Below are positions 1-64,000 of a stretch of DNA of 64,000 nt, piece after piece. The translations under genes and the position numbers were made by a program. The notes under the pieces were generated by a model. That model searched no databases, was not told the origin of the DNA, and saw nothing but the letters and a program-made list of their open reading frames with translations. Every line of letters begins with the position of its first letter. Position 1 is the stretch's first letter. Origin of the DNA: Olsenella sp. An290 (lineage in GTDB: Bacteria; Actinomycetota; Coriobacteriia; Coriobacteriales; Atopobiaceae); contig NZ_NFIU01000002.1 of NCBI RefSeq assembly GCF_002159535.1, positions 62,001-126,000 on the forward strand. Direction: 5' to 3'.

Positions 1-13
1 GGCCGTCATGCGC

Positions 14-1564
14 CTACTTTGCCACGTCGACGGCGCGCGACTCGCGGATCACGACCACGCGGACCTGACCGGGGTACTCCATCTCGTCCTCGATCTGCTT
101 GGCGATGTCATGGGCGAGGACCGTGGCCTGGGCGTCGGAGATCTTCTCGGGCTCGACCATGACGTGGAGCTCACGGCCGGCCTGCATGGCGTAGGTCCGC
201 TCGACGCCCTCGTGGGCGTTGGAGATCTCCTCGAGCTTCTCGAGGCGCTTGATGTAGGTCTCGGCGGACTCGCGGCGGGCGCCCGGGCGCGCGGCGGAGA
301 TGGCGTCGGCGGCCATCACGAGGACGTCGAGGACGGTGTCGGGCTCGACGTCGGCGTGGTGCGCCTCGATGGCGTGGACGATCTCGGGGCGCTCGCCGTG
401 GCGACGGGCGAGGTCGGCGCCGATCACGGCGTGCGGCCCCTCGACCTCGTGGTCGATGGCCTTGCCGAGGTCGTGGAGCAGGCCCGCGCGCTTGGCCGGC
501 GTCGGGTCGAGGCCGAGCTCGGAGGCCATGATGCCGCAGAGCGCGGAGACCTGGGCGGAGTGCGAGAGCACGTTCTGGCCGAACGAGGTGCGGTAGCGCA
601 GGGCGCCGAGGGTCTTGACGAGCTCGGGGTGCAGGTCGTGGATGCCCGCGTCGAAGGCGGCCTGCTCGCCCGCCTCGCGCACGCGCTCGGCGACGAGGGC
701 CTCGGCCTTCTTGTAGAGCTCCTCGATGCGAGCCGGGTGGATGCGCCCGTCGGCGATGAGGTTCTCGAGGGCCACGCGCGCCGTCTCGCGACGGACCGGG
801 TCGAAGCTCGAGAGGACCACGGTCTCGGGGGTGTCGTCGATGACGAGGGAGACGCCGGAGACCTGCTCGAAGGTACGGATGTTGCGGCCCTCGCGGCCGA
901 TGATGCGGCCCTTGAGGTCGTCGGAGGGGATGTGGACGGAGGTCACCGTGATCTCGCCGGCCTGGTCGGCGGCGCAGCGCTGGATGGCGGTGGAGACGAT
1001 CTCGCGGGCCGTCTTGTCGGCCTGGGCGCGGACGCGCTGCTCGGACTCGCGCAGGATCTGGGCCTCGTCGCGGACGGACTCGGCACGGACGCGCGCGATG
1101 AGCTCGTCGTGGGCCTCCTCGGACGAGAGGCCGGCGATGCGCTCGAGCTCGGTGGACTGACGGGCGACCATCTCGTCGAGGTCGGCCTTGCGGCGGTCGA
1201 GCTGGCCCTGGAGGCTCTGGAGCTGGTGCTCGCGGCGATCGAGGGCGTCGTTTCGATGGTCGAGGGACTCCTCGCGCTGCATGATGCGGTTCTCGAGGGT
1301 CTGGAGCTCGCCCTTGCGCTTCTTCTCCTCGGCCTCAGAGGTCTGCTTGAGGGCGAGGATCTGCTCCTTGGCCTCGAGGATGGCCTCCTTCTTTGCGCTC
1401 TCCGCCTGGCGCTCGGCCTCGGCGCGAACGCGCTCGGCGTCCGTGCGGGCGCTCTCGAGCTGGGCCTCGGCCGCCTTGACCTTGGAGTTGGACTGCCCGG
1501 AGAGGACGAAGTAGACGATCCCCGCGCCTATGGCGAGGCCGATGAGTGCGAATACGATTTCCAT
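14..1564 (-). CDS. rny: Ribonuclease Y, membrane-anchored endoribonuclease
   Basis: This is a 516-residue protein, close to the usual RNase Y length. Residues 1-24 form an N-terminal membrane anchor. A charged coiled coil rich in Glu, Arg and Lys runs to about residue 200. A KH domain follows with GRIIGREGRN at 219-228, then an HD phosphohydrolase domain with HDLGKA at 364-369 that carries the metal site. The family starts decay of many mRNAs by internal cleavage at the membrane. A consensus promoter lies about 170 bases upstream of the ATG, so the gene is probably transcribed apart from recA-recX. RNase J and PNPase are also in this window. Confidence 0.97.
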   Translation of the reverse strand: MEIVFALIGLAIGAGIVYFVLSGQSNSKVKAAEAQLESARTDAERVRAEAERQAESAKKEAILEAKEQILALKQTSEAEEKKRKGELQTLENRIMQREESLDHRNDALDRREHQLQSLQGQLDRRKADLDEMVARQSTELERIAGLSSEEAHDELIARVRAESVRDEAQILRESEQRVRAQADKTAREIVSTAIQRCAADQAGEITVTSVHIPSDDLKGRIIGREGRNIRTFEQVSGVSLVIDDTPETVVLSSFDPVRRETARVALENLIADGRIHPARIEELYKKAEALVAERVREAGEQAAFDAGIHDLHPELVKTLGALRYRTSFGQNVLSHSAQVSALCGIMASELGLDPTPAKRAGLLHDLGKAIDHEVEGPHAVIGADLARRHGERPEIVHAIEAHHADVEPDTVLDVLVMAADAISAARPGARRESAETYIKRLEKLEEISNAHEGVERTYAMQAGRELHVMVEPEKISDAQATVLAHDIAKQIEDEMEYPGQVRVVVIRESRAVDVAK

Positions 1565-1743
1565 GCTGGCTCCTCAGATAGCGTCTTCATTGGGTTCTGG
1601 AGACCGCGGCAGCGCCGCGGAACCCGCCATCGGAGGTGCAGTCGTGACGCATGTGGCCAGGAGGTTCAGGCTTCGACGGACGAACGAGAACAAAGGTGAC
1701 AGCTGGCGACCCAGCGTGAGAGTGCGCTCCAATAGCATTATCA

Positions 1744-1772
1744 ATCGTACGTTCAGCGTTGCGTTCTGTCAA
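1744..1772 (-). promoter_or_regulatory. Sigma-70 type promoter of rny
   Basis: On the minus strand TTGACA (1767-1772) and TACGAT (1744-1749) are separated by exactly 17 bases. Transcription would start near 1737 and leave a leader of about 170 bases before rny, in which I saw no clear riboswitch. Confidence 0.7.
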
Positions 1773-1792
1773 ATGCGCCCGTGGTAGAGGGC

Positions 1793-2446
1793 CTAGGCAT
1801 CGTCCTCGGGGCCCGTTCGCGCGACCTCGCGGGCCACGTCGAGCGCAAGCGACGGGGCAAATCCGCGACCCGCCAGGAACCGGGCGATGCGGGCGACGTC
1901 GTTTCTGCCCGTGAGGCGCCGGCGCGAGGCCGCCGCGAGGGCGCGCTCGCGCTCGTCGCCCTCCCCGAGGAACTCCTCGGGCCACCCCGCGAGGTCGCGC
2001 GGCGACACGCCCCTGCGCTCGAGCTCGCGCTCGATGCGAAGCCTCCCCCACCCGGCGAGCGTCTTCGCGCGGGCGAACGCGCCGGCGTAGCGGGCGTCGT
2101 CGACAAGGCCGGACGCCACGGCGCGCCCCACGCGCTCACGCACGACGTCGGCGGAGAAGCCGTCACGCTCAAGCCGCTCGGCAAGCTCGCGGGAGGCGTA
2201 GTCGCGCCGTCCGAGGAGCTCCTCCACGCGCTCGCGCGCACAGGTCTCTTCGGCGGAGCGGACCAGGGCGAGGGCCTCCGCCCGGCATCCCGGCACGCGG
2301 CCCGCCGCGAGCCGGCGCCCCACCGTGACGGGGACGGCGAGGTCCTCCTCTCCCCCCTCGGGAAACCTCAGCAGCACGTGGGCGCGGCCCCGCGTGCGCG
2401 CGGCGCCCTCGGGGAGGAGGACCTCCCAGGGCCTGGGGTCGCTCAC
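1793..2446 (-). CDS. recX: Regulatory protein RecX
   Basis: A 217-residue Arg-rich, mostly helical protein with the three-helix repeats of RecX, including a stretch with [16 protein letters not shown] near the middle. RecX binds RecA filaments and restrains them. Its GTG start overlaps the recA TGA stop (GTGA), so the two genes are translationally coupled, as in many actinobacteria. The name rests on family resemblance plus position behind recA. Confidence 0.9.
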
Positions 2447-3534
2447 TCGACCGTGCCCTCGGCGGGCTCGACGACCTCGCCGACGCGCTCGTCCCCAAGC
2501 TCGAGCCCGCAGGCCACGCGAACCTTGTGGTCGATCTCCTCGAGAAGGGCGGGGTTCGAGGCGAGGAAGTCCTTGGCGGCCTCGCGGCCCTGGCCGAGAC
2601 GTTCCTTCTCATAGGTGAACCAGGAGCCCGACTTGGTGACGATGCCGTTATCCACGGCCTCGTCCAGGATCGAGCCCTCCTTGGAGATGCCCAGCCCGTA
2701 CATGATGTCGAACTCGGCCTGCTTGAAGGGCGGGGCGACCTTGTTCTTGACCACCTTCACGCGCACGCGGCTGCCGACGGCCTCGCCGTTGACCTTGATG
2801 GTGTCGATGCGGCGGATGTCCATGCGCACGGACGAGAAGAACTTGAGGGCGCGGCCGCCCGGCGTGGTCTCGGGGTTGCCGAACATGACGCCGATCTTCT
2901 CGCGCAGCTGGTTGATGAAGATGCAGGTGGTGTTGGACTTGGAGAGCGAGCCCGCGAGCTTGCGCAGGGCCTGGCTCATGAGGCGGGCCTGCAGGCCCAC
3001 GGTGGAGTCACCGATCTCGCCCTCGATCTCGGCGCGGGGCGTGAGCGCCGCGACCGAGTCCACGACCACGACGTCGATGGCACCGGAGCGCACGAGCATG
3101 TCGCAGATCTCAAGCGCCTGCTCGCCGGTGTCCGGCTGGGAGATGAGCACCTCGTCGATGTCCACGCCGATGCGGGCGGCGTAGCCCGGGTCGAGCGCGT
3201 GCTCGGCGTCGATGAAGGCGACGACGCCGCCCATGGCCTGGGCCTCGGCGAGAATCTCGAGGGAGAGGGTGGTCTTGCCCGAGGACTCCGGGCCGTAGAT
3301 CTCCACGATGCGGCCGCGGGGCACGCCGCCGATGCCGAGCGCGGCGTCAAGCGAGATGGCACCCGTGGGGATGGCCTCGACCTCAAGGCTCGGGCCGTCG
3401 TCGCCGAAGCGCATGATGGCGCCCTTGCCAAAGCGCTTCTCTATCTCCTCCGTGGTTGCCTCGAGGACCTTCTCGCGCTCCTCGCCCGTGGTGCGCGGGC
3501 GGACTTCCTTGCTGATGCTCTTGCTCTTGGCCAT
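2443..3534 (-). CDS. recA: Recombinase RecA
   Basis: A 363-residue RecA with Walker A GPESSGKT at residues 81-88 and the conserved ATPase core. It performs ATP-dependent strand exchange and triggers LexA self-cleavage in the SOS response. I chose the ATG at 3534 (MAKSK) over an in-frame ATG twelve codons upstream, because AGAGGGAG sits at proper spacing before it and the upstream ATG falls on the promoter -10. A LexA-type box overlaps the promoter. recX follows with overlapping codons. The C-terminus is short and acidic, as is usual. Confidence 0.98.
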
Positions 3535-3568
3535 GGCTGACTCCCTCTGGGTTCCGTGTTCCGACAGC

Positions 3569-3597
3569 ATCCTATCCGAACAACCGTTCTAAGTCAA
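3569..3597 (-). promoter_or_regulatory. recA promoter with LexA (SOS) box
   Basis: On the minus strand TTGACT (3592-3597) and TAGGAT (3569-3574) are 17 bases apart. Inside the spacer is GAACGGTTGTTC (3578-3589), a perfect GAAC-N4-GTTC palindrome of the Gram-positive LexA (DinR) type. Repressor bound there would block polymerase. No lexA gene lies in this window. From 3598 to 3742 I see only GC-rich sequence without a gene. Confidence 0.8.
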
Positions 3598-3742
3598 CGG
3601 GAACGGGGAAATCATAGGGCATGGCCCCTGCGGGAGGCTCGCGCACCGCGCGCGCAAGGCTGACGCGGGACGATCGGCCGGCGCGCGCAGGGCGCGGTCC
3701 CGGCAGCCCGGGGCGCGGCGGGCGCTCGCGCGCCAGGCGCGG

Positions 3743-4258
3743 CTACCCGAGCGCCTCGCAGGCCGCCTCCACGCAACCTTCACGAAGGAGCTCGACGGCG
3801 CGTGCGACGGCAGAGAGGCGCACCGCGGCGCGGTCGCCCTCGAAGCGATGGCACTCGGCGCGGGTGCCCGCGGGGCCCGCGAGGCCCAGCCAGACGGTCC
3901 CCACCGGCTTTCCGGGCTCGGCGCCGCCGGGGCCCGCGATGCCGGTCACCGAGACGGCGACGTCGCAGGAGAGGACGCGTCGCGCGCCCTCGGCCATCTG
4001 CTCGGCGCAGGCGGCAGAGACCACGCCCGGGCCGTCGATGACGTCGGGGGACACGCCGAGCACGTCGCGCTTCACGGGGACGGCGTAGCTCACGACGCCG
4101 CCGCGAACCACGTCGGAGGAGCCGGGGACGGCCGTGAGGCACCCCGAGACGAGGCCGCCCGTGCAGCTCTCGGCGCACCCCAGGGTGAGCCCGGCCGCCC
4201 GCGCGGCCTCGAGCGCGGCCGACGCGCGCCCGACGCAGTCCTCCCAGCCCACGGCCAT
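3743..4258 (-). CDS. pncC: Nicotinamide-nucleotide amidohydrolase, CinA C-terminal domain protein
   Basis: This 171-residue protein consists only of the CinA C-terminal domain. It has the typical GCAESCTGGLVSG motif near residue 27 and SVTGIAGPGGAEPGKPVGTV in the second half. Stand-alone forms (PncC/YgaD) deamidate NMN to nicotinate mononucleotide in pyridine nucleotide recycling. The N-terminal molybdopterin-binding-like COG1058 domain of full CinA is absent. The gene follows pgsA by six bases and precedes the recA promoter region, as in the common pgsA-cinA-recA order. Confidence 0.92.
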   Translation of the reverse strand: MAVGWEDCVGRASAALEAARAAGLTLGCAESCTGGLVSGCLTAVPGSSDVVRGGVVSYAVPVKRDVLGVSPDVIDGPGVVSAACAEQMAEGARRVLSCDVAVSVTGIAGPGGAEPGKPVGTVWLGLAGPAGTRAECHRFEGDRAAVRLSAVARAVELLREGCVEAACEALG

Positions 4259-4264
4259 GCCGCG

Positions 4265-4870
4265 CTACCTCCTCGGGCCAAGCACGACGTGGCGCGCGGC
4301 CCAGAAGTACTGGGCTCCCGAGACCACGGTGAGGACCACGGCGGCCACGAAGAGGGCGCGGGCCACGACGAGCACCATCGCCGCGAGCGACCACAGGCCG
4401 AGCGCGGAGAGCGCGAAGCCGAGGTAGAAGGCGCAGAGGGAGACCATCGTCACGGCGGTCTTGGCCTTGCCGAGGGAGTCGGCGGCGATGACCTCGCCGC
4501 TCGCGCTCGCGACCATGCGCAGCGCGCTCACGAGAAACTCGCGCAGCAGGATGATAAAGACGGCCCACACGCTCACCCAGCCGTCCTGCAGGAGGAGGAG
4601 CAGCGCCGAGAAGACGAGGAGCTTGTCGGCGATGGGGTCGAGGAACTTGCCGAAGTCGGTGATCTCGCCACGGGAGCGCGCGAGGTGCCCGTCGAGCTTG
4701 TCGGTGAGCGAGAGGAGCGTGTAGATGGCGAAGGCGGCCACGGAGCCCGCGGGCCCAAGGCCCGCGGCGGACGCCGCCACGGCCATGAAGACCGGGATGA
4801 GCGCGATTCGGACGCAGGTGACGATGTTGGCGGGCGTCCAGACGCCCTTCTCGCCGCCCACCTCACTCAC
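4265..4870 (-). CDS. pgsA: CDP-diacylglycerol--glycerol-3-phosphate 3-phosphatidyltransferase
   Basis: A 201-residue polytopic membrane protein with the CDP-alcohol phosphotransferase signature D-G-x2-A-R-x8-G-x3-D-x3-D (DGHLARSRGEITDFGKFLDP). It makes phosphatidylglycerol phosphate, the first committed step to phosphatidylglycerol and cardiolipin. The GTG start overlaps the end of rimO by eight bases. The family contains related enzymes, but the gene order rimO-pgsA-cinA-recA supports PgsA. Confidence 0.9.
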   Translation of the reverse strand: MSEVGGEKGVWTPANIVTCVRIALIPVFMAVAASAAGLGPAGSVAAFAIYTLLSLTDKLDGHLARSRGEITDFGKFLDPIADKLLVFSALLLLLQDGWVSVWAVFIILLREFLVSALRMVASASGEVIAADSLGKAKTAVTMVSLCAFYLGFALSALGLWSLAAMVLVVARALFVAAVVLTVVSGAQYFWAARHVVLGPRR

Positions 4871-6185
4871 CCTCGCCCACGAGCTCGCCCACGAGCTCGT
4901 AGCAGAACGAGTCCACGAGGTCGACGGTCACGATGTCGCCGACGGCCGCCTCGCCGAAGGGGATGTGGACCGCGCCGTCGGAGTCGGGGGCCTGGAACCA
5001 GGCGTGGCCGATGAGCTCGGGGCCGTCCTCGGCCTCCTCGACGCCGTCGACGATGACGCGGACGCGCTCGCCCACGTGGGAGGCCGTGGCCGCAAAGCCG
5101 AGCTGCTCGGTGAGGTCCACCAGGCGCTGCGTGCGCTCGAGCTTCACGGCCTCGTCCACCTGGCCCTCCATGCGGGCGGCCGCGGTCCCCTCCTCCTGGG
5201 AGTAGGAGAAGACGGAGCAGTAGTCGAACTCCTCCTCGGCGATGAAGTCGTAGAGCTCGTCGGCCTCCTCGTCCGTCTCGCCGGGAAAGCCCGCCATGCC
5301 CGTGGTGCGCAGCACCATGCCGGGGATCTCCGAGCGCAGGCGCGAGAAGAGCGCCCGCAGCTCCTCGGGCGAGCCCGAGCGGCCCATCGCGCGCAGGACG
5401 CGCGCCGAGCAGTGCTGGATGGGGATGTCGATGTAGGGCAGCACCTCGGGCACGTCGCGAATGGTGGCGATGAGCTCGTCGGTCATGCCCTCCGGCTGCA
5501 GGTAGAGCACGCGGACCCAGCCGCCGAAGGGCCGCACGGCCGCGGCCACCTCGCGCAGGAGCGCGGCGAGGGTGTCCCCCTCGCCGAGGTCCGACCCCCA
5601 CACGCCCGTGTCCTGGCCGATGAGCACGACCTCGCGCACGCCGCCGGCCATGAGCGAGCGGACCTCGGAGACGATCTCGTCCGCCGGGCGGGAGTGGTAG
5701 CGCCCGCGGATGTAGGGGATCGCGCAGAAGGTGCAGAAGCGGTCGCAGCCCTCGGAGATCTTCACGAAGGCGCTCGTCCCCTCGACCGTGCGCAGGGTCT
5801 CGGGGAGCGCGTCCTTCTCGCCCGCGGAGAGGCCGAGCACCTCGCGCACCACGCCCGCGATGCCGTCCTCGTCCTCGGCGCGCACGAAGGCGGCGACCTC
5901 GGGGAGCTCCGCGGCGAGCGCGTCACCGTAGCGCGAGGGCACGCAGCCGCACATCACGATCGGCAGGGCGCGCACGCCCTCGGCCCGCTCCTCGGCGAGC
6001 GAGAGCGTGGCCTCGACCGACTCCTCGGTCGCCGAGGCAAGGAACGAGCACGTGTTGACGATGGCCACGTCGGCCTCGGCGACGTCGGAGGTCTCCTCGA
6101 GGCCGTCGGCGAGCAGCAGGGCACGCATGCGGTCGGAGTCGACCTCGTTCTTGGCGCAGCCGAGCGTGATGATGAGAAAGCGCAC
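4863..6185 (-). CDS. rimO: Ribosomal protein S12 methylthiotransferase RimO
   Basis: A 440-residue radical-SAM methylthiotransferase. The N-terminal cluster-binding domain has LGCAKNEVDSDRM and NTCSFLASA. The radical SAM motif is EGCDRFCTFCAIPYIRGR (CxxxCxxC), and a TRAM domain forms the C-terminus. LGCAKN followed by VDSE/D is typical of RimO, which modifies Asp in ribosomal protein S12, rather than of the tRNA-modifying MiaB or MtaB. A second family member, mtaB, is at 20.2 kb. It starts with GTG and follows yajQ. Confidence 0.95.
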   Translation of the reverse strand: MRFLIITLGCAKNEVDSDRMRALLLADGLEETSDVAEADVAIVNTCSFLASATEESVEATLSLAEERAEGVRALPIVMCGCVPSRYGDALAAELPEVAAFVRAEDEDGIAGVVREVLGLSAGEKDALPETLRTVEGTSAFVKISEGCDRFCTFCAIPYIRGRYHSRPADEIVSEVRSLMAGGVREVVLIGQDTGVWGSDLGEGDTLAALLREVAAAVRPFGGWVRVLYLQPEGMTDELIATIRDVPEVLPYIDIPIQHCSARVLRAMGRSGSPEELRALFSRLRSEIPGMVLRTTGMAGFPGETDEEADELYDFIAEEEFDYCSVFSYSQEEGTAAARMEGQVDEAVKLERTQRLVDLTEQLGFAATASHVGERVRVIVDGVEEAEDGPELIGHAWFQAPDSDGAVHIPFGEAAVGDIVTVDLVDSFCYELVGELVGEGE

Positions 6186-6197
6186 GTGACCCCCTCG

Positions 6198-6695
6198 CTA
6201 GCGGTAGTTGGTGAACTGCAGCGGCTGACCGTAGTCGCGCTGGCGGAGCTCGCCGATCACGGACTGCAGGACGTCCCGGGAGGCCGAGCTCACGCGGAGC
6301 TTGTCGCCCTCGACCGTGGCCTTGGCCTTGAGCTTGAGGTCGCGGATGTCCTTGGCGATCTTCTTGGCGGTGTCGGTGTCGATGCCCTGGATCACGGTGC
6401 CCGTCTGGCGCACGGTCATCCCCGAGGCGGCCTCGGGGTCCGCCCAGCGCACGGCGGTGAGGTCCACGCCGCGCTTCACGAGCTTGGAGCCCAGGATGTC
6501 GCGCACCTGGGACGCCACGAACTCGGACGGGGCGGAGATCTTGAAGACGCCCTCCTTCTTGGAGAGCTCGAGGGTGGCGCCCGTGCCCTTGAGGTCGTAG
6601 CGCTGCGAGAGCTCGCGCGCGGCCTGCTGGCAGGCGTTGTCCACCTCCTGCATGTCGACGGTCGAGACGACGTCGAAGCTGGATTCCTTAGCCAT
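6198..6695 (-). CDS. YajQ family nucleotide-binding protein
   Basis: A 165-residue protein of the YajQ/UPF0234 family. It begins with the conserved SSFDVVSTVDMQEVDNACQQ block and ends with the family's LQFTNYR tail. Structures of the family show two RNA-binding-like folds, and some members bind cyclic-di-GMP, but the cellular role is not settled. It sits between the RodZ-like gene and rimO in one run of minus-strand genes and has a good ribosome binding site (AAAGGAGC). Confidence 0.93.
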   Translation of the reverse strand: MAKESSFDVVSTVDMQEVDNACQQAARELSQRYDLKGTGATLELSKKEGVFKISAPSEFVASQVRDILGSKLVKRGVDLTAVRWADPEAASGMTVRQTGTVIQGIDTDTAKKIAKDIRDLKLKAKATVEGDKLRVSSASRDVLQSVIGELRQRDYGQPLQFTNYR

Positions 6696-6717
6696 GTCTG
6701 CTCCTTTCGGCGCGGCG

Positions 6718-8313
6718 CTACTGGGCGCCGTCGCCCTGTGCCTGCGCGTCGTCGGTCGACGCGCCGGAGGCCCCCGCGGCGTCGTCCTGCGGGGGCGTCC
6801 CCTTGATCGTGACGGTCCCGAGTCCGCCGACGCGGGAGTTGAAGTCCACGGCCTCCCCGTTCTCCGTGACGCTCACCACGTCGGGCGAGCCCACGGTGAC
6901 CGAGATCTGGTCGTGGACGGTGTAGGACTGCGCCCAGGGGCCGGTGAGGCCCTCGGCGACCTTGCTCTCGCCGTCGCAGACGATCTCCACCCAGGAGTAG
7001 CTCCCGTCGGCGACGCGCACGTCGACGACCGTCTCCTGGGGCTCGTCCGCGGCGGCGTCCGGGTCGGCCGGGTCGGCGGGGCCGTCGGCATCGGCGTCGT
7101 CCGCGGCGGGGTCAGGGTCGGGGTCGGGCTGCGGGGTCGCGTCCGCGTCCTGGCCCTCGTCCGCATCGTCTGCCGAGTCGTCGTCCGTGGTGTCCTTGGC
7201 CACGCCGTTCACCTCGACGGGCTGGCCCCCCGAGCGCCGCTCGGGACCGCTCACGCACGAGCTCACCGAGAAGACGATGATGGCGGTCAGGGCGACCGTA
7301 AGGGCCAGGAAGATGACGAGCAGCGCCCGGCGCGGGTCCGAGAAGAACCCCTGGACCGCCCCGCGCGCGCCGGGACGGCGCCCTCCCCTTCCGCCCGCGG
7401 GCCCGCGCGGCGAGCGCGCGGGGCGCCGGCGCACGTTGGGGCGCTCGACGTTGGCGATGTTGCGCGAGGAGCGGCGGCCCGAGATGGTCGAGGCCGGCGC
7501 GTAGGGGCGGGCGCGGTCGTCAAGCCTGAGGTCGTCGGTGTACTCGCTCGGCCGGACGCGGCGCGTGCTCACGTCGTCGCGGCGGTAGAGGCGCCCGGTC
7601 CGGGCCTCCTCGCGCTCGTCGACGGCGCGCCCGGGGGCGTTTTGGCCCTCGCGAAGGAGGCGCCCCGCCTGGTCGTCGGCGCGACGGCGGGTGCCGGCGG
7701 CGCGACGGCGCGCGGTGGACGAGCCCCCGCGCTCGCGCGCGGGCGCGCTGTTGTAGGGCCGGCGCTGGTAGCGGTCCTCATAGCCGGGGGCGTAGCCGCG
7801 GCTCTCGTAGGAGGCCTGCGGGGACGTGCCGGCGGACGGGTAGGCGACGCCCGCCAGGGGCACCGAGGAGCGCGGCCGCGCCGGGGCCGTCGTGGCAAAG
7901 TCGCCCATGTCGCCGGCGGGCCCGCCCGAGGAGGGCAGGAGGGGCCGGTACTCGACGTAGGCCTTCGGGCGCGAGCCCGCCTCGTTCACGACGTCGTAGC
8001 CCGAGATGCCGCGGCCCGCCTGGGTGTCGCGCGTGCGGCGGCGCAGCTCGTGCGAGGAGGTGCCGTGGCGGTACTCGTATATCTCCTCCTGGAAGATGTC
8101 CACGATCTCGCGCGCGTTGAGGCCCAGGTAGCGGGCGTAGCTCGAGAGCATGCCCTGGGCATAGCCGCTCTGGGGCATGTGGTCGTAGTCGCCCTCCTCA
8201 AAGGCCACGAGAACGTCCTCGCGCAGCTTGAGGATGCGCGAGGCCTGGCTGATGGAGAGTCCGAGCTCGTGGCGGCGCGAGACGAGCGCCTCGCTGAATC
8301 GCGGTCTCGACAT
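6718..8313 (-). CDS. RodZ-like protein: helix-turn-helix, disordered linker, TM segment, DUF4115-like domain
   Basis: Residues 1-80 form an XRE-like helix-turn-helix (LGLSISQASRILKLREDVL, then SGYAQGMLSSYARYLGL), as in RodZ. Residues 85-325 are an unusually long, Arg/Ser/Gly/Pro-rich region that looks disordered. One transmembrane helix lies near 329-353. An acidic Asp/Pro/Ala-rich stretch follows to about 425, and then a small beta-rich domain to about 505 resembles DUF4115. RodZ links MreB to the envelope in rods. With 531 residues this protein is far longer than typical RodZ, and no mreB is in the window, so a general envelope role is safer. It is two bases downstream of ftsK's promoter-proximal partner genes in the same operon. 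Confidence 0.75.
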   Translation of the reverse strand: MSRPRFSEALVSRRHELGLSISQASRILKLREDVLVAFEEGDYDHMPQSGYAQGMLSSYARYLGLNAREIVDIFQEEIYEYRHGTSSHELRRRTRDTQAGRGISGYDVVNEAGSRPKAYVEYRPLLPSSGGPAGDMGDFATTAPARPRSSVPLAGVAYPSAGTSPQASYESRGYAPGYEDRYQRRPYNSAPARERGGSSTARRRAAGTRRRADDQAGRLLREGQNAPGRAVDEREEARTGRLYRRDDVSTRRVRPSEYTDDLRLDDRARPYAPASTISGRRSSRNIANVERPNVRRRPARSPRGPAGGRGGRRPGARGAVQGFFSDPRRALLVIFLALTVALTAIIVFSVSSCVSGPERRSGGQPVEVNGVAKDTTDDDSADDADEGQDADATPQPDPDPDPAADDADADGPADPADPDAAADEPQETVVDVRVADGSYSWVEIVCDGESKVAEGLTGPWAQSYTVHDQISVTVGSPDVVSVTENGEAVDFNSRVGGLGTVTIKGTPPQDDAAGASGASTDDAQAQGDGAQ

Positions 8314-8314
8314 G

Positions 8315-10867
8315 CTACTCCACCTCCCGATACGCGGCGTCCGCCAGCTTCAGGTCCTCGAGGCCGTCCTTGTCGAGCAGGACCTCGCGCGGCTTGGAGC
8401 CGTTCGCGGGCCCGACGACGCCCTTGGCCTCGAGCATGTCCATGATGCGGCCCGCCCTAGCGTACCCCACGGAGAGGGCGCGCTGCAGGCTCGACGTCGA
8501 CCCCAGCTGAGATTCCACGACAATGCGCGCGGCCTCCCAGACGAGGGGGTCGTCGTCCTTGGCCGCGCCGGGCTCGGCCGCGCCCGGCGCGTTGGGCACC
8601 ACGGCGGTGAGGATGTCCTCGTGGTAGTCCGCCGTGACCTGGCCGCGGATGAAGGCGACGGTCTGCTCGATCTCCTCGTCGGAGACCCAGCAGCCCTGGG
8701 CGCGCCGCGGCTTCTTGCCGCGGAGCTTCACGAGCATGTCGCCCCTTCCGAGGAGCTGCTCGGCGCCCTTCTGGTCGAGGATGATGCGCGAGTTGATGGA
8801 GTTGTCCACCGAGAGCGCCACGCGGTTGTCGATGTTGGCGCGGATGAGGCCCGTGACGACGTCGGCCGAGGGGCGCTGGGTCGCCACGATGAGGTGGATG
8901 CCGGCTGCGCGGCCCAGCTGGGCGATGCGCACGATCGAGGACTCGACGTCCTTGCCGGCCACCATCATGAGGTCGGCGAGCTCGTCGATCACGATCACGA
9001 AGTACGGCATGTGCTTGGGCGGGTTCTCCATCTCGGCGTACTTGCCGCCGTCCACGTTGCCGTTGAAGGTCTTGATGTCGCGCACCTTGTAGTGCTCGAA
9101 GACCTTGAGGCGCCGCTCCATCTCGGTCACGCCCCACTGGAGGGCGCTCGCGGCCTGGCGGGGCTCGGTCACGACGGGCACGTAGAGGTGCGGCAGGCCC
9201 GCGTAGCCCGTGAACTCGACGCGCTTGGGGTCCACCATGATGAGGCGCACCTGCTCGGGCGTCGAGCGCATGAGCATGGACATGATGATGGCGTTGAGCA
9301 GGACCGACTTGCCCGAGCCCGTGGTGCCGGCCACGAGCAGGTGCGGCAGGCCCGCAAGGTCGACCACGATCGGGTTCCCCTCGGAGTCGCGGCCGAAGGC
9401 GCAGTCGAGGGGGCCGCCCGTGGCGTAGGGCAGGACGTCCGAGAGGAAGACCGGCTGGGGCTTCTCGTTGGGGATCTCGATGCCCACGAGCGAGGTGCCC
9501 GGGATGGGGGCGAAGATGCGCACCGACTTGGCCGCGAGCGACAGGGCGATGTCGTCCTCGAGGTTCACGATCTTGTTCACGCGCTCGCCCTCGCCCATGG
9601 AGATCTTGAACGTGGTGACCGAGGGGCCTGCGATCCAGCCCTCGACGCGCGAGGAGAGGCCGAACTCCTCGAGGGTGCCCTGGAGCTTGGCCGCCGTCGC
9701 GGAGAGCTCGGCGTCGTTGCCGTAGGAGCCGGAGGCGTCGGGGTTCTCGCGCAGGATCGAGAGCGGCGGGAGCTCATAGGACTCGTCGGCGTCGCCGGGG
9801 CGGGTGATCGCCGTCGGCGCGGCGCCCGTGCCCGCCTCCTTGGCCGTCCCCCGGGACTTCCGGGCGCGCCGCTCCGGTCGCAGGAACGAGGGCACGTCGC
9901 CGCCCTTCTCGCCCGAGGGGCCACCCTCGCTCGCCTCGGCCGGGCGCGGCTCGCGGGCGGGCTCCGCCGCCGGCTCATCGTCCTGGAAGAGCGCGCGGCC
10001 CCGCTCGCGGGCGCGGTCGAGGAGCGTGGTCTCGGGCTCGGCGGGCTCGTCCGCGGACGGGCGCGCCGCGCGCCCGCGCTTGAGCACGGTGGTCTTGCGG
10101 TCGCCGATGAAGGTCGTGGCCTGCTCGGCCCCCTCGTCGAAGAGGGAGGCCTGGGCGCCGTCGCGGCGGCCGGGAGCGCCGGCGGCAAGGTCCTCGTCGG
10201 CGGCGGCGTCGATGATGGCCTGGGAGCGGCGCTCCTCGGCGCGGGCGCGATGCTCCTCGGCAAGGCCGCCGAGGCGCTCGCGGGCATGGGCCACGGCGTC
10301 GGTGATGGAGAAGCCGCACACTACCACGCCGGCCACGACCACGCCCACCAGAAGCACGTTGCCGACCACGGGGCCCACGAGGGCGAGCAGGCCGTAGGCC
10401 ACGGCGCCGCCCACGCAGCCGCCCGCGACCTGCGCCACCACCGGCTCGAAGACGAGCATCGGGTCGGCCTGGGCGCCGTCGTGGTTGAGCGAGAGCATGG
10501 ACATGACGGCGAGCACGATGAGCGCGAGCCCCAGCGCGACGCGCCCGGAGACCGGGCCGTCGTCGCGCACGAAGAACGTCATGGCAAAGAGGAAGAGCGC
10601 GATGGGCACAAGGGCCGCCGCCGCGCCAAAGGAGAGCGCGAGAAAGTCGTGCACCGCGCTCGTCACCACGGCCGAGGACGGCGCGATGACGGACACGAGC
10701 ATGGCCACGGCGATGACCGCGAGGGCCACGCCGACGATGTCAGACTGGGTGGAGCCGAGCGCCGGCGCGGCGGCACGGGGGGTGGCGGCGCGCTTGGCCT
10801 GCCCCTTCCCCGCGGACGCGCCCGAAGCCCGCTTCCTGGCTGCGTTTGAAGTGCGTTTGGCGGGCAT
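8315..10867 (-). CDS. ftsK: DNA translocase FtsK/SpoIIIE
   Basis: An 850-residue protein with a Lys/Arg-rich start, about four transmembrane helices between residues 45 and 180, and a low-complexity linker to about 370. The RecA-like motor carries Walker A GTTGSGKS near residue 520. The C-terminus is a winged-helix gamma domain that reads polar DNA motifs. It pumps chromosome ends through the closing septum and activates XerCD. It follows rnj by four bases, a gene order (rnj-ftsK) found in many Gram-positives. Confidence 0.96.
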   Translation of the reverse strand: MPAKRTSNAARKRASGASAGKGQAKRAATPRAAAPALGSTQSDIVGVALAVIAVAMLVSVIAPSSAVVTSAVHDFLALSFGAAAALVPIALFLFAMTFFVRDDGPVSGRVALGLALIVLAVMSMLSLNHDGAQADPMLVFEPVVAQVAGGCVGGAVAYGLLALVGPVVGNVLLVGVVVAGVVVCGFSITDAVAHARERLGGLAEEHRARAEERRSQAIIDAAADEDLAAGAPGRRDGAQASLFDEGAEQATTFIGDRKTTVLKRGRAARPSADEPAEPETTLLDRARERGRALFQDDEPAAEPAREPRPAEASEGGPSGEKGGDVPSFLRPERRARKSRGTAKEAGTGAAPTAITRPGDADESYELPPLSILRENPDASGSYGNDAELSATAAKLQGTLEEFGLSSRVEGWIAGPSVTTFKISMGEGERVNKIVNLEDDIALSLAAKSVRIFAPIPGTSLVGIEIPNEKPQPVFLSDVLPYATGGPLDCAFGRDSEGNPIVVDLAGLPHLLVAGTTGSGKSVLLNAIIMSMLMRSTPEQVRLIMVDPKRVEFTGYAGLPHLYVPVVTEPRQAASALQWGVTEMERRLKVFEHYKVRDIKTFNGNVDGGKYAEMENPPKHMPYFVIVIDELADLMMVAGKDVESSIVRIAQLGRAAGIHLIVATQRPSADVVTGLIRANIDNRVALSVDNSINSRIILDQKGAEQLLGRGDMLVKLRGKKPRRAQGCWVSDEEIEQTVAFIRGQVTADYHEDILTAVVPNAPGAAEPGAAKDDDPLVWEAARIVVESQLGSTSSLQRALSVGYARAGRIMDMLEAKGVVGPANGSKPREVLLDKDGLEDLKLADAAYREVE

Positions 10868-10871
10868 GCGT

Positions 10872-12536
10872 CTAGACCTCCATCACGACCGGGATGATCA
10901 TCGGCCGCGTGTGCGTCTTGTTCCAGAGCAGGTTGGAGAGCGCGTTGCGCGCGCCCCGGCGCAGCGCGTCGAGGGTGGTGCCGTCGGCGGCGGCGAGCTT
11001 CTCCACCTGGGCGCGAACGGCCGCCTGGGCCTCGCCCATGAGCAGCGCGTCCGTCGAGGAGGAGACGCCGCGGCCAAAGACCTCGACGGCCGAGACGGAG
11101 CGACGGCGCTTGCCGATGACCACCGTGCAGGTGACCACGCCGTCCGCGCCGAGCTTCTGACGGTCGCGCAGGACCATCGGGTTGGCCTCGGTCACGGTGC
11201 CGCCGTCCACAAAGACCACGCCCGACTCCACGGCGCGCCCGCGGCGCACCTTGTGACGGACCATCTCGAGCGAGTCGCCGTTGTCGAGCACGAAGACGCG
11301 CTCGGCAGGGACCCCCATCTGGACGCCGAGCTCGGCGTGGGCGCGCAGGTGCTGCGCCTCGCCGTGGACCGGCATGAAGTAGCGGGGCTTGGCCATGGCG
11401 AGCATGAGCTTGAGCTCCTCCTGGCTCGCGTGGCCGGAGACGTGCACGAGCCCCTTGGACTTGTCGAAGATCTCGCAGCCGATCTTGGAGAGCGAGTTGA
11501 CGATCGACTGCACGCTCTTCTCGTTGCCCGGGATCGGCGTGGCGGAGATGATCACCGTGTCGGACTCGTGGATGGAGAGCGACTTGTGCTCGCCGGTGGC
11601 CATGCGCGCGAGCGCGGAGAGCGGCTCGCCCTGGCTGCCGGTGCAGAGCACCACGATCTTCTCGTCGGGGATGCGGTCGACGTCGTAGGCGTCGATGATG
11701 TTCTCCTCGTCGATCTTGAGGTAGCCGAGCTCGCGGGCCACCTTGGTGTTGGTGACCATGGAGCGTCCCGTCACCACGACCTTGCGGCCCACGGCCACCG
11801 AGGCGTCGCAGATCTGCTGGAGTCGATGGATGTGGCTCGAGAACGCGGCCACGAAGACGCGGCCCGGGGCGTTCTTGATGACGTGGCGCAGGTCGCGGCC
11901 CACGGCGGCCTCGGACGGCGTGAAGCCCGGGCGGCAGGCGTTGGTGGAGTCGGAGAGCAGAAGGTCCACCCCCGAGGCGCCGAACTTGTTGATGGCCTGG
12001 AAGTTGGGCCGGCGCCCGTCGATGGGCGTCTGGTCGAACTTGAAGTCGCCGGTGTGCATGACGGTGCCGGCGGGCGTGGACATGAAGACGCCGAAGGCAG
12101 CGGGGATGGAGTGGGTCATCGAGAAGAACGTGATGGTGAAGGCGCCGAGCGTGATCGTGGAGCCGTCGTTCACCTCACGGAACTTGGGCGAGCGGATGTT
12201 GTGCTCGGCGAGCTTGCCCTCGATGATGCCAAGGGTGAGCTTGGAGGAGTAGATGGGCACCTTGCGCGTGAGGTCCTGCAGGAGGAAGGGAAGCGCGCCG
12301 GTGTGGTCCTCGTGGCCGTGGGTGATGATGATGCCGCGAAGCTTGTCCTCGTGCTCGAGGACGTAGGTGTAGTCGGGCAGGATGAGGTCGATGCCGGGCT
12401 GGGCCTCGTCGGGGAACATGAGTCCGGCGTCGACAAGGACCATGTCGCCGCCGTACTCGAAGGCGGTCATGTTCTTGCCGATGCCGTCAAGGCCACCCAG
12501 CGGGATGATCTTGAGGGCGGTGTCTTTCTTGGGCAT
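10872..12536 (-). CDS. rnj: Ribonuclease J
   Basis: A 554-residue metallo-beta-lactamase/beta-CASP nuclease with HGHEDH at residues 73-78 and a C-terminal domain. RNase J has 5'-exonuclease and endonuclease activity on mRNA and rRNA. I chose the ATG at 12536 (MPKKD) because GAAAGGAA lies at good spacing before it; an upstream in-frame extension reads through the untranslated leader. Between this start and the end of pnp (12537-12844) lie a possible promoter, two REP-like repeats and the pnp terminator, and no gene. Confidence 0.96.
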   Translation of the reverse strand: MPKKDTALKIIPLGGLDGIGKNMTAFEYGGDMVLVDAGLMFPDEAQPGIDLILPDYTYVLEHEDKLRGIIITHGHEDHTGALPFLLQDLTRKVPIYSSKLTLGIIEGKLAEHNIRSPKFREVNDGSTITLGAFTITFFSMTHSIPAAFGVFMSTPAGTVMHTGDFKFDQTPIDGRRPNFQAINKFGASGVDLLLSDSTNACRPGFTPSEAAVGRDLRHVIKNAPGRVFVAAFSSHIHRLQQICDASVAVGRKVVVTGRSMVTNTKVARELGYLKIDEENIIDAYDVDRIPDEKIVVLCTGSQGEPLSALARMATGEHKSLSIHESDTVIISATPIPGNEKSVQSIVNSLSKIGCEIFDKSKGLVHVSGHASQEELKLMLAMAKPRYFMPVHGEAQHLRAHAELGVQMGVPAERVFVLDNGDSLEMVRHKVRRGRAVESGVVFVDGGTVTEANPMVLRDRQKLGADGVVTCTVVIGKRRRSVSAVEVFGRGVSSSTDALLMGEAQAAVRAQVEKLAAADGTTLDALRRGARNALSNLLWNKTHTRPMIIPVVMEV

Positions 12537-12616
12537 TCCTTGGGGGTTCCTTTCGGGGTAGACGGTCAGGGCATATGAGACGGCCCCTCGGGCCGTGCCA
12601 ATTCGCATACCCGTCA

Positions 12617-12622
12617 ATTGTA
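12617..12622 (-). promoter_or_regulatory. Possible -10 element of rnj
   Basis: On the minus strand TACAAT is preceded directly by GTTCTTCTCGAC and lacks a recognisable -35. It would start an approximately 75-base leader. It is listed because TACAnT recurs as the -10 of other genes here. Confidence 0.35.
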
Positions 12623-12676
12623 GTCGAGAAGAACGACCCGCCGGGATGTTCCACGATGGTTACACGGAGCGAATGG

Positions 12677-12731
12677 GTCAAAAGTGACAGACCTTTGCAC
12701 CACCGTGCAAAAGTGACAGGCACCTTTGCAC
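12677..12731. repeat. Two tandem copies of the REP-like GTGCAAA...TTTGCAC element
   Basis: A diverged copy at 12677-12700 (starts GTCAAAAG, ends CTTTGCAC) is followed by a 27-base copy at 12705-12731 with the core GTGACAGGCACC between GTGCAAA and TTTGCAC. The arms are inverted, so each can form a small hairpin. Related copies are at 16404-16488, 16560-16582 and 51154-51180. Confidence 0.8.
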
Positions 12732-12758
12732 GGGCGCCTTTCGCCATCGAGACGGCAA

Positions 12759-12824
12759 GGCGGCCCGGGCGTCCTGCAGGGAAGCTCCGCAAAGCGCGCT
12801 TCCTGGAGGAACGCCCGGGCCGCC
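12759..12824 (-). terminator. Terminator-like nested hairpin after pnp
   Basis: Perfect 14-base arms (12759-12772 and 12811-12824, GGCGGCCCGGGCGT) enclose a 38-base spacer that itself contains a GGAAGC/GCTTCC stem. It lies 20 bases after the pnp stop. There is no real U-run, so it may act as a stabilising 3' structure as well as a terminator. Confidence 0.65.
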
Positions 12825-12844
12825 CCAGACGTCAGAGGATGGAC

Positions 12845-15082
<2,238 letters not shown>

Positions 15083-15171
15083 TTCTTTTCCCTTATCTCC
15101 GCCTGCCCCGTTGCAGGCGGGCCGTCGTGGCGGACCAGCCGCCGCCCGCGCCTCTCGCGGGCTCGAACCAA

Positions 15172-15195
15172 GAGGGGCGCCCGCAGGCGCCCCTC
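15172..15195 (-). terminator. Hairpin in the rpsO-pnp spacer
   Basis: A perfect 10-bp stem (15172-15181 with 15186-15195) has a four-base loop and is followed by a weak U-rich CTTGGTTC. It could be a leaky terminator or a processing site that uncouples rpsO from pnp. Confidence 0.6.
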
Positions 15196-15206
15196 CGAAG
15201 AACCGC

Positions 15207-15485
15207 TTACTGGATGTTGTCGCGGATGCCGAGGCTCTTGATGAGCGCACGGTACTGCTCGATGTCGTTGCCCTTGATGTAGGAGAGCAGGCGACGACGC
15301 TTGCCGACGAGCATCAGCAGGCCACGACGGGTGTGGAAGTCCTTCGGGTGGGCCTTCATGTGCTCGGTGAGGCCCTTGATGCGCTCGGTGAGGAGGGCCA
15401 CCTGGACGTCGGCGGAGCCGGAGTCCTTGGCGTCCTTGCCGTACTGGGCCACGAGCTCGGCCTTGCGCTCCTTGGTAACTGCCAT
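15207..15485 (-). CDS. rpsO: 30S ribosomal protein S15
   Basis: A 92-residue S15, near the family length of 89. It has the signature [16 protein letters not shown] in helix 1-2 and [20 protein letters not shown] in the 16S-binding part. S15 binds the central domain of 16S rRNA early in assembly. The ATG at 15485 is preceded by GAAAGGGG. The leader of about 83 bases between the promoter and the start includes short inverted repeats and could hold an S15 autoregulatory site, which cannot be settled by eye. Confidence 0.98.
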
Positions 15486-15574
15486 GTCAAACCCCTTTCA
15501 CATAGATTCGCCCCGAACTGGGATGGCCGTCAGGCAGAAGGCGGGCCTCCAGGTACGGGGTACTAACCTGCGGT

Positions 15575-15583
15575 AGTGTAGCA
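15575..15583 (-). promoter_or_regulatory. Extended -10 promoter of rpsO
   Basis: The minus strand reads TGCTACACT, a TGN-extended -10 without a convincing -35. The same TGCTACAnT is found before holA, pyrR and leuS. Confidence 0.55.
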
Positions 15584-15658
15584 CAGGAGGTGCGGGGGCG
15601 CGAGGCCCTTCTCGGCGGCACGGGTTCTCCACGAGCCGCCGGGCGAGAAGGACCGGGC

Positions 15659-16378
15659 CTACGCGCGCGCCGCCGCCACGAGGGCCGAGAAGACCCTGCG
15701 GCTCGGCTCGTCGACGGCGTGCATGAACTCGGGGTGCCACTGCACCGCCCAGCAGAAGCGAGACGCGGGCCGCCACACGGCCTCGACCACGCCGTCAGGG
15801 GCCGCAGCCATGACCTCAAGCCCGGGCGCCACGTCGCGCAGGGCCTGGTGGTGATAGCTGTTGACCGCGAGCTCGCCCGCGCCGACACACGCGGCGAGGG
15901 GCGTTTCCGCCAGCACCTCGACCGTGTGGGTGGGCTGGTCGTAGGGCGGCTGGCCGTGGTGCTCCACCTCGGAGGGGCGCTGCTTGGGGAGGTCCTGCCA
16001 GAGCGTGCCGCCCAGGGCCACGTTGAGCGCCTGGATGCCGCGGCAGATGCCGAGCAGGGGCAGGTCGCGCACGAGCGCGGCCGGGACGAGGGCCGCCTCC
16101 ATGGCGTCGCGCTCACGGCAGAGCTCGCCGCAGAGGGCCGCGGCCTCCGCGCCCTCGCAGCCGTAGCGGGCGGGGTCGACGTCCTGGCCGCCGGTCACGA
16201 CGAGGCCGTCCACGGCGTCGAGGGCCCGCTCGAGCGAAGCTGCGTCGGCCGTGAGCGGCAGCATCACGGGCACGCCGCCCGCCTCGAGGACGGCGTCGAA
16301 GTACCCCGGCAGCATCCACAGGCTCTCGCGACCGTAGTCGACGAGCGGCACGACGCCGATGAGCGGCTTCTTGGACAT
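15659..16378 (-). CDS. Class I glutamine amidotransferase, peptidase C26 (gamma-glutamyl-GABA hydrolase-like)
   Basis: A 239-residue stand-alone class I glutamine amidotransferase-like hydrolase. The nucleophile elbow LLGICRGIQALNVALGGTLW and the catalytic His/Glu near WAVQWHPEFMH mark the C26 family, which includes PuuD. It would cleave gamma-glutamyl amide bonds; the substrate is unknown and no other putrescine-pathway gene is nearby. I chose the ATG at 16378 (MSKKPLIGVV) with GAGGGGAG before it. REP-like repeats lie directly upstream. Confidence 0.88.
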   Translation of the reverse strand: MSKKPLIGVVPLVDYGRESLWMLPGYFDAVLEAGGVPVMLPLTADAASLERALDAVDGLVVTGGQDVDPARYGCEGAEAAALCGELCRERDAMEAALVPAALVRDLPLLGICRGIQALNVALGGTLWQDLPKQRPSEVEHHGQPPYDQPTHTVEVLAETPLAACVGAGELAVNSYHHQALRDVAPGLEVMAAAPDGVVEAVWRPASRFCWAVQWHPEFMHAVDEPSRRVFSALVAAARA

Positions 16379-16403
16379 GGGACTCCCCTCTCGAGAGAGC
16401 ATC

Positions 16404-16488
16404 GTGCAATGGGACAGGCGTGCAAAGGGGACGGGCACTTTTGCACGGCGAAGCGGCCGTGCAAAAGTGCCCGTCCCCTTTGCACGCC
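16404..16488. repeat. REP-like repeats forming a perfect 32-base inverted pair
   Basis: Two full 27-base copies (16420-16446 and 16459-16485) are exact reverse complements of each other. The identity extends to 32 bases per arm (16417-16448 and 16457-16488) around an 8-base spacer CGAAGCGG. A fragment GTGCAATGGGACAGGC precedes them at 16404. As RNA it would make a very stable hairpin just upstream of the C26 amidotransferase gene. Confidence 0.9.
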
Positions 16489-16559
16489 TCTACAGGCCGC
16501 CCATTATGCCACGACCCAACGGAGGCGACGGGGCAAAGTGGCGGACATGGGGCCATGAG

Positions 16560-16582
16560 TCAAAAGTGCCTGTCCCTTTTGA
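16560..16582. repeat. Diverged REP-like copy downstream of recO
   Basis: The sequence TCAAAAG, GTGCCTGTCCC and CTTTTGA forms a short palindrome related to the elements at 12.7, 16.4 and 51.2 kb. It ends nine bases after the recO stop and could serve as its 3' hairpin. Confidence 0.75.
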
Positions 16583-16590
16583 ACCAGTCC

Positions 16591-17340
16591 TCACGCGGAG
16601 AGGCAGAACTCCATCGCGCGCAGGCGGGCGTCGAGATGGGTGGCGGCCCAGGCGTGCGCGGTGCCGAGCAGGAAGACCGCGGTCTCGGCGTCGACCGGCT
16701 GGGCGAGGAGCTCGTCGAAGGTGCAGCCCAGAAGCGCCCGCACCCACGCGAGCTGGCTCGCCGAGACCTCCTGCGCGCCGGCGACCTCGCGGGCGCAGGA
16801 GGAGCAGAGGGCGCCGCCCGCCGCGGCCGAGAGCCACGACACGGCGCGGTCCCCGCACGCGCAGCACGCGGAGAGCTCCGGCCGCCAGCCGCCGTGGGCG
16901 AGGACCTTCCACGCGTAGGCGGCCGCCACGAGGTCGAGATGCGGCTGGTCGGCCGCCTCCTCGCACGCGGCGAGCGCCCGCGAGCAGATGGGGTACAGGA
17001 ACGCGTCCGGCGCGTCCTCGAAGCAGGTGAGGCGCGCGACCTCCGCGACCGCGCTCGCGGCGGCGACGCGCTCGTAGTCACCGCGCAGCCGGTCGTGGGC
17101 GTCTCTGAGCGAGGCCTCGGACACCACGTCGAGGGAGCGCCCGGCGGCGAGCAGGAAGTCCGTCTCCGAGAAGAGCTCCACGCGCGCGGCGAGCCGGCCC
17201 CCGGGCTTGCGCGCCCCCTTGGCCACGGCGCGCAGCTCGCGGCCGTCCTCGGCGAGGAGCGTGAGGATGAGGTCGGTCTCGCCGAGCTTGGTGCGGTCCA
17301 GCACGACGGCCCGCGTGCGGAAGGTGCGCCTGCCGGCCAC
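16591..17340 (-). CDS. recO: DNA repair protein RecO
   Basis: A 249-residue protein with an N-terminal OB fold (TRAVVLDRTKLGETDLILTL), a helical domain and a four-cysteine zinc site (CCACGD then CSSC). RecO works with RecR to load RecA onto SSB-coated gaps. I chose the GTG at 17340, which follows the era stop by one base (TAG C GTG); earlier in-frame ATGs would lie inside era. The C-terminus ends just before a REP-like repeat. Confidence 0.93.
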   Translation of the reverse strand: MAGRRTFRTRAVVLDRTKLGETDLILTLLAEDGRELRAVAKGARKPGGRLAARVELFSETDFLLAAGRSLDVVSEASLRDAHDRLRGDYERVAAASAVAEVARLTCFEDAPDAFLYPICSRALAACEEAADQPHLDLVAAAYAWKVLAHGGWRPELSACCACGDRAVSWLSAAAGGALCSSCAREVAGAQEVSASQLAWVRALLGCTFDELLAQPVDAETAVFLLGTAHAWAATHLDARLRAMEFCLSA

Positions 17341-17341
17341 G

Positions 17342-18268
17342 CTAGTCCTCGGAGCCGTAGCCCAGACGGCGGATCTCCCGCTCGTCACGGCGCCACTGGG
17401 GCGCCACGCGAACGGTGAGGTCGAGGTAGACCTTGCAGCCGAGCAGGCGCTCGATGTCGCGGCGCGCCTCTATGCCCACGCGCTTGATCATCTGGCCGCC
17501 GCGCCCGAGGACGATGCCCTTCTGGCCGTCGCGCTCCACGAGGATCGTGGCCTCGATGGAGGCGTGGCCGTCGTCGGCGTACTCGAGGCTCTCGCAGAGG
17601 ACGCCCACCGAGTGCGGGAGCTCCTGGCGCAGGTGCAGGAAGAGCTTCTCGCGGACGAACTCGGCGACGAGGTCCTCGGGCGTGGCGTCGACGTCCATGC
17701 CCTCGGGGAACCACCGCGGGCCCTCGGGCAGGTGCGCGGAGACGAGCTCCACGAAGGAGTCCACGTTGAAGTCCTCCCGCGCGGACACCACGAGTTCGTC
17801 GTCGAAGCGGCACAGCGCGCGCGCCGCCTCGAGCTGCGCGGCCACCTGCTCGGGCCCGGCGATGTCGGCCTTGGTGAGCACGAGCAGCTTGTAGGCCGCG
17901 TCGGCCCGATCGACGTGCTGGGCCACCCACTCGTCCCCGCGCCCCACGGGCTTGGTCGCGTCCACGAGGAAGGCCACGACGTCGGCGTCGGCGAGCTCGC
18001 CGAGCGCGCTCTTGTTGAGCTCGGAGCCAAGGGCGTCCTTGGGCTTGTGCAGCCCCGGCGTGTCAATGATCACGAGCTGCGAGGTCGGCGTGTTGATGAC
18101 GGCCCGCATGCGCCGGCGCGTGGTCTGCGCCACGGGGCTCGTGATGGCGACCTTCTCGCCCATGCAGGCGTTGAGCAGGGTCGACTTGCCGGCGTTGGGG
18201 CGGCCCACCAGGGCCACGAAGCCGCTTCTGAAGGGGGCGTTCTTCTCGCCCGCGCGCTTGGTTGACAT
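17342..18268 (-). CDS. era: GTPase Era
   Basis: A 308-residue GTPase with G1 GRPNAGKST, G3 DTPGLHKPKD and G4 TKAD, followed by a KH domain with GRGGQMIKRVGIEAR. Era binds the 3' end of 16S rRNA and checks 30S maturation. It is in the run phoH-ybeY-dgkA-era-recO, a common Gram-positive order that joins late 16S processing genes. The ATG at 18268 is followed by the expected basic N-terminus. Confidence 0.97.
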   Translation of the reverse strand: MSTKRAGEKNAPFRSGFVALVGRPNAGKSTLLNACMGEKVAITSPVAQTTRRRMRAVINTPTSQLVIIDTPGLHKPKDALGSELNKSALGELADADVVAFLVDATKPVGRGDEWVAQHVDRADAAYKLLVLTKADIAGPEQVAAQLEAARALCRFDDELVVSAREDFNVDSFVELVSAHLPEGPRWFPEGMDVDATPEDLVAEFVREKLFLHLRQELPHSVGVLCESLEYADDGHASIEATILVERDGQKGIVLGRGGQMIKRVGIEARRDIERLLGCKVYLDLTVRVAPQWRRDEREIRRLGYGSED

Positions 18269-18316
18269 GAGGCACCTCCCGGACGGGCCCCAGGGGCCCT
18301 GTGGACTGGACGGGGA

Positions 18317-18691
18317 CTAGAAGAGGATGGCGTTGGCAAAGACGAGCAGGCCCACCACGGCCACGAGGACGGAGAGCACCCACACGGCCGCCGCGGCGAT
18401 GTCCTTGGCGCGGCCCGCGAGCGGGTGGAACTCCGGCGACACGAGGTCGACCACGGTCTCGATGGCGGTGTTGAGGAGCTCCGCCATGATGACGACGCCG
18501 CAGCAGAGGATGACGATGGCCCAGCTCAGGAGGTCAAGGCCCACGACGAGACCGGCCACGACCGCGCACGCCCCCACCGCGAGCATGACCTTGATGTTGC
18601 GCTCGGTGGTGACGGCGGTGCGAAATCCCTGGATGGCAAAGAGGAAGCTCTTGCGAAAGCCGGGGTGGTCGCTCTTGGAGCCGGGGATCAT
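18317..18691 (-). CDS. dgkA: Diacylglycerol/undecaprenol kinase family protein
   Basis: A 124-residue small membrane kinase with three predicted helices and the family motif AELLNTAIETVVDLVSPEFH, which holds the catalytic Glu and Asp. Gram-positive members of this family phosphorylate undecaprenol rather than diacylglycerol, so the lipid carrier for wall synthesis is the likely substrate. Its start overlaps the ybeY stop by four bases. Confidence 0.92.
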   Translation of the reverse strand: MIPGSKSDHPGFRKSFLFAIQGFRTAVTTERNIKVMLAVGACAVVAGLVVGLDLLSWAIVILCCGVVIMAELLNTAIETVVDLVSPEFHPLAGRAKDIAAAAVWVLSVLVAVVGLLVFANAILF

Positions 18692-19197
18692 GCGTCGTCC
18701 TCCCCGCGATGCCGCGTGAGGACCACGCGGTCGACGGTCCCGTCGCCGGGGAGGAGCGCGAGCAGGGCCTCCTCGAGGTCCTCCATCCGCGTGGCGGAGG
18801 CGTCGTCGAGGTGGTCGTGGCCGAGCAGGTGGAGGAGTCCGTGGACGAGCAGGAGCCTCGTCTCGTCGGCGGCGGTCGTCCCGAAGGAGGCGGCCTGGCG
18901 CGCGATGTAGTCCGGGGCGAGGACGATGTCACCGAGCTCGCAGGGCTCGCCGGGGGCGAGCGAGGGGTCGTCGGGACGCTCGCACTCGAGCGAGATCACG
19001 TCCGTCGCCCGGTCGACCCCGCGCCACTCGGCGTTGAGCTCGCGGATGCGGCGCTCCCCCACCGCGGAGACCGAGACCATGCACGGGCGCTCGACGCACT
19101 GCTCGGCGAGCACGAGGTCGCAGGCGGCGCGGACCTCGCCCTCGTCAAGCGCGAGAAGGACCCCCTCCTCGCACGAGAGGTCGTACTCATTTCCCAT
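18688..19197 (-). CDS. ybeY: rRNA maturation endoribonuclease YbeY
   Basis: A 169-residue protein with the metal-binding motif HGLLHLLGHDHLDD (HxxxHxxGxxH). It also has the typical LNAEWRGVDRATDVISLE segment. YbeY is required for correct 16S 3'-end processing and 70S quality control. It overlaps phoH by eleven bases and dgkA by four, so it is cotranslated in the era operon. Confidence 0.96.
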   Translation of the reverse strand: MGNEYDLSCEEGVLLALDEGEVRAACDLVLAEQCVERPCMVSVSAVGERRIRELNAEWRGVDRATDVISLECERPDDPSLAPGEPCELGDIVLAPDYIARQAASFGTTAADETRLLLVHGLLHLLGHDHLDDASATRMEDLEEALLALLPGDGTVDRVVLTRHRGEDDA

Positions 19198-20155
19198 CCC
19201 CGTCCCCCTTCCGGCGGTCGAACGCCTCGTAGGCGTCCACGATGCGCGCCACGAGCGCGTGGCGCACGATGTCGTTGCGGTCGAGGTCGACGAAGGCGAC
19301 GCCGTCGATCCCCTCGAGCACGCGCCGGGCCGACTCCAGGCCGCCCTCGCCGGGCAGGTCGCGCTGGGAGGCGTCGCCGGTCACGACGAAGGTGGACGAG
19401 AAGCCCAGGCGCGTGAGGAACATCTTCATCTGCTCGGGCGTGGTGTTCTGCGCCTCGTCAAGGATGACGAAGGCGTTGTTGAAGGTCCGCCCGCGCATGT
19501 AGGCGAGGGGCGCGATCTCGATGACGCCCTGCTCGATGAGGGCGTTGCCCTTCTCGATGTCGGTCATGTCGAAGAGCGCGTCGTAGAGCGGACGGACGTA
19601 GGGGTCGAGCTTCTCCTGGAGCGTGCCGGGGAGAAACCCGAGCGACTCGCCGGCCTCCACCACGGGGCGGGCCAGCACGATGCGCCCGACCTCGCGGCGC
19701 TTGAGGGCCGCCACGGCCATCGCCATGGCGAGGTAGGTCTTTCCGGTGCCGGCGGGCCCCAGGCCAAAGGTGACCGTGTTCGCCCGGATGGCGTCGACGT
19801 AGCGCTTCTGGCCGGCGGTCTTGGGGCGAAGCGCGCGGCCCCGGTAGGTGAGCAGGATGTCGTCAGAGCCGATCCTGGCGCGCTCGGCGCCGTGGCGTAC
19901 CTGGTCGATCACGAGGTCGACGTCGGGGCCGGTGAGGTGCTCCCCCATCTCGACGAGCCGGATGAGGCGCGAGAAGACCGAGGTCACCTGGTCGACGACG
20001 TCGGCGGCGCCCGAGACCGTGACGTAGCAGCCCCGCACCGAGACCATGGCGTCGAAGGCGGCCTCGACGCGGCGCAGCAGGACGTCGGCGGGGCCCATGA
20101 GCTCCGTCGGGTCCACCGAGTCGGGGATGGTGAGACGTACCTGGGTTGGCTCCAT
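19187..20155 (-). CDS. phoH: PhoH family ATPase
   Basis: A 322-residue protein with an N-terminal KH-like region, then a PhoH ATPase with Walker A GPAGTGKT and Walker B VILDEAQNTTPEQMKMFLTR. It is the PhoH-like (PhoL) type found next to ybeY. The molecular function is not well established; the neighbourhood suggests RNA or ribosome processing. It follows mtaB and overlaps ybeY. Confidence 0.94.
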   Translation of the reverse strand: MEPTQVRLTIPDSVDPTELMGPADVLLRRVEAAFDAMVSVRGCYVTVSGAADVVDQVTSVFSRLIRLVEMGEHLTGPDVDLVIDQVRHGAERARIGSDDILLTYRGRALRPKTAGQKRYVDAIRANTVTFGLGPAGTGKTYLAMAMAVAALKRREVGRIVLARPVVEAGESLGFLPGTLQEKLDPYVRPLYDALFDMTDIEKGNALIEQGVIEIAPLAYMRGRTFNNAFVILDEAQNTTPEQMKMFLTRLGFSSTFVVTGDASQRDLPGEGGLESARRVLEGIDGVAFVDLDRNDIVRHALVARIVDAYEAFDRRKGDGDGK

Positions 20156-20172
20156 GCTCCTCCTTGGGGTCG

Positions 20173-21492
20173 CTACCCCCGATGATAGCCGATGCGGGCG
20201 GGCGGCTCGGGGATAGAGAGCGTCTCCCCCACGAGCGTGGCGTCTGCGCCCACGGCCGCAAGGCGCACGCGGACGAGGGAGTCCACGGGCAGGCCCGGGT
20301 CCACGGTCACGTCAAAGAGCCCGCCGGAGACGCCGCGGCCCGGGTACTGGACGACGACGAGGTCCTCGGAGCCCACGAGGCGGCGGGCCTCCTCGAGGCG
20401 CATCCCCTCAGCGAGCTCGCGGGCGCGGCGCGAGCGCTCGGCGCTCACGTGCGGGTCCACCTGGCCCGGCATGGTCGCGGCCGGGGTGCCCGGGCGGCGC
20501 GAGTAGCGGAAGACGTGCATCCGCGAGAAGCGCATCTCGCGGCAGAAGTCGAGGCTCCGCTCGAACTCCTCGTCCGTCTCGCCGGGAAAGCCCACGATGA
20601 GGTCGGTCCCCAGGGAGACGCCCGGGACGTGGCGGCGGGCGGTCTCCACCACGCGCCGGAAGAGGTCCGTGCGGTAGACGCGCGCCATGCGGCGCAGGGT
20701 CTCGTCGCAGCCGGACTGAAGGCACACGTGCAGGAAGGGCGCGACGCGCCCGTCCGAGGCGGCGATCTGGCGGCAGAGCTCCTCGGTCACGTCGGGCGGC
20801 TCGATCGAGGAGAGGCGCACGCGCTCGACATCAGTCTCGTCGAGGATGCGGCAAAGAAGCCCCGGAAGGGCGAGCCCCTCCCCCTCGGCGCGGTAGCTCC
20901 CCAGGTTGATGCCCGTGAGCACGACCTCGCGGGCGCCGCGGGCGCACGCCGCGCGCACCTCGTCGAGGACGGCCTCGGGAGCGAGGCTGCGCGCGCGGCC
21001 GCGGGCGCGCCAGACGATGCAGTAGGTGCAGCGGTTGTCGCAGCCGTCCTGGATCTTGATGCCCGGGCGCGTGCGGCCGGTGGGCGTGGGGGCGAGCGCC
21101 GACGCGGCGCCCTCGCACGACGACCCGTCCTCGGGCACGTCGAGCTCGGCCAGGACCACGCCCGCCACGCGGGACTTGTCGCGCTCCACGACCACGTTGG
21201 GGCCGAGGCCGGCGAGCTCGTCGGCAAAGAGGCTCGCCACGCAGCCCGTGGCCACCACGAGCGGGGCCTGGGGCAGCAGCGCCGCGCGACGGACGGCCTT
21301 TCTCGTCTTGGCCTCCGCCTCGGCGGTGACGGCGCAGGTGTTCACCACCACCGCGGCCGCCTCGGCCTCGTCGACGAGCGGCACCCCCGCGCGCTCGAGG
21401 GCCGAGGCCATGAGGTCGAGCTCGACGCGGTTGACGCGACACCCCAGGTTCACGAGGGCGACGCCCGACCGGGCGTCGCGCGCGCCTCTCAC
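20173..21492 (-). CDS. mtaB: tRNA t6A37 methylthiotransferase MtaB
   Basis: A 439-residue radical-SAM methylthiotransferase. The N-terminal cluster domain has [14 protein letters not shown] and [17 protein letters not shown], the radical SAM motif is [12 protein letters not shown], and a TRAM domain ends the protein. The NxxCAVT form and the TEAE/K block are typical of MtaB, which converts t6A to ms2t6A in tRNA. I chose the GTG at 21492, which overlaps the dnaJ stop (GTGA). The in-frame open stretch further upstream is only the antisense-free shadow of dnaJ in another frame. Confidence 0.93.
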
Positions 21493-22718
21493 CTGCGGCT
21501 CCTGAACGGGTTCTTCGGCGCGTGCCAGCGCTCCTTGGCAAAGTGCTCGGCGGCGTTTTCCGCCGACGGCGAGAAGCCCTCGCGCTCCGCGGCCTCCTCG
21601 AGGTCCCTCTCTGCCGCCGCGTCCTCGCCGAGCGCCCTCTGGGCGACGAGGGCGGCCACGTCGAGGAGCTGCTTCTGGGTGAGGTCGCGCGGGGTCTCCA
21701 CCTGGACCACGGCCACGAGGTTGCCGCGCGCGATCATGCCCATGCGCGGCATGCCCTTGCGCTCCACGACGACCTGCTGGCCGAACTGGCACCCGGCGGG
21801 CACCTCCACGGTGACGCGCTCCCCCTCCATGATGCCGTCGATGGTGACGGTGGCGCCCACGATGGCCTGGAGGGAGTCCACGCGAACAGTGCAGTAGAGG
21901 TCGTCGCCGCGGCGCTCGAAGCGGTCGGACTCCTCGACCTCGATGCTCACGACGAGGTTGCCGCAGGTGTCGCCGCGCAGGCCCGCCTCGCCCTTCCCCT
22001 CGACGGTGAGCGTCTGGCCGCTGTGGACGCCGGCCGGGACCTGGACCTCGACCTTCTCGCGGGAGGGGGTGCGGCCCTGGCCCTCGCAGGTCTCGCAGGG
22101 GTGGTCGATGACCTGGCCCTGGCCGCCGCAGGCCGGGCAGGTTGTCTGGGTCTGCATCTGGCCGAAGATCGTGCGCTGGACCTCGACGACGCGGCCGGTG
22201 CCGTGGCAGCGCTCGCAGGTGTGCATCTTGCCGCCCTCGGCCGCGCCCGTGCCGCCGCAGTCCTCGCACGGAGCGAGGCGCGTGTAGGCGACGGTCTTGT
22301 GGCAGCCCGCCGCGGCCTCCTCGAGGGTCACCGTGAGGCGGATGCCCATGTCGCGGCCGCGGGTGCGCGCCTGGCCGGCCGCGCGGCCCGCGCCCCCGCC
22401 GAAGAAGGAGTCGAAGATGTCGCCGAACCCGAAGCCGCCCCCGCCGAAGATGTCGGAGACGTCCACGTAGTCCGAGCCAAAGCCCGCCGGGCCGTTGGGG
22501 TCCCCGTAGCGGTCGTAGTTGGCGCGCTTCTGGTCGTCGGAGAGGACTGAGTAGGCCTCGTTGACCTCCTTGAAGCGCTCCTCGGCGTCCGGGGCGTCCG
22601 AGACGTCCGGGTGGAGCTTGCGGGCCTTCTTGAGGAACGCCCGCTTGATCGTCTTGGCATCTGCGTCGCGAGGCACCTCGAGCACCTCGTAGTAGTCCTT
22701 CTTCGGTTCCACGTGCAT
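21489..22718 (-). CDS. dnaJ: Chaperone protein DnaJ
   Basis: A 409-residue type I DnaJ. The J domain (residues 8-70) is followed by a Gly/Phe-rich linker and four CxxCxGxG zinc repeats ([32 protein letters not shown]). Two substrate-binding beta domains complete it. It stimulates DnaK ATPase and delivers substrates. The C-terminal tail after about residue 370 is longer than in E. coli. mtaB overlaps its stop codon. A DnaJ paralogue lies just upstream. Confidence 0.96.
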
Positions 22719-22749
22719 ACTCCCGAGTTCGTGCGTACCGTGCGAGGGG

Positions 22750-22755
22750 TTTATA
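22750..22755 (-). promoter_or_regulatory. -10 element of dnaJ
   Basis: TATAAA on the minus strand lies 31 bases upstream of the dnaJ start, directly after the hairpin that ends the upstream gene. No clear -35 or CIRCE-type inverted repeat is present. Confidence 0.45.
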
Positions 22756-22762
22756 CCCGCAA

Positions 22763-22789
22763 ACGGGCGGGGGACGCGCCCCCGCCCGT
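22763..22789 (-). terminator. Hairpin between the DnaJ-like gene and dnaJ
   Basis: A perfect 11-bp stem ACGGGCGGGGG with a five-base loop, 27 bases after the DnaJ-like stop, is followed by only TTTGCGGG. It probably attenuates read-through into dnaJ. Confidence 0.6.
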
Positions 22790-22815
22790 CAACAAGCTAT
22801 CACTATTCCTGAAAA

Positions 22816-23928
22816 CTAGCCGTAGTAGCCGGGCCCCATGTAGCCCACGCGGCCGAGGCCGGAGGTGCAGGAGAGCATCATCGCCAGGAACAGGGCGATC
22901 ATGAGGCCGTTTGAGGCGCCGTTCAGAAGCGCCACGCCGCCGTTTCGCCACCAGCGGGCGCGGGGGCGCACGCCGTCGCGCGCCACGAGCACGCATCCGG
23001 CCACAAGGCAGACGCCCACGATGAGGGCCATCGACGAGAGGGTCTGCGTGACGAGGCCGAGCGCGATAAACGGCACCGCAAAGCCGATGAGGTTGAAGCC
23101 GCTCGCCTGCGAGCGCGTGAGGCGCTCCTCCGGCACGCAGACGCGGCAGACGAAGTCGCCCGCCGAGGAGCCGTTGGTGCCCGCGTTGCCCATGCCGGGG
23201 ACGCGGACCTCGTCGCCGTCGTGGCTGCCGGCCGGGACGTTGACGACGACCTCGCTCGCGGTGAGCGTCCGGCCCGTGCCGCCGCAGGCGGAGCAGGGGT
23301 CGGCGACCACGCGGCCGGTGCCCTCGCACTCCGGGCAGGTCATCATCATGACGCCGAACAGGCCCGTGTCCACGGTGATGTGGCCGGAGCCGCCGCAGGT
23401 GGGGCAGGTCTCGGAGTGCTCGGACTGCACCGAGCCCGAGCCGTGGCAGACGTCGCAGGAGGCGTAGCGCTGGTAGGTGACGCCGCGGCGCGTGCCGGAC
23501 GCCGCCGTGGCGGCGTCCACGGTGAGCTCGAAGACCACGTCGGCGCCCGCCTTGGGGTTGTAGGCGCGCGAGCGGCGGCGCGAGGAGGCGCCGCCGAAGC
23601 CCGAGCCGAAGGGCCCCCAGCCAAAGGGGCTCCCGCCGAAGCCGGCGAAGGGGTCGTAGGAGCCGCCCTGCCCGTCCGTGGGGCCGTCATAGCCCGCGAA
23701 GGGCGAGCCCGAGCGCATGGCGTCGTAGCGCTTGCGCTTGTCGGCGTCGGAGAGGACCGCGTAGGCCTCGGAGACCTCCTTGAAGCGCTCCTCGGCGTCG
23801 GGCGCCTTGTTGACGTCGGGGTGGAGCTTGCGGGCCTTCTGCTGGAAGGCCCTGCGGATCTCCTCGGGGGAGGCGTCCTTCTCGACGCCCAGGACGGCGT
23901 AGTAGTCCTTGTCGTTCATCGATGCCAT
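22816..23928 (-). CDS. DnaJ-like protein with C-terminal membrane segments
   Basis: A 370-residue paralogue of DnaJ. A complete J domain with HPD (residues about 8-70), a Gly/Phe-rich linker and four zinc repeats (CDVCHGSG, CPTCGGSG, CPECEGTG, CSACGGTG) are present. Only part of the first substrate-binding domain follows, up to about residue 270. From there the second beta domain is missing, replaced by two or three hydrophobic helices and a short tail ending GYMGPGYYG. It would tether a DnaJ to the membrane. An ATG three codons later is an alternative start; SD GGGAGA favours 23928. Confidence 0.8.
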   Translation of the reverse strand: MASMNDKDYYAVLGVEKDASPEEIRRAFQQKARKLHPDVNKAPDAEERFKEVSEAYAVLSDADKRKRYDAMRSGSPFAGYDGPTDGQGGSYDPFAGFGGSPFGWGPFGSGFGGASSRRRSRAYNPKAGADVVFELTVDAATAASGTRRGVTYQRYASCDVCHGSGSVQSEHSETCPTCGGSGHITVDTGLFGVMMMTCPECEGTGRVVADPCSACGGTGRTLTASEVVVNVPAGSHDGDEVRVPGMGNAGTNGSSAGDFVCRVCVPEERLTRSQASGFNLIGFAVPFIALGLVTQTLSSMALIVGVCLVAGCVLVARDGVRPRARWWRNGGVALLNGASNGLMIALFLAMMLSCTSGLGRVGYMGPGYYG

Positions 23929-23969
23929 GTGGCGGGTCTCCCGTTGCTGTTCGTGACGCAGGTGAGGGA

Positions 23970-23975
23970 ATTATA
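23970..23975 (-). promoter_or_regulatory. -10 element of the DnaJ-like gene
   Basis: A perfect TATAAT on the minus strand lies about 42 bases upstream of the start codon. The -35 region is GC-rich and unclear. Confidence 0.5.
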
Positions 23976-24111
23976 TCCGGAGAGGGCGGGCGGAATCGCG
24001 CCGGCACGGCGTATCCGCGCGGTCCACACGTGACGGCCCCGCCAGGGAGGCTCCCCTCCCGCGGGACGCGAGCCCTTCTCGGCGGGGCGGCCGGCCCCTT
24101 CCGCCCAGTGC

Positions 24112-24582
24112 CTACTCGGAGAGGCGGACCTGACGGTAGGAGACCCCGCAGCGCTCGAGGATGTTCTTGGAGATGAGGTTGTCCTCGGTGCCGCAGTACT
24201 TGTCGTCAAGGTAGACGACCTCCCCGATCCCCGCCTGCACGAGGGTCTTGGCGCACTCGTGGCACGGGAAGAGCGTCACGTAGGCCGTGGCGCCCGTCAT
24301 GTCCTTGAGCGAGCCCCGGTAGTTGAGGATCGCGTTGGCCTCGGCGTGGATGACGTAGTTGTGCTTGTCGTGGAGCGGGTCGTCGTCCGTGCCCCAGGGG
24401 AACTCGTCGTCGTTGAGGCCGGTGGGCGTGCCGTTGTAGCCCACCGAGAGGATCCGGTGGTTGGTGTCGGCGATGCAGGCCCCCACCTGCGTGTTGGGGT
24501 CCTTGCTGCGCAGGCTCGCCGCGATGGCCGCCTTCATGAAGAACTCGTCCCAGCTGATGACGTCGGTGCGCTTGCCCGGCAT
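24112..24582 (-). CDS. comEB: Deoxycytidylate (dCMP) deaminase family protein, ComEB-like
   Basis: A 156-residue zinc deaminase with HAEANAIL (the HAE motif) and PCHECAKTL (PCxxC). These residues bind the catalytic zinc. The family makes dUMP from dCMP for dTTP synthesis; in Bacillus it is encoded in the comE operon but is not needed for DNA uptake. Here it stands alone, divergent from the GIY-YIG gene. GAGGGGAG precedes the ATG. Confidence 0.93.
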   Translation of the reverse strand: MPGKRTDVISWDEFFMKAAIAASLRSKDPNTQVGACIADTNHRILSVGYNGTPTGLNDDEFPWGTDDDPLHDKHNYVIHAEANAILNYRGSLKDMTGATAYVTLFPCHECAKTLVQAGIGEVVYLDDKYCGTEDNLISKNILERCGVSYRQVRLSE

Positions 24583-24715
24583 GGCGCTCCCCTCTCGTTA
24601 CGTTGTCGCTGCCAGCATGGCGCATTTGAGGCGGTCGCGCAACTCGAGGTTCTTGGAAGAAGCTCTGACAGGAAGAACGCGGAACGTCAAAGCGGCTCAC
24701 CTCCCGATCGATTCG

Positions 24716-24724
24716 TGCCACAAT
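24716..24724 (+). promoter_or_regulatory. Possible extended -10 of the GIY-YIG gene
   Basis: TGCCACAAT on the plus strand resembles the TGCTACAnT elements of this genome. It would give a leader of about 20 bases ending in GGGAGGTGCC before the ATG. Confidence 0.4.
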
Positions 24725-24750
24725 GGACCCACGACCCCTTGGGAGGTGCC

Positions 24751-25683
24751 ATGAAGCCGAGCCACGATGCGTTGGGTGCGCCCATTCCCGCCCTGCCGCT
24801 CCTGGGCATTACCGAGAAGAACGTCGGAAGCTACTCGGTCAGGCTCAACAAGATTCTCCCCCAGCTCAACCCCTTCTCGCTGCCACGAGAGGCACTGTAC
24901 GACCACCTCTTTGGCCACCGGTGGTCCGACAAGGAAAAGAACCGTCGCTACCACATCCACGGCAAGAGCGTGCTCCAATTTCTGCAGCTGGAGCAGGGCT
25001 CCTCACAGTACCTGTTCATGGGCTGCTTCTCCATGGCGGGGATGAGCGTGAAGAAAAGCTACGACGGCCCCCTTGATCTCGTCTACGACTGGCGGGGACA
25101 TGAGGATGAGAGCCTCGCGCCCTTCGTCGGACGTCTCGTAATCAGCTGCAAGCGTGACCAGGGGTACACGGGCATGGACTTTGACCTGACCAACCCCAAG
25201 AACGCGAAGAGCTTCCTCGAGCGGGCCGTCGTCCACAGCGTCAGGCCGACCCCGTTCCGCGTGAGGCCGTTTCCGGGCTATGACCAGATGCGCCTCTCGC
25301 ATCCCGAGCTGGTCGCCGCCGTACAGGACGAAGAGTGGAAGGTCGCCCTGGGCAATGTGCAGGGCGTATACCTCCAGACCGACCTCTCCAATGGGTGGCA
25401 CTATGTCGGCGCCGCATACAGCAGGAATGGGGAGCGAACGGGGCTGCTCTCGCGGCTGACCGAGTACGCCTTCGGCGACCACACGGGCGGCAATCTGCGG
25501 CTCAAGCAGATTCCCGACGCCGCGAGCCACATCGAGCGCTACTTCCAGTACTCGATTCTAGAAGTGTTCGACATGAAGGCGGACGCACGCACCATCGTCG
25601 AGCGCGAGCACTGGTGGATGCAGACGCTCAGTTCAGTGCGCCACCTTGACGACCCGTGCCCCCACGGCTACAACACCCTCTAG
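24751..25683 (+). CDS. GIY-YIG nuclease domain protein with unknown N-terminal domain
   Basis: A 310-residue protein read on the plus strand against its neighbours. The C-terminal part (about 203-310) is a GIY-YIG domain with GVYLQTD at 205-211, YVGAA at 218-222, an Arg in LLSRLTEYA, a Glu in VEREHWW near 285 and a late Asn in HGYNTL. All positions normally needed for catalysis seem present. Residues 1-200 match no domain I recognise; they contain LVISCKRDQGYTGMDFDL. GGGAGGTGCC precedes the ATG, so in-frame open sequence further upstream is not part of it. Its orientation, isolation and lack of a housekeeping partner suggest an accessory, perhaps defence or mobile, nuclease; that is inference. 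Confidence 0.75.
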   Translation: MKPSHDALGAPIPALPLLGITEKNVGSYSVRLNKILPQLNPFSLPREALYDHLFGHRWSDKEKNRRYHIHGKSVLQFLQLEQGSSQYLFMGCFSMAGMSVKKSYDGPLDLVYDWRGHEDESLAPFVGRLVISCKRDQGYTGMDFDLTNPKNAKSFLERAVVHSVRPTPFRVRPFPGYDQMRLSHPELVAAVQDEEWKVALGNVQGVYLQTDLSNGWHYVGAAYSRNGERTGLLSRLTEYAFGDHTGGNLRLKQIPDAASHIERYFQYSILEVFDMKADARTIVEREHWWMQTLSSVRHLDDPCPHGYNTL

Positions 25684-25741
25684 CTAACCCCCCCGGCATG
25701 CCGATGCCGTCACGACCGATCGCCAGGGCGGAGGAGCTGCG

Positions 25742-25781
25742 CGGAATCGGGTGGCGGGAAGGCATCTTCCACGCGATTCCG
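25742..25781. terminator. Hairpin between the convergent GIY-YIG gene and hemW
   Basis: CGGAATCG and CGATTCCG pair around an inner GGAAG/CTTCC stem. It lies between two converging 3' ends and could end both transcripts, though there is no U-run on either strand. Confidence 0.45.
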
Positions 25782-25806
25782 ACGCGTCGATGGATGAGGC
25801 TCCCGG

Positions 25807-27027
25807 CTAGCAGCTGGCGGACGCGACCTCGCCGGGCGCGAGGTCCCAGAGGGCGCCGTAGAGCTCGTTGCCGAGGAGCCAGCCCTGCTCGGTGGGTGCC
25901 AGCCGACCGCCCTTCTCGGCCAGGAGGCCGCGGGCGAGAAGATCGTCGACGGCGTCGTCAAGCCGGGCGCCGAAGAGCACCCTCGCGCGTGAGACGAGCG
26001 CCGGGTCCAGCCCCTCCGTGAGGCGCGCCCCGAGCATGAGGTCCTCCGCCACCGCCTGGGGCTCCGTCAGAAACTCGAGCGAGAAGGACTGCGCGCAGAG
26101 CCGGGCGTCACCGGCGAGCTCGCGGCGCCCCGTCTCCCCCGTGAGGCGCACGCGCACGGCGCCCCCCGGCGGTGCGGGAAGCTTTGGGCAGGCGGTGGAA
26201 AGTCTCAGGTACTCCTCTAGGTTGAGCATACTTGAGGCTCCGGTGCCCAGGCCGAGATAGGACCGGCCCGTCCAGTAGGCCTTGTTGTGCCGGCACGCCT
26301 TACCTGCCCGGGCGTAGCTCGCCACCTCGTAGCGAGCATATCCATGACTCTCAAGTAGAGCTTGAGCCTTCGTCATTCTCTCGGCCTGAACCTCGGGGGC
26401 GTTCCACATGCAGGGGTCGTCCGCATAGCGGCGGTCGAGCGCCGTGCCCTCCTCGATCTGGAGCGGGTAGACGCTCAGGTGGCCCACGCCGAGCGCGACC
26501 GCCCCCTCGAGCGTCCGCGCCCAGCTCTCGTGCGTCTGGCCGGGCGTCGCGCACATGAGGTCAACCGACACGTCGAGCCCGCTCGCCACGGCCGCAGCCA
26601 CCCGCTCCCGCGCGCACGCCGCGTCATGGAGGCGCCCCAGCTCGGCGAGCTCGGCGTCGTCCAGGCTCTGCACGCCGATCGAGAGGCGCGTCGCACCCGC
26701 GTCGCGCGCGGAGAGAAGGACCTCGTCGCAAAGCGAGTCCGGGTTGGCCTCGCAGGTGAGCTCCGAGGGGGCCGCAAGGTCCGCGACCCTCTTGAGCAGG
26801 GTGCCCAGCCCTTGCGCGCCCAGCAGGGTCGGCGTGCCGCCGCCCAGGTAGGCCGTCTCGCAGCCCTCGAGAAACCCCAGCGAGGCCGCCTCGCCCAGCT
26901 GCGCTCCGAGGGCGCGCGCGTAGGCGTCCACGAGCGGGTCTTCCGCCGGCGTGGCCCACGAGGCGAAGTCGCAGTACGCGCACTTGCGCGCGCAGAACGG
27001 TATGTGCAGGTAAAGCGCCGACGCCAT
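25807..27027 (-). CDS. hemW: Radical SAM heme chaperone HemW
   Basis: A 406-residue radical SAM protein. It begins SALYLHIPFCARKCAYCDF with the CxxxCxxC cluster motif, followed by YLGGGTPTLL. These are typical of HemW, long annotated as oxygen-independent coproporphyrinogen oxidase (HemN-like). HemW carries heme to target proteins. It usually neighbours lepA, and here lepA-dusB lies just upstream. A C-terminal HemN-like domain is present but weakly conserved. Confidence 0.9.
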   Translation of the reverse strand: MASALYLHIPFCARKCAYCDFASWATPAEDPLVDAYARALGAQLGEAASLGFLEGCETAYLGGGTPTLLGAQGLGTLLKRVADLAAPSELTCEANPDSLCDEVLLSARDAGATRLSIGVQSLDDAELAELGRLHDAACARERVAAAVASGLDVSVDLMCATPGQTHESWARTLEGAVALGVGHLSVYPLQIEEGTALDRRYADDPCMWNAPEVQAERMTKAQALLESHGYARYEVASYARAGKACRHNKAYWTGRSYLGLGTGASSMLNLEEYLRLSTACPKLPAPPGGAVRVRLTGETGRRELAGDARLCAQSFSLEFLTEPQAVAEDLMLGARLTEGLDPALVSRARVLFGARLDDAVDDLLARGLLAEKGGRLAPTEQGWLLGNELYGALWDLAPGEVASASC

Positions 27028-27205
27028 CGTTTCCTCCCCAACGGTTCGTGCTCACTCGCAGTATACGGCGCTCGCCCGCGCGCCGCGCCGCCCCGGCGCG
27101 GCGGCCCCCGTGCTGGGGGCGGATCCTCGGGCGGGCAGGAATGGCGGGGCCTGCGCTGGAGTGGCGCCCCCGTTTCCCGCAAGGGCCAAAATCAGCGAAG
27201 ATACG

Positions 27206-27354
27206 CCGGTTTTGGGTAGCAAGTTTGATGCGCGGGCACATTGGGGGCACTTTTGCGGGCCGTTTGGGCGGCACGTTCTTCTCGCCACCTGCGCTTTTGT
27301 CAGATCGAGCGACAGGAGGGACGCCAGAACATCAAACCAATTACCTAAAACCGG
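27206..27354. repeat. MITE-like element: 25-base imperfect terminal inverted repeats
   Basis: The left arm (27206-27230) begins CCGGTTTT and ends GTTTGATG; the right arm (27330-27354) is its reverse complement at 20 of 25 positions. They enclose 99 bases with no reading frame. The element sits in the 359-base gap between dusB and hemW (27028-27386), which otherwise holds only GC-rich sequence. Confidence 0.55.
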
Positions 27355-27386
27355 GAGAGACCGGCCGGGGGCGGCGCGCCCGGCGC

Positions 27387-28376
27387 CTAGAGCACGTGCG
27401 CGCGGACCTCGGCGGCGACGGCAAGGAACTCCTCCGCCGTCACGCAGCTCATCGCGGCATTGCGCCAGCGGGCGGCGTCGGGCATGCCCTTGAAGTACCA
27501 GCCGGCAAGGCTCCGCGCCCGCTTGAGGTGGGCGCCCGTGGCGTCGAGCAGGCGCACGTGGCACGCGAAGGCGGCGATGCGCTCGGCGGGCGTGGGCTCG
27601 TGCCCCGAGAAGACCCACGGGTTGCCGTAGGTGCCGCGCGCCACCATCACGGCCGTCGCCCCGGTCTCCGCGAGCGCGCGCCGCGCCGCGCCGTGCGAGA
27701 GCATGTCACCCGAGGCTATGACGGGAATGCCCACGGCATCCACGACGCGGCTCACGGCGCCCCAGTCGGCCTCGCCGTGGTACATCTGCGTGGCAAAGCG
27801 GCCGTGCACGGCCACCGCGGCGGCGCCCGCGTCCTCCATCGCCCGCGCGAACTCGGGCGCGACCTCCTGGCCCATGTAGCGCCCGCGACGAATCTTCACC
27901 GTCACGTCGACGCCCGGGGCGCCCTCGCGGCAGGCGCGCACGATCTTGGCCGCGAGCTCGGGGTTCTCCAGAAGCGCCGAGCCCTCGCCCTTCTTGGTCA
28001 CCTTGGGCACGGGGCAGGCCATGTTGACGTCGATGAGCGCCAGGCGCTCCCCCAGGCGCGCCGCCACGCGCTCCGCGGACTCGCGGAAGAGCTCCGGCTT
28101 GGAGCCAAAGAGCTGGACCGCGATCTCCGGCTCGGCCGGGTCGGGGTCAACGAGCTCCCAGCTCTTCTCGCCGTAGTGGAGCCCCGCGCACGAGACCATC
28201 TCGGAGTAGGCGAGCGCCGCGCCGCCCGCGCGCGCCATGAGGCGGTACGCCGCGTCGGAGACGCCGGCCATCGGCGCCATGAGCAGCTTGCCGGCAAGCC
28301 TGCCGTCCCAGGCGGGAAGCGCGGGCGAGAGCCTGGCCGCCGGCGCAAACTCGGCCAGCACCTCGGCCGGCGTCAC
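27387..28376 (-). CDS. dusB: tRNA-dihydrouridine synthase (DusB-like)
   Basis: A 329-residue flavoenzyme. It has [15 protein letters not shown] near the N-terminus, the catalytic Cys in [19 protein letters not shown] and the FMN-binding GNPWVF near the end. It reduces uridines in the tRNA D-loop with NADPH. I chose the GTG at 28376, which overlaps the lepA stop (GTGA); sequence upstream in frame is a shadow of lepA. The exact target uridine is not determined by sequence alone. Confidence 0.92.
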
Positions 28377-30184
28377 TGGTCGTCCACCTTGAGGACGGCA
28401 AGGAACGCCTCCTGCGGCACCTCCACGGAGCCGATCTGCTTCATGCGCTTCTTGCCCTCCTTCTGCTTCTCGAGGAGCTTGCGCTTGCGCGAGATGTCTC
28501 CGCCGTAGCACTTGGCCAGGACGTCCTTGCGCACGGCCTTAACGGTGCTTCTCGCAATGATCTTGTTGCCGATAGCTCCCTGGATGGGCACCTCGAACTG
28601 CTGACGCGGGATGATCTCCTTGAGCTTGTCGCAGAGGCCGCGCGCGAGGGCGTAGGCCTTGTCCTTGTGCACGATGAAGCTGAGCGCGTCCACCTCGTCT
28701 CCGGAGAGCAGGATGTCGAGCTTCACGAGGTCGCTCGCGCGATAGTCGCTGAACTCGTAGTCCAGGCTCGCGTAGCCCTTGGTGCGGCTCTTGAGCTGGT
28801 CGAAGAAGTCGAGGATGAGCTCGGCGAGCGGGATGTCAAAGTGCATCTCCACGGACTTCTCCGTGAGGTAGACCATGTTCTGCGTGATGCCGCGGTGCTC
28901 GATCGCGAGCTGCATGACCGCGCCCGTGTACTCGGGCGGCACGATGACCTTGGCCTTGAGGAAGGGTTCCTCGATGCGCTCGATGCGGGTGACGTCCGGC
29001 AGGTCCTGGGGGCTCCTCACCTCGAGCATGGTGCCGTCGGTCTTGTAGACGTGGTAGTCCACGGACGGCGAGGTGGCGATGAGGCCGAGCCCGAACTCGC
29101 GCTCCAGGCGCTCCTTCACGACCTCCATGTGGAGGAGGCCGAGGAAGCCCACCCGGAAGCCAAAGCCCAGGGCCACCGACGTCTCCGGGCTCCACGTGAG
29201 CGAGGGGTCGTTCACGTGGAGCTTCTCCAGGGCGTCGCGCAGGTTCTCGTAGTCCTTGTTGTCGATGGGGAAGATGCCCGTGTAGACCATGGGCTTGGCC
29301 TCGCGGTAGCCCGGGCACGCCTCCGCGCAGGGATGCGCCTCGTAGGTGAGGGTGTCGCCCACGCGCACGGCCTCGGGGTCCTTGAGGCCCGTGACCACAA
29401 AGCCCACCTCGCCCACGCCGAGCTCGTCGACGAGCTGCTCGGCCGGGCGCTTGACGCCCACGCCGTCCACGAGAAAGCCCGAGCCCGCCTGCATCATGGA
29501 GAGGCGGTCGCCCTTCCTGATGCGCCCGTCAAAGACGCGCACCGTGGCCACGACGCCTCGGTACTCGTCGAAGTAGGAATCAAGGATGAGCGCCTTGAGC
29601 GGGGCGTCGTAGTCGCCCTTCGGCGGCGAGACGAGAAGGACGATCGCCTCGAGCAGGTCGTGGATGCCCTCGCCGGTCTTGCCGGAGACGCACACGGCGT
29701 CGTCGGCCGGAATCGCAAGGTCCTCCTCGATCTCCTCCCTGACCTCGTCGGGATGAGCGCTCGGCAGGTCGATCTTGTTGATCGCGGGCACGATGTCGAG
29801 GTTCGCGTTCATCGCCAGGTTGGCGTTGGAGACGGTCTGCGCCTCCACGCCCTGGGTGGCGTCCACCACGAGGACCGCGCCCTCGCACGCGGCGAGCGAG
29901 CGGGAGACCTCGTAGGTGAAGTCCACGTGGCCCGGCGTGTCGATGAGGTTGAACTGGTAGGTCTCGCCGTCGTCGGCGTCGTAGGACACGCGCACGGCGT
30001 TGGACTTGATGGTGATGCCGCGCTCGCGCTCGATGTCCATCGTGTCCAGCAGCTGCGCCTCCATGTCGCGCTCCTCCACCGTGTGGGTGAGCTCGAGGAT
30101 GCGGTCCGAGATGGTCGACTTGCCGTGGTCGATGTGCGCAACGATCGAGAAGTTGCGAATATGTGAGGTATCGTTCGTAGACAT
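28373..30184 (-). CDS. lepA: Elongation factor 4 (LepA)
   Basis: A 603-residue translational GTPase with AHIDHGKST (G1), DTPGHVDF (G3) and NKIDLPSA (G4). EF-G-like domains and the LepA-specific C-terminal domain ([24 protein letters not shown]) follow. LepA acts on initiating or stalled ribosomes at the membrane. dusB overlaps its stop. It is divergent from rpsT, with about 110 bases between the starts. Confidence 0.97.
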
Positions 30185-30293
30185 GAGGTGAATGATAGCG
30201 AACTCGCGGTCGTTATGCTATATTCGTCGAGTTGACCTCGCCGTGTCTCAGCACAGAGGCCTCAGATTTAATGGGAACCGAAAGGAACTGCAC

Positions 30294-30557
30294 GTGGCTA
30301 ACATCAAGTCTCAGAAGAAGCGCATCATCACCGCTGAGAAGGCGCGTCAGCGCAACAGGGCCGTCCGCTCCGAGCTCAAGACCGCCGTCAAGGCCGTCCG
30401 CGCCGCCGTGGAGGCCAAGGACGCCGAGGCCGCCCAGCTCGCCGCCAACAAGGCCGGCCGCCTGCTCGACAAGGCCGCGTCCAAGGGCATCATCCACAAG
30501 AACCAGGCCGCCCAGCGCAAGAGCGGCGTCCAGAAGCTCGTGAACACCATCAAGTAG
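30294..30557 (+). CDS. rpsT: 30S ribosomal protein S20
   Basis: An 87-residue, Lys/Arg-rich helical protein beginning [20 protein letters not shown], a classic S20 sequence. It binds 16S rRNA near the 5' domain. The start is GTG at 30294 with AAAGGA eight bases upstream, and the protein ends just before a strong terminator. Longer in-frame extensions include the leader and are not supported. GTG start and divergent placement from lepA are typical. Confidence 0.97.
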
Positions 30558-30580
30558 CTTCTCTCTCAGAGCGCATCGCA

Positions 30581-30615
30581 AGCGGACCCGGGGTGCTGCC
30601 CGGGTCCGCTTTTTT
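30581..30615 (+). terminator. Intrinsic terminator of rpsT
   Basis: An 11-bp perfect stem AGCGGACCCGG (30581-30591 with 30600-30610) with an eight-base loop is followed by six T. It is the clearest intrinsic terminator on the plus strand. Confidence 0.93.
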
Positions 30616-30738
30616 GTGACAGGGTCGCGGGTCAAACGCCCCGTTCCACAGGGCCGCCACCGCGCACGCCGCGCCCGGGCGAGAAGGACCTCCCGCCGGG
30701 TACCTAACAGGAGCGCTCCCCCGGCCGGGCCCCGGGGC

Positions 30739-31701
30739 TCAGCCGGCCCCGCAGACGTCCGCGATGAGCCGGACCATCTCCGCCTCGGCGTCGGCGCCGC
30801 TCTTGAGGGCGCGCTCGACCTCCGCGCAGCGTCCGAGCAGCGCCTCGAGCTCTCCGTCCCTGAACGCCCCCGCCCACCTGACGTGGTTTCTCACCTGCCA
30901 GGACTGCTTCTTGAGCTCGTCGGCGACGCCGTGGGCCTGGCCTCGCGCGGCGAGCGAGCGGGCGCACACGAGCTCGCGCAGGCGCCCGGAGACGAGCGAG
31001 AGCAGCCCGAGCGGCGAGCCGTCGAGAAGCCGGTAGAGGGCGAGCGAGCGATGCGCGTCGCGCCCGGAGAGCCGGTCGAGGAACTCCCAGGGCTTGACCT
31101 CGGCCACGCGGGCAACGTTCTCCTCGACGAAGGCGCGCGTGATCGTGCCCGCGCCGCCGAGGAGCGCCGCCAGGGTCGAGATCTGGGTGTCGAGCATCGT
31201 CGTGGACTCCCCCACGCGTGCGACGAGCTCCCCGGCGGCGTCGGGAGCGATCCTCACGCCGTGCGCCTCGGCGAGCTTCTGCACGTAGGGAGGCAGGTCG
31301 CGCCCCTTCTTCGCCGCGCACTCGATCACGGTCCTGGGGCCGACCTTGGCAACGGCCTTGTAGAGGCGCGTCGACTTGGCGAGGGTCGTGGCCACGAGCG
31401 CCAGCGTGCAGCTCTCGTTGGGATTGCCGAGGTAGCCCACGATGGCCTCCGAGACCGCCTTGGGGAGCTTCTCGGCACCCTCGATGATCACGACGCGGCG
31501 GGTCCCGCCCATGGGCAGGGTGTTGAGCGAGGCGAGCACCCCCACCGGCTCGAGCTCCCCCGACGCCACGAGCTCCTCCAGGTTGAAGGCCGCAAACGGC
31601 CCGTCGACGCGCGCCCTGAGGCGCGCGACCGCCTGCTTGCGCTTGAGCTCGTCCGGGCCGACGATGAGGTAGGCCGGCAGGAGCGCGGGCTTGTCCGCCA
31701 T
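30739..31701 (-). CDS. holA: DNA polymerase III subunit delta
   Basis: A 320-residue protein beginning LLPAYLIVGPDELKRKQAVARL, with the delta-fold layout: an AAA-like domain lacking a functional Walker A, a lid, and a C-terminal collar. It opens the sliding clamp in the clamp-loader complex. The order comEA-comEC-holA is common in Gram-positives. A TGCTACACT promoter in the 75-base gap after comEC may give it independent expression. Confidence 0.92.
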   Translation of the reverse strand: MADKPALLPAYLIVGPDELKRKQAVARLRARVDGPFAAFNLEELVASGELEPVGVLASLNTLPMGGTRRVVIIEGAEKLPKAVSEAIVGYLGNPNESCTLALVATTLAKSTRLYKAVAKVGPRTVIECAAKKGRDLPPYVQKLAEAHGVRIAPDAAGELVARVGESTTMLDTQISTLAALLGGAGTITRAFVEENVARVAEVKPWEFLDRLSGRDAHRSLALYRLLDGSPLGLLSLVSGRLRELVCARSLAARGQAHGVADELKKQSWQVRNHVRWAGAFRDGELEALLGRCAEVERALKSGADAEAEMVRLIADVCGAG

Positions 31702-31743
31702 GCGAGGGGTCCCTTCTGCGTCGTGGGTGGCATCCGTGGGCCC

Positions 31744-31752
31744 AGTGTAGCA
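31744..31752 (-). promoter_or_regulatory. Extended -10 promoter of holA
   Basis: The minus strand reads TGCTACACT about 43 bases upstream of holA, in the short gap after comEC, without a clear -35. Confidence 0.5.
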
Positions 31753-31776
31753 TGCGCCCGAGCGGCCGCCGGGCGC

Positions 31777-34113
31777 TCATGGCCCGTCCCCGCGCTGGCA
31801 GGAGACGACGGGCCCGCGCCCTCCCGGCTCCACGCACACGTCGCCCGCGTCGCTCGTGCAGAGGAAGACGGAGCCCGCCGCCTCGAGGGCCTCCACGCAC
31901 GCCGGGTCGGGGTGCCCGTAGGGGTTACCCTCCCCCGCGCTCGCCACGGCGACCTCGGCGGCGAGCGTGCGGGCGTCCTCGGGGTAGACCGAGACGGCCG
32001 AGCCGTGGTGCCCCACCTTCAGGAAGTCGACGTCGCCCACCTCGCCACGCGCAAGGACCGCCGCGGTCTCGTCACGCTCGGCGTCGCCCGTGAGCAGCCC
32101 CGTCAGCGTGCGGGAGCCGTCGTCGAAGCTCAGGGCGAGCTCGAGCGAGTGGGCGTTCTCCGTCCCGTCGACAGGGCCCGTCGGCGAGACGCAGGCGAGC
32201 GAGAAGCGCCCCACCCTGACCACGTCCCCGTGGCGCAGCGTCTTGAGCCGCGCGCCCTCCGGAAGCGGGGGCTCCACCCCCTCGCCCGCCATCACGACCC
32301 GAGCGCCCGTGACGGCGGCCGCGGCCGCAAGGCCGCCCGTGTGGTCGTCGTGCAGGTGCGTGACGATGACCGCGTCGAGGTGGAAGACGTTGTTGCGCGC
32401 GAGGGCCTCCGTGACGGCGTCGCCCGGGCCCGCGTCCACGAGCGTCGCGCTCGCGCCGTCCGTGACGAGGATCGCGTCCCCCTGACCGACGTCGAGGACG
32501 CGCACGCAGGCGGGTGCGAAGAGGCGCCACCTCACGTACCACGCAAGCGCGACGGCCGCCACGACCCCGACCCCGGCAGAGAGGCCCCGGCGCGTAAGGC
32601 GCGGCCACCAGGCGACGAGGGCCGCCAGGGCGAGCGCGAGGGCGACGAGGGCCGCCGTCTCGTCCGCGCTCACGGCGACGCAGGAGAGCGGGAGCGCCGC
32701 GAGCGAGCGCAGGGCGGCCATGAGGGCGCTCCCGACGACGTCGCAGGCGGCGAGCGCGACGCCCTGCACGGACGGGAGCGCAACGAGCGCCGCGGCGGCG
32801 AGCCCAAGGGCGAGCAGCGCCGAGAAGAGCGGGGCGAGCACGACGTTGGCGAGCGGCGCCACGAGGGAGAGCTGCGAGAACGTCGCGCAGACGAGCGGTG
32901 CCGTGACCGCCTGGGAGACGAGCGTGAGCGAGAGCGCCTCCTCGGCGGCGTCCCAGGCGCGGGCGAGCCGACGGGCGGGCGGGCGCAGGAGCGCAGCCGG
33001 GGGCGGGGCGAGCGTGCGCACCGCGTAGCGCGCGTAGGCGCCGAGCGCGCAGATGCCGCAGACGCACGCCACGGAGAGGAGGTAGCCCAGCTGCCCCGTC
33101 ACCCCGGGGTCCGCGAGCGCCATGCCGAGCGCCACGAGGGAGGCGGAGGAGAGCGGGTGCGCGCGGCGGCCCGCGAGCCGCGAGAGCTCCGCCACGAGCG
33201 ACATGGCCCAGGCCCGCACGGCCGAGGCGGGCGCGCCGCAGAAGACGACGAAGGCCCCCGTGAGCGCGAGCAGGAGCGCAGAGCGCAGGGCCGGCCGGAG
33301 GCGCGCGCGGGAGAGCGCGCGGCCGGCGAGGGCGCTCACGAGCACGAGATGCCCGCCCGAGACCGCCACGAGGTGCGAGACCCCGCAGGACGCGAAGACG
33401 TCGCTCAGGCCGCGGCGGGACATCGCCTGGGTCGAGGCGCAGATCGTCCCGGCGAGAAGCGCCCGGGCGTCCGACGACTCCGCGTCGAGGCTCTCGAGCA
33501 CGGCCTCGCGCAGCCGCAGGACGACCCCGCGCACGCCGCCCGCGGGCTCCCTCGAGAGGACCCGCACCGCGCGCACCGTGCCGGAGAGCCCCTGCGCACG
33601 GGAGCTCGCGCCCCACTCCCCCTCCTCATTGGGCGAGAAGCGCCCCACGCAGCGGATCGTCGTCCCCAGGGGGACGGGCGCGTCGGCCGTGAGCCACACG
33701 CCGCCCGCGTCGCGCCCGGCCGAGACCACGCGCGCCCGTCCGCGCCAGCCCTGGGGGCCCTCCGACATGTCGCCCTCGAGCCTCAGCTCGAAGGCCGAGA
33801 CGGGGCTCGACCCCAGGAGCGCCGCGACCCTCCCCTGGCGCGCGAGCTCTCCGGCCGAGGCCGCGAGCGCGCACCCGAGCGCCGCGAGGAGCGCGAGGGC
33901 GAGCCCGGACGAGCCGCGCAGGAGCCGGCGCGCGGGCGGGGCGCAGCAGAGGGCGCCGAGGAGGAGCGCGGCGAGCGCCGCCCCAAGGAGCGCGCGGGGG
34001 TCCGGCGCGAGGGCGAGCGAGGCCCGCACGCACCCAAGGGCGAGAAGGAGCGCCCAGAAGGCGGCGGGAAGGAGCGGGCGCTCGGGGCGCTCGGGCGGCG
34101 TCCCCTCAGACAC
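31777..34113 (-). CDS. comEC: ComEC/Rec2 DNA uptake channel protein
   Basis: A 778-residue protein. It has an N-terminal OB-like soluble region, a competence domain with about ten hydrophobic helices and the conserved HLVAVSGGHLVLVSALAGR, and a C-terminal metallo-beta-lactamase-like domain from about residue 530 with HLHDDHTGGL near 580. ComEC passes single-stranded DNA across the membrane in natural transformation; the lactamase domain is thought to degrade the other strand. The GTG start overlaps comEA by eight bases. It is intact, so DNA uptake is possible if the rest of the machinery exists elsewhere. Confidence 0.94.
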   Translation of the reverse strand: MSEGTPPERPERPLLPAAFWALLLALGCVRASLALAPDPRALLGAALAALLLGALCCAPPARRLLRGSSGLALALLAALGCALAASAGELARQGRVAALLGSSPVSAFELRLEGDMSEGPQGWRGRARVVSAGRDAGGVWLTADAPVPLGTTIRCVGRFSPNEEGEWGASSRAQGLSGTVRAVRVLSREPAGGVRGVVLRLREAVLESLDAESSDARALLAGTICASTQAMSRRGLSDVFASCGVSHLVAVSGGHLVLVSALAGRALSRARLRPALRSALLLALTGAFVVFCGAPASAVRAWAMSLVAELSRLAGRRAHPLSSASLVALGMALADPGVTGQLGYLLSVACVCGICALGAYARYAVRTLAPPPAALLRPPARRLARAWDAAEEALSLTLVSQAVTAPLVCATFSQLSLVAPLANVVLAPLFSALLALGLAAAALVALPSVQGVALAACDVVGSALMAALRSLAALPLSCVAVSADETAALVALALALAALVAWWPRLTRRGLSAGVGVVAAVALAWYVRWRLFAPACVRVLDVGQGDAILVTDGASATLVDAGPGDAVTEALARNNVFHLDAVIVTHLHDDHTGGLAAAAAVTGARVVMAGEGVEPPLPEGARLKTLRHGDVVRVGRFSLACVSPTGPVDGTENAHSLELALSFDDGSRTLTGLLTGDAERDETAAVLARGEVGDVDFLKVGHHGSAVSVYPEDARTLAAEVAVASAGEGNPYGHPDPACVEALEAAGSVFLCTSDAGDVCVEPGGRGPVVSCQRGDGP

Positions 34114-34801
34114 AGACCATCGCCTCGAGCTTCTCGAACTTCTTCTCCCCGATGCCCGAGACCCGCATGAGGTCCTCGGGAGACGAGAAGGGCCCGTTGC
34201 GCTCGCGGTCCTCGATGATGGCGCGCGCCGTCGCCTCGCCGACGCCGGGCAGGGCGTCGAGCTCCTCGACGCCCGCGGTGTTGAGGTTCACGGGACCCGA
34301 GGCCTGCTCGGGGGCGGCGCCCGCCCCTGCGGACGGGGCGGGGGACGCCTCGCCCGCGAGGGGGACGTGGACCTTCTCGCCGTCCGCGAGCGGGGCGGCA
34401 AGGTTGATCGAGCTCGTGTCCGCCCCCTCCACGACCCCTCCCGCGGCGAGGACGGCGTCGTTCGCGCGCGAGCCCGCGGGGAGCTCGTAGACGCCGGGGG
34501 CGGCCACCGCCCCGTCCACGTGGACGACGAGCGGCGCCTCGGGTTCGGCTGCCGCGACACCGCCCTCGCCCGAGCCGTCCTTCTCGCCCCCGACGTCCTT
34601 CTCGCCCGCGGCGTCCTGCGGCCCCTCGGCCGCCTCCTCGACCATCCCCGCCGAGCGCTCTATCGTCACGCCCCCGGGCCCGCCGAGGAGCCCGAGCGCC
34701 GTGGCGGCCACCGCGAGCGCGGCGAGCGCGCCCGCCGCGGCGACGCCGACCCTGAGCCCAAGCCTGCCGGAAAGCCTCCCTGCCCTCCGCTCCTGTGCCA
34801 C
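34106..34801 (-). CDS. comEA: ComEA-like DNA-binding competence protein
   Basis: A 231-residue protein. A short cytoplasmic part is followed by one membrane helix (about 15-40), then an Ala/Glu/Gly-rich stretch, a SLBB-like domain (PLVVHVDGAVAAPGVYELPAG) and a C-terminal helix-hairpin-helix pair (VNLNTAGVEELDALPGVGEA) that binds DNA. It would hold incoming DNA outside the cell and pass it to ComEC. GTG start; comEC is translationally coupled. Confidence 0.93.
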   Translation of the reverse strand: MAQERRAGRLSGRLGLRVGVAAAGALAALAVAATALGLLGGPGGVTIERSAGMVEEAAEGPQDAAGEKDVGGEKDGSGEGGVAAAEPEAPLVVHVDGAVAAPGVYELPAGSRANDAVLAAGGVVEGADTSSINLAAPLADGEKVHVPLAGEASPAPSAGAGAAPEQASGPVNLNTAGVEELDALPGVGEATARAIIEDRERNGPFSSPEDLMRVSGIGEKKFEKLEAMVCV

Positions 34802-34908
34802 GCGACCACCCCCCCTGGGAAAAGCTTCCCCCTAGGGCGCGCGCCGCGCGGCCGCGCGGGAAAAACGCCCGGCACGAACCTGCCAGGACTCTCTCGGGAT
34901 GCCGACAG

Positions 34909-34945
34909 AAAAGGGCGGGCGCCCACGATGCGTGGGTCGCCCGCC
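34909..34945 (-). terminator. Intrinsic terminator after thiI
   Basis: On the minus strand the stem GGCGGGCG/CGCCCGCC with an inner CCCAC/GTGGG is followed by CTTTTC. It lies 44 bases past the thiI stop. Confidence 0.75.
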
Positions 34946-34988
34946 ATCTGACTTCGAACTATGTGCGCACCGCTCGCGGGCAGATCCC

Positions 34989-36236
34989 CTACCGCTCGCC
35001 GCCTCTCCAGGCCGAGAGCTCCGCGTGGTGCTCCCTAAGGCCTCCCCTGGGCGCGTGGTAGGACGGGCACTGCGAGAAGTCGCGCCACTCGACGTGCTCG
35101 ACGAGGTCGGCCACCATGGCCTCGTGGTCGAAGCTCTCCCAGGCCTCGAGCACCTCGGGGAGGCGCGCGTGGGTCTCCGGGCGGCGCGGCATGAAGAGCG
35201 TGCAGCAGTCCGGCGCGGTCTCGCAGGAGATGTCGTAGGTCCCGATCTCGTGCGCGCGAGCGATGATCTCCTGCTTGTCCGAGCCGATGAGCGGCCGCAG
35301 GACGGGCATGGTCACGGCCTCGTTCACGGCGGCGATGTTGTCGAGCGTCTGCGAGGCAACCTGGCCGAGGGACTCGCCGGTGACGAGCGCCTTGGCGCCC
35401 TCGAGCCGGGCGATGCGCTCGGCGACCTGCAGCATGACGCGACGGTACATGATGATGCGCAGGCCCTGGGGCACGGCGAGCGAGATCTCGCGCTGGCGCT
35501 CGCCGAAGGGCACCACGTAGAGGCGCCCGATCGCGCCGGAGGGCGCGAGGGCCTCGACGATGTCCTGGCAGAGCCACTCGGAGGTGTCGGAGGTCATGGG
35601 GCGGCCCGAGAAGTGCACCGGGACGCAGGTCGCGCCGCGCCGGCCCACCATCCAGGTGGCGACGGGCGAGTCAAAGCCGCTCGAGAGGAGCGTGACGACC
35701 TTGCCGGCGGTGCCCACGGGAAGCCCCCCCACGCCCGGCGCCGAGGCGGCGTAGACGTAGGTCGACCCCTGGACCACGTGCACGACCACCGTGACGTCGG
35801 GGGTGTGCACGTCGACCTTCTTGTCGGGGAACGCCTCGCAGAGGACCGACCCCACGAGACGGTTCATCTCGAGCGAGTGGAGCTCGTAGGTCGTCGAGGA
35901 GCGACGGGCGTGCACCTTGAAGGTGGCGAAGTCGCCCGCCTCCCCGAGGGCGCGGACCGCGGCGGCGCAGTACTCGGCCTCGTCGAGCCCGCAGCGATAG
36001 GCCAGCGAGACGCGCGCCACGCCCGGGACGCGCCTGATCGCGGCGGCCATCTCCTCCGTGGCCAGCCGGTCGGAGGCCTCGACGACCAGGTGCCCCGACA
36101 CGCGCGCGATGTTCGCGGGCGAGAAGGACCTGAGCGCCCGGTGCAGGTTGGTGACGAGCTGGTTCTCGAAGGTCGAGCGGTTCTTGCCCTTGAGCCCGAT
36201 CTCGTGGTAGTGGACGAGGCAGAGTCTCTCGGTCAT
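34989..36236 (-). CDS. thiI: tRNA 4-thiouridine synthetase ThiI
   Basis: A 415-residue protein: ferredoxin-like and THUMP domains, then a PP-loop ATPase with LLSSGFDSPVATW and the adenylation core. It lacks the C-terminal rhodanese domain of the E. coli enzyme, so, as in other short forms, sulfur must be carried directly from a cysteine desulfurase. It thiolates U8 of tRNA and may take part in thiamin synthesis. It follows rpoZ. Confidence 0.94.
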   Translation of the reverse strand: MTERLCLVHYHEIGLKGKNRSTFENQLVTNLHRALRSFSPANIARVSGHLVVEASDRLATEEMAAAIRRVPGVARVSLAYRCGLDEAEYCAAAVRALGEAGDFATFKVHARRSSTTYELHSLEMNRLVGSVLCEAFPDKKVDVHTPDVTVVVHVVQGSTYVYAASAPGVGGLPVGTAGKVVTLLSSGFDSPVATWMVGRRGATCVPVHFSGRPMTSDTSEWLCQDIVEALAPSGAIGRLYVVPFGERQREISLAVPQGLRIIMYRRVMLQVAERIARLEGAKALVTGESLGQVASQTLDNIAAVNEAVTMPVLRPLIGSDKQEIIARAHEIGTYDISCETAPDCCTLFMPRRPETHARLPEVLEAWESFDHEAMVADLVEHVEWRDFSQCPSYHAPRGGLREHHAELSAWRGGER

Positions 36237-36244
36237 GCCGCCGC

Positions 36245-36529
36245 CTAGAGGGCGATCGTGTTGGCGCCGCGCACGCCCTCGTCGAAGTCCTCCTTGACGA
36301 AGCCCAGGGTGCCGTCCTCGATCTCGGTCATGGCGATGGACACGGGGTCCTTGCCGGAGGCGACGGTGGTGATGTCGTCGAATTCCTGGATGGCGGCGAC
36401 GCGCAGGTGCTGGCCGCGCACCATGTTGTTGATGTCACAGGCGCGCTTGGACGCGATGGAGCAGAGCAGGAAGGGGTTGTGCTCGGTCTTCTCGAGCAGC
36501 GCGTCGATCTCAGGCTTGATAACAGACAT
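36245..36529 (-). CDS. rpoZ: RNA polymerase subunit omega
   Basis: A 94-residue omega subunit with the family block NPFLLCSIASKRACDINNMV and a C-terminal acidic tail. It aids assembly and stability of RNA polymerase. I chose the ATG at 36529 (MSVIKPEIDALLEKTEHN), which lies just after the gmk stop; an ATG eight codons upstream would fall inside gmk. gmk-rpoZ is a common pair. Confidence 0.92.
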   Translation of the reverse strand: MSVIKPEIDALLEKTEHNPFLLCSIASKRACDINNMVRGQHLRVAAIQEFDDITTVASGKDPVSIAMTEIEDGTLGFVKEDFDEGVRGANTIAL

Positions 36530-36530
36530 C

Positions 36531-37106
36531 TTAGAGCGAGCTCCTTGTCTCATAGGAATCGATTACGTGCGCGAGGTCGTCGACGGCCCGGTCGAGGTCG
36601 TCGTTTACGATGCGCACGTCGTAGCGGTCGGCGTAGGACATCTCGCGCCGGGCGTTGGCCAGGCGGCGCTCGATTGACGCCTCGTCCTCGGTGCCGCGGC
36701 CGCGCAGGCGCCGCTCGAGCTCCTCCGGGCTGGGGGGCTCAATGAACACGAGGACGGCCTCGGGGTGGGAGGCACGGACGCTGAGGGCGCCCTGGACGTC
36801 AATCTCAAGCACGACGGAGCGCCCCTCGGCCAGCACGCGCTCCACCTCGGAGCGCAGCGTGCCGTAGCGGTGCCCGTGCACCCATGCCCACTCGAGGAAC
36901 TCCCCCTCCCCGACCCGACGCTCGAACTCGGCGTCGTCGAGGAAGTGGTAGGAGACCCCGTCGACCTCGCCCGGTCGCGGCTCCCTCGTAGTCGCAGAGA
37001 CCGTCAGGCCCAGGCGCGTGAGACGCTCGCGCAGCAGCGCGACGAGCGTCCCCTTGCCCACGCCTGACGGCCCCGAGACGACGAAGAGCCTGGCTTCCCT
37101 CGTCAC
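36531..37106 (-). CDS. gmk: Guanylate kinase
   Basis: A 191-residue kinase with Walker A SGPSGVGKGT at the N-terminus and the GMP-binding segment STTREPRPGEVDGVSYHFL. It phosphorylates GMP to GDP. The GTG start overlaps the mihF stop (TAGTG) by one base, and rpoZ follows immediately. The mihF-gmk-rpoZ order is characteristic of actinobacteria. Confidence 0.97.
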   Translation of the reverse strand: MTREARLFVVSGPSGVGKGTLVALLRERLTRLGLTVSATTREPRPGEVDGVSYHFLDDAEFERRVGEGEFLEWAWVHGHRYGTLRSEVERVLAEGRSVVLEIDVQGALSVRASHPEAVLVFIEPPSPEELERRLRGRGTEDEASIERRLANARREMSYADRYDVRIVNDDLDRAVDDLAHVIDSYETRSSL

Positions 37107-37414
37107 TACTTGGAGAGGGCCTCGACGAGCTGCTCGCGCTGGCGGGCGCCCAGGCCCTTGACGCGGCGGGTGGCGGAGATGCCCAGCTCGTCCATGATCT
37201 TGGCGGCCTTGGCCTTGCCGTAGCCGGGGAGGGACTCGATGAGCGTGGAGACCTTCATGCGGCTGGCGATGGGGTCGTCGGACTCGAGGACGTCCTCAAG
37301 GGTGACCTTGCCGCTCTTGATCTTCTCGCGCAGCTCGGCGCGCTCGTGACGGGCCTGGGCGGCCTTCTCGAGGGCGGCCTTGCGCTGCTCGTCGGTAAGC
37401 TGGGGTAGAGCCAT
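37106..37414 (-). CDS. mihF: Actinobacterial integration host factor
   Basis: A 102-residue basic protein with a helical N-terminus and a helix-two-turn-helix DNA-binding end (LIESLPGYGKAKAAKIMDELGI, split here as two motifs around GYGKAK). It matches the actinobacterial IHF that bends DNA and is essential in several species. I chose the ATG at 37414 with GGAGGAAC before it. A leader of about 150 bases contains a TTGCAA/CACACT candidate promoter and a small GC hairpin near 37446-37469. Confidence 0.9.
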   Translation of the reverse strand: MALPQLTDEQRKAALEKAAQARHERAELREKIKSGKVTLEDVLESDDPIASRMKVSTLIESLPGYGKAKAAKIMDELGISATRRVKGLGARQREQLVEALSK

Positions 37415-37615
37415 TGTTCCTCCAAACATCGTTCAATCCGATGAGTCCGCCTGCCTCCAGGCGGGCTCGCAATGAAACAGTGTGCCCATTTATCTCTGCT
37501 TTTGCAAGACATCTCCACCAAAGGTGCAGGTCAAGGGCCAATCCTTCACAACGCGTCGACCGGGCGCCACGCACGGCGCCCCAAGGCGCCCGGAAAAAAC
37601 GCCAGCTCAGGACGA

Positions 37616-38341
37616 CTACGAGGCCATGAGCTCCTCGCAGATGGCGTCGAAGGCCGCCACGGGGTCGTCGGCCCCCGTGATGGGACGGCCGATGACCAGC
37701 TTGGAGGCCCCGGCCTCGATCGCGGCGGCGGGGGTGGCAATGCGCTTCTGGTCCCCCACCTCGGCGCCCGCGGGGCGCACGCCCGGCGTGACGATCAAGG
37801 CGTCAGGGCCGAGCAGGGCGCGCATGTCGGCGGCCTCCTGCGGCGAGCACACGATGCCGTCGGAGCCGGCGGCGTAGGCGAGGCGGGCGAGGCGGGCGAC
37901 CTCCTCGGCCACGGGGGCGTCCACGCCGATCTCGGCGAGCGCCGCCTGGTCCATGCTCGTGAGCACGGAGATGGCCACGAGGCGCGTGCGGTCCCCGCCG
38001 CGCAGCTCCGCCGCCTCCTCGGCGCCCGTGCGCGCCGCGGCGACCATCGCCGAGGAGCCGAGGCCGTGGATGGAGAGGATGTCGGCGCCGGTGAGCGAGG
38101 CCGCGCGGACCGCGCCCTGCACCTGGAAGGGAATGTCGTGGACCTTGAGGTCGAGGAACACGCGCAGGCCGCGCTCGCGCATCGCCTCGACGATGGCGGG
38201 GCCCTCGGCGTAGAAGAGCGTCATGCCCACCTTGACCCACGTGGCCTTGCCCGCGAGCATGTCGGCGAGCTCGAAGGCCCGCTCGCGGCTGCAGTCAAGG
38301 GCGATGATGACCTTGTCGCTTGCCTGTTCGTACGTCAGCAT
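37616..38341 (-). CDS. pyrF: Orotidine 5'-phosphate decarboxylase
   Basis: A 241-residue type I OMP decarboxylase with KVIIALDCSRERAFELADM, the catalytic FLDLKVHDIPFQVQGAV and the phosphate-binding VTPGVRPAG. It makes UMP, the last step of the pathway. The ATG overlaps the pyrD stop by seven bases. This is the last gene of the pyr operon. Confidence 0.96.
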   Translation of the reverse strand: MLTYEQASDKVIIALDCSRERAFELADMLAGKATWVKVGMTLFYAEGPAIVEAMRERGLRVFLDLKVHDIPFQVQGAVRAASLTGADILSIHGLGSSAMVAAARTGAEEAAELRGGDRTRLVAISVLTSMDQAALAEIGVDAPVAEEVARLARLAYAAGSDGIVCSPQEAADMRALLGPDALIVTPGVRPAGAEVGDQKRIATPAAAIEAGASKLVIGRPITGADDPVAAFDAICEELMAS

Positions 38342-39279
38342 TCGACGGCTCCAATCAGCTCGTTGATGTCCGTGACCCCCTGCTCGGCGGCCCATGCGGC
38401 GAGCTCGCCGACGATGCGCTCCGCGCAGGTGGGGTCGTAGAAGTTGGCGGTGCCCACGGTGACGGAGGTCGCGCCGGCAAGGATCATCTCGGCCGCGTCC
38501 TCCCAGGTGGCGATGCCGCCCATGCCGTTGATCGGGATCTTGACGGCGCCCGCGGCCTCCCAGACCATCCGCACCGCGATGGCGTGGATGGCCGGGCCCG
38601 AGACGCCGCCGGTGGGCCTGGAGAGGCGACTCCTGCGCGTGCGCACGTCAAGGGACATGCCGTTGATCGTGTTGATGAGCGAGAGGGCGTCGGCGCCCTC
38701 CGCCTCGCAGGCGCGCGCCACCTCGGGCACGCGCACGGGCGCCATCTTGACGAGGAGCGGCCGGCGCACGCGCGGGCGCACCGCGCGCACGACCTCCGCG
38801 GCGCTCTCGGGCGTGCCGCCCACGAGGGCGCCCCCGCGCGCGATGTTGGGGCAGGAGATGTTGAGCTCGACGCCGCTCGCCCACGGGGCGAGCTCCTCGA
38901 TGAGCTCGACGGCGGCCACGTACTCCTCGACGGAGTGGCCCGCGGCCTGCAGGATGACGCGACAGCCCCGCTCCTCGAGCCCGGCGAGGTAGGCGCCGTT
39001 CTGCTCCACGACGGCGGCGACCCCCGGGTTGGCGAGGCCCACGGTGTTCATCATGCCGCTCGGCACCTCGCACATGCGCGGGGCGGGGTTGCCGGGCCAG
39101 GGCTCGGCGGAGCATCCCTTGCAGGTGATCGCGCCCAGGCGCGAGACGTCAAAGAAGCCCTCGAAGACCGAGCCGAAGGCAAAGGTGCCCGAGGCCGTGT
39201 TCACGGGGTTCTTCATGCGGACGCCGCCGAGGTCGACGGCCAGGGAAACGCCCTCGGCGCTCGGGTTCTTCTCGCCCAT
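38335..39279 (-). CDS. pyrD: Dihydroorotate dehydrogenase B catalytic subunit
   Basis: A 314-residue class 1B dihydroorotate dehydrogenase with NPVNTASGTFAFG at the N-terminus, NISCPNIARGG and the FMN-binding GMGGIATWEDA. It works with PyrK and NAD+ to oxidise dihydroorotate to orotate. The ATG at 39279 overlaps the pyrK stop by one base (TAATG). Confidence 0.96.
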   Translation of the reverse strand: MGEKNPSAEGVSLAVDLGGVRMKNPVNTASGTFAFGSVFEGFFDVSRLGAITCKGCSAEPWPGNPAPRMCEVPSGMMNTVGLANPGVAAVVEQNGAYLAGLEERGCRVILQAAGHSVEEYVAAVELIEELAPWASGVELNISCPNIARGGALVGGTPESAAEVVRAVRPRVRRPLLVKMAPVRVPEVARACEAEGADALSLINTINGMSLDVRTRRSRLSRPTGGVSGPAIHAIAVRMVWEAAGAVKIPINGMGGIATWEDAAEMILAGATSVTVGTANFYDPTCAERIVGELAAWAAEQGVTDINELIGAVEC

Positions 39280-40076
39280 TACCACGCCACCTCCTCGGCG
39301 TCGAAGACGGGGCCGTCCTTGCAGCAGGACTGGTACGTGCCGTCGGCCATGGCGACGTTGCAGGTGCCGCACGCCCCGAAGCCACAGCACATCATCCGCT
39401 CCATGGAGACCTGGCAGGCCACGCCCGCCTCGCGGCAGATCCGGGCGACGCCGGCCATCATGACCTCGGGGCCGCAGGCGTAGACCTGCGCGTACCCCCC
39501 GGCGGCGAGGAGCTCCGCGAGGGCGTCGGTGGTGAAGCCCGCGCGCCCGGCCGAGCCGTCGTCGGTCGTGACGGCCACGGTGCCGGCGCCGAGGCCGGAG
39601 AGGGCGTCGACGCCCCAGAGCCGCCCCGCGGTCTGCGCGCCCACGACGGCGTCGAAGGCGATCTCGCGCTCGGCGAGCAGGCCCGCGCAGGCGACGATCG
39701 GGGTGATGCCCACGCCGCCCGCCACGACGACGGAGCGGCCCTGGCCCGCCGACGTGCGCCAGGGGTTGCCGCAGGGCGCGACCACGGTGGTGACCGATCC
39801 CCGGGGCATCTCGGAGAGGCGGCGCGTGCCGTCCCCCACCACGGCGTAGACGATCTCTATCTTTCCGGTCGAGGCGTCCGCGCGCGAGAAGGACAGCGGG
39901 ATGCGCAGGATCTGGCTCGCGTCGCCCGGCACGTAGACGTTCAGGAACTGCCCGGGGGCGAGGCGGAAGGCCAGGTCGGGCGCGGAGAGCACGACGCGCA
40001 TGAGGCCGTCGGCGACGGGCTCGTTGGTGACGACGGTCACCTCGTGAAGGCCGGTCGGAGTCTTGGTGTCGTCCAT
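39279..40076 (-). CDS. pyrK: Dihydroorotate dehydrogenase B electron transfer subunit
   Basis: A 265-residue flavoprotein. A ferredoxin-reductase-like FAD/NAD module with the nucleotide-binding GGVGITPIVACAG is followed by a cysteine-rich 2Fe-2S site near the C-terminus (MMCCGFGACGTC, then CC further on). It passes electrons from PyrD to NAD+. It lies between pyrC and pyrD in the operon. Confidence 0.95.
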   Translation of the reverse strand: MDDTKTPTGLHEVTVVTNEPVADGLMRVVLSAPDLAFRLAPGQFLNVYVPGDASQILRIPLSFSRADASTGKIEIVYAVVGDGTRRLSEMPRGSVTTVVAPCGNPWRTSAGQGRSVVVAGGVGITPIVACAGLLAEREIAFDAVVGAQTAGRLWGVDALSGLGAGTVAVTTDDGSAGRAGFTTDALAELLAAGGYAQVYACGPEVMMAGVARICREAGVACQVSMERMMCCGFGACGTCNVAMADGTYQSCCKDGPVFDAEEVAW

Positions 40077-40086
40077 GGCGGCCTCG

Positions 40087-41391
40087 CTACGCGGTCCGGG
40101 GGGTCACGACGCCCTCGGTGAGGGTGCGGTGGCCGTCCACGAAGACGTCGGAGGCGGCGCCGGTGAGCGTGGCGCCGAGCCAGGCGGAGTTCTTCGAGCG
40201 GCTCTGGAGCCACTCGGGGGTGACGGTGACCTCGGCGGCAGGGTCGATGAGCGTGAGGTCGGCGGCAGACCCCGCCTCGACGCGCACCTCCGGAAGGCGG
40301 AGGCAGGCGCGGGGATTCACGGCCATGACCTCGACGAGGCGCGACCAGCTCATCGTGCCGGGCAGCACGAGGTTGGTGAGCATGAGCGGCAGCGACGTCT
40401 CGAGGCCCACGATGCCGAAGAACGCGATCTCCCACTCGCAGTCCTTCTCGTGCGGGGCGTGCGGCGCGTGGTCGGTGACGATGCAGTCGATCGAGCCGTC
40501 GAGGACGCCCGCGCGCAGGGCGGCCGCGTCCGCGGCGGTGCGCAGGGGCGGGTTCATCTTGAGGTTGGTATCGTAGGCGTCCGTCACGTCGTCCTCGGAG
40601 AGGAAGAGGTGGTGCGGGGCGACCTCGCAGGTGACGGGCAGGCCCTCGGCCTTGGCGGCGCGCACCAGGTCGAGGCCCTTCCCGGTGGAGATGTGGGCGA
40701 TGTGCAGGGCGCAGCCGGTCATGCGGCAGAGCTCGATGTCACGGTAGATCTCCAGCTCCTCGCCGAGCGCCGGCCAGCCGAACATGCCGAGGCGTGTGCT
40801 CGCGCGGCCCTCGTTGATGACGCCGTGCGTGGTGAGCGACTCGATCTCGCAGTGCGCGGAGACGACGCGGTCGAACTGCGAGACGTACTCCATGCAGGTG
40901 CGCATCATGCCGGCGCTCTGGACGCCGTGGCCGTCGTCGGAGAAGGCGACCGCGCCCTCCATGACCATGTCGCCGATCTCGGCGAGCTGCTCGCCCTTCT
41001 CGCCCACCGTGAGCGCGCCGATGGGGCGCACGTGGCAGAGCCCCGCCTCGCGCGCGCGGTCGATCTGGTAGCGGACCTCGGCGCCGGTGTCGGTCACGGG
41101 GTCGGTGTTGGGCATCGTGGCGACGTCGGTGAAGCCGCCGTGGGTGGCCGCGCGGGCGCCCGTCTCGATGGTCTCCTTGTACTCAAAGCCGGGGTCGCGG
41201 AAGTGGACGTGCATGTCGACGAGGCCGGGCACGAGGTACTTGCCGGAGGCGTCGATGACGCACGCCCCCTCGGGCGCCTCGAGGGCCTCGCCCACGGCCG
41301 CGATCTTCTCGCCGTCGATCAGCACGTCGCGGACGTCGTCAAGGCCCACCTGCGGGTCGACGACGTGGGCCCCCTTAAGCAGATACGCCAT
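40087..41391 (-). CDS. pyrC: Dihydroorotase
   Basis: A 434-residue amidohydrolase with the metal-binding DMHVHFRDPGFEYKE near residue 55 and further ligand positions such as CEVAPHHLFL and TDHAPH. It closes N-carbamoyl-aspartate to dihydroorotate. I chose the ATG at 41391 (MAYLLKGAHVV), with GGAGAGAAC before it; it overlaps the end of pyrB by 17 bases. Confidence 0.96.
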   Translation of the reverse strand: MAYLLKGAHVVDPQVGLDDVRDVLIDGEKIAAVGEALEAPEGACVIDASGKYLVPGLVDMHVHFRDPGFEYKETIETGARAATHGGFTDVATMPNTDPVTDTGAEVRYQIDRAREAGLCHVRPIGALTVGEKGEQLAEIGDMVMEGAVAFSDDGHGVQSAGMMRTCMEYVSQFDRVVSAHCEIESLTTHGVINEGRASTRLGMFGWPALGEELEIYRDIELCRMTGCALHIAHISTGKGLDLVRAAKAEGLPVTCEVAPHHLFLSEDDVTDAYDTNLKMNPPLRTAADAAALRAGVLDGSIDCIVTDHAPHAPHEKDCEWEIAFFGIVGLETSLPLMLTNLVLPGTMSWSRLVEVMAVNPRACLRLPEVRVEAGSAADLTLIDPAAEVTVTPEWLQSRSKNSAWLGATLTGAASDVFVDGHRTLTEGVVTPRTA

Positions 41392-42310
41392 TGTTCTCTC
41401 CTCCCAGAAGCAGGTACATCTCGGCCATGCGCGTGAGGACGCCGGCGTTGACCTGGTCAAGAATGCGCGAGCGGGCGCAGTCGGCCACGTCGGCGTTGAT
41501 CTCCATGCCCCGGTTCATGGGGCCGGGGTGGCAGATGATGGCCTCGGGCTTCATCTTGTTGACGCGCGCCATGTCGAGGCCCCAGAGGCGGTTGTACTCG
41601 CGGCGGGACGGGATGGCCGCGCCCTCCATGCGCTCGAGCTGGACGCGCAGCATGTAGACGACGTCCATCTCGGGGATGACGTCGTCGAGGTCGGCCGTCT
41701 GGGGCACGCCGTAGTAGTCGGGGTCGTCCACCTGGAAGGTGGGCGGGCCCACGAGCGTGACGTCGGCGCCCATGGTCTTGAGCGCGGGCACGAGGCTGCC
41801 GCAGACGCGGCTGTGGGAGAGGTCGCCCACGATGGCGACCTTGAGGCCGTCGAGGTGGCCGAAGTTCTCGCGGATGGTGTAGAGGTCGAGCATCGCCTGG
41901 GTGGGGTGCTGGTGCTTGCCGTCGCCGGCGTTGATGACGATGGCGTCGGTGTGCTCGGTAATCTTCTGCGGCGTGCCGGCGAGCTTGGCGCGGCAGATGA
42001 ACATGTCGACGTTCATGGCGTCGATGGTCTCGATGGTGTCGGCGAGGCTCTCGCCCTTGACCACGGAGGACGTGGCGCCGCCCATGGAGAGGGAGTCGGC
42101 CGAGAGGCGCTTCTCGGCGAGCTCGAAGGAGCTCTTGGTGCGCGTGGACGGCTCGAGGAAGAGGTTCACGATCGTGCGGCCGCGAAGCGCAGGGACCTTC
42201 TTGATCGCGCGCTTGTTGACCTCGGAGAACGAGCGCGCCGTGTCGAGGATCTGGGTGATGTCGTCGGCGGTGAGGCTCGTCGTGTCGATCAGGTGTTTGA
42301 CGGACAGCAT
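41375..42310 (-). CDS. pyrB: Aspartate carbamoyltransferase catalytic subunit
   Basis: A 311-residue enzyme with the carbamoyl-phosphate-binding FLEPSTRTKSSFELAEKRL and HQHPTQAMLDLYTI-like (KHQHPTQAMLDLY) motifs. It joins aspartate and carbamoyl phosphate. No regulatory subunit gene (pyrI) is present. I chose the ATG at 42310 with AGGAGG eleven bases upstream; the GTG four codons earlier overlaps that site. Confidence 0.96.
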   Translation of the reverse strand: MLSVKHLIDTTSLTADDITQILDTARSFSEVNKRAIKKVPALRGRTIVNLFLEPSTRTKSSFELAEKRLSADSLSMGGATSSVVKGESLADTIETIDAMNVDMFICRAKLAGTPQKITEHTDAIVINAGDGKHQHPTQAMLDLYTIRENFGHLDGLKVAIVGDLSHSRVCGSLVPALKTMGADVTLVGPPTFQVDDPDYYGVPQTADLDDVIPEMDVVYMLRVQLERMEGAAIPSRREYNRLWGLDMARVNKMKPEAIICHPGPMNRGMEINADVADCARSRILDQVNAGVLTRMAEMYLLLGGENNGVSA

Positions 42311-42337
42311 CTTGGTTGGCACCTCCTGTGCACTGCT

Positions 42338-42889
42338 CTACTCGGTCGGCCTGGTCCAGATCTCGACCGAGTTGGTCTCGTCGTACGGGGCAAGGGTCAC
42401 GCGGACGTCCTCCTCGTGGGAGGAGGGCACGTTCTTGCCCACGTAGTCGGCACGGATGGGAAGCTCGCGGTGGCCGCGGTCGATCATGACGGCGAGCTGC
42501 ACCGTCTTGGGGCGACCGAGGTCGATGAGGGCGTCGAGCGCGGCGCGGATGGTGCGCCCGGTGTAGAGGACGTCGTCGACGAGGACGATGTCGCGGTCGT
42601 CGACGCCAAAGGGGATGTCCGTGCCAAACTCCACGGGGGCGATCTTGCGGCGGACGTCGTCGCGGTAGAAGCTCACGTCGAGCGTGCCCACGGGCGGGCG
42701 CGTGCCCTCGATCTTGGCGATCTCGTCGGCGAGCAGGGGCGCCAGCGCGGCGCCGCGGCGGACGATGCCCACGAGGGCCACGTTCTCGGCGCCCTCGTTT
42801 CGCTCGATGATCTCGTGAGCGATGCGGGTGAGCGCACGGCTCATGGCCTGCGCGTCCATGATCTGTGCCTTGAGCTGGGCCTGTTCCAT
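42338..42889 (-). CDS. pyrR: PyrR, pyr operon attenuation protein / uracil phosphoribosyltransferase
   Basis: A 183-residue PRTase-fold protein with the PRPP loop DIVLVDDVLYTGRTIRAALD. In Gram-positives PyrR binds pyr leader RNA when UMP is plentiful and favours termination; it also has weak uracil phosphoribosyltransferase activity. It heads the operon pyrR-B-C-K-D-F, and a candidate attenuator lies just upstream. carA and carB are not in this window. Confidence 0.96.
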   Translation of the reverse strand: MEQAQLKAQIMDAQAMSRALTRIAHEIIERNEGAENVALVGIVRRGAALAPLLADEIAKIEGTRPPVGTLDVSFYRDDVRRKIAPVEFGTDIPFGVDDRDIVLVDDVLYTGRTIRAALDALIDLGRPKTVQLAVMIDRGHRELPIRADYVGKNVPSSHEEDVRVTLAPYDETNSVEIWTRPTE

Positions 42890-42904
42890 GGGACTCCCTT
42901 CTCA

Positions 42905-43006
42905 CAAAAAACGCCCTGCCGGCATGCCGGCACGAGCGTGAGAAAGGCATATAAAGCGTCCCAGGGGACCTGACCTTGCTGGCGTCTCGCACCGGCTTAA
43001 AGAATC
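42905..43006 (-). promoter_or_regulatory. Pyr operon leader: PyrR-binding box and attenuator terminator
   Basis: On the minus strand the leader opens with ATTCTTTAAGCCGGTGCGAG, then GACGCCAGCAAGG, which resembles PyrR-binding loops (UUCUUUAA followed by a stem with a purine-rich GAGA-type loop). About 40 bases later a palindrome TGCCGGCATGCCGGCA (42917-42932), closed by ACGC/GCGT, runs into six U (42906-42911). This is the expected order for UMP/PyrR-dependent termination before pyrR. Confidence 0.75.
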
Positions 43007-43012
43007 TCCCCT

Positions 43013-43021
43013 ACTGTAGCA
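43013..43021 (-). promoter_or_regulatory. Extended -10 promoter of the pyr operon
   Basis: TGCTACAGT on the minus strand places the transcription start at about 43006, exactly where the PyrR-binding leader begins. Confidence 0.6.
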
Positions 43022-43065
43022 CGAAGCCGGGGCGCGAGGCGCGAGAAGGACGGGCGGCGCGAGCG

Positions 43066-43818
43066 CTAGCCGAACTGCTTCTCGTAGGCCTCGATGACCT
43101 CGTCGACGGGGCCGTCCATGCGCAGGTGGCCCTTCTCGATCCAGACGGCGCGCTCGCAGATGCGCGCGACCTGCTTCATGGAGTGCGAGACAAAGAGGAC
43201 CGTGACCTTGCCCGAGTCGATGAAGCGCTTGATGCGCTCCTCGCACTTCTCCTGGAAGAAGACGTCGCCCACCGAGAGGGTCTCGTCGACGATGAGGACG
43301 TCGGGCTCGGTCACCGTGGCGATGGCAAAGGCGATGCGCGCGACCATGCCCGAGGAGTAGTTCTTGAGCGGCATGTCCATGAAGTCGGCGAGCTCGGCAA
43401 AGTCGATGATCTCCTGGAGGTGCTCGTCGATGAACTCGTTCGAGTAGCCGAGGAGCGCGCCGTTGAGGTAGATGTTCTCGCGGGCGGTGAGCTCGGGGTC
43501 AAAGCCCGCACCGAGCTCGATGAGCGGCGCGATGTTGCCGCGGACCGTGATCGAGCCCTCCGAGGGCTCCAGCACGCCCGCGATGCACTTGAGCATCGTG
43601 GACTTGCCCGAGCCGTTGGTGCCGACAAGGCCCACGACCTCCCCGCGGCGCACCTTGAAGCTCACGTGGTCGAGGGCACGGAACTCCTTGAAGAAGAGCT
43701 CGTGCCTCATGATCTTGATGAAGTACTCCTTGAGGTTGTTGAGCTGCTCGCTCGCGATGTTGAAGATCATCGAGACGTCGTCGACCTCGATGGCGTACGG
43801 GGTGGGCGTTTCGGCCAT
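43066..43818 (-). CDS. ABC transporter ATP-binding protein for polysaccharide/teichoic acid export
   Basis: A 250-residue ATPase of the Wzt/TagH type. It has Walker A GTNGSGKST, signature YSSGMVARIAFA and Walker B VLIVDETLSVGD. The first 35 residues (IEVDDVSMIFNIASEQLNNLKEY) show the family's N-terminal extension. It lacks the C-terminal carbohydrate-binding domain of some O-antigen exporters. I chose the ATG at 43818, after which it pairs with the permease upstream. The exported glycan cannot be named; no glycosyltransferases are in the window. Confidence 0.9.
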   Translation of the reverse strand: MAETPTPYAIEVDDVSMIFNIASEQLNNLKEYFIKIMRHELFFKEFRALDHVSFKVRRGEVVGLVGTNGSGKSTMLKCIAGVLEPSEGSITVRGNIAPLIELGAGFDPELTARENIYLNGALLGYSNEFIDEHLQEIIDFAELADFMDMPLKNYSSGMVARIAFAIATVTEPDVLIVDETLSVGDVFFQEKCEERIKRFIDSGKVTVLFVSHSMKQVARICERAVWIEKGHLRMDGPVDEVIEAYEKQFG

Positions 43819-43828
43819 GGGTGCCTGC

Positions 43829-44686
43829 CTAGATGTAGAGGATGAACTTGTGCTGGGTCTTGCGGAAGACGAGGATGCCCGCGACAAGGGCGAGAAGCGC
43901 CCACGCGACGGCGAGGATGAGCACCGTGGAGCCCGGGGTGGCCTGGTACACGATGGCGCAGCGCATCATGTCGATGTAGTTGTACATGGGGTTGGCCTTG
44001 ACCACGGCCACCACGATCCAGGGCGCGTTGGAGTTGGTGAGCAGGGAGAGGTCCCAGAAGATGGGCGTGAGGTAGGTCCACGCGGTGAGCAGCACGCTCC
44101 AGAGGTGGATCATGTCGCGGAAGAAGACCGCGAGCGACCCGATGAGCAGCGAGAGGCCCACGCAGAAGACCATGAGCAGCAGGAGCGCGGGCACCATCCA
44201 GACCAGGTGCCAGGTGGGCGCGATCTGGAAGAAGAGCATGACGATCACGACGGCGATGAGCGACAGGGCGAAGTTCACCACGGCCGAGAGGACCTTCTGG
44301 ACCGGGAACACCCAGCGGTCGACCTTGACCTTCTTGAGCAGCGGCGCCGCGTCGATGATCGAGCGCAGGCCCGTGCTCGTGGCCTCGTTCATGAGGCCAA
44401 AGGTGACGTTGCCCACGATGAGGTAGAGCGGGTAGTTCTCAACGTTCGAGCCCCGCAGGAAGTACGAGAAGACGAAGCTCATGACGATCATCATGAGCAG
44501 CGGGTTGAGCACGCTCCACACGACGCCAAGAACCGAGCGGCGATAGCGCAGCTTGAAGTCCTTGGTCACGAGCTGCTGAAGGATGAAGCGGTCCTTTTCC
44601 AGGCCTGCGGAGACGTGCACCACGCCGCGGCCCCTCGTTGTCCCCTGGCTCAAAGGTTCCCCCTGCCCATATCCGTTCTTTCCCAT
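43829..44686 (-). CDS. ABC transporter permease for polysaccharide/teichoic acid export
   Basis: A 285-residue ABC-2 type permease with six hydrophobic helices and the motif KDFKLRYRRSVLGVVWSVLNPLL that precedes the first helix in Wzm/TagG proteins. It moves a lipid-linked glycan across the membrane with the ATPase that follows ten bases later. A TAGGAT candidate -10 (44692-44697) lies directly before the start and leaves almost no leader. An internal GTG about 20 codons in is a possible alternative start. Confidence 0.9.
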   Translation of the reverse strand: MGKNGYGQGEPLSQGTTRGRGVVHVSAGLEKDRFILQQLVTKDFKLRYRRSVLGVVWSVLNPLLMMIVMSFVFSYFLRGSNVENYPLYLIVGNVTFGLMNEATSTGLRSIIDAAPLLKKVKVDRWVFPVQKVLSAVVNFALSLIAVVIVMLFFQIAPTWHLVWMVPALLLLMVFCVGLSLLIGSLAVFFRDMIHLWSVLLTAWTYLTPIFWDLSLLTNSNAPWIVVAVVKANPMYNYIDMMRCAIVYQATPGSTVLILAVAWALLALVAGILVFRKTQHKFILYI

Positions 44687-44760
44687 GGAATCCTATCACA
44701 GGGCCCCGAGGGTCATAGAAACCGCAGAGAGCGCCCGACGGGCCGGCCCTGGGGCGCGAG

Positions 44761-44908
44761 AGGTTCTTCTCGCCTGGCGCGCCCATGGGGGCGCGGGTTC
44801 CGCGGATTTTGGGCCCGCCGCGTCCGACAGCATACATTTCTTGCTTTCACTTCATATACTCGCAGGAAAAATCTGTCCGCCGAGCGATTCGTGTATGCTA
44901 ATCGGCCC
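44761..44908 (+). repeat. Inverted duplication, copy A, promoter-like
   Basis: About 148 bases match, in reverse complement, the segment at 45417-45563. Shared blocks include GGTTCTTCTCGCC, GGCGCGCCCATGGGG, CGCGTCCGA, CACTTCATATAC, CGCAGGAAAAA and GTGTATGCTAATCGGCCCT. The segment reads toward the centre of the 44.7-45.6 kb region. The last block looks like a -10 (TATGCT, 44893-44898) with a GC-rich discriminator. Gap sequence 44687-44760 shows nothing further. Confidence 0.7.
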
Positions 44909-45075
44909 TCGGCCGCTCCCGCTGGGGCCGCCCTAGCGGCGAATCTCTGTCAAGAGCCCCTGCCCACGGAACCGCCCCCGTAAAGCCAGGGTGCCCACCG
45001 ACCGGGGCCGGGCGAGCGCAGTCAGCCCCGGCAGCCGACGCGGACGCCCTCGCGCGGCTCTGCGGGCCAGGGCCG
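44904..45075 (+). ncRNA. Candidate structured RNA downstream of promoter copy A
   Basis: No protein frame is convincing here. CGGCCCT near 44904 can pair with AGGGCCG near 45069, enclosing hairpins GCCGC/GCGGC, CTCT/AGAG, CCCTG/CAGGG (with ACGG/CCGT inside) and CCGGGGC/GCCCCGG. The total of about 170 bases would suit a 6S-like RNA in size, but I recognise no conserved 6S, RNase P, tmRNA or SRP sequence. GC-rich DNA folds readily, so this is tentative; the matching promoter copy before tRNA-Asn is the main reason to list it. Confidence 0.3.
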
Positions 45076-45117
45076 ACGCTCGTGCCAATCGTGGGGAATT
45101 GTGGGGATGACCCAACG

Positions 45118-45151
45118 AAAAAGAGGCCGGAGGGTTTATCCCTCCGGCCTC
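45118..45151 (-). terminator. Intrinsic terminator of tRNA-Asn
   Basis: A perfect 12-bp stem (45123-45134 with 45140-45151) with a five-base loop is followed on the minus strand by five T (45118-45122). It ends ten bases past the CCA end. Confidence 0.92.
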
Positions 45152-45160
45152 GTCAATTTC

Positions 45161-45235
45161 TGGCTCCCCGGGTAGGATTCGAACCTACGACACGCTGATT
45201 AACAGTCAGCTGCGCTACCACTGCGCCACCGGGGA
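45161..45235 (-). tRNA. tRNA-Asn (GTT)
   Basis: A complete 75-base cloverleaf with encoded CCA. The acceptor TCCCCGG pairs with CCGGGGA, the anticodon stem is GCTGA/TCAGC with loop CTGTTAA (anticodon GTT), and the T-arm contains GGTTCGAATCC. It reads AAC and AAU codons. A single-gene transcript is likely, given its own promoter and terminator. Confidence 0.97.
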
Positions 45236-45263
45236 AGGTGGTGTGCGCGTTGCACAAGAGAAG

Positions 45264-45291
45264 AGTATACAGATGCCAGAGAAAGACGCAA
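45264..45291 (-). promoter_or_regulatory. Promoter of tRNA-Asn
   Basis: TTGCGT (45286-45291) and TATACT (45264-45269) are 16 bases apart on the minus strand, placing the start about 20 bases before the tRNA. Promoter-like copy B lies further upstream; the stretch between them (45292-45416) shows nothing else. Confidence 0.6.
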
Positions 45292-45416
45292 GCGAGAATC
45301 TCAGATTTCTTGGACGAGCTGGCGGAGCGAGCGCTTGCATCCATCGGCGGGCGCGAGCTGAGGCGCTTCTCGGGTGGGCGCAATCATCCCACGAGGCGGT
45401 CGTTCCGCCGTCGATC

Positions 45417-45563
45417 AGGGCCGATTAGCATACACAAATCGCCTAAGGGTCAGTTTTTTCCTGCGGGTATATGAAGTGGAAGCAAGATTTGCATACTATC
45501 GGACGCGGTAGGCCAAAAACTGCGGGGCGGGACGCCCCATGGGCGCGCCGGGCGAGAAGAACC
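45417..45563 (-). repeat. Inverted duplication, copy B, upstream of tRNA-Asn
   Basis: This is the partner of 44761-44908. On the minus strand it ends with the same GTGTATGCTAATCGGCCCT and points toward tRNA-Asn, about 185 bases away. It begins next to the rpoD terminator with GGTTCTTCTCGCCC, the reverse complement of a 14-mer common in other gaps. Confidence 0.7.
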
Positions 45564-45579
45564 CGTCCGCCCCCCACGC

Positions 45580-45611
45580 AAAAACGGCCGCGGCAGGTGT
45601 GCCGCGGCCGT
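45580..45611 (-). terminator. Intrinsic terminator of rpoD
   Basis: A 12-bp stem ACGGCCGCGGCA with a four-base loop is followed on the minus strand by five T. It lies about 30 bases after the rpoD stop. Confidence 0.92.
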
Positions 45612-45642
45612 CAGTTGCCGATGCCTGAGACCCTAACAGCCC

Positions 45643-47010
<1,368 letters not shown>

Positions 47011-47041
47011 GTATCTCCCCTTCGACGCATGAACGCACGAA

Positions 47042-47047
47042 AGTATA
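47042..47047 (-). promoter_or_regulatory. -10 element of rpoD
   Basis: TATACT on the minus strand lies in the 45-base gap after dnaG, so rpoD can be transcribed apart from the upstream operon. The -35 would be inside dnaG and is not distinctive. Confidence 0.5.
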
Positions 47048-47055
47048 CCCGAAAA

Positions 47056-48993
47056 CTACTCCTCAGATACAGAGGAAACCTTGCGCACGAGCTCGTTGAC
47101 GCGGCGCTGGAGCGCGGTCGCCTCCTCGAAGAGGCGCTCGGAGGCGTCGTCTGAGGCCGGGGCCCCGGAGAGCGCCGCCCTGATCTGGCGGACGCGCCGG
47201 CGGCACGAGCAGAGCTCCGCGTTGTCCACGATGAAGTCGAGCTTCTCGTCGTCGGTGAGCTCGCGCTCCCCCATCACGCGGCCGCCCGAGAGGATCCGCG
47301 GGGCCTCGGGCACGACCGCCGTCGCGGCGGCGACGACCTCGGACGGGCTCGTGCCCGCCGGCGTTGAGAGCATCGCCCACGCCATCGCCTCGTGGCGCCC
47401 GTCGGACCAGGAGAGCCCGGCGATGCGCTCGCCGTAGGCGCGCAGGTCGTCGGGGCGCTGCGCGATGGCCGAGAGCAGCTCGCGCTCGGCCGCGACCTGC
47501 ATCCGCTCGTCGGCGGAAAGCGCCCGGGGGGCCGGGGCGGCAGCGGTCACGGGCGCGGCGGGCGCCTCGTAGGCCTCAGCCGGCACGTAGTCGTCCGGGA
47601 CGGCCCCATCCTCCCACGACGGCGCGGGCGCGGGCGCTCCCGTGCCCTTCGGGGTCCCGCTCGGCGCGCGGCGCGCGGGCGGGCGCTCGCCCTCGGCGTC
47701 GGGGACCCGCGCCTCGCGGATGGCGCGCTTGGTGTCGCCCACGTCCATGCCCAGGGTGTCGGCAAGGCGCGTGGCGTACTCGTCGAGAAGGACCGAGTGC
47801 TTGAGCGGCGCGAGCACCCCGGCCATGTCCTCGAGCGCCCGCACGCGCCGCCCCGGGGCCGAGAGGTCGAGCCCCGCGAGCCGCTTCTCGAAGACGAAGT
47901 CCATGAGCGGGCGCGCGGCGTCGAGGATGGGGCGCAGCGCCGCGGGCCCGTGCTCGGCCAGAAACTCCATCGGGTCCTGGCCGTCCGGCAGCACCACGCA
48001 CATGAGGGCCGCCGAGGTCTTGTCGATGTAGCGGACCGCGCGCTCGGCGGCGCGCTGCCCGGCGGCGTCGCCGTCGAAGAGGCAGACGATGCGGCTCACG
48101 CGCTGGCGCTCCATGAGCCGCACGTGGTCGAGGCGAAACGCCGTCCCCAGGGCGGCGACCGCGTTGGTGAGGCCCGCCTCGTGCATGGCGATGACGTCGG
48201 TGTAGCCCTCGCAGACGATCGCCTCCCCCGTCGCCGCCATCGTCTCCTTGGCGCGGTCGTAGGCGAAGAGGTGCTTGCCCTTGTTGAAGGCGGCGGTGTC
48301 GCGCGTGTTGACGTACTTGGCCACGCCCTCGCGCTTGGCGCCGATGACGCGGCCGCCAAAGGCGATGGTGCGGCCGCGCTCGTCGTGGATGGGAAACATC
48401 ACGCGGTCGAAGAAGCGGTCGACGGGGCGCCCGGAGCGCTCCTGCGCAAGGTCGGCGGCGACCATCTCCGCGGGCGTGAAGCCCTTTGAGCGCAGGTGCG
48501 CCACGAGCTGGCCGTGCCCGGGGGCAAAGCCGAGCCCCCACCGCCGGCAGACGTCAGAGCCAAAGCCGCGCCCCGCGAAGTAGCGGCGCGCCTCGTCCGG
48601 GCCCGCGCCGCGGCCGCGCATGAGCATCGTGTGGTAGTACGCCTCGGCCTCCTCGAGCGCCTCCATGAGACGGCTCTTCCTGGGGCCGCGCCGCCCGGAG
48701 CGCTCCTCGGAGAGCTCGATCCCAGCGCGGTCCGCAAGATAGCGGATCGCGTCCGGGAACTCGAGGTTCTCGCGCCGCTGCACATAGGAGAAGACGTCGC
48801 CGCCGTCCCCGCAGCCAAAGCAGTGCCAGAGGCCCGTGGCGGGGTTCACCTTGAACGAGGGGCTCTTCTCGCCGTGGAAGGGGCAGCAGCCCCAGAACTC
48901 CTGGCCCCGCTGGCGCAGCTCCACGGTCTCCGCGACGAGCTGCACGAAGTCGGTGGCCTGGCGGACCCTCTCCTTGTCCTCGTCGGTTATCAC
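47056..48993 (-). CDS. dnaG: DNA primase
   Basis: A 645-residue primase. The zinc finger has C37-x2-H40 (CPFH) and C58-x2-C61. A TOPRIM catalytic domain includes AIVCEGYTDVIAMHEAGL and CLFDGDAAGQRAA, and a helicase-binding C-terminal region follows an Ala/Pro-rich linker near 465-530. I chose the GTG at 48993, which overlaps the stop of the truB-ribF gene (GTGA); sequence upstream in this frame is shadow. It makes RNA primers for replication. Confidence 0.96.
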   Translation of the reverse strand: MITDEDKERVRQATDFVQLVAETVELRQRGQEFWGCCPFHGEKSPSFKVNPATGLWHCFGCGDGGDVFSYVQRRENLEFPDAIRYLADRAGIELSEERSGRRGPRKSRLMEALEEAEAYYHTMLMRGRGAGPDEARRYFAGRGFGSDVCRRWGLGFAPGHGQLVAHLRSKGFTPAEMVAADLAQERSGRPVDRFFDRVMFPIHDERGRTIAFGGRVIGAKREGVAKYVNTRDTAAFNKGKHLFAYDRAKETMAATGEAIVCEGYTDVIAMHEAGLTNAVAALGTAFRLDHVRLMERQRVSRIVCLFDGDAAGQRAAERAVRYIDKTSAALMCVVLPDGQDPMEFLAEHGPAALRPILDAARPLMDFVFEKRLAGLDLSAPGRRVRALEDMAGVLAPLKHSVLLDEYATRLADTLGMDVGDTKRAIREARVPDAEGERPPARRAPSGTPKGTGAPAPAPSWEDGAVPDDYVPAEAYEAPAAPVTAAAPAPRALSADERMQVAAERELLSAIAQRPDDLRAYGERIAGLSWSDGRHEAMAWAMLSTPAGTSPSEVVAAATAVVPEAPRILSGGRVMGERELTDDEKLDFIVDNAELCSCRRRVRQIRAALSGAPASDDASERLFEEATALQRRVNELVRKVSSVSEE

Positions 48994-51134
48994 GCGCGCC
49001 TCCCGGAAAGCTCGACCCCCCGCTCCCCGAGGGTAGCACGCACCCAGGACACGTTGCCGAGCACCACGCGCTCGAGCTCGTCGAGCGAGGGGAACGTCCG
49101 CGGCTCGCGGAGCCACCGGACAAAGGCCACGCGCACGACCGCACCGTAGAGGTCGCCCTCGAAGCCGAGCAGCGTCGCCTCGAGGAAGGGCTCGCCCTCC
49201 TCGCCCGGCGAGAAGGACCTCGGCTTGCCCACGTTGATGGCCGCCGGGTAGGCGACCTCGCCCACGTGGTCGGTGCCGAGGGCGCTGCCCACGACGACGA
49301 ACCCCGCGTAGACGCCCTCGGCGGGAAGGCACGCGCCCACGTCCACGCGCACGTTCGCCGTGGGGAAGCCAAAGCCCGTTCCCTCGCCGCGCCCGTGCTC
49401 GACCGTGCCCGCGACAAAGTGGCAGCGGCCCATGAGCGCAGACGCCTCCTCGACGCTCCCCCGCCCGATGAGGCCGCGGATGCGCGTGGCGGTGATGGGG
49501 GCCCCGCCCTCGCTCGCAAGCGGCACGCCGATGACGTCGAAGCCGTCCGCCCGGCCGAGCTCGCGCAGGGCGGGGACGGTGCCCGCCCCCCGGGCGCCCA
49601 GGCGAAAGTCCTCGCCCACCACGATGGCACGGACGTCGAGCAGGGAGCCCAGGCCCTCGCGCACGAAGCGCTCGTACGGCGCGGCCGCGAGCTCGGGGGT
49701 GAACGAGAAGACGAGAAGGGCGTCCGCCCCGGAGTCGATGAGGGCGTACTCGCGGTCGTCGGCGGAGAGCAGCTCGTCGGGAGCGGCGTCCGGCGAGAGG
49801 ACGCGCGCGGGGTCGGGCGAGAAGGTCACGACGGCAAGGCGGCAGCCCCGGCGCCCGGCCTCGGCGCGGGCTCGGGCGAGAAGGGCCCGGTGCCCGCGGT
49901 GCAGCCCGTCGAAGGCGCCGATGGCGCAGACGAAGCGCCGGTCCTCGCCGAGCGCGCGCTTCTCCGAGAGGAGCGGGTCGCGGACGGGCTCGGGGGCCTC
50001 CCCCACGGCCACGGTGGAGAACGGCGCGCGGTAGGGCACGTCGAGCAGGCACTCGACGGCCCCGTCGAGCAGGCGCATGCCAAAGCCGCCGCGATACGCG
50101 CGGCCCGCGGGGACGCAGGCGCGCACGAGCGCGCGGGCGCCGCGCTCGTCGAGCGGCGACTCGGGAGAGAGCGAGCGGGCGTCGATGGGCACGCGCACGC
50201 CCTCGACGGCCTGCGGGAAGTTGGTCTCGCAGACGAGGTGGCGCCCGTCGCGGCGCCAGATGCCGGCCAGGCCGCCGCCCAGGGTGAGCGCCACGCGCTC
50301 GCCGGGGGCGGGGGCGCGCACCACGCAGTCGTCACGAACCTCGCCAAGCGAGATCCTGCGCCCGTTCATGACGTCAACGACCTCATCGAGCGAGAGGGCG
50401 CGCTCGGGAAGGCCCAGAACGCTGACCGGGTCGAGGCAGCGCTCGTGGACAAGCTCGGCACCGCGGGCCTCGAGCTCCTCGAGGGTCACGCAGTCGGCGA
50501 GCGCCACGGGGCCGGAGAAGGTGCGCCTGAGGGCCGAGACGTGCGCGCAGCAGCCCAGGCGGCGCCCGAGGTCGCGCGCGAGGCTGCGCACGTAGGTGCC
50601 CTTGGAGACGTCGAGCGAGAGCTCCCAGCTCCTGGCCGTGGCGTCAACGCCGAGGAGGCGCGCGTCATACACGCGGATGCGCCGGGCGGCGAGCTCGAGC
50701 TCCTCCCCCGCCCGGGCGGCGTCGTAGGCGCGCCGGCCGCCCACCGAGACGGCGGAGAAGGCCGGGGGCACCTGGTCCTGCTCGCCCGCGAGGCTCGAGA
50801 CCTCGAGCTTGGCGACCATGGGGTCGAGCAGCTCGCCCGGCACCTCGGCCGTGCGCGTGATGTCGCCCTCGGTGTCGTCCGTGGTGGTCTCGGACCCGAG
50901 CTGGAAGGTCGCGTCGTAGCCCTTGCGGTCGAGCGTGAGCAGGCCCAGGAGCTTGGTGGCCTGGCCGATGCCCACCACGAGCACGCCGGTGGCGGCCGGG
51001 TCGAGCGTGCCGGCATGGCCCACGCGCTTCTCGCCGACCGCGCGGCGGACGCGGGAGACGACGTCGTGGCTCGTCATGCCGGCGGGCTTGTCGATGGCGA
51101 TGAGCGCGGAGAAGGCGCTCGGACGGCGGGCCAA
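48990..51134 (-). CDS. TruB-RibF fusion: tRNA pseudouridine-55 synthase plus riboflavin kinase/FAD synthetase
   Basis: One uninterrupted 714-codon frame. Residues 10-320 are TruB: IAIDKPAGMTSHDVV, HAGTLDPAATGVLVVGIG with the catalytic Asp at 46, KGTYVRSLARDLG, and a PUA-like C-terminal part. Residues 400-714 are RibF: GAFDGLHRGH (405-414, nucleotidyltransferase), ITATRIRGLIGRG near 547, and the flavokinase GTGFGFPTAN (585-594). There is no stop between them, and in the linker (about 320-400) none of the ATG or GTG codons has a convincing ribosome site. The start is TTG at 51134 with GGAGGG six bases upstream. The two genes are usually separate neighbours, so a fusion is unusual. A very late internal start for RibF cannot be excluded. 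Confidence 0.8.
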   Translation of the reverse strand: MARRPSAFSALIAIDKPAGMTSHDVVSRVRRAVGEKRVGHAGTLDPAATGVLVVGIGQATKLLGLLTLDRKGYDATFQLGSETTTDDTEGDITRTAEVPGELLDPMVAKLEVSSLAGEQDQVPPAFSAVSVGGRRAYDAARAGEELELAARRIRVYDARLLGVDATARSWELSLDVSKGTYVRSLARDLGRRLGCCAHVSALRRTFSGPVALADCVTLEELEARGAELVHERCLDPVSVLGLPERALSLDEVVDVMNGRRISLGEVRDDCVVRAPAPGERVALTLGGGLAGIWRRDGRHLVCETNFPQAVEGVRVPIDARSLSPESPLDERGARALVRACVPAGRAYRGGFGMRLLDGAVECLLDVPYRAPFSTVAVGEAPEPVRDPLLSEKRALGEDRRFVCAIGAFDGLHRGHRALLARARAEAGRRGCRLAVVTFSPDPARVLSPDAAPDELLSADDREYALIDSGADALLVFSFTPELAAAPYERFVREGLGSLLDVRAIVVGEDFRLGARGAGTVPALRELGRADGFDVIGVPLASEGGAPITATRIRGLIGRGSVEEASALMGRCHFVAGTVEHGRGEGTGFGFPTANVRVDVGACLPAEGVYAGFVVVGSALGTDHVGEVAYPAAINVGKPRSFSPGEEGEPFLEATLLGFEGDLYGAVVRVAFVRWLREPRTFPSLDELERVVLGNVSWVRATLGERGVELSGRRA

Positions 51135-51136
51135 CG

Positions 51137-52183
51137 TCAGCCCTCCGCGGAGCGTGCAAAGGTGCCTGTCCCCTTTGCACATGCGTAGAGGGCGCGGAGC
51201 TTGGGCAGGACGACCGAGAGGGCCTCGTCGATGTCCCCCTCGACGGTGAAGCCGGCCGCGGCGGGGTGCCCGCCGCCGCCCATCTCGCGGGCGATCCCCG
51301 AGATGTCGCGGTCCGTCTTGGCGCGGAGGTTGCCGCGCACCCGGCCGCCGGGGACCTCCTTGAGGAAGAGGGCGACCTCGGTGCCCTCGACCACGCGGAC
51401 GAGGTCGACGAGCCCGTCGCACTCCGCCACGGGCACGCCCGCGGCGGCAAGGTCGGCGGCCGTGGCGTAGCTGTAGGCGATCTTTCCCTGCTCGAACGTG
51501 GTGATGCGGCTCATGACCGTCGCGCAGAGGTGCACGTAGGAGAGCCGGTCGCTCTGGTAGACGTTGAGCGCCACGTCGGCGGGCGACGCGCCGGAGTCGA
51601 CGAGCATGCTCGCCACGCGGAAGGCCTCGCCGTTGGCGTTCTGGTACTGGAAGCGCCCCGTGTCGGTGACGAGGGCGCAGAGGAGGCACTGGGCCATCGT
51701 GGGCGTGAGCGCGCCCGCGACGCGCTGGGCGAACTCCGCCACGATCACGCCCGCGGCGGCCGCGTCCGTGCGCACCACGCCGGCGTCCCAGAAGGGCTCC
51801 GCGCCGGGGTGGTGGTCGATCACGGCGCTGCGGCGGGCGCGCTCGAGCACGGCGCGCGCGTCGGCGAGCCGCCCGGGCTGCGAGAGGTCGACGCAGATGA
51901 AGAGGTCTGGCGAGGCGCCGTAGGCGCAGGCGCGGACGAGCCGCTCGGAGCCCGGGAGGAAGGCGTAGGTGCGCGGGACGACGTCGTCGTCGGCCAGCAG
52001 CGCCGCCACCTCCTTGCCGGGCCAGGTGCGCTCGATCAGCTCGACGAGCGCGAGCTGGGAGCCGAGCGCGTCGCCGTCCGGCGAGGTGTGGGCGCAGACC
52101 GCGATGGTCTGCGCCCCCTCGATGAGGCGACGGATGGCGTCGAACTGCTCGTCCTGCGCCTTCCTTTCGCAAGATCGGTCCAC
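51137..52183 (-). CDS. nrnA: DHH/DHHA1 phosphoesterase, nanoRNase/pAp phosphatase NrnA
   Basis: A 348-residue protein with CAHTSPDGDALGSQLAL (the DHH motif I) and IDHHPG, plus the DHHA1 motif GGGHPAAAGF near the C-terminus. It hydrolyses nanoRNAs and 3'-phosphoadenosine 5'-phosphate. It lies between rbfA and truB, as in many Gram-positives. The last ~15 residues (ACAKGTGTFARSAEG) are encoded by a REP-like repeat and look added to the family's normal end. GTG start with GGGAGG before it. Confidence 0.93.
   Translation of the reverse strand: MDRSCERKAQDEQFDAIRRLIEGAQTIAVCAHTSPDGDALGSQLALVELIERTWPGKEVAALLADDDVVPRTYAFLPGSERLVRACAYGASPDLFICVDLSQPGRLADARAVLERARRSAVIDHHPGAEPFWDAGVVRTDAAAAGVIVAEFAQRVAGALTPTMAQCLLCALVTDTGRFQYQNANGEAFRVASMLVDSGASPADVALNVYQSDRLSYVHLCATVMSRITTFEQGKIAYSYATAADLAAAGVPVAECDGLVDLVRVVEGTEVALFLKEVPGGRVRGNLRAKTDRDISGIAREMGGGGHPAAAGFTVEGDIDEALSVVLPKLRALYACAKGTGTFARSAEG
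51154..51180. repeat. REP-like element inside the 3' end of nrnA
   Basis: A complete 27-base copy (GTGCAAA, core GGTGCCTGTCCCC, TTTGCAC) lies within the nrnA frame, which reads through it and stops 14 bases later. It also sits just before the truB-ribF ribosome binding site. Confidence 0.85.
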
Positions 52184-52195
52184 GCGAGCGCCTCC

Positions 52196-52621
52196 CTACT
52201 CCGCGTCGTCGGGCGCGCCCGGGGCGCCCGCCCGCCCGTCGGCGTTGACGGGATAGCCGAACTCGTCCTTCTCGACCGCGATCGTGGGCGGCACGACCTC
52301 GAGGGCGCGGGCGATGCGCTCGGCCTCGTCGGTCGTGGTGTCGATGCGGAAGTCGAGCTCGGGCGTCACGCGCCAGCCGAGCGCCCGCCCCAGAAGCGAG
52401 CGGATGCGCCCGCGGGCGCGGCCGAGGGCGGCCGTGACCTCGTCGTAGCGGTCCGCGTCGCAGGTCACGAAGGCGCGCAGCAGCGACTTGTCCACCGAGA
52501 CCTCCACGCCCGTGACGGTCACGAGCGCGAGGTCGGGGTCGGACACCTCGAAGAGCAGGATGTTCGCGAGCTTCTCGCGCGCGATCGCGTTGGTCCTTCT
52601 CGAGTACTGGTTCTGCTTCAT
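52196..52621 (-). CDS. rbfA: Ribosome-binding factor A
   Basis: A 141-residue KH-like protein beginning NQYSRRTNAIAREKLANILLFEVSDP, followed by VTVTGVEVSVDKSLLRAFV, both typical of RbfA. It binds the 30S subunit during maturation, at the 5' end of 16S rRNA. The ATG at 52621 follows infB by eleven bases. The acidic, Ala/Gly/Pro-rich tail after about residue 120 is a common actinobacterial extension. Confidence 0.93.
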   Translation of the reverse strand: MKQNQYSRRTNAIAREKLANILLFEVSDPDLALVTVTGVEVSVDKSLLRAFVTCDADRYDEVTAALGRARGRIRSLLGRALGWRVTPELDFRIDTTTDEAERIARALEVVPPTIAVEKDEFGYPVNADGRAGAPGAPDDAE

Positions 52622-52632
52622 CTGCGCCCCCG

Positions 52633-55254
52633 CTACTCCGTGCGCGCGACCTGGTCGATGCGGTAGCCCTCGATCTGGTCGCCGGGCTTGACGTCCTGGA
52701 AGTTCTCGAGGCCGATGCCGCACTCGAAGCCCGCCTTGACGCTCTTGACGTCGTCCTTGTAGCGGCGCAGCGAGGCGATCTTGCCCTCGTAGACGACGAT
52801 GCCGTCGCGCACGAGGCGGACGCGGTCGTCGCGGGAGAGCTCGCCCTCGGAGACCATGCAGCCCGCGGCGATGCCGACCTTGGGCACCTTGAAGGTGTCG
52901 CGGACCTCGGCCGTGCCGGTCTGGACCTCGACCTCGGTGGGCTTGAGCATGCCGATGCGCGCGGCGTCGATCTCCTCGATCGCCTTGTAGATGACGCTGT
53001 AGGTGCGGATCTCCACGCCGTCGCGCTCGGCCGCGGCACGGGCCTTGGCCTCCGGGCGCACGCCAAAGCCGATGATGATGGCGTTGGAGGCGTCCGCGAG
53101 GACGACGTCGGTCTCGGTGATGGCGCCGACGGCGGAGTGGATCGTGTTGATGCGGACCTCGGACTGGTCCATCTTGTCGAGGGAGTCCTGGAGCGCCTCG
53201 ATCGAGCCCTGGACGTCGGCCTTGATGATGAGGTTGAGCTCCTTGACCTCGGCGTCGGCCATGGTGTCGAAGAGGTTCTCCAGCGTGACGTGCTTCACGC
53301 GGTTCTGCTCCTCGATGCGGGCCTTGAGGGCGCGCTGGTCGGCGAGGTCGCGGGCGTCGCGGTCGTCCTGGAAGACGCGGAACTCGTCGCCGGCCATGGG
53401 CACGCTCTGCAGGCCCAAGATCTCCACGGCGTCCGAGGGGCCGGCCTCGGTGACGGAGTTGCCCTTGGGGTCGAGCATCGCGCGGACGCGGCCGTAGGAG
53501 AGGCCCGCCACGAGGGCGTCGCCGATGCGCAGGGTGCCGCGGGTGACGAGCACCGTGGCGACCGAGCCGCGGCCGCGGTCGAGCTTGGCCTCGAGGACGT
53601 TGCCGGAGGCGAAGGTGTCGGGGTTGGCCTTGAGCTCGAGGACGTCGGCCTGGAGCAGGACGGTCTCCAGCAGCTCGTCGATGCCGATCTTCTGCTTGGC
53701 GGAGATGTTGACGAACATGTTCTGCCCGCCCCACTCCTCGGGGATGACGCCGTACTCGGTGAGCTCCTGGCGCACCTTGTCGGGGTTCGCGCCGGGCTTG
53801 TCGATCTTGTTGACCGCGACGATGATCGGGACGCCGGCGGCCTTGGCGTGGTTGATCGACTCCACGGTCTGGGGCATGACGCCGTCGTCGGCCGCGACGA
53901 TCAGGATGACGATGTCGGTCACCTTGGCGCCGCGGGCGCGCATGGCCGTGAAGGTCTCGTGGCCCGGGGTGTCGATGAAGGTGATGGTGCGGTCGCCGAC
54001 CTTGACCTGGGAGGCGCCGATGGCCTGCGTGATGCCGCCGGCCTCGCCCTCGGCCACGCCCGTGTGGCGGATGGCGTCCAGAAGCGAGGTCTTGCCGTGG
54101 TCGACGTGACCCATGACGGTGACCACCGGCGGGCGGGGCTTGAGGTCCTTGGGGTCGTCGTAGAACGTGAAGGAGTTCTCCTCCTCCTTGGTCATGACCT
54201 TGACGTCGCGACCGAGGTCGTCGGCCACGAGCTCGATGAGCTCGTCGGACATGGACTCGGTGAGCGTGAGCGGGGTGCCCAGCAGGAAGAGGCGCTTGAT
54301 GATGTCGTTGGCGGGCACGCCGAGAAGGTCGGCGAGCTCGGAGACCGTGGAGCCCTGCGGCACCTTCACGGTGTCGAGCTGCGAGAGGTCCTGGTCGTTG
54401 GCGAGCGCCTCCTCGATGCGGTGCTCCATCGCCGCCTCTGCGGCCTGCTTCTGGCGACGCTCCTTGCGGCGCTTGCGGCGGCCGGTGGACTCGCGCGAGG
54501 CCTCCTCGACGGCGACGCGCGCCTCCTCGAGCACGCGGCTCCTGTTGTAGGCCTCGGCCTCGCGGGCCATGCGGCTGTAGCGGTCCTCGCCGCCGTCCTC
54601 GCCGCGACGGCCCTTCTTGCCGCGACGGCGGCCGTTGGCGTCGCCGGACGGGGCGCTGGCGGGAGCGGGGGCCGCCTCGGGGCGCTTGGCGCCGCCGCGC
54701 GGGCCCTCGGCGCGCTTGGCGCCACGGCCCTGGCCGGCGGCCTTCTTCTGGGCGGCCTCCTCGGCCTGCTGCTTCAGGATCTGCTCCTGCTGGGCGATCT
54801 GGTCGAGGAGCGAGGTGAAGGAGGGCACGCTCTTGGGCGCGTTGTCGCGCACGCGGTTCTTCTCGGCCTCCTCGCGGGCCTTGCGCTCGGCCTCGGCCTT
54901 GGCCTCCTCGCGCGCCTTGCGCTCGGCCTCGGCGGCGGCGCGGCGGCGCTCCTCCTCGGCGCGCTCGCGCTCGCGGCGCTCCTCGGCGGCGATGCGCTCG
55001 GCCTCGGCCTTCTCGGCGGCGATGCGGGCCTCCTCGGCGCGGGCCTCCTCCTCGGCGCGCTTGGCGGCCTCGATCTCGGCGGCGCGGGCCTCGAGGATCG
55101 GCTTGAGCTTCTTGCGGACCATGGAGACGTAGGCGTCCTCGAGCGTCGAGGACGCGGACTTGGCCGGGATCTTCATGTCCTGAAGGTGGCCGAGCATCTC
55201 CTTGCTCGACATCCCGTATTCCTTAGCGAGGTCATGTACGCGCGTCTTTGCCAT
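52633..55254 (-). CDS. infB: Translation initiation factor IF-2
   Basis: An 873-residue IF-2. A short N-terminal domain ([17 protein letters not shown]) is followed by a long Glu/Ala/Arg-rich region to about residue 330. The GTPase carries GHVDHGKTS (G1), DTPGHETF (G3) and NKIDKPGA (G4), followed by domains II-IV. It brings initiator tRNA to the 30S subunit. It is the third gene of the rimP operon, with 64 bases after nusA; ylxR, usually found there, is missing. Confidence 0.98.
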
Positions 55255-55318
55255 GTGACCTACCTTCCCAAACGTTCGTGCGCGGGCGGCGAGCCCGGAT
55301 CAGCTTCTTGACGTTCCC

Positions 55319-56560
55319 CTAGATGAGCGAGTCGGGGTCGGAGGACACCTCCGCGCTCGCGACGGCCTCGTGGACGCCGCAGTAGCGCGAGCCGGGGCGC
55401 GCCATGTTGCGGCACTGGATGCCGTTGGCCCCCACGTACTCGCAGCGGTGCGCCTCGCCGTCGTCGACGAGGTCGTCCTCGACGGCGCGCGGCAGGTCGC
55501 GCAGGACACCGGCCGCGAGCGACTCGTTCTTGATGTCGATGTGCAGGCCCGTGAGGCGGGCGGCGAGGCGGGCGTTCTGCCCCTCCTTGCCGATGGCCAG
55601 GGAGAGCTGGTCGTCCGGCACGATGACGGTGGCGTAGTTGCTCTCCTCGTCGACGATCACGCGGGAGACGCGGGCCGGGGAGAGGGCGGCGGCCACGCGG
55701 CGGGCGGGGTCGTCGCTCCACAGGACCACGTCGACGCGCTCGCCGCGGAGCTCGGAGACCACGGTGCGCACGCGGCTGCCCTTGGGGCCGACGCAGGCGC
55801 CCACCGGGTCGAGGCGGTCGTCGTTGGAGGAGACGGCCACCTTGGAGCGCACGCCCGGCTCGCGGGCCACGCTGCGGACCTCGACGACCCCGTCGTAGAC
55901 CTCGGGGACCTCGAGCTCGAAGAGGCGGCGGAGCAGGTCGGGGTGGGTGCGGGACACCACGATGGGCGGGCGCTGGCGCTCGCCGCGAACCACGGGCTGC
56001 GTGGAGTTGGGATCGCGCACGTCGATGATGATGGCGCGGAGGCGCTGGTTGTGCGCGTAGCGCTCGCCGGCCGGGCGCTCGTTGCGCTCGTCGGGGAAGC
56101 GGCGCTGGTCAAAGTGCGGAAGCTCCGCCTCGACGCCCTCGCGGATCTTGATGATCGTGAAGTCGGGCGTGGTCTGCAGGACCGTGCCGGTGATGATGTC
56201 GCCGACGCGCTGCGAGAACTCCTCGTAGATCTGGACGCGCGCGGCGTTGCGCACGATGGCCTTGATCTCGGCCTTGGCGTGCTGGGCGGCGATGCGGCTC
56301 GTGTCGGCCGGGGTCACGTCGACCTCGTCGAACTCGGTGTACTCGCCGGTCTCCGGGTCCTCCTCGCCCTTCGGGACGAGCTCGTAGACGTAGACGTGAC
56401 CGGTCTGGCGGTCGATGGTGACGCGCGCGCCGAAGGGCAGGTGCAGCACGTCGGTGTAGCTCTTGGCGAGCGACTGCTCGAGGCGGTCGATCAGGTAGAG
56501 CTGGTCGATGTGCTTCTCCTGGCAGAGCAGCTCGAGGGCTTCCATCATCTGAGAGGCCAT
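55319..56560 (-). CDS. nusA: Transcription termination/antitermination factor NusA with zinc-knuckle tail
   Basis: A 413-residue NusA. The N-terminal RNAP-binding domain (1-125), S1 ([20 protein letters not shown]), KH1 ([19 protein letters not shown]) and KH2 ([17 protein letters not shown]) are in order. NusA pauses and terminates RNA polymerase and helps antitermination on rRNA. After about residue 365 a short tail has C373-x9-C383-x10-C394-x2-H397, a likely zinc site, and ends in an acidic segment. The gene follows rimP by nine bases. Confidence 0.95.
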
Positions 56561-56569
56561 GGTGACTCC

Positions 56570-57061
56570 TTACTTCTTCGAGCCCGAGGCGGAAAAGTCG
56601 GGCTTGATCGTGCACTTCCTGATGTCGTCGAAGGAGAGCTCCACGCGCTCGCCGTCGCACTCGAGCGCGACGGTGGGGCCCTCGATGCCCAGAAGGACGC
56701 CGGTGTAGCGGCGCCTCCCCTCGCCCGGGGCAAGGCTCACGGCGACCGTGGACCCGGCGAAGCGCTCGAAGTCGCGGGGGCGGCGCAGCGGGCGCGCCAT
56801 GCCCGGGGAAGAAACCTCGAGCGTGAAGCTCGAGGGAATGGGGTCGAGCTCGTCGAGCGCGGCCGAGATCCACTCCGTCTCCGCGGTCACCTCGTCGAGG
56901 GAGATCGTCGGCGCGGACTCGTCCGCGTGGTCGATCCTCACGCGCACGCACGGCGCCTTGCTCGCGCCGACCACCTCGACGTCGACGACGTCGATGCCGC
57001 GCTCGGCGGCGGTGGGCTCGAGGGCGTCGATGATCTCCTGCTCGAGGCCAAGCTTCTTCAT
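56570..57061 (-). CDS. rimP: Ribosome maturation factor RimP
   Basis: A 163-residue RimP with an alpha/beta N-terminal domain (DVVDVEVVGASKAPCVRVRID), the FTLEVSSPGMARPLRRPRDF motif and an SH3-like C-terminal domain. It acts in 30S maturation. It is the first gene of the nusA-infB operon, directly after a consensus promoter and a leader hairpin. Confidence 0.94.
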   Translation of the reverse strand: MKKLGLEQEIIDALEPTAAERGIDVVDVEVVGASKAPCVRVRIDHADESAPTISLDEVTAETEWISAALDELDPIPSSFTLEVSSPGMARPLRRPRDFERFAGSTVAVSLAPGEGRRRYTGVLLGIEGPTVALECDGERVELSFDDIRKCTIKPDFSASGSKK

Positions 57062-57086
57062 GGACCCTCCTCACCTGCATACAGAA

Positions 57087-57120
57087 AGGAAGCGGGGCGA
57101 GAAGATCCACCCCACTTCCT
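57087..57120 (-). promoter_or_regulatory. Leader hairpin upstream of rimP
   Basis: The stems AGGAAG/CTTCCT and GGGG/CCCC form a hairpin in the approximately 80-base leader, 26 bases before the rimP start. It could influence rimP translation or be a target of NusA control; nothing in the sequence decides. Confidence 0.5.
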
Positions 57121-57146
57121 ACGATTACAGCTTCGAATACGCAGCT

Positions 57147-57175
57147 AGTCTACGGTGTTTCTCGTCCCGCGTCAA
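57147..57175 (-). promoter_or_regulatory. Promoter of the rimP-nusA-infB operon
   Basis: TTGACG (57170-57175) and TAGACT (57147-57152) are exactly 17 bases apart on the minus strand, giving a leader of about 80 bases. Confidence 0.75.
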
Positions 57176-57240
57176 CCGCAGCTCCACGATATGCCCACAA
57201 GCCAGCGTTCTTCTCGCCCGCGCGCGAGGGCCGAGACGCA

Positions 57241-57310
57241 GGAGGCCCGCCGATGTTCCGGAGAGAAGTTCCACGAAGTGCACTTCTCGAAGGAACATCG
57301 GCGGGCCTCC
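57241..57310 (-). terminator. Nested terminator hairpin after leuS
   Basis: Perfect 19-base arms (57241-57259 and 57292-57310) enclose an inner GAGAAGT/ACTTCTC stem. It begins 16 bases after the leuS stop and lacks a U-run, like the structure after pnp. Confidence 0.75.
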
Positions 57311-57326
57311 CCCATTGCGTGAGGAC

Positions 57327-59888
57327 CTACACCGCCACGATGTTGACCAGCCGGCCCTTGATGACGATGACCTTCTTGATCTCCTTGCCGGCGAGCTGCT
57401 CGGCCACGGCGGCCTTGGCGGCCTCGGCGACCTCGTCGTCGGTGGCGTCGGCGGCAACCGTGACGTGGCCGCGCACCTTGCCCTTGATCTGGACGGCAAG
57501 CTCGACCTCGTCGGCCTTGGCCGCGGCCTCGTCAAACTCGGGCCAGGCCGCGTTGTAGACCGAGCCCTCCTGGCCCAGGGCGCCGTGCCAGAGCTCCTCG
57601 GCCCAGTGCGGGCAGATCGGCGCGAGCATGGTCACGATCGCGTGCGCCACGGCAAAGCAGAGCGCCGGGTCGCGGCGCTCGGGCGCCACGTCGTTCACGT
57701 ACTTGGACGCCGCGTTGGTGATCTCCATGACGGCGGAGATGGCGGTGTTGAACTGGCCGCGGTCGAAGTCGGTGGTGCACTTGATGCCCATGCCGTTGAG
57801 CGTGCGCCAGAGCTCCTTGCCCGCCGCGTCGAGGGTGCCCGCGCTCACGGCGCCGGCGGCCGCGCCCTGGGAGAGCAGCCAGACGACGCGCCACGCGCGC
57901 TTGATGAAGCGGTTGGCGCCGGCGACGGCCTCCTCGTCCCAGTTGAAGTCCTTCTCGGGCGGGGCGATGAAGAGGATGGCCAGGCGCATGGTGTCCGCGC
58001 CGTAGGGCTCAATCACCGAGGACGGCGGCACGACGTTGCCCTTGGACTTGGACATGGTGTCGCCGTTGGCGTCCTTGACCATGCCCTGGCAGAGCAGGTT
58101 CTCAAAGGGCTCGTCGATGCCGATCATGCCGAGGTCGCGCAGGACCTTGGTGAAGAAGCGGCTGTAGAGCAGGTGCAGGATGGCGTGCTCGATGCCGCCG
58201 ATGTAGTTGTCCACCGGCATCCAGCGGTCCACCGCCTCGCGCGAGAAGGGCAGCTGATCGTTGTGCGGGTCGCAGTAGCGCAGGTAGTACCAGCTGGAGC
58301 ACGTGAAGGTGTCCATGGTGTCGGTGATGCGCTTGGCGGGGCGGCCGCACTTGGGGCAGGTGGTCTCGTAGAACGGCGCGTACTCGGCGAGCGTCTCGCC
58401 GGCACCGAGGTCCAGGTTGTCCGGCAGGCGCACCGGCAGGTCCTCGTAGGGCACCGGCACGTCGCCGCAGCAGTCGCAGTGGATCATCGGGATGGGGTTG
58501 CCCCAGTAGCGCTGGCGGCTGATCAGCCAGTCGCGCAGGCGGAACTGCACCGTCTTGCGGCCGAGGCCCTGCTCGCCGAGCCAGTCGATGATGGCGTCCA
58601 CGGCCTCGGAGTGCTTGCCGCCCTTCATGCCGGTGAACGGGCCGGACTGCACGAGGTAGCCCTCGGCCTCCATGGCGTGGTCCCAGTCCACCGAGGTCAC
58701 GCGGAGCTCGCGCTCGTCCTTGAGCTCGTCGTAGAGCGGGTCGTCCTTCTCGCAGATGATCGGGGCGATCTCAAGGCCGTACTTCTTGGCGAAGTCGAAG
58801 TCGCGCTGGTCGCCGCAGGGCACGCCCATGACGGCGCCGGTGCCGTAGTCCATGAGGACGTAGTCGGCGACCCAGATGGGCGCGGGGCGGCCGTTCACCG
58901 GGTTGATGACGTAGCGGCCCGTGAAGACGCCGTGCTTCTCGCGCTCGGAGCCCTGGCGGTCGACCGAGGAGACCTTCTCCGCGGCCGCCTTGAGCTCGAG
59001 GAAGGCCCCCTCGTGCTCCGTGCCGGCCACGAGCTCCGCGGCAAGGGGGCTCTCGGGCGGCAGCAGGAAGAAGGAGACGCCGAAGAGCGTGTCCGGGCGC
59101 GTGGTGAAGACGGTGATCTTGGTGTCGGTGGGGGTCACGCCGTCCTTGTCGGCCAGCGCGAAGTCGATCTCGGCGCCCTCGGAGCGGCCGATCCAGTTGG
59201 CCTGCATCGCGCGGACGCGCTCGGGCCACTTGCCCTCGAGCTTCCCCAGGTCGTCCAGGAGCTCCTGAGCGTAGTCGGTGATCTTGAAGTACCACTGGGA
59301 GAGCGGGCGCTTCTCGGGCACGGAGCCGCAGCGCCAGCACTTACCGTCCACGACCTGCTCGTTGGCAAGGACGGTCTGGCAGCCGGGGCACCAGTTCACC
59401 GGCGAGCTGTCTCGGTAGACGAGGCCCTTCTCCCACATCTTGAGGAAGATCCACTGGCCCCACTTGTAGTACTCGGGGTCGCAGGTGTTGAACATGCGGT
59501 CGTAGTCGTAGGAGAAGCCCATGCGGCGCATGGTCTTGGTGGCCTGCGCGATGTTCTGGTGCGTCCAGACGCTCGCCTGCGTGTTGTGCTTGATGGCGGC
59601 GTTCTCCGCGGGCAGGCCAAAGGCGTCGTAGCCCATCGGGTGCAGCACGTCGAAGCCGCGCATGCGCGCCTGGCGGGCCATGGCGTCACCGATCGTGTAG
59701 TTGCGTGCGTGGCCCATGTGCAGGTCGCCCGAGGGGTACGGGAACATCTCGAGCACGTACTTCTTGGGCTTGGCGGGGTCCTCCTCGGTCTTGTAGAGGT
59801 CCTCGGCGTCCCAGGTCGCCTGCCACTTGGTCTCGATGGCCTCGGCGTCGTAGGCCGGGACCTCGAAGTTCTTCTCGGCGTCGCTCAT
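57327..59888 (-). CDS. leuS: Leucine--tRNA ligase
   Basis: An 853-residue class I synthetase with HMGH at 57-60 (HIGH motif), the CP1 editing domain and MSKSKGN near 613 (KMSKS motif). It charges tRNA-Leu and edits wrong amino acids. I chose the ATG at 59888 ([14 protein letters not shown]) with AAGGAG before it. No T-box leader fits in the short upstream region. The promoter -10 TACAAT lies 38 bases upstream, next to the palindrome array. Confidence 0.97.
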
Positions 59889-59925
59889 CTGCGTGACTCC
59901 TTCTCCTGCGATGGCCAACCGCTTG

Positions 59926-59934
59926 ATTGTAGCA
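59926..59934 (-). promoter_or_regulatory. Extended -10 promoter of leuS
   Basis: TGCTACAAT on the minus strand, with the 14-mer GGTTCTTCTCGCCC 17 bases further upstream (59948-59961 on plus). Confidence 0.55.
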
Positions 59935-59981
59935 GGACAGGCGCGCCGGGCGAGAAGAACCTCGTGGCGACGGCGGGTCCG

Positions 59982-60496
59982 GCTCGCTCGAAGTCACGCT
60001 TCGGCGGCCAAGGCGTTACTTTGAGCGAGCTTTCTTGCTTGGCTCACTCGAAGTCACGCTTTGTGCCCGGAATGCGTGAGTTCTGCTGAGTTTTCTTTCT
60101 TTGCTCACTCAAAGTCACACTTTGCGCGGGCAAGGCGTTACTTTGAGTGAGCTTTCACGCGCAGCTCACGAAAGCTCACGCTTCGACGGCCGGACGTGAC
60201 TTTTAGCGAGCTTGCGCGCGCGGCTCACTCGAACTCACGCTTCAGACGATCAGAACGTGACTTCGGACGTGCTTTCTTGCGTAACTCACTCGAACTCACG
60301 CTTTGCGCTCGGAAAGCGTGAGTTATGGTGAGTTTTCTTTCTCGACTCGTTAAGACTCACTCAAAGTCACGCTTTGCCAGTCAGAGTGTGACTTTGAGTG
60401 AGCTTTCTCGCACAGCTCACGAAAGCTCACGCTTTGAGCAGCGAAAGCGTGAGTTTGAGTGAGTCGTCTCCCCCGGCCCGCACAAAGTCACGCCCC
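59982..60496. repeat. Tandem array of imperfect palindromes, about 60-bp period
   Basis: Eight and a half units start at 59982, 60042, 60103, 60164, 60223, 60284, 60355 and 60415, with a fragment at 60476. Spacings are 60, 61, 61, 59, 61, 71 and 60 bases. Each unit begins near CTCACTC(A/G)AAGTCACGC and ends with the inverted form, GCGTGACTTTGAGTGAG, around a variable loop, followed by a short CTTTCTTGC-like linker. In unit 7 the arms CTCACTCAAAGTCAC pair perfectly. No gene lies in the 59889-60609 gap, and the sequence is clearly less GC-rich than its surroundings. Units differ by up to about 30 percent. Confidence 0.9.
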
Positions 60497-60515
60497 GGGC
60501 GAGAAGAACCTGCGC

Positions 60516-60558
60516 AAGAAAGGCCTCCCGGGCGCTCCGAAGAGACGCCCGGGAGGCC
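60516..60558 (-). terminator. Terminator after guaB
   Basis: Perfect 13-base arms GGCCTCCCGGGCG (60522-60534 and 60546-60558) are followed on the minus strand by TTTCTT. It lies about 50 bases after the guaB stop. Confidence 0.85.
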
Positions 60559-60609
60559 GGGAGGCTGAGACCGCCTCGAGTTATTCTCGCCAGAAGCTGA
60601 CGAATGCGG

Positions 60610-62121
60610 CTAGCGATAGCTCACGGAGTGCTGCGAGTCCTTGACCACGACGTCGTGCGCGCCGCCCTCGACGATCGAGGTCGAGCTCACGAGCGTGAGG
60701 CGCGCCTTCTCCTGCAGCTCCTTGATCGTGAGCGCGCCGCAGTTGCACATCGTGGACTTGATCTTGTAGATCGTCTGGCCCACGCCCTCCTTGAGGGAGC
60801 CCGCGTAGGGCACGTAGGAGTCAACGCCCTCGACAAAGCCCAGCTTGGAGGCGCCGCCCTGGTCGTAGCGCTGCCAGTTGCGGGCGCGCGCGGAGCCCTC
60901 GCCCCAGTACTCCTTCATGTACTGGCCGTTGACGTTGACGCGCTCGGTGGGGCTCTCGTCGAAGCGGGCGAAGTAGCGGCCGAGCATCATGAAGTCGGCG
61001 CCCATGGCAAGGGCGAGCGTCATGTGGTAGTCGTAGACGATGCCGCCGTCTGAGCAGACGGGCACGTAGACGCCGGTCTCCTCGAAGTACTTGTCGCGCG
61101 CGCGGCAGACGTCGATGACCGCCGAGGCCTGGCCGCGGCCGATGCCCTTGGTCTCGCGCGTGATGCAGATCGAGCCGCCGCCGATGCCCACCTTCACGAA
61201 GTCGGCGCCCGCGTCGGCGAGGAACCGGAAGCCGTCCTCGTCCACGACGTTGCCGGCGCCCACCTTGACGGAGTCGCCGTAGTTGGCGCGCACCCACTCG
61301 AGCGTGCGCTTCTGCCACTCGGAGAAGCCCTCGGAGGAGTCGATGCAGAGCACGTCGGCGCCGGCCTCCACGAGCAGCGGCACGCGCTCGGCGTAGTCGC
61401 GCGTGTTGATGCCCGCGCCCACCATGTAGCGCTTGTTGGCGTCCAAGAGCTCGTTGGGGTTGGACTTGTGCTGGTCGTAGTCCTTGCGGAAGACGATGCC
61501 CACCAGGTGGTCGTTCTCGTCCACCACGGGAAGGGCGTTGAGCTTGTTGTCCCAGATGACGTCGTTGGCGCGCTTGAGCGTGATGTCCTTGTCGCCCACG
61601 ATGAGCTTCTCGCGCGGCGTCATGAAGTCGCGGACCTTCTTCTGGTGGTCGTCGCGGGAGGGGCGATAGTCGCGGGAGGTCACGATGCCAAGGAGCCTGC
61701 CGCGGGAGGAGCCGTCGTCGGTGACGGGCATGGTGGAGTGGCCGGTGTGCTCCTTGAGAGCCATGACCTGCTCCATCGTCATGTCGGGCGTGAGGGTGGA
61801 GTCGGACTCCACGAAGCCGGCCTTGTGGTCCTTGACGGCCTTGACCATGGCCGCCTCCTGCTCGGGCGTCTGGTTGCCGTAGATGAAGGCCAGGCCGCCC
61901 TCGGTGGCCAGGGCGACGCCCATGCGCGCGCCGGAGACCGACTGCATGATGGCCGAGACCATGGGGATGTTGAGGCTGATGGCAGGCTCCTCGCCGCGGC
62001 GGAACTTCACGAGCGGCGTCCTGAGCGACACGTTGTCGGGGATGTTCTCCGCCGAGGAGTAGCCGGGGACGAGCAGATACTCGGAAAAGGTGTGGGACTC
62101 CCCCTCGAAGAACGTTGCCAT
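60610..62121 (-). CDS. guaB: Inosine-5'-monophosphate dehydrogenase
   Basis: A 503-residue IMPDH. The TIM barrel is interrupted by two CBS domains near 105-230 ([35 protein letters not shown]). The catalytic loop is [15 protein letters not shown] around 320 (Cys nucleophile). It converts IMP to XMP, the committed step to GMP. I chose the ATG at 62121 with GAGAGGAG before it. It is transcribed from TGTTACAAT and ends before the palindrome array. It is divergent from the AraC-type gene. Confidence 0.95.
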
Positions 62122-62168
62122 GCGATGGCTCCTCTCCCCGCCTGAGCGGTGTCGTCTGAGTTCACGCC

Positions 62169-62177
62169 ATTGTAACA
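62169..62177 (-). promoter_or_regulatory. Extended -10 promoter of guaB
   Basis: TGTTACAAT on the minus strand gives a leader of about 40 bases. No -35 is clear and no purine riboswitch fits. Confidence 0.5.
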
Positions 62178-62283
62178 TCCGCTCACGGGTTTTTCAGGGG
62201 CCGTTTGCCGAGAAGTGCCAGCGTGCGACAAGGACACACGGGAGGGGTGCGACCCGTATACTTGACGTGTGGAGAGGGGGCTC

Positions 62284-63111
62284 ATGGAAGGCGCGCGCGT
62301 TGCCGCGGCGGTGCGGCAGATCGTGGACGAGACGGGCAGGCGCGAGCCGCGGGCGGGGCGCAACGTCCTCATGCTCGCGTGGCTCGAGGGCGAGCTGGAC
62401 GGGCTGCCGCCCAACCCCGGCGACTTCGACATCATCTCGGCGGCCGTGCCGCTCGGCAGGCTCACCGGAGAGCGCGAGGAGGGGGATGCCTGCGGGAAGG
62501 TGTTTCTCGCCCTCTACTTCAGGACCAAGCAGTTCGTGCAGAGCCTCATGCCCATCGCGGACGAGGGATCGCCGCTCTTTCGCATGCTCACCACCTCCGC
62601 CACGAAGCGCCACCCCGTGCGCCGCGTCAGCACGCCCGACCCCGACAGCGAGCTCATGGCCGACCTCTTTGCCGCCGCGGCGGTGACGTACGTGGAGCGG
62701 CGCGACGGCTGGGAGCAGGTGGTCGAGGCGCTCGGCGTCGCCATCACGGCCCTGGTCTCCCCCGTCGTCCCCGAGGAGGGGCCCAAGGGGGCCGACGAGG
62801 TGCTCGCCGTGATCTTGCAGGACATCGCCGCGCGTCCGGAGAGCGCGAGCCTCAAGGACCTGGCGCGGCGCTACTCCTACAGCACCACCTACCTCTCCGA
62901 GCTCATCCACGAGCGCTGCGGCATGACGTTCACGGAGCTCGTGACCAAGCAGCGCATGGAGCGCGCGGCCATGCTACTGCGCGCGACGAGCCTCCCGGTG
63001 CGCGAGGTGGCGCGGCAGGTGGGCTACGCCGGGACGAGCAACTTCTACCGGGCGTTTCGGGCGCAGTTTGGGTGCGGGCCGGCCGAGTGGCGGGAGGCGG
63101 CGCGAAATTAA
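62284..63111 (+). CDS. AraC family transcriptional regulator
   Basis: A 275-residue protein. Residues 1-165 are an N-terminal part with no close family named. The C-terminal AraC DNA-binding domain has two helix-turn-helices (SLKDLARRYSYSTTYLSELIHE, then VREVARQVGYAGTSNFYRAF) and ends GCGPAEWREAAR. It probably controls a local operon not in this window. Two starts are possible: ATG 62284 with GGAGAGGGG upstream, or GTG 62269, which lies seven bases after the -10 TATACT and could give a leaderless mRNA. Confidence 0.85.
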   Translation: MEGARVAAAVRQIVDETGRREPRAGRNVLMLAWLEGELDGLPPNPGDFDIISAAVPLGRLTGEREEGDACGKVFLALYFRTKQFVQSLMPIADEGSPLFRMLTTSATKRHPVRRVSTPDPDSELMADLFAAAAVTYVERRDGWEQVVEALGVAITALVSPVVPEEGPKGADEVLAVILQDIAARPESASLKDLARRYSYSTTYLSELIHERCGMTFTELVTKQRMERAAMLLRATSLPVREVARQVGYAGTSNFYRAFRAQFGCGPAEWREAARN

Positions 63112-63186
63112 TCCGCCCTGGCGGCCCGTCGGCTCATGATCAACTGGGCTTTTCCAAAAAATCGGAGCCACAGGGCGGATTAATTT
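63105..63186. repeat. 16-base perfect inverted repeat after the AraC-type gene
   Basis: AAATTAATCCGCCCTG (63105-63120, overlapping the stop codon) and its exact reverse complement (63171-63186) enclose 50 bases. It could be a 3' end structure or remains of a small mobile element. Confidence 0.55.
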
Positions 63187-63251
63187 GGGGCGCTCGGCCG
63201 AGCGGCGGGCGGGGGACGCGCGAGGGTTCCTGGCCCCCAAGCGGCCCCCAA

Positions 63252-63273
63252 GCCGGCACTCATGAGTGCCGGC
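63252..63273 (-). terminator. Palindromic hairpin after the ABC gene
   Basis: GCCGGCACTC and GAGTGCCGGC form a perfect 22-base palindrome 42 bases after the stop of the ABC gene, with only a G-rich TTGGGGGC after it on the minus strand. Confidence 0.5.
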
Positions 63274-63314
63274 GGGGAGTGCGGGCCGATTCGAGAAGGA
63301 TGGGCGTGACGCGC

Positions 63315-64000
63315 CTACTTGACGCGCGCCAGGCGCCCGTCGCGGATCTCGTAGATGCGGTCCGCCGCGGCGTCGAGCTCGCCCGAGTGCATGATGGCCA
63401 CAACGGTCCTGCGCCGCCTGAGCCCCGCGAGGTAGTCGCAGAGCCGCGCGGACGTGGCCGCGTCCAGGTTCGTGAGCGGCTCGTCCAGGAGCACGACCGG
63501 CTCCGGGCGCGAGAGGGCGCGCAGGAGCCCCAGCTTCTGCCGCTCGCCGAGCGAGAGGTTGAGCGGCTGGTCCGTGATGGCGCGCCCGGGCAGGTCGCCC
63601 AGGTCGAGCATCTCAGCGACCTCCGGGTCCGCCGCGGCGCCGAGGAGGTTGTCCTCGAGCGTGCCGGACACGACCGGCACCGGGTAGGTGAGATAGGCCG
63701 CGTCGAGCGCCCCGGGTGCAAGGGCGGCCCCGCCGTCGAGGTCGGCCGGGTCGGAGAGGCCGCGCAGGAAGTCCAGCAGGCGCGACTTGCCCGTGCCGTT
63801 GGCGCCCTTGATCACGACGAGCTCGCCGGGACGCACCTCGAGCTCCCCCGCGAAGAGGCGCTTGCCCTCCTCGCCGCGCTCGGGCGTGGCCCAGAGGGTC
63901 CCGTCGACGCGCGCCACGGGACCCGCGTCGGCGCGCGCCGCGAGCGTCCCGAAGCCGGAGGGCTCCTCGGCCTCCCCCGCGTGCTCGCGCAGCAGGACGA
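63315..64000 (-). CDS. ABC transporter ATP-binding subunit, C-terminal part (CydC/CydD-like exporter?)
   Basis: The gene is cut by the right edge: the frame stays open to 64000 with no stop. The ATPase has Walker A GANGTGKS, the signature LSLGERQKLGLLRA and Walker B VVLLDEPLTNLD, followed by the H-loop His in IMHSGELDAAADRI. The N-terminal part visible (RADAGPVARVDGTLWATPERG) precedes the ATPase in a way that suits a fused membrane domain, as in CydD/CydC or lipid exporters. The GTG at 63917 alone would give a 200-residue ATPase. Substrate unknown. Confidence 0.75.
   Translation of the reverse strand, partial: VLLREHAGEAEEPSGFGTLAARADAGPVARVDGTLWATPERGEEGKRLFAGELEVRPGELVVIKGANGTGKSRLLDFLRGLSDPADLDGGAALAPGALDAAYLTYPVPVVSGTLEDNLLGAAADPEVAEMLDLGDLPGRAITDQPLNLSLGERQKLGLLRALSRPEPVVLLDEPLTNLDAATSARLCDYLAGLRRRRTVVAIMHSGELDAAADRIYEIRDGRLARVK

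Follow-up and report, generated by a model that had tools for sequence, protein, structure and literature searches.

The window analysed here (the whole stretch of 64,000 nucleotides, part of contig C12 of the 2.15-Mb genome G000) contains, in the gap between leuS (57327-59918, minus strand) and guaB (60610-62178, minus strand), an array of a short site whose orientation alternates strictly from one copy to the next. A PWM scan located 17 copies of the 17-bp site CTC[A/G]CnnnAA[G/C]TCACGC at 59983-60493, which amount to 8.5 units of about 61 bp, and TRF reported a period of 61 with 7.8 copies. The individual sites, all placed by the PWM scan, and a pair of direct repeats at the array edges are:

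59983-60493, no strand: full array, 17 sites of 17 bp at a pitch of 30-31 bp (PWM scan and TRF)
59942-59962, plus: left copy of a 21-bp direct repeat containing CGAGAAGAAC, array edge (repeat search and 10-mer enrichment)
59983-59999, plus: site 1
60013-60029, minus: site 2
60043-60059, plus: site 3
60074-60090, minus: site 4
60104-60120, plus: site 5
60135-60151, minus: site 6
60165-60181, plus: site 7
60194-60210, minus: site 8
60224-60240, plus: site 9
60255-60271, minus: site 10
60285-60301, plus: site 11
60316-60332, minus: site 12
60356-60372, plus: site 13, after a 40-bp interval (about one helical turn longer)
60386-60402, minus: site 14
60416-60432, plus: site 15
60447-60463, minus: site 16
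60477-60493, plus: site 17, degenerate
60491-60511, plus: right copy of the 21-bp direct repeat containing CGAGAAGAAC, array edge (repeat search)

Successive site centres are 30, 30, 31, 30, 31, 30, 29, 30, 31, 30, 31, 40, 30, 30, 31 and 30 bp apart. An earlier, sequence-only reading had described a palindrome array with a regular period of about 60 bases and one irregular gap of 71, devoid of genes, unlike its surroundings in base composition and of no type that it could name, and on all these points it was right. The gap of 71 is real and reflects the single 40-bp interval between sites 12 and 13, no gene call overlaps the array, and its GC content is 54.6% compared to 64.6-65.8% in 500-bp stretches of the adjacent genes and 70.3% in the whole window. 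The IMPDH encoded next to the array is 96% identical to that of Thermophilibacter gallinarum and related "Olsenella", which suggests Thermophilibacter (Atopobiaceae) as the genus. As a separate observation, the window contains 15 copies of the 10-mer CGAGAAGAAC (including those at 59951 and 60500) against 0.17 expected, to which Glu-Lys-Asn codons contribute some. Its density in and within about 80 bp of the G000 arrays is 2.92/kb compared to 0.27/kb elsewhere (around 11-fold), it is also found at the borders of arrays of other motifs in other species, and it is possibly a second recognition or target site.

The sequence-only reading had also proposed that, in some units, a variant base in one arm has its match in the other and that pairing therefore matters, which our data contradict. 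Across 51 units, 79.6% of cells are paired compared to 79.2 ± 0.6% with shuffled arms, arm covariation is 0.132 compared to 0.126 ± 0.009 for shuffled arms. In a separate comparison, convergent arm pairs differ at 7.70 positions compared to 7.73 ± 0.12 for random pairs within the same array. Single sites are self-complementary over a few bases at most, and conservation at individual positions without covariation of the arms resembles that of a protein-binding site. It is thus highly improbable that the units, palindromes though they are, form an array of hairpin RNAs or terminators with selected arm pairing: two covariation tests at chance level rule out selection on a hairpin or RNA, the arrays are strand-symmetric, and they are found in divergent gaps as well, while Rfam returned only sub-threshold miRNA noise for the array. 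The lack of compensatory changes had been expected to mark the array as a local repeat without function, but this rule fails because the array belongs to a set of about 31 for which there is a cognate gene (see below).

Across the genome of this gut bacterium (G000), the site forms around 31 arrays with about 290 sites, all of them intergenic. The PWM gave 289 matches in 291 kb of scanned DNA compared to 1-4 in shuffled DNA, and a pattern count at up to 2 mismatches gave 71+66 matches compared to 1+1 for a reversed control pattern; since 135 of the 137 genome-wide matches fall in loci that we examined, the census is close to complete. Arrays occupy gaps of the convergent, tandem and divergent kind, and the few overlaps between arrays and genes reflect over-long starts among gene calls that are rough. 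The commonest array size is ten sites. In the three main genomes and a few others, consecutive sites alternate in 531 of 537 intervals, and 502 of the 537 measure 30 or 31 bp, while the longer ones group at 40-43 bp or about one helical turn more. Conservation at CTC[A/G]C, AA and [G/C]TCACG is mostly 87-100%, and the linkers of 13-14 bases have a fixed length and an essentially random sequence.

A motif search in related genomes, as the sequence-only reading had suggested, found this CTCAC motif to be abundant in G007 and G020, and these were the only genomes among the 30 others of the genus to contain it in quantity by pattern count and profile search. G025 has an array of the CTCAC motif in the same leuS-guaB gap (L157). 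In other species (L028, L031, L032, L034 and L060), this gap contains differing, species-specific inverted repeats such as GGTTATGCG, GGGGTCGTTGCACC and GTGCACCTGAGG. Separately, a three-site array shared by G000 and G008 (L024 / L154) is 97-100% identical between the two species with flanks that are otherwise 95-99% identical, a pattern that either recent common descent or a transfer of this region would explain.

Three orthologous gaps contain an array in one species but none in another, which suggests array turnover, and the linkers of arrays at shared positions are mostly non-homologous. A clean target-site duplication was not found at the empty sites, where the boundaries are too diverged to call one. 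A motif-free gap in G023 (L122, around 10350-10440) holds a repeat of its own, TGTGACAGTTGGCTACGACCCC. One pair of arrays from diverged species does have homologous linkers (G007 L135 and G020 L160), and here 4 of 88 positions changed in the site cores compared to 24 of 170 in the linkers (p = 0.02). This slower change of the cores also fits a maintained function as opposed to a purely selfish repeat.

Comparing array flanks in the three motif-rich species G000, G007 and G020 revealed one neighbourhood with arrays in all of them (L022, L136 and L164), around a gene of about 350 codons whose rate of evolution exceeds that of the adjacent region. In G000 and G007, this gene has arrays on either side, while in G020 one array is located immediately downstream and the next one past the neighbouring gene. 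The G000 copy is an unannotated gene encoding 347 amino acids (G000:C23:8852-9892, L174) and is enclosed by arrays of the same site. G000 also encodes a paralogue with 43% identity (G000:C10:24873-25868).

The protein (P0001) has no meaningful match in Pfam, NCBIfam or, by sequence, the PDB, and its family does not match PF01797. Among 25 aligned homologues, E213, E261, D263, G264 and K267 are invariant and D247 is conserved in at least 90%, and the conserved residues form the blocks GGESIAR, D and GExDGxxK. The glutamate, aspartate and lysine residues among them would constitute the signature of a PD-(D/E)XK nuclease. Members from the genus match AbiEi profiles at E~0.01, whereas distant family members match AbiEi_4 (PF13338, E 9e-10) and AbiEi_1 (PF09407, E 3.6e-7) at the N-terminus, and some of them match REase_MTES_1575 (E 1.8e-7), a match that does not reach the curated cut-off of this profile. 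PADLOC reported only weak AbiEi matches for the family. The G000 protein is therefore a putative nuclease on the basis of its conserved residues and distant relatives. One homologue (L179) is without the conserved aspartate, yet has arrays.

If this gene is the partner of the arrays, one would expect homologues elsewhere to have different palindromes with this layout on their flanks, and these palindromes to be dispersed in the respective genomes only; both predictions held. The flanks of homologues contain alternating inverted sites of unrelated sequence (e.g., TACGCGATTTCCAACG, CCCTCCCAAACCTACG, GTGCGGGTTGCGGACGG, TTGCGGTTGGTAACG and more), and a word of at least 13 bp is common to the upstream and downstream flanks of 46 out of 66 homologues, a set that includes a few loci duplicating each other, compared to 3 out of 66 mismatched pairs. 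When four motif families were tested over 31 genomes, all 15 predicted genomes were positive together with one extra (G009). Predicted and observed genomes are the same for the CTCAC family (G000, G007 and G020; hypergeometric p = 2e-4), the TACGCG family (G003, G004, G024, G028 and G030; p = 6e-6) and the GTGCGG family (G002, G006, G012 and G025; p = 3e-5). Accordingly, TACGCGANTTCCAACG has 24-49 matches in exactly the genomes of the TACGCG family and no more than 6 in any other, and GTGCGGGTTNCGGACGG has 49-141 in exactly those of the GTGCGG family, whose homologues bear GTGCGGGTTNCGGACGG or a close variant (L194, L195, L233 and L234), and no more than 14 elsewhere. The CCCTCC family was predicted for G002, G010 and G011 and observed in the same genomes plus G009 (p = 9e-4). 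Its motif ACCCTCCCAAACCTACG is abundant in all of these, including G009 despite no homologue being detectable there, where the copies are perhaps a relic after gene loss.

Protein and motif distances are correlated (Mantel r = 0.61, reached in 0 of 5000 permutations) in a comparison that includes the effect of relatedness and uses motifs that were manually aligned on the inner ACR. The inner end terminates in the three bases ACR in 18 out of 20 homologues while the outer part is variable, and the link between protein and motif is strongest at alignment columns of about 91-150.

Spread of the arrays as REP/BIME elements by the genome's own RAYT (Y1_Tnp) genes would be in line with the presence of PF01797 genes in 28 of the 31 genus genomes, including 2 copies in G000, and with site orientations that alternate as they do in BIMEs (PMC2817692). 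We nevertheless regard it as barely credible because the site is absent beside the examined Y1_Tnp genes of G000, G007 and G020, the presence of the motif instead follows the P0001 homologue, the GTAG tag is absent, and single sites are no hairpins. The two RAYT-like genes of G000 (G000:C3:14915-15244 and G000:C23:130776-131114) encode a C-terminal helix-turn-helix-like segment, and genomes of the genus have 0-6 Y1_Tnp genes each.

The family of P0001 was found in 117 out of 249 Coriobacteriales genomes and 32 out of 99 genera, with some copies carrying in-frame stops, and more distant members are present in other Actinomycetota beyond the Coriobacteriia. The gene of Collinsella aerofaciens (412152-413228 in NZ_OY725717) sits among arrays of GTCTCGATCTGTAACR, a motif that ends in ACR and has 37 sites at a pitch of about 40 bp in this 0.9-Mb record compared to 0 for the control. 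A Collinsella homologue is annotated as "hypothetical protein". In the 5.1-Mb genome G403 from another family, both flanks of the homologue contain inverted pairs of GCGAGCAGACGCAGAATCGC spaced 40 bp apart; this motif has 36+35 dispersed copies compared to 0 for the control and is almost absent from three genomes of the same genus. Pitches of 30/31 bp and 40 bp in different lineages indicate that the pitch seems to shift in steps of about one helical turn. No viral contig or phage matched the P0001 protein or the site, and the sole match of P0001 in a plasmid collection was a 900-kb record from C. aerofaciens that bears the label plasmid 6, so that we rejected a phage, virus or plasmid origin.

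The AbiEi-like and REase-like domains of the family, together with the binding of AbiEi proteins to inverted repeats at their own promoter (PMC7319586), could point to a defence or addiction module in which a restriction- or toxin-like nuclease would be restrained, titrated or guided by the arrays. This is improbable in our view, given that the PADLOC matches to AbiEi are weak, that phage and viral sequences yielded neither homologue nor site, and that around 290 genomic sites would endanger the host of such a nuclease unless it were silent.

Building on the site with its geometry and dispersal, the association of gene and motif and their correlated change, we favour, with somewhat more confidence than doubt, the interpretation that the leuS-guaB array is one of about 31 dispersed copies of the recognition-site array of the endonuclease-like protein of about 350 amino acids, in a partnership resembling a REPtron. 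This protein, with its predicted AbiEi-like DNA-binding N-terminus and PD-(D/E)XK-like C-terminus, would recognise the arrays and most likely bind their sites cooperatively on one face of the DNA, given that neighbouring sites are about three helical turns apart. Arrays would then probably be copied or moved in trans to other intergenic gaps through the nuclease domain of the protein together with host repair, in which case gene and palindromes would behave like a REPtron (RAYT plus REP/BIME) based on an unrelated enzyme.

The arrays could alternatively be fixed binding sites of a domesticated DNA-binding protein involved in chromosome organisation or transcription, with a nuclease domain that is vestigial or otherwise used. 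Rigid helical phasing, conserved cores that in one orthologous array change less than the linkers, the use of convergent, tandem and divergent gaps alike, and the G025 array in the same leuS-guaB gap would all suit such a role. We consider it unlikely, though worth serious attention, in view of the fast turnover that leaves arrays missing at orthologous gaps of related species, the mostly non-homologous linkers at shared positions, the flanking of the gene by arrays and the in-frame stops of some homologues, both typical of mobile or selfish genes, and the nuclease-type residues retained in most members.

Relatives throughout the phylum have gene and palindromes arranged in the same way, with a different sequence each, and gene and repeat look like a partnership of an undescribed kind. 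Our literature search, whose open-access scope leaves many journals and all preprints outside, found no description of this gene-repeat system. A wider proposition, which we advance tentatively and with slightly more doubt than confidence, is that a class of dispersed palindromes throughout the Actinomycetota is mobilised by AbiEi-REase fusions that evolve new specificity, keeping the helical phasing and, at least in Coriobacteriia, a conserved inner ACR next to a variable outer part. This would be a second, independent invention of a RAYT/REP-like system, here based on a restriction-type endonuclease.

To our knowledge, RAYTs are so far the only enzyme class with which REP-like repeats have been associated. 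The same gene-plus-repeat logic in a different protein family would show that palindromes dispersed outside genes have arisen more than once. It would also provide work on specificity with a natural series of proteins whose matching DNA sites change along with them, and it would account for many of the species-specific repeats between genes in gut bacteria of the Collinsella/Olsenella type and in other actinobacteria. Culturable species would allow binding, nuclease activity and array gain all to be tested directly. No enzyme is known for at least one REP superfamily (PMC3733652).

Among known systems, CRISPR arrays share the period of about 61 bp and variable sequence between repeats, but the repeats described here alternate, are degenerate and occupy about 31 loci with no cas link seen; alternating degenerate sites in place of direct, near-identical repeats with unique spacers rule out this identity. 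A generic palindrome-array detector was noisy on other loci, with one strong match that is a true CRISPR. The genus does contain a true CRISPR in G014 (L119, 8290-8746), type I-E-like with a 61-bp period and a repeat containing CCCCGCATACGCGGGGA. AbiEi type IV antitoxins, which bind inverted repeats near their own gene or promoter (PMC7319586), may share the AbiEi-type N-terminal domain, which is clear in distant family members, whereas the family presented here has an additional REase-like C-terminus and arrays dispersed over the genome, with no AbiEii toxin noticed. The CGTC-tagged REPs are palindromic and without a known Y1 partner (PMC3733652), and some of our sites read CGTC on one strand, but those elements are single tagged hairpins described mainly from alphaproteobacteria. 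The closest parallel are REPtrons, in which extragenic, high-copy, alternating and species-specific REP/BIME elements are paired with a RAYT (TnpA-REP) whose gene is flanked by the palindromes (PMC2817692, PMC8266576, PMC3733652). Both have many alternating extragenic copies (here 31 arrays and 531 of 537 intervals), a cognate gene bordered by inverted copies of the same repeat (L022, L136 and L164; 46 of 66 homologues), and a species-specific repeat that changes together with the gene. They differ in the enzyme, which is here a predicted fusion of an AbiEi-like N-terminus and a REase-like C-terminus instead of an HUH/Y1 (PF01797) transposase, and in the unit, which is here a non-hairpin site of 16-17 bp in phased, alternating arrays (30/31 or 40 bp) and not a GTAG- or CGTC-tagged hairpin, with pairing not under selection in G000. 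Because both the RAYT enzyme and a tagged-hairpin unit are missing, the arrays should not be filed as REP/BIME elements, though their logic is that of a REPtron.
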